A stretch of DNA of 12,603 nucleotides from a bacterium (GTDB lineage: Bacteria > UBP4 > UBA4092 > JAOAEQ01), in contig JAOAEQ010000039.1 of the NCBI GenBank assembly GCA_026416715.1, positions 1 to 12,603 of the forward strand. The letters are read 5' to 3'. Position 1 is the stretch's first letter. Every line of letters begins with the position of its first letter. A program made the translations under genes and the position numbers. The notes beneath the pieces are model-generated. The model worked only from the letters and a program-made list of their open reading frames with translations, was not told where the DNA came from and searched no databases. This document shows positions 1 to 12,603 of the stretch, piece after piece.

Positions 1-1322
1 AAACGGTTCGCGTATATCTAACCACGAAACCGAATGAACTTTCTCTGGATGCGAAGTCGAACTTGAAAAGATATCTTAAACTCCAGCGTGCACCTAAACC
101 TATTACGATAACTAGCGAAAGACTGCGTAACTTAAAAGAGATGTTAAATGATTTTAATCTGATTATCGATGGGTTATTCGGTACAGGAATGAAAGGGGAT
201 ATTACCGGATTCTATGCAGATTTGATTTTTATACTCAATGAATCTCGAAAACCGATTGTTGCCATTGATATTCCATCCGGATTAAATGCTAACACCGGGG
301 AACCGCTCGGGATAGCGATTCGCGCAACGTTAACCGTTACACTCGGTCTGCCGAAACCAGGGTTGATAACCTATCCTGGCGTAGAGTATATTGGCAAACT
401 CGTAATCGCCGATATTGGGTTACCGCAAGATTTAATAGCTGATGAAAAAATTACTTTGAATTTACTAACTGCTTCTGAAATCAAATCACTTCTCCCAGTT
501 CGCAAGCCGGATGCGCATAAAAATGATTTCGGTCATATTTTCGTTCTTGCGGGTTCGGTAGGATTTACTGGCGCCGCAACGTTAACCAGTATTTCGGCAT
601 TACGTGCCGGAGCAGGGTTGGTTACGCTTGGTATTCCGAAGAGCCTGAATGATATTATGGAAATGAAACTAACCGAGGTCATGACGCTTCCGTTACCGGA
701 AACCAATGCGCAAAGTTTATCACTTGAAGCAGAGCCGGCGATTATGAATTTTACGAAAAAAGCTACCGTTTTAGCAATCGGTCCCGGATTATCGCTGAAT
801 GATGAAACCAAGCAATTGGTTCGCCGAATAGTAACCCAGTCAACGCTCCCGATGGTTATTGATGCGGATGGAATAACCGCAATTGCTGAGAATGTTTCTA
901 TATTAAAGGAAGCGAAATCGCCAATTATCTTAACTCCACATCCGGGGGAAATGGCACGGCTTATCCATTCTATAACAAAAATAGTTCAATCTGACCGGAT
1001 AGAACTTGCGCGCCGGTTTGCGCAGGAATATAATGTTATTTTGGTTCTAAAAGGAGCAAGAACGGTTATCGCTGATCCGACCGGACAAGTGTATATTAAC
1101 CCGACAGGAAATTCTGGAATGGCATCAGCTGGGGTTGGAGATGTCTTAACCGGATTAATTGCCGGTTTCCTTGGTCAGAAATTATCGCCACTAAATAGTG
1201 CGTTACTTGGCGTTTATCTCCATGGGCTATCAGCTGATTTAGCAGTTGAAAATCTTACCTCATATTGTCTCATCGCAAGTGATATTCTCGATTATCTTCC
1301 TCACGCAATTAAGACATTGTGA
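1..1322 (+). CDS. nnr: Bifunctional NAD(P)H-hydrate epimerase / ADP-dependent NAD(P)H-hydrate dehydratase, 5'-truncated by window edge
   Basis: This enzyme repairs hydrated NADH and NADPH: the N-terminal YjeF domain epimerises R- to S-NAD(P)HX, and the C-terminal ribokinase-like domain dehydrates the S form using ADP. The reading frame is open from base 3 with no stop, so the gene begins outside the window; the TTG at 63 is internal, not a start. About 439 residues are visible, against roughly 490-520 for the family, so the first part of the epimerase domain is missing. Seen in the epimerase half: DGLFGTG (from about base 168) and IDIPSGLNANTGE. Seen in the dehydratase half: HKNDFGHIFVLAGS, the GPGLS loop, IDADGI, LTPHPGEMARL, and the catalytic GVGDVLTG near 1132-1155. 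The family more often has GGSGD or GGTGD here, so AGVGD is a mild variant. No obvious terminator follows it. Confidence 0.95.
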   Translation, partial: TVRVYLTTKPNELSLDAKSNLKRYLKLQRAPKPITITSERLRNLKEMLNDFNLIIDGLFGTGMKGDITGFYADLIFILNESRKPIVAIDIPSGLNANTGEPLGIAIRATLTVTLGLPKPGLITYPGVEYIGKLVIADIGLPQDLIADEKITLNLLTASEIKSLLPVRKPDAHKNDFGHIFVLAGSVGFTGAATLTSISALRAGAGLVTLGIPKSLNDIMEMKLTEVMTLPLPETNAQSLSLEAEPAIMNFTKKATVLAIGPGLSLNDETKQLVRRIVTQSTLPMVIDADGITAIAENVSILKEAKSPIILTPHPGEMARLIHSITKIVQSDRIELARRFAQEYNVILVLKGARTVIADPTGQVYINPTGNSGMASAGVGDVLTGLIAGFLGQKLSPLNSALLGVYLHGLSADLAVENLTSYCLIASDILDYLPHAIKTL

Positions 1323-1715
1323 ATGAGTTGACGCATATCGAACCGTTTTAATTGGCTCTAATTCAATTAATTCGTTATATTATATTTTTAACTGTTTTCA
1401 TACGCAGTTTTTATCTCTTTTTTAACTTAATATTGAAAACACAAATCCCACCCCCACTCCCCCCACGATGCCATTTTGGCATTGTTGAGATGCGTAATTC
1501 TATATTTATCAATAAGAGATATATTCAGCATATTATAAACCTATATCAATTTGGCATATTCAACGAAATTAAGGGCAGGAAATATAAATATATAAAAATT
1601 TGATTATATTAGAGTTATTATCATAACAAATGTTTAAATGTGATTTGGTATATTAATTGCTTTTTACATATAGCGCAAAAATTGATTGAAATTCTTTAGA
1701 AAGGGGGGAATGAGT
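1323..1715. other. Noncoding AT-rich gap between nnr and hsp20
   Basis: I find no convincing gene here. One frame stays open for about 83 codons (1352-1603), but it has a TTG start, no ribosome site, and a composition explained by AT-rich DNA. Visible structure: a C-rich run on the + strand at 1447-1466 that stands out sharply; a small hairpin ATGCCA-TTT-TGGCAT at 1468-1482 with no U-tract; and a weak promoter candidate for hsp20, TTGGTA (1645-1650), 18 bases, TATAGC (1669-1674), only four of six matches per box. The hsp20 ribosome site AAAGGGGGG lies at 1700-1708. Confidence 0.6.
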
Positions 1716-2159
1716 ATGGCAATTGTTCGATGGAGTCCTTTTAGAGATGTTTTAGGAATTCGGGATGAAATGGATCGGTTATTCGATAACTTCTTCGCGC
1801 GAATCGGAGAACGAGGAGCGTTTGATACATCGTGGGCGCCGTCAGTTGACATTTACGAAACTAAAGATGCAGTGGTAATAGATGCAGAACTGCCGGGAAT
1901 CAAACAGAATGATATCAGCGTTACCGTTTCGGATAATGTCCTGACGATTAAGGGCGAGAAGAAGCAGGAAAAAGAAGTTAAAGAAGAGAACTATCATCGA
2001 GTCGAACGTGCCTACGGTTCATTCAGTCGTTCGTTCACGTTACCGGTTGGTGTTCAATCGGATAAAATTAAAGCTAGTTACAAAGACGGCGTACTGAAAA
2101 TCACCCTCCCGAAAGCGGAAGAAGCGAAACCGAAACAAATCCCGATTGAAGTGAAATAA
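1716..2159 (+). CDS. hsp20: Small heat-shock protein, Hsp20/alpha-crystallin family
   Basis: This is an ATP-independent holdase that forms oligomers and binds unfolding proteins for later refolding by DnaK. It has 147 residues, a usual length. The N-terminal arm begins MAIVRWSPFRD. The alpha-crystallin domain spans about residues 41-134 and contains VDIYETKDAVVIDAELPG and the hallmark ASYKDGVLKITLPK (A-x-x-x-x-G-V-L). The C-terminal tail carries the IPI (I-x-I) motif at 142-144, used for oligomer contacts. I chose the ATG at 1716 because the G-rich Shine-Dalgarno (1700-1708) lies about 7 bases before it; the in-frame ATG at 1710 is too close, and an upstream TTG at 1686 lies before the ribosome site. 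The same-strand neighbour is dnaK, 229 bases downstream, probably with its own promoter. No canonical CIRCE sits upstream. Confidence 0.95.
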   Translation: MAIVRWSPFRDVLGIRDEMDRLFDNFFARIGERGAFDTSWAPSVDIYETKDAVVIDAELPGIKQNDISVTVSDNVLTIKGEKKQEKEVKEENYHRVERAYGSFSRSFTLPVGVQSDKIKASYKDGVLKITLPKAEEAKPKQIPIEVK

Positions 2160-2169
2160 GGTTTGGTCT

Positions 2170-2239
2170 AGCGGATGCAGACGGATTGTTGCGGGTGTAA
2201 TCGAATATTGTCATCCGCTGGGTGTCCGACTGCATCCGT
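2170..2239 (+). repeat. GC-rich segment with two competing inverted repeats after hsp20
   Basis: AGCGGATG (2170-2177) can pair perfectly with CATCCGCT (2212-2219). The overlapping CGGATGCAGACGGA (2172-2185) can pair instead with TCCGACTGCATCCG (2225-2238), 13 of 14 with one A-A mismatch, plus a G-U pair at 2171/2239. The two folds exclude each other. The segment is much richer in G+C than the flanking spacer. Only a loose T-rich stretch (TTTTATGTTGTT, from 2244) follows, so it would be a poor intrinsic terminator for hsp20. It could also be a dispersed palindromic (REP-like) repeat unit. Confidence 0.6.
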
Positions 2240-2266
2240 AATGTTTTATGTTGTTCTGGCTTAATT

Positions 2267-2295
2267 TTGTGTGATTATTTTATATAAAATATAAA
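2267..2295 (+). promoter_or_regulatory. Candidate dnaK promoter
   Basis: TTGTGT (2267-2272) and TATAAA (2290-2295) are separated by 17 bases; the -10 matches five of six consensus positions and the -35 only three. It would start transcription near 2302, which puts the inverted repeat at 2324-2351 inside the leader. The tract is very AT-rich, so overlapping alternative -10 boxes exist. Confidence 0.35.
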
Positions 2296-2323
2296 TTTTG
2301 TAGCTGAATTTAATTGTTTTGAA

Positions 2324-2351
2324 AGAGTGCATATTTTTAAATGTGCACTCT
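2324..2351 (+). promoter_or_regulatory. Inverted repeat in the dnaK leader, possible heat-shock operator or RNA hairpin
   Basis: AGAGTGCATAT (2324-2334) is mirrored by ATGTGCACTCT (2341-2351), 10 of 11 positions, around TTTTAA. The one mismatch (2332/2343) becomes a G-U pair in RNA, giving an 11-13 base-pair hairpin. It ends 22 bases before the ribosome site, so it does not cover it. It contains the CIRCE core hexamers GCACTC and GAGTGC, but in swapped order (GAGTGC first), so it is not a standard HrcA site. No U-tract follows, so it is not a terminator. Confidence 0.7.
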
Positions 2352-2388
2352 CGGAAAATATAAACTTAAATAAAGAGAGGGAATGTAT

Positions 2389-4338
2389 ATGGCTAGCAAC
2401 AAAGTTATCGGCATAGATTTGGGTACAACCAACTCTTGCGTTGCAGTAGTTGAAGGGGGAGAGCCGGTAGTTATTCCTAATTCGGAAGGCAGCCGAACCA
2501 CACCATCAGTGGTTGCATTCACGAAAACTGGCGACAGACCAGTAGGACAGGTTGCGAAAAGACAGGCGATAACCAATCCGGAAAATACCGTATATTCTAT
2601 CAAGCGGTTTATGGGACGGAAATATCGCGAAGTAGGCGCTGAGATAAAACTTGTACCGTATAAAGTGGTTGAAGCGGAAAATGGCGATGTTCGCGTTTTA
2701 ATTCAGGGAAAAGAATATTCGCCACCGGAAATTTCCGCAATGATACTTCAGAAAATGCGGCAGACTGCTGAGGATTATCTTGGTGAAAAAGTTACGGATG
2801 CGGTTATTACCGTGCCTGCATATTTTAATGATAGTCAGCGGCAAGCGACAAAAGATGCTGGGCGAATTGCTGGGTTAAATGTTCTACGAATTATCAATGA
2901 ACCGACTGCAGCTTCGTTAGCGTATGGGTTAGATAAAAAGAAAAATGAAAAAATTGCGGTATATGACCTTGGTGGCGGAACGTTCGATATTTCGATTCTT
3001 GAAATTGGCGATGGAGTTTTTGAAGTCAAATCTACCAACGGCGATACCCATTTAGGTGGCGATGATTTCGACCAGCGAATAATTGATTGGATTGCTGAAG
3101 AGTTTAAAAAACAAGAAGGAATCGATTTACGAAAAGACCGAATGGCACTGCAGCGATTAAAAGAAGCGGCGGAAAAAGCGAAATGTGAACTTTCGACAAC
3201 AATGCAAACAGAAATTAATCTCCCATTTATCACCGCGGATGCCAATGGTCCGAAACATCTGAACTTAACGTTAACCCGAGCGAAATTGGAACAATTAGTT
3301 GCAGATTTGATTGAACGTACCGTGGGTCCAGTGAAGAAAGCACTCGAAGATGCAAAGCTAAAACCGGAAGATATCGATGAAGTGGTTCTCGTTGGTGGTC
3401 AAACCCGAATGCCAGCGGTACAAGAGTTGGTTAAAAAACTGTTTGGGAAAGAGCCGCATAAAGGGGTTAATCCGGACGAAGTGGTTGCTATCGGAGCAGC
3501 GATTCAAGGGGCAGTGTTGAAGGGCGAAATTAAAGATGTTTTATTACTTGATGTTACCCCGTTATCGCTTGGAATAGAAACGTTAGGCGGGGTTATGACA
3601 AAATTGATTGAACGGAACACAACAATTCCAACTCGGAAAAGTGAGATATTTACGACAGCTGCGGATAACCAGACTAGCGTGGAAATTCATGTTTTGCAAG
3701 GTGAACGGGAAATGGCAGCGGATAATAAAACTATCGGTAGATTCCATCTTGATGGGATACCCCCCGCACCGCGCGGTGTACCTCAAATTGAAGTTTCGTT
3801 TGATATAGATGCGAATGGAATTTTGCACGTAAGCGCGAAAGATAAAGCTACCGGGAAAGAGCAGAAGATAACCATCACCGCATCGAGCGGGTTAACCGAG
3901 CAAGAGATTAAACGAATGATACGAGATGCGGAAGAACATGCTGCTGAAGATAAAAGAAAACGGCAGGAAATCGAGCTGCGGAATCAAGCGGATTCGTTAG
4001 TATATCAGACGGAGAAGACGATGAAAGACCTAGGCGATAAGATGGATAGCGGTAGCAAATCGCAGTTAGAGAATGCGATTGGTAGAGTTAAAGAGGCGCT
4101 GAAAGGAAAAGATACCGATGAAATTAGATCCGCTATGGAAGCATTGAACCAGACGTGGCATAAAGTCTCGCAGACGTTATATCAACAAGCAGGCGGTGCT
4201 GCAGGAGCAGGAGCCAGTGCTGGATTCACTAGCGCAGGAGCATCCGCCGGTAATGGAAAACCGAAATCGGAACCTGAAGGTGAGACCGTAGATGCGGATT
4301 ATGAAGTTGTCGACGACGATAAAAAACGCGGGAATTGA
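2389..4338 (+). CDS. dnaK: Chaperone protein DnaK (Hsp70)
   Basis: This cytoplasmic ATP-driven chaperone binds exposed hydrophobic segments and normally works with DnaJ and GrpE. It has 649 residues, standard length. The nucleotide-binding domain shows [14 protein letters not shown] near the N-terminus, [26 protein letters not shown] and [17 protein letters not shown]. The hydrophobic interdomain linker [12 protein letters not shown] begins near residue 384. The substrate-binding domain follows, then a helical lid, a Gly/Ala-rich stretch, and an acidic end ([12 protein letters not shown]). The N-terminal domain keeps the insert found in diderm DnaKs (around bases 2620-2712), which suggests a Gram-negative type cell. 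The ATG at 2389 is chosen over the ATG at 2383 because GAGGG (2377-2381) is 7 bases before it. grpE and dnaJ are absent on both sides, and a terminator closes the gene. Confidence 0.98.
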
Positions 4339-4377
4339 AATCGTTAATCCTTAAGTCAGGTTGACTGAAGAAAATGT

Positions 4378-4417
4378 AAGGCAAGGATAATGTAACATTA
4401 TATCCTTGCCTTTTTAT
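4378..4417 (+). terminator. Strong intrinsic terminator after dnaK, possibly bidirectional
   Basis: AAGGCAAGGATA (4378-4389) and TATCCTTGCCTT (4401-4412) form a perfect 12-base-pair stem with an 11-base loop, followed by a T-run. Read on the other strand, the same stem is followed by TTACATTTTCTTC, so it may also stop the convergent restriction-modification transcript, whose last gene ends at 4445. Confidence 0.92.
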
Positions 4418-4444
4418 TTAATATTACATTTTATAAAACTGTTT

Positions 4445-5575
4445 TTAGATGAAACCATCTAATTTTTCAGCAAAAATATTAATATTCAGTATTTGCTGAA
4501 AATGATTTAGGAGATTTACAAATCTTGACTTTCCTTGAGATGTCAACCAATAGTTACCATCACTAATCCAATAGAAACTGCATTGTGGATATTTATCCTT
4601 AATCAAGTTATTCAAATCAATATATTCATTCTGGTTTATGCCTATTTTGGTGCCTTCTGTTGAATAGAAATTTATTTCGAAAAGATATTTTGGTTTAGTC
4701 TCCTTAAATATAATCAAGTCGAATTTCTTAAGCTTGTTTTCTTTGGGTTTTACGATACCTTCAACATATTTTTCTGTACAATAAACTTTTTCTCCTAAGC
4801 TGTTTAATATTTTATTGCAACGTGAAAATTGGAGAGTTGATATATTGTTTTGCTCGAGTAAATGATCAACACAAATGTATCCTCTATCATCCAATATTTT
4901 TTTAACTTTTATCTTTGCATATTTCCCATGTAAACCTTTTGTGTCAACCGGTATTCTTTTATTTTGTAAATATTGATACAGATTTACAGAACCAAGCATA
5001 TCGTTAATTTTAAGATTACTTATAAGATAATTTGCGAAGCGTATCGAAAAATCTTCAAATTCTCTTTTTGTTATACGCTGTTCTAATACTTTAAAATCCC
5101 TTGAAATTTTATCTATATATTTAGAAATAGCTATTTTAAAAGATGCTATTATTTGCTTTTTACTTAGTTTTTCAATCTTTTCCATGAAATCTTCATAATT
5201 GAAATTAGGTTGCAAAACCGAATAAAATACTTTTTTGAATTCTTCGTCGTGCTTTAAGTTTAAAATGACATATTCATAGATAGATTCGATGTTTAATGTA
5301 TTTAATCGTGTTATGTCAAAAACAAAGTGAATTAGTTGAGCATTTGTAAAACGTAACTGCTGGAAAAGCGCCTCAAATATTTGAAAACTTTTAGGATTTC
5401 TTTTTATATACTCGGCTAAGTCTTCTGTACCCCAATTTGCCCGAGAAGATAATTCTGCTATTTCATTTTGTAATTTAGAAACAGGAATATCAGCATTTCT
5501 AAATTCATCTTGAATAAACTCGAGGAAAGATATTTTAGATGCAAAATCTTCGTAGATAGCATCATGATTTTGCAT
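4445..5575 (-). CDS. DpnII/MboI-like type II restriction endonuclease (PD-(D/E)XK superfamily)
   Basis: Predicted to cleave unmodified DNA as partner of the methyltransferase just upstream. It has 376 residues. The C-terminal part carries the pattern I associate with the DpnII/MboI family: KKFDLIIF (Asp286), then YLFEINFYSTEGTK (Glu300, Asn302, Lys310), then FYWISDGNYWL (about 334-343). The usual E-x-K is E-x-N here, as in that family (E-T-N-F-Y). Residues 1 to about 200 are charged and helical-looking, with no motif I recognise; they make the protein longer than typical DpnII (about 290). The ATG at 5575 is preceded by GAGG with 6 bases of spacing, located inside the methyltransferase gene, and the two genes overlap by 14 bases, so translation is probably coupled. 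Base composition is far more AT-rich than in dnaK or galT, suggesting transfer. The family assignment is from motif memory; the recognition site is unknown. Confidence 0.72.
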   Translation of the reverse strand: MQNHDAIYEDFASKISFLEFIQDEFRNADIPVSKLQNEIAELSSRANWGTEDLAEYIKRNPKSFQIFEALFQQLRFTNAQLIHFVFDITRLNTLNIESIYEYVILNLKHDEEFKKVFYSVLQPNFNYEDFMEKIEKLSKKQIIASFKIAISKYIDKISRDFKVLEQRITKREFEDFSIRFANYLISNLKINDMLGSVNLYQYLQNKRIPVDTKGLHGKYAKIKVKKILDDRGYICVDHLLEQNNISTLQFSRCNKILNSLGEKVYCTEKYVEGIVKPKENKLKKFDLIIFKETKPKYLFEINFYSTEGTKIGINQNEYIDLNNLIKDKYPQCSFYWISDGNYWLTSQGKSRFVNLLNHFQQILNINIFAEKLDGFI

Positions 5576-7124
5576 GTTTTACCTCATAAACAAGTAAATA
5601 TTGGTGAACTATTTTCAAACAATCGTTTGCTGTTTCGGTTTCGTCATCTGAGTTTTCTTTTGTAACAATAATAATTTCTTTTAGATTAATTTCCCGTATT
5701 GATAAAAAATCAACTAGTTTTTTTGCTAAGGGTTCAATGAATATACCTGACCGTACATCTTTCGTCTGGATGACAATATGACCAGACTCAACAATAAAAG
5801 GCAAATTTTCTATTATAATTTCTTTAGTCTTGACTAAATATGAGTTAATTTCAGAAAACGAAATGTTATCTTCTAAAAAAGCGAATTTAAGAAAAAGCAA
5901 TTCCTTTTTAGTTTTTGAATCGTTTTTTATTGTTAAAGGAACATCATTTTTAAAAGGTTTAGTAAAAACAAGAACCGAATATTTTTTATTTTTTGCATAT
6001 CTGTCTATAACATTTCTGTTCAAGCTTGATTCAAAATCGTCATTGGGAAGAACCCACGCTGTTGTAGTTTCCGCTACAACTAATTTCTCTTTAAGTGGCA
6101 ATTCTGTTATTGTGGTATAAGATAGGCTATTAGCTACAATTTTATTTTCCGTAATTGGAAATACAGTGTGTTTGGGTTTTTCAAAAATTGGTAAATATTC
6201 ATGTGCAAGAAGTAAAAAATTATATTTTATACTATTAGCATACCAAAATCCGGTGGTCTTGCAATTATGCTGTCTCTTAATTATCAACTCTCGAAGCTTG
6301 AAACCGGCGGTTAAATAAACATCTATAAGAGCGAAACCTAACGGAATAACATATTTTTTTCTGCGCGTATCACCAATTAATATTGCACATTGCTTTCCGT
6401 GTTTAAGTACTCGGTAACTTTCAGCAGCAACTTTTGCCATTTCCCGAAGGAATTCATCTATATGAAGGAATGATAAATCATTTTCCTTTGAATCCGTATA
6501 GTGAATAATATTTGCATAAGGTGGGTGTGAACAAATTAAATCTATCGAATTATCCTCAATAAACGATAAATCTCTTGCATCTCCAACAATAAGTTCCGGT
6601 TCATAGATTTTGGAGGCAATTTCTTTATTGGAATAGGAATGAAAAAGAATATCAAAATTAATGTTTTTTCTCGCTAAATCTATAGCTTTTTCATTTATAT
6701 CAATCGCTCTACATCTTCTACCTAGAAGTTTACATTCAACCGCAGTGGTTCCTGCTCCACAAAAATAGTCCAATACTAAGTCACCAGGATTAGAATACCG
6801 AAGGATAACATTCCTGGGAATATAGGGAGACCAGTTTCCGCGGTATTCTCCGCTATGGGATGCCCAATTCCCTCGTTGTTTAAAACTCCAGACGGTAGTT
6901 TGTTCTGGTATAAAATTTTTCGGTTGAAGATTTTTTATCTTTTTGGCATAATTCAGTGCACTTATATTTAAACCATGAGTTTTAGTGATAAGTCGTTCAA
7001 TATATCTAAAGGTAACACCGTATTTCTTACCAATTTCAATGTCTGGAATTCCTTTAGCTTTCTCTTGGAGAATTAGTTCTTGTAAATTTTTATCTTTACT
7101 TACTGCTTGATGTTGATGCGACAT
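5562..7124 (-). CDS. Site-specific DNA methyltransferase (N4-cytosine/N6-adenine type) with N-terminal helix-turn-helix
   Basis: Transfers a methyl group from AdoMet to an amino group in DNA, protecting it from the neighbouring nuclease. It has 520 residues. Residues about 17-50 look like a helix-turn-helix (IPDIEIGKKYGVTFRYIERLI). A conserved lead-in (RGNWASHSGEYRGNWSPYIPRN, about 84-105) precedes motif I, LDYFCGAGTTA (118-128), and the motif II acid in AIDIN (140-144). GDARDL (181-186) precedes the catalytic motif IV SHPPY (199-203). Motif I before IV is not the beta-class order. Residues 246-316 appear to be repeated at 449-516 without a PPY motif. It is not Dam-like (no DPPY, different layout). 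SHPPY is nearer the SPPY of N4-cytosine enzymes, but the target base cannot be fixed from sequence. The ATG at 7124 has no good Shine-Dalgarno. The gene is AT-rich relative to its neighbours. Confidence 0.88.
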   Translation of the reverse strand: MSHQHQAVSKDKNLQELILQEKAKGIPDIEIGKKYGVTFRYIERLITKTHGLNISALNYAKKIKNLQPKNFIPEQTTVWSFKQRGNWASHSGEYRGNWSPYIPRNVILRYSNPGDLVLDYFCGAGTTAVECKLLGRRCRAIDINEKAIDLARKNINFDILFHSYSNKEIASKIYEPELIVGDARDLSFIEDNSIDLICSHPPYANIIHYTDSKENDLSFLHIDEFLREMAKVAAESYRVLKHGKQCAILIGDTRRKKYVIPLGFALIDVYLTAGFKLRELIIKRQHNCKTTGFWYANSIKYNFLLLAHEYLPIFEKPKHTVFPITENKIVANSLSYTTITELPLKEKLVVAETTTAWVLPNDDFESSLNRNVIDRYAKNKKYSVLVFTKPFKNDVPLTIKNDSKTKKELLFLKFAFLEDNISFSEINSYLVKTKEIIIENLPFIVESGHIVIQTKDVRSGIFIEPLAKKLVDFLSIREINLKEIIIVTKENSDDETETANDCLKIVHQYLLVYEVKHAKS

Positions 7125-7169
7125 ACTTATTTAGGTTTATAGGTTTTTTCACAGTATAATGATTAATCT

Positions 7170-7199
7170 AGTATAGAACTATACGCTTAAGTTGTGCAA
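7170..7199 (-). promoter_or_regulatory. Candidate methyltransferase promoter with overlapping palindrome
   Basis: On the - strand, TTGCAC (7194-7199) is followed after 18 bases by TATACT (7170-7175), placing the start of transcription near 7163, about 40 bases before the ATG. A palindrome, GTATAG-AA-CTATAC (7171-7184), lies across the -10 and spacer. A second TATACT lies at 7153-7158. The palindrome is a plausible operator for the helix-turn-helix of the methyltransferase, as in self-regulating methyltransferases such as M.SsoII and M.EcoRII; that link is inference. Confidence 0.4.
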
Positions 7200-7311
7200 T
7201 AGTTAAAATTAATGTATTTTTAAAAAACAATAGAATTTTTCGACCAATAATGGTTTTCAGATTAACCTTTGTACATTAATAGGTAATAGCTATAATTGCT
7301 TATTTTAAAAG

Positions 7312-7340
7312 TTAACTTTAACCGTATGATATAATATACA
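7312..7340 (+). promoter_or_regulatory. Candidate galT-galK promoter
   Basis: TTAACT (7312-7317), 17 bases, TATACA (7335-7340); an overlapping perfect TATAAT lies at 7330-7335 but without a good -35. A 12-base perfect palindrome AAAGTTAACTTT (7308-7319) covers the -35, and GTTAAC recurs at 7372-7377. CCGTATG (7322-7328) and CATACGG (7377-7383) form a further inverted pair. These could be operator sites. The rest of 7125-7397 is AT-rich with no gene. Confidence 0.35.
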
Positions 7341-7397
7341 GTCAACGTATTCTTTTTTTCATAATTTATTTGTTAACATACGGATTGGAGTAATTCA

Positions 7398-8414
7398 ATG
7401 TCAGAGCTTCGCTGGAATCCAGTTTTGCAAGAATGGGTTGTAACCGCTACGCATCGAATGGAACGGCCGCAGATGCCAAATGATTGGTGTCCATTCTGTC
7501 CGGGCTCGGGACGGGTACCGGATACCTACGATGTCTATATCTATCCAAACGATTTTCCGACATTTTCGGTACCACCGCCGGAAATGGATGTTGAAAGTAC
7601 CGAGTTATATAAAGTTGCACCTGCAATTGGTGTCTGCGATGTGGTTCTTTATACGCCGGAACATGATACTACATTAACCGCATTGCCAGTTGAGCATATC
7701 ATCAAACTCGTTCGATTATGGAAACATCGGTTCTGCGAACTTGCTGCGCGCCCAGAGATTCATTATGTATTCGAATTCGAAAATAAAGGGGAAGTGATTG
7801 GCGTGACTATGCCGCATCCGCATGGCCAGATTTATGCGTTCAATTATATTCCACCGAAAATCGAAAAAGAACTGCATTCTGCGCAGGAACATTATGCGAA
7901 AACCGGCCGCTGTCTTTTCTGCGATATTATTAACGAGGAGAAAAAGGATAGACGGCGGATTATTTTCCAAAACAATAATTTTTTCGCAGTGATACCATTT
8001 TATGCCCGCTGGCCGTATGAATTGCATATTTTTAGTCAGCAGCATCTCGGAACCATCGCTCAGTTCGGAGAGCCGGAGATAACCGACTTGGCAAATATAC
8101 TCAAGATTATCTTACAGAAATATGATAATTTATTCGGATTCTCATTTCCCTATATGATGGTTCTCCACCAGAGTCCAACAGATCGGGAACCGCTGAAACA
8201 AGAATGCCAACAGATTTTAAACGGAACACTAGAAAAATCGAGCGGGCTAGAATATCCACAATATCATTTTCATATTGAGTTTTATCCGCCGTATCGGAGT
8301 GCAACCAAATTGAAATATTTAGCGGGGTGTGAATCCGGTGCAGGAACTTTTATCAATGATAGTTCTGCGGAGGAGAAAGCTGCAGAATTGCGTAATACTG
8401 AACCTAAAAGTTGA
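7398..8414 (+). CDS. galT: Galactose-1-phosphate uridylyltransferase
   Basis: Leloir-pathway enzyme that swaps galactose-1-phosphate with UDP-glucose to give UDP-galactose and glucose-1-phosphate through a uridylyl-histidine intermediate. It has 338 residues, typical for the shorter bacterial and archaeal forms. Seen: CPFCPG (Cys31 and Cys34, equivalent to the zinc ligands of the E. coli enzyme) and the active-site MPHPHGQI, with His142 as predicted nucleophile and His140 as predicted third metal ligand. A second CxxC (Cys172, Cys175) starts the C-terminal half, followed by PFYARWPYELHI and, near the end, YHFHIEFYPPYR. The ATG is preceded by TTGGAG with 7 bases of spacing. It is followed by galK on the same strand after 91 bases. 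There is no galE in the window, so UDP-galactose 4-epimerase must be encoded elsewhere if the pathway is complete. Confidence 0.97.
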   Translation: MSELRWNPVLQEWVVTATHRMERPQMPNDWCPFCPGSGRVPDTYDVYIYPNDFPTFSVPPPEMDVESTELYKVAPAIGVCDVVLYTPEHDTTLTALPVEHIIKLVRLWKHRFCELAARPEIHYVFEFENKGEVIGVTMPHPHGQIYAFNYIPPKIEKELHSAQEHYAKTGRCLFCDIINEEKKDRRRIIFQNNNFFAVIPFYARWPYELHIFSQQHLGTIAQFGEPEITDLANILKIILQKYDNLFGFSFPYMMVLHQSPTDREPLKQECQQILNGTLEKSSGLEYPQYHFHIEFYPPYRSATKLKYLAGCESGAGTFINDSSAEEKAAELRNTEPKS

Positions 8415-8466
8415 TAAACGACCGCAAGAGATAACGTTCAATTCCAACTATTCACTTCAAACTCGG

Positions 8467-8495
8467 TTGACAAACGGTTTGCATTTGAATATTGG
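8467..8495 (+). promoter_or_regulatory. Possible internal promoter before galK
   Basis: A perfect TTGACA (8467-8472) is followed after 17 bases by TATTGG (8490-8495), a poor -10 with three of six matches. It would start transcription near 8502, almost at the TTG start of galK, and so would give a nearly leaderless mRNA. This is weak; galK may simply be transcribed with galT. Confidence 0.22.
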
Positions 8496-8505
8496 ATATT
8501 GAACA

Positions 8506-9687
8506 TTGACGATTACATTGCATTTATCTACGCTTACTTCACAATTTAAAGTTCAGTTCGGTAGTCTTGATAACCTAATTTGTATTCGTTCACCAGGTCG
8601 GGTTAATCTGATTGGGGAACATACAGATTATAATGACGGGTTCGTCCTCCCGATAGCTATCGATCGTGCTATATATATCCTCGCTCAACCACGGTCAGAT
8701 AATAAGGTTAACCTTTATTCAATGAATTACCTTGAATCAGCAGAATTTACGCTTGAAACAATTTCGCCAACCTCACCGGCGTCGTGGGTGAATTATCCGA
8801 AAGGAGTTTTATCGCTGTTATTCGCGCGCAGGCTGGTTAATCACGGGTTCAACGCGTTGATTTATGGCGATATTCCGGTTGGTGCTGGATTAAGTTCATC
8901 CGCTGCGCTTGAACTAGCGATAGCATATACTGTTCAGGAGTTATCAGGTTGCACTTTAGCTCCACTCGATATGATCAAATTATGTCAGCAAGCAGAAAAT
9001 GAATTTGTCGGGGTGCAGTGTGGGATTATGGATCAGTTTATTATTCGACTCGCGAAAGAACATACTGCATTATTTATTGATTGCAGGACATTGCACTATG
9101 AATATATTCCCATCCCAAATAATAACATCAGGGTGGTGATTTGTGATAGTGGAGTTAAACGCGGATTGATTAATTCGGAATATAATCTGCGTCAGGAGCA
9201 GTGTAAACAAGGAGTATCGTTATTGAAATCATATTTTCCGAACATACTCGCATTACGCGATGTTTGCTGGACAGATTTTATCAACGTTCAAAATAATCTA
9301 CCGGAATTGGTTCGTAAAAGAGCGCGACATGTTATTTCTGAAAACCAACGAGTTCTAGATGCAGTTAAGGTATTACAGGAAAATAATATCCCCGCGTTTG
9401 GTCAGCTGATGAACGAATCGCATAAAAGTTTAAAACACGATTATGAGGTTAGCTGCCCGGAACTCGATATACTGGTTTCGTTAGCGCAACAGTTTGACGG
9501 ATGTTTCGGGTCAAGAATGACTGGAGCAGGATTTGGCGGATGCACGGTAAGTATCGTTCATTCAGAAGTGGTTGAGCGGTTTATCGACTATATTCAAGCT
9601 GAATATCAAAAAGCAACGAAAATTAAACCGGAAATCTATCTAACTTCCGCAAGTTCAGGCGTTTCCCGACTGTTTCTTGAAATTTAA
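8506..9687 (+). CDS. galK: Galactokinase
   Basis: GHMP-family kinase that phosphorylates galactose to galactose-1-phosphate, the substrate of GalT just upstream. It has 393 residues, the usual size. Seen: the galactokinase signature SPGRVNLIGEHTDYNDG (29-45, catalytic Arg32), the ATP-binding loop PVGAGLSSSAALELA (124-138), CGIMDQF with the predicted catalytic base Asp176, and GSRMTGAGFGGC (335-346). The start is unusual: an in-frame TGA lies at 8500-8502 and there is no in-frame ATG before the signature, so translation must begin at a non-ATG codon. TTG at 8506 is the best choice, with a weak GGA about 9 bases before it; TTG at 8518 is the alternative. The catalytic residues are all present, so the gene looks functional. 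Confidence 0.96.
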   Translation: MTITLHLSTLTSQFKVQFGSLDNLICIRSPGRVNLIGEHTDYNDGFVLPIAIDRAIYILAQPRSDNKVNLYSMNYLESAEFTLETISPTSPASWVNYPKGVLSLLFARRLVNHGFNALIYGDIPVGAGLSSSAALELAIAYTVQELSGCTLAPLDMIKLCQQAENEFVGVQCGIMDQFIIRLAKEHTALFIDCRTLHYEYIPIPNNNIRVVICDSGVKRGLINSEYNLRQEQCKQGVSLLKSYFPNILALRDVCWTDFINVQNNLPELVRKRARHVISENQRVLDAVKVLQENNIPAFGQLMNESHKSLKHDYEVSCPELDILVSLAQQFDGCFGSRMTGAGFGGCTVSIVHSEVVERFIDYIQAEYQKATKIKPEIYLTSASSGVSRLFLEI

Positions 9688-9750
9688 TCGGTTTATAGAA
9701 GGTTGATTATATTGAAGATAAACTAAATACGGAAAAAAGTGATAATTCAT

Positions 9751-9780
9751 TTGACAAATGAGTAATTAGTATAGTATAAT
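9751..9780 (+). promoter_or_regulatory. Consensus sigma70-type promoter for the csp leader
   Basis: TTGACA (9751-9756) and TATAAT (9775-9780), both perfect, are separated by 18 bases. The predicted start is near 9787, giving a leader of about 130 bases before the csp start codon. Confidence 0.85.
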
Positions 9781-9801
9781 ATTTATGGTTCAAAACAGGG
9801 T

Positions 9802-9890
9802 AAAAGCAGATTCAAACGGGTAGAAAACATATTAAGTTTCATCAGTTTGTATCAGCTATTCTAACTGTTTGAATCTGCTTTTTTTATTTT
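9802..9890 (+). terminator. Intrinsic terminator inside the csp leader: candidate attenuator or small-RNA terminator
   Basis: AAAAGCAGATTCAAAC (9802-9817) and GTTTGAATCTGCTTTT (9867-9882) are perfectly complementary over 16 bases; a G-U and a G-C pair extend this to 18. After one mismatch, TAGAA (9821-9825) pairs with TTCTA (9859-9863). A run of seven T follows (9879-9885), then ATTTT. It lies downstream of a consensus promoter and ends about 10-15 bases before the csp ribosome site. GATTCAAAC (9809-9817) can alternatively pair with GTTTGTATC (9845-9853), 8 of 9, which would break the terminator stem. Premature termination would release an RNA of about 100 bases. Confidence 0.85.
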
Positions 9891-9919
9891 CAAATAGAAA
9901 GGAGGGGATATTTTTTAGT

Positions 9920-10129
9920 ATGGCAGATCGCGTTAAGGGTAAAGTGAAATGGTTCAATGACCGTAAAGGTTTTGGGTTCATTTCGCAGGATAACGGAGAT
10001 GATGTTTTTGTGCATTACTCCGCCATAAGTATGGACGGATTCAAAAGTATCGCAGAAGGCGATGCGGTTGAATTCGAAGTGGTCAAAGGACCGAAAGGTT
10101 TATCCGCCGCTAATGTAAAAAAAATCTAG
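9920..10129 (+). CDS. csp: Cold-shock protein, CspA family
   Basis: Small single-stranded nucleic-acid binding protein with one OB-fold cold-shock domain; members act as RNA chaperones in the cytoplasm. It has 69 residues, the standard length. RNP1 is KGFGFI (16-21) and RNP2 is VFVHY (29-33), with the usual VKWFND lead-in and the end LSAANVKKI. The ATG at 9920 matches the family N-terminus; the frame is open further upstream, but that region is leader RNA. The Shine-Dalgarno AAAGGAGGGG (9898-9907) is strong but about 12-14 bases from the ATG, longer than usual. The gene has its own consensus promoter and a leader containing a terminator, so expression probably depends on read-through or refolding. 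Another terminator ends the transcript. Whether it is cold-induced cannot be told from sequence. Confidence 0.97.
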
Positions 10130-10199
10130 CTTCGCTTTCAGCAAGGTAGTTGTTGTAAAACAGCGGATATAGCAAGCAGTATAAGTTTTGTTTCAGGTT

Positions 10200-10267
10200 A
10201 GCCCTTTTGTAGTAACAAGTAAAGTAGTATCTACACTCCTTTCTCGTAACACCAGAAGGGCTTTTTT
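10200..10267 (+). terminator. Intrinsic terminator after csp
   Basis: AGCCCTTTTG (10200-10209) pairs with CAGAAGGGCT (10253-10262), 10 base pairs including one G-U, followed by a run of six T. The loop is long (43 bases) and contains a small GTAG/CTAC hairpin. It leaves a 3' untranslated stretch of about 130 bases after the csp stop. On the - strand no U-tract follows the stem, so it probably does not serve the convergent glycosyltransferase gene. Confidence 0.75.
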
Positions 10268-10291
10268 CTTTCGTTAAGAGAAGCCGACTCA

Positions 10292-11521
10292 TCAGTCCCC
10301 TTTCCGATGTAAAACCTCATGATATACTTCCATTAATTGCTGATAATGTTTTTCCGGAGTTAATTCTGTTTCAACCAACTGCCGTGCTTGTTTCCCCATT
10401 TCAACCAGTTTATTTTTGTTGGTAACCGCTCGGATGAGTTGCTGGCGTAAATCCTGGCTATTTCCCGGTTGGAATAAGTAGCCGGTCTGTCCATCAACAA
10501 CCAATTCCGGAATGCCACCGATATTTGCGCCAATAACCGGTTTCCCGAGTGCAAACGATTCGATAATCGTTCGCGGGTTATTCTCATACCACTCTGACGG
10601 AATAACTACCGCGAGTGCATGACGAATTTCATCCTGCAACTCTCTCCCGCGCTTATATCCGAGGAAAACTACATTCTTTATCTGTTCCTGTTCAACCTTT
10701 TGTTCTAATCGTTCCTGTTGTGGTCCTTCACCGATAATTTTAAGCGTACAATCTAATTCTTTAACCGCATCAAGCAGCGTTAATACTCCCTTCTCTTCGG
10801 ATAGCCGGCCAAAGTAAACCAACGTATTATCTTTCGGTTGATATTCCGGTGTATATTCCGCAGCATCTATAAAATTCGGTAGATATACTATTCTTCCCTT
10901 AAATCCCATTTCGTGCGTTTTATTAAGCAGAAATCTACTGGGTGAAATAAAAACATCTACCTGTTCATAAATATGCAGAATGGAATGATGAAGATACATT
11001 TCCACCATAGTGAGAATACTTTTTATTCGGGAGTTCTTAACACAGCGATGCAATACTACTTTATAATACTTTCCGTTCTTGCAATCATCGCATACCTGCT
11101 GATCCCGATATAAAACATATATTGGACAGGTGAGTTTATAATCATGCAACGTCATGATGATAGGAATATTATTCTTTTTCAAACTATCTATAATCGACGG
11201 GGAGATTTGATGATAAATATTATGGAGATGCGCTAAATCCGGTTTTTCTTTATCGATTAGCATCTGGATTTTCTTTTTCGCTTCTAAGGAATAGAGAATT
11301 CTCCCTGCGGTTTTAAATTGCTGGAATATTCCACCTGATTGTTTAAAATTAATATTTGAAACGAAATATTCTGATTCGGATGATGGTTGATTTTCCGGAG
11401 CAACCATAGAAAAAAAACGAACCGTATGTCCATTTTTTTTCATAAGCTCCGCAGTTTCAAAAAAGACTTTTTCTGAGCCGCCTTTGGGATAGAAAAATTT
11501 GTTGACTAATAGGATTCTCAT
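10292..11521 (-). CDS. Glycosyltransferase family 4 (GT-B fold)
   Basis: Retaining glycosyltransferase that moves a sugar from a nucleotide-sugar to a glycan or lipid-linked acceptor, probably at the cytoplasmic membrane face. It has 409 residues. The N-terminal Rossmann domain starts MRILLVNKFFYPKGGSEK, and LHDYKLTCP lies near 125-133. Four cysteines (132, 144, 147, 160), including CDDCKNG, form the cysteine-rich insert seen in some polysaccharide-cluster GT4 enzymes. The C-terminal donor domain has VYFGRLSEEKG (235-245), KIIGEGP (261-267), the E-x7-E motif (Glu313 and Glu321) and GGIPELVVDGQTGYLF. Its ATG overlaps the stop of the upstream gene (ATGA, 11518-11521), so the pair is translationally coupled. 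The sugar and acceptor cannot be deduced. No signal peptide or membrane span is visible. Confidence 0.92.
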   Translation of the reverse strand: MRILLVNKFFYPKGGSEKVFFETAELMKKNGHTVRFFSMVAPENQPSSESEYFVSNINFKQSGGIFQQFKTAGRILYSLEAKKKIQMLIDKEKPDLAHLHNIYHQISPSIIDSLKKNNIPIIMTLHDYKLTCPIYVLYRDQQVCDDCKNGKYYKVVLHRCVKNSRIKSILTMVEMYLHHSILHIYEQVDVFISPSRFLLNKTHEMGFKGRIVYLPNFIDAAEYTPEYQPKDNTLVYFGRLSEEKGVLTLLDAVKELDCTLKIIGEGPQQERLEQKVEQEQIKNVVFLGYKRGRELQDEIRHALAVVIPSEWYENNPRTIIESFALGKPVIGANIGGIPELVVDGQTGYLFQPGNSQDLRQQLIRAVTNKNKLVEMGKQARQLVETELTPEKHYQQLMEVYHEVLHRKGD

Positions 11522-12603
11522 CGACGAAGTTGCGTCCTATACTTTAACAAAACCATTTGATAATCATCTCGAATAATATCATTATGCCATAATTCTATCC
11601 AAGACGCATTTAAACTTACAGCGGTAGCTAACAGCTTTTCTAAGAAATCCGCTGACGGTGTATTGAGCTCGCATTGTAATCCAAATGGAACATTAAACGA
11701 GGTAAGTAGTTTTACTAAAGGATGTGAAACAACTGTAGATGGATTAAATTTACCGAACCATAATCCCATTGGTAAAACCAATCCTCCTTTTGCCTGGGCA
11801 GTTTTGATCGCACAATTTACTATAGCACTTGACTCTACATAACTTCTTTTACTTTTCTCTAATGCAGATACCCCAAACCAGTCTGTGAACGCTAACCCGA
11901 GTGGGGTATTGGGAAAAGCATCAAGAAAAATATCAACACATCGTTTCCAATATTCGATGAACAATTGGGAGGCGTTTTCATCCCAAGATAAAGTGCTAAA
12001 CTCGGAATAATTATCTTGTGCCCACATTATTTCTAATCCGTTTCCAGTCGGTCCTCCGGTGATAGCGATATACGCAATGCGGTTTTTATTTGGATGTTGA
12101 TTTAGATATTGGGCGTAGGCCTTAATAGTTTTAGACCAAATTGCTAGCATCCCGTTGTTAAGTTCACGCCTCCCATTCTTCTCTATCCAAGGTAAATAGG
12201 TTTTGACTTTTTTTCGGTCTCTAGTTGGGCTAGTATATTCAAACGAAGTTACATTCGCTGCTTGATATGCCCAGTCCGGTGCATGGGTTCCTGCAAGAAT
12301 ATGATACCCCAACTTTTTATTTGATTGAGCTGCTTCATTTAACATCCGATCAAGCCCAATCCAAGTATATTTCCCGGATTCTTTTTCGACTGTCTTCCAA
12401 GTGGTATAATTGGAGATACCATCAATTGCTTCATAGGAAAATAGATTAATCCGTTTTCCATTTTTTACTACCCAATTTGCGGTATTAGTTACACAAAACA
12501 GACCTTGGGGCGGAGTTGGTTTACTAACCGAAATTGGTGATTCGGGGCTCCGTTGATTGCGTTTAATGTTTCTTAACACATTAGGATCAAGTTGCGCTAA
12601 TAC
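11518..12603 (-). CDS. TIM-barrel glycoside-hydrolase-like protein, 5'-truncated by window edge
   Basis: The frame stays open to the right edge (last visible codons read VLAQLDPN before the GTG at 12579), so the N-terminus is probably outside; the GTG is a possible but unconvincing start. Counted from that GTG there are 353 residues. The layout suggests a (beta/alpha)8 glycosidase: an early region with YTWIGLDRMLNEAAQSNKKLGYHIL (broken here as 71-95) typical of barrel strands 1-2, THAPDW (98-103), ITGGPTGNGLEIMW (173-186) with Glu183 as candidate acid/base, and FGLQCEL (299-305) with Glu304 as candidate nucleophile. WIELWHNDI (327-335) could be strand 8. The Pro/Ser-rich start (about 11-24) looks like a linker after an unseen signal or membrane segment. 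It overlaps the glycosyltransferase gene by four bases. I cannot assign a GH family or substrate; a catalytically inactive relative is possible. Confidence 0.6.
   Translation of the reverse strand, partial: VLAQLDPNVLRNIKRNQRSPESPISVSKPTPPQGLFCVTNTANWVVKNGKRINLFSYEAIDGISNYTTWKTVEKESGKYTWIGLDRMLNEAAQSNKKLGYHILAGTHAPDWAYQAANVTSFEYTSPTRDRKKVKTYLPWIEKNGRRELNNGMLAIWSKTIKAYAQYLNQHPNKNRIAYIAITGGPTGNGLEIMWAQDNYSEFSTLSWDENASQLFIEYWKRCVDIFLDAFPNTPLGLAFTDWFGVSALEKSKRSYVESSAIVNCAIKTAQAKGGLVLPMGLWFGKFNPSTVVSHPLVKLLTSFNVPFGLQCELNTPSADFLEKLLATAVSLNASWIELWHNDIIRDDYQMVLLKYRTQLRR

Follow-up and report, generated by a model that had tools for sequence, protein, structure and literature searches.

A probable transcription attenuator with a repeat-derived stem in the leader of a bacterial cold-shock protein gene

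The leader of the cold-shock protein gene (csp) described here carries a promoter and an intrinsic terminator, in that order, ahead of the csp ribosome site, and this order recurs at csp genes beyond what is expected by chance. The gene lies in a stretch of bacterial DNA of 12,603 nucleotides, referred to below as the window. From the sequence, we consider the csp leader to be a transcription attenuator, which is the probable reading, where termination within the leader and regulated read-through would together determine expression. The csp paralogue in the genome of the window (G000) has this arrangement too, as do csp genes of a second genome from the phylum (G001) and, above background, csp genes in other phyla, which suggests that csp is controlled at the level of transcription in these organisms.

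The promoter is of the sigma70 type and matches all 12 of the hexamer bases (TTGACA at 9751-9756 and TATAAT at 9775-9780 of the forward strand, 9751-9780 overall), with a spacer of 18 where the optimum is 17. Only 0.0185 matches of this quality are expected per shuffled window, and the perfect promoter named in the original prediction, which was made from the letters of the window, was thus recovered. It sits between the end of the galactokinase gene at 9687 and csp, a forward-strand open reading frame of 69 aa (9920-10129, ATG at 9920) whose relatives are at most 77% identical. Transcription is predicted to start at 9787, the first G, 7 bases past the -10 hexamer, based on promoter spacing. 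The Shine-Dalgarno (SD) sequence of csp, AGGAGG, is found at 9900-9905, and the helix-score scan revealed, at 10200-10262 on the forward strand, a large-loop hairpin (AGCCCTT..AAGGGCT followed by T6) that is probably the 3′ terminator of csp. A scan for promoters gave no match of at least 9/12 starting between the leader terminator and csp; by sequence, therefore, transcription of the csp mRNA must cross the terminator. Inspection of 9787-9900 by eye showed no start codon with a ribosome site that could belong to a leader peptide.

The terminator was located by folding and helix finding. Its left arm (AAAAGCAGATTCAAACGG, 9802-9819) and right arm (CTGTTTGAATCTGCTTTT, 9865-9882), both on the forward strand, form a stem of 18 pairs, one of them G.U, which leads into a T tract of seven (9879-9885). 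Because four of these T pair with AAAA of the left arm, the structure can also be described as a core stem of 14 pairs followed by the T tract. The minimum free energy of 9787-9890 is -27.2 kcal/mol (z -4.6), a value equalled by none of 200 shuffles. The hairpin ranks first among the terminator-like hairpins of the window, with a helix score of -28.4, and shuffled windows gave none at or below -20; a stock terminator scan omitted it because that program limits the loop to 8 bases. A stable hairpin with a T tract directly 3′, as expected of an intrinsic terminator, is therefore present at 9802-9885, between the promoter and the start codon, as expected of an attenuator, and the 18-base-pair stem with seven T that had been proposed before the csp ribosome site is borne out. 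Once complete, the terminator is the preferred fold at every temperature computed. Melting of the terminator by temperature was considered and rejected, since the hairpin is computed to be stable from 4 to 55 °C. It should be noted that all folding was thermodynamic, leaving out proteins and polymerase, and that promoters were scored by consensus only. Rfam gave no match at the gathering threshold, either in the window or at 20 further loci, and what a permissive Rfam search returned was limited to chance matches of hairpin shape, for example to microRNA precursors.

In the proposed mechanism, polymerase would start near 9787 and make a leader of about 100 bases, which would fold into the intrinsic terminator directly 5′ of the csp ribosome site. 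The frequency of read-through would then determine how much csp mRNA is made, so that a strong promoter would be combined with the early ending of many transcripts. The arrangement resembles the trp, pyr, T-box, and transcriptional riboswitch attenuators, in which a promoter, a leader, and an intrinsic terminator precede the gene, and the window leader has a computed fold, exclusive of the terminator, that could correspond to their antiterminators. However, no ligand or leader peptide is known for the window leader, it belongs to no Rfam class, and its alternative fold is not common to the paralogue.

A long hairpin in this position could also act on the mRNA and not on polymerase, for example as a 5′ stabiliser, as an RNase III target, or as part of a translational thermosensor. 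Leader hairpins acting at the mRNA level occur in the csp mRNAs of E. coli and S. aureus. Long csp leader hairpins of this kind are established in Listeria, where the cspA thermosensor acts on translation (PMC8079631). The window leader has in common with the systems of the cspA thermoregulator family RF01766 (E. coli, Listeria) that it is structured and has alternative folds. However, those systems act on translation and mRNA stability, whereas in the window the SD sequence lies outside the hairpin and RF01766 gave no gathering match, with none listed up to an E value of 10 in 9700-10250. An RF01766-type leader would make the SD sequence more accessible in the cold; the thermodynamic model gives an accessibility of 0.50 at 37 °C and 0.19 at 10 °C, the opposite of a cold-induced translational switch. 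In addition, seven T directly 3′ of the stem are needed by none of the mRNA-level roles, and T-runs recur behind unrelated stems. We consider it quite unlikely that the hairpin acts in this manner. Weak matches to RF01766, below threshold, were seen at some other loci and presumably reflect coding sequence, which we believe to be part of the 428-position model.

If the hairpin is an attenuator, terminators should be found at the csp genes of relatives. The phylum sample consists of two genomes, G000 and G001, with five csp genes between them: the window gene and its paralogue L032 (contig C27) in G000, and L043, L044, and L045 in G001. All five have a terminator hairpin with a T-run before the start codon, and their stems are unrelated; at control gene starts of both genomes, such a hairpin is found within 100 bases in 12% (n=255). 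In the paralogue, the promoter TTGACA-17-TATATT is followed by the hairpin AAAACCATCTT..AAGATGGTTTTTT and then the ribosome site. The hairpins of L043, L044, and L045 lie 70-82 bases 5′ of the start. An upstream promoter with at least 9/12 matches is present in three of the five (12, 11, and 10), including TTGACA-17-TAGGAT at L043, and it is weaker or ambiguous at L044 (TTGCAT-17-TATATT, 8/12) and L045 (TTGACA with an unclear -10). That two of five phylum promoters are weak by consensus counts against attenuation. No orthologue of the window hairpin itself was found: searching the DNA of 60 relatives turned up nothing outside G000 beyond short matches of chance-like quality, and with a phylum sample of two genomes it has no partner for covariation testing.

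Support for the layout was also found in other lineages. In a survey of csp genes from 34 genomes, a leader terminator was present in 26 of 74 csp leaders and in 54 of 546 control genes (P 9e-8), counts which are inflated by paralogues that are not independent. A promoter together with a leader terminator was found at 15 of the 74 csp genes and at 9 of the 546 controls (P 2e-9), and the difference persisted when only controls with at least 150 bases upstream were used (6/232, P 3e-6). The terminator score behind these numbers is a home-made helix score that was tuned while viewing the phylum leaders, and the start codons of csp and control genes were picked heuristically. The 15 leaders with both elements come from eight of the 34 genomes, with the layout in 4/4 csp leaders of G025 and 4/5 of G059, and 48 of the 74 csp genes have no leader terminator; the trait is thus lineage-specific. 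Hairpins with T-runs were seen in csp leaders of three Brocadiales-type Planctomycetota, whose leaders are near-identical, of about eight Gemmatimonadota, and of single Nitrospirota, Nitrospinota, and Ignavibacteria. They are absent from most of the Geobacteraceae, Nitrospira, and Acidobacteria csp genes examined. Since the Geobacteraceae, which have the nearest csp proteins by sequence, mostly lack the terminator, the trait does not track protein similarity. In the leader terminator stem shared by G059 and G002, changes on both sides were found in 4 of 11 pairs, a number reached by 1 of 500 shuffles. These compensatory changes are direct evidence of selection on a predicted csp leader terminator, in a lineage other than that of the window. 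Together with the five of five phylum genes and the enrichment, they indicate that the terminator is conserved at csp in relatives.

Several elements with their own features emerged from the survey. The G002 and G059 csp leaders L202, L235, L239, L242, and L191 have a common CATCGAC upstream of the covarying terminator GRGCGATGAT..TTCGATCATCGCYC. The CATCG within it mimics the right arm of the terminator and could pair with the left arm. This shared element had no Rfam match at gathering and is a candidate for a new leader RNA family. In the G025 leaders L185, L231, and L237, an early GGCTCTTRTAA (GCTCTT in L237) mimics the terminator right arm GCTCTTGYGGG and is a possible antiterminator. Five Gemmatimonadota loci (L070, L078, L079, L081, and L093) carry a near-identical hairpin, AGAGACCTGGTTCGTCCAGGTCTCT, with a T-run about 104-109 bases 5′ of csp.

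The recurrence of the layout also bears on a further explanation, namely that the promoter, structured body, and terminator form a complete RNA gene from 9787 to about 9886. The product, about 100 bases long, would be a small RNA in its own right, with csp expressed by read-through or from another start, which is compatible with attenuation and cannot be separated from it by sequence alone. However, it is csp genes in particular that have this layout ahead of them, and the RNA bodies involved are unrelated, which argues for a role in cis. The scan gave no promoter match between the terminator and csp, and the leader matched no Rfam family. An independent RNA is, in our estimate, improbable, and attenuation of csp remains the preferred reading.

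The window stem is derived from a dispersed repeat. When up to two mismatches are allowed, G000 contains 221 copies of the unit TATCCGTTTGNATC compared with 56 of the reversed control. The units are often arranged in inverted groups whose two right arms are separated by 20-22 bases, and alignment of these groups defines a dispersed element with four arms, L0-L1-R0-R1. A covariance model built without the window copy (R2) identified the csp leader as a copy (9787-9875, forward strand, 34.8 bits, E 4.3e-6 in 43 kb), along with a second copy in the window just downstream of hsp20 (2169-2241, forward strand, matched by the model at 2174-2236 with 28.3 bits) and nine further places. The hsp20-side copy is terminator-like, with a large loop and a helix score of -21.7. 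The first covariance model had given 42 matches over both strands, 33 of them at E < 0.01, corresponding to about 20 distinct places in G000 that include sites outside csp leaders. In control stretches totalling 350 kb, taken from the two phylum genomes, model R2 gave 0 matches, and the sister genome G001 is without the unit (6 matches compared with 4 in the control). Other copies in G000 are located at L002 1470-1547, L034 1501-1571, L035 1443-1514, and L144 1050-1117. The element is similar to REP/MITE-like repeats in being short, inverted, present in about 20 copies, and situated in short intergenic gaps. It differs from them in its four arms of TATCCGTTTGNATC and was matched to no named family.

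The arms of the repeat show no covariation, with a score of 0.105 compared with 0.121 in shuffles. A conserved RNA structure for the family was consequently rejected, and the absence of covariation implies that the family is maintained, or is decaying, as a DNA sequence. The spacing of the arms, 10 or 20-22 bases, corresponds to about one or two helical turns, which hints at a site for a DNA-binding protein. One copy, at L040 1501-1560 (contig C31 of G000), combines a fully paired outer stem (GATTCAAACGGAT..ATCCGTTTGAATC) with TTGTTTTTT immediately 5′ of an ATG and may possibly be another terminator ahead of a gene.

That the stem belongs to a repeat family is evidence against attenuation, as it could be present for other reasons. 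A mobile or expanding intergenic repeat may have landed here by chance, with no regulatory role on csp, and several copies of the family do occupy short gaps between same-strand genes. However, the terminator arms extend beyond the family. The csp copy has an addition of its own, AAAAGCA (9802-9808) pairing with TGCTTTT (9876-9882) plus the T tract, which turns the pairing of L1 with R1 into a terminator, and its 18-pair stem compares with imperfect stems in the other copies. Furthermore, terminators occupy the corresponding position at the paralogue and at the csp genes of G001, all of which lack the repeat. An accidental insertion is unlikely in our view, and we continue to favor an attenuator, in which the repeat copy would be the source of the stem.

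The repeat also endows the leader with a second way to fold. The original prediction stated that the left arm can pair either with the right arm or with an earlier near-duplicate of it, and this is confirmed: L1 (GATTCAAAC, 9809-9817) is able to pair with R1 (GTTTGAATC, 9867-9875) or, with one U.U mismatch, with the core of R0 (GTTTGTATC, 9845-9853). R0, which largely repeats the terminator right arm, spans 9843-9856 on the forward strand by folding and repeat alignment. Cotranscriptional folding revealed a second left arm that had been overlooked, L0 (GGTTCAAAACAG, 9787-9798, forward strand), which begins with the base predicted to be transcribed first, mimics the terminator left arm, and can pair with R1. 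With L0:R1, the alternative becomes a complete competing fold (L0:R1 plus L1:R0). In foldings of the growing transcript, L1:R0 has a probability of 0.86-0.89, accompanied by L0:R1, through base 9876, where the alternative is favored by 5.9 kcal/mol at 37 °C and 10.6 kcal/mol at 10 °C. It stays more stable than the terminator until about 9878, and the terminator overtakes it after 9878-9880. Direct paths from the alternative to the terminator have computed barriers of about 20 kcal/mol at 37 °C and 27-30 kcal/mol at 10 °C, values from findpath that are upper bounds. Removal of the 5′ bases that hold L0 weakens the computed alternative. When the terminator arms were fixed and the remainder was shuffled, 1.1% of sequences folded as well and 0.2% also suppressed the terminator, so the competing fold goes beyond what an accidental nine-letter match would give. 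In the window leader, the left arm is more strongly sequestered than in shuffled leaders (p 0.005, the lowest value that this test can return).

These results are compatible with a dedicated refolding switch, in which the repeat-derived fold would serve as an antiterminator and temperature or transcription speed would decide the outcome. The stable alternative that begins at the predicted first transcript base, the barriers, and the rarity of the two properties among shuffles that retain the terminator arms all agree with it. However, the four-arm layout is a dispersed repeat that also occurs outside csp leaders and lacks covariation, and a near-duplicate arm that is a trait of the repeat family is, by itself, no evidence for a dedicated antiterminator. 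No competing fold was found for the terminator of paralogue L032, which is without the repeat. A general antiterminator in csp leaders was a candidate that we rejected, because over 21 csp leaders the early sequestration of the left arm reached a combined p of 0.09. A second measure over the same leaders, the probability that the terminator pairs late, gave a combined p of 6e-4 that was driven by the window, L043, and L237. The antiterminator or kinetic switch suggested in the original prediction thus stands as far as a stable competing fold in the window is concerned, but not as a feature of the paralogue or of csp leaders in general. Its further suggestion of a cold switch found no support in folding at low and normal temperature. 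In the calculations, the alternative forms alike at 4-45 °C and gives way to the terminator once this is complete, whatever the temperature; none of these results singles out the cold. A refolding switch in the window leader is possible, though we lean against it. Within the attenuation model, the repeat fold (L0:R1 plus L1:R0) would compete with the terminator (L1:R1 plus AAAAGCA/TGCTTTT). The repeat fold forms first by calculation and could allow polymerase to pass; if Csp or a changed transcription speed opened it, termination would return.

Premature termination in csp leaders has a precedent. Delaleau et al. (2024, Mol Cell 84:3482; cited in PMC12562117) reportedly described Rho-dependent transcriptional switches in the E. 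coli cold-shock response. The 5′ UTRs of E. coli cspB and cspG undergo Rho-dependent premature termination that responds to cold (PMC7815308), and the earlier view that known csp control in E. coli does without leader termination is thus out of date. The window resembles these leaders in that termination would occur between the promoter and the ribosome site. However, the E. coli leaders need Rho and show a temperature response, whereas the window has an intrinsic terminator, a hairpin with a T tract, predicted from its sequence. The open-access literature searched, which leaves subscription papers mostly outside, contained no description of a csp leader with an intrinsic terminator; as evidence of novelty this is weak. 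In their Rho-dependent form, cold switches that act on transcription in csp leaders are already published.

Csp is known for melting RNA structure and for influencing termination. E. coli CspA, CspC, and CspE antiterminate at metY-rpsO and CspD attenuates termination at SgrS (PMC9765468, PMC11648934), and B. subtilis CspB and CspD alter read-through at intrinsic terminators (PMC8307031). The parallel with the window is that Csp proteins act on intrinsic terminators; none of the reports cited concerns an intrinsic terminator in a csp leader, and a link to Csp in the window would be by analogy. Since Csp proteins have this activity, feedback of Csp on termination at its own leader seems to us the most likely general mechanism across lineages, a view held with modest confidence. 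It is favored because the terminator recurs among csp leaders and the refolding alternative does not. More speculative is the joint claim that attenuation of csp by intrinsic terminators is recurrent and evolved independently in several phyla, that Csp sets its own read-through, and that the version in the window was assembled from a dispersed repeat with the repeat's own fold as antiterminator; taken as a whole, we offer it only tentatively.

Accounts of csp regulation have so far centered on mRNA stability and translation; the Rho-dependent transcription switch in E. coli is a recent addition. If the recurring csp leader terminators hold in other phyla, control of csp at the level of transcription would be widespread and would have been reached by different means. 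The action of Csp proteins on terminators makes a simple feedback, in which Csp sets termination at its own leader, directly testable. The window would provide a concrete case of a dispersed repeat converted into a regulatory leader.
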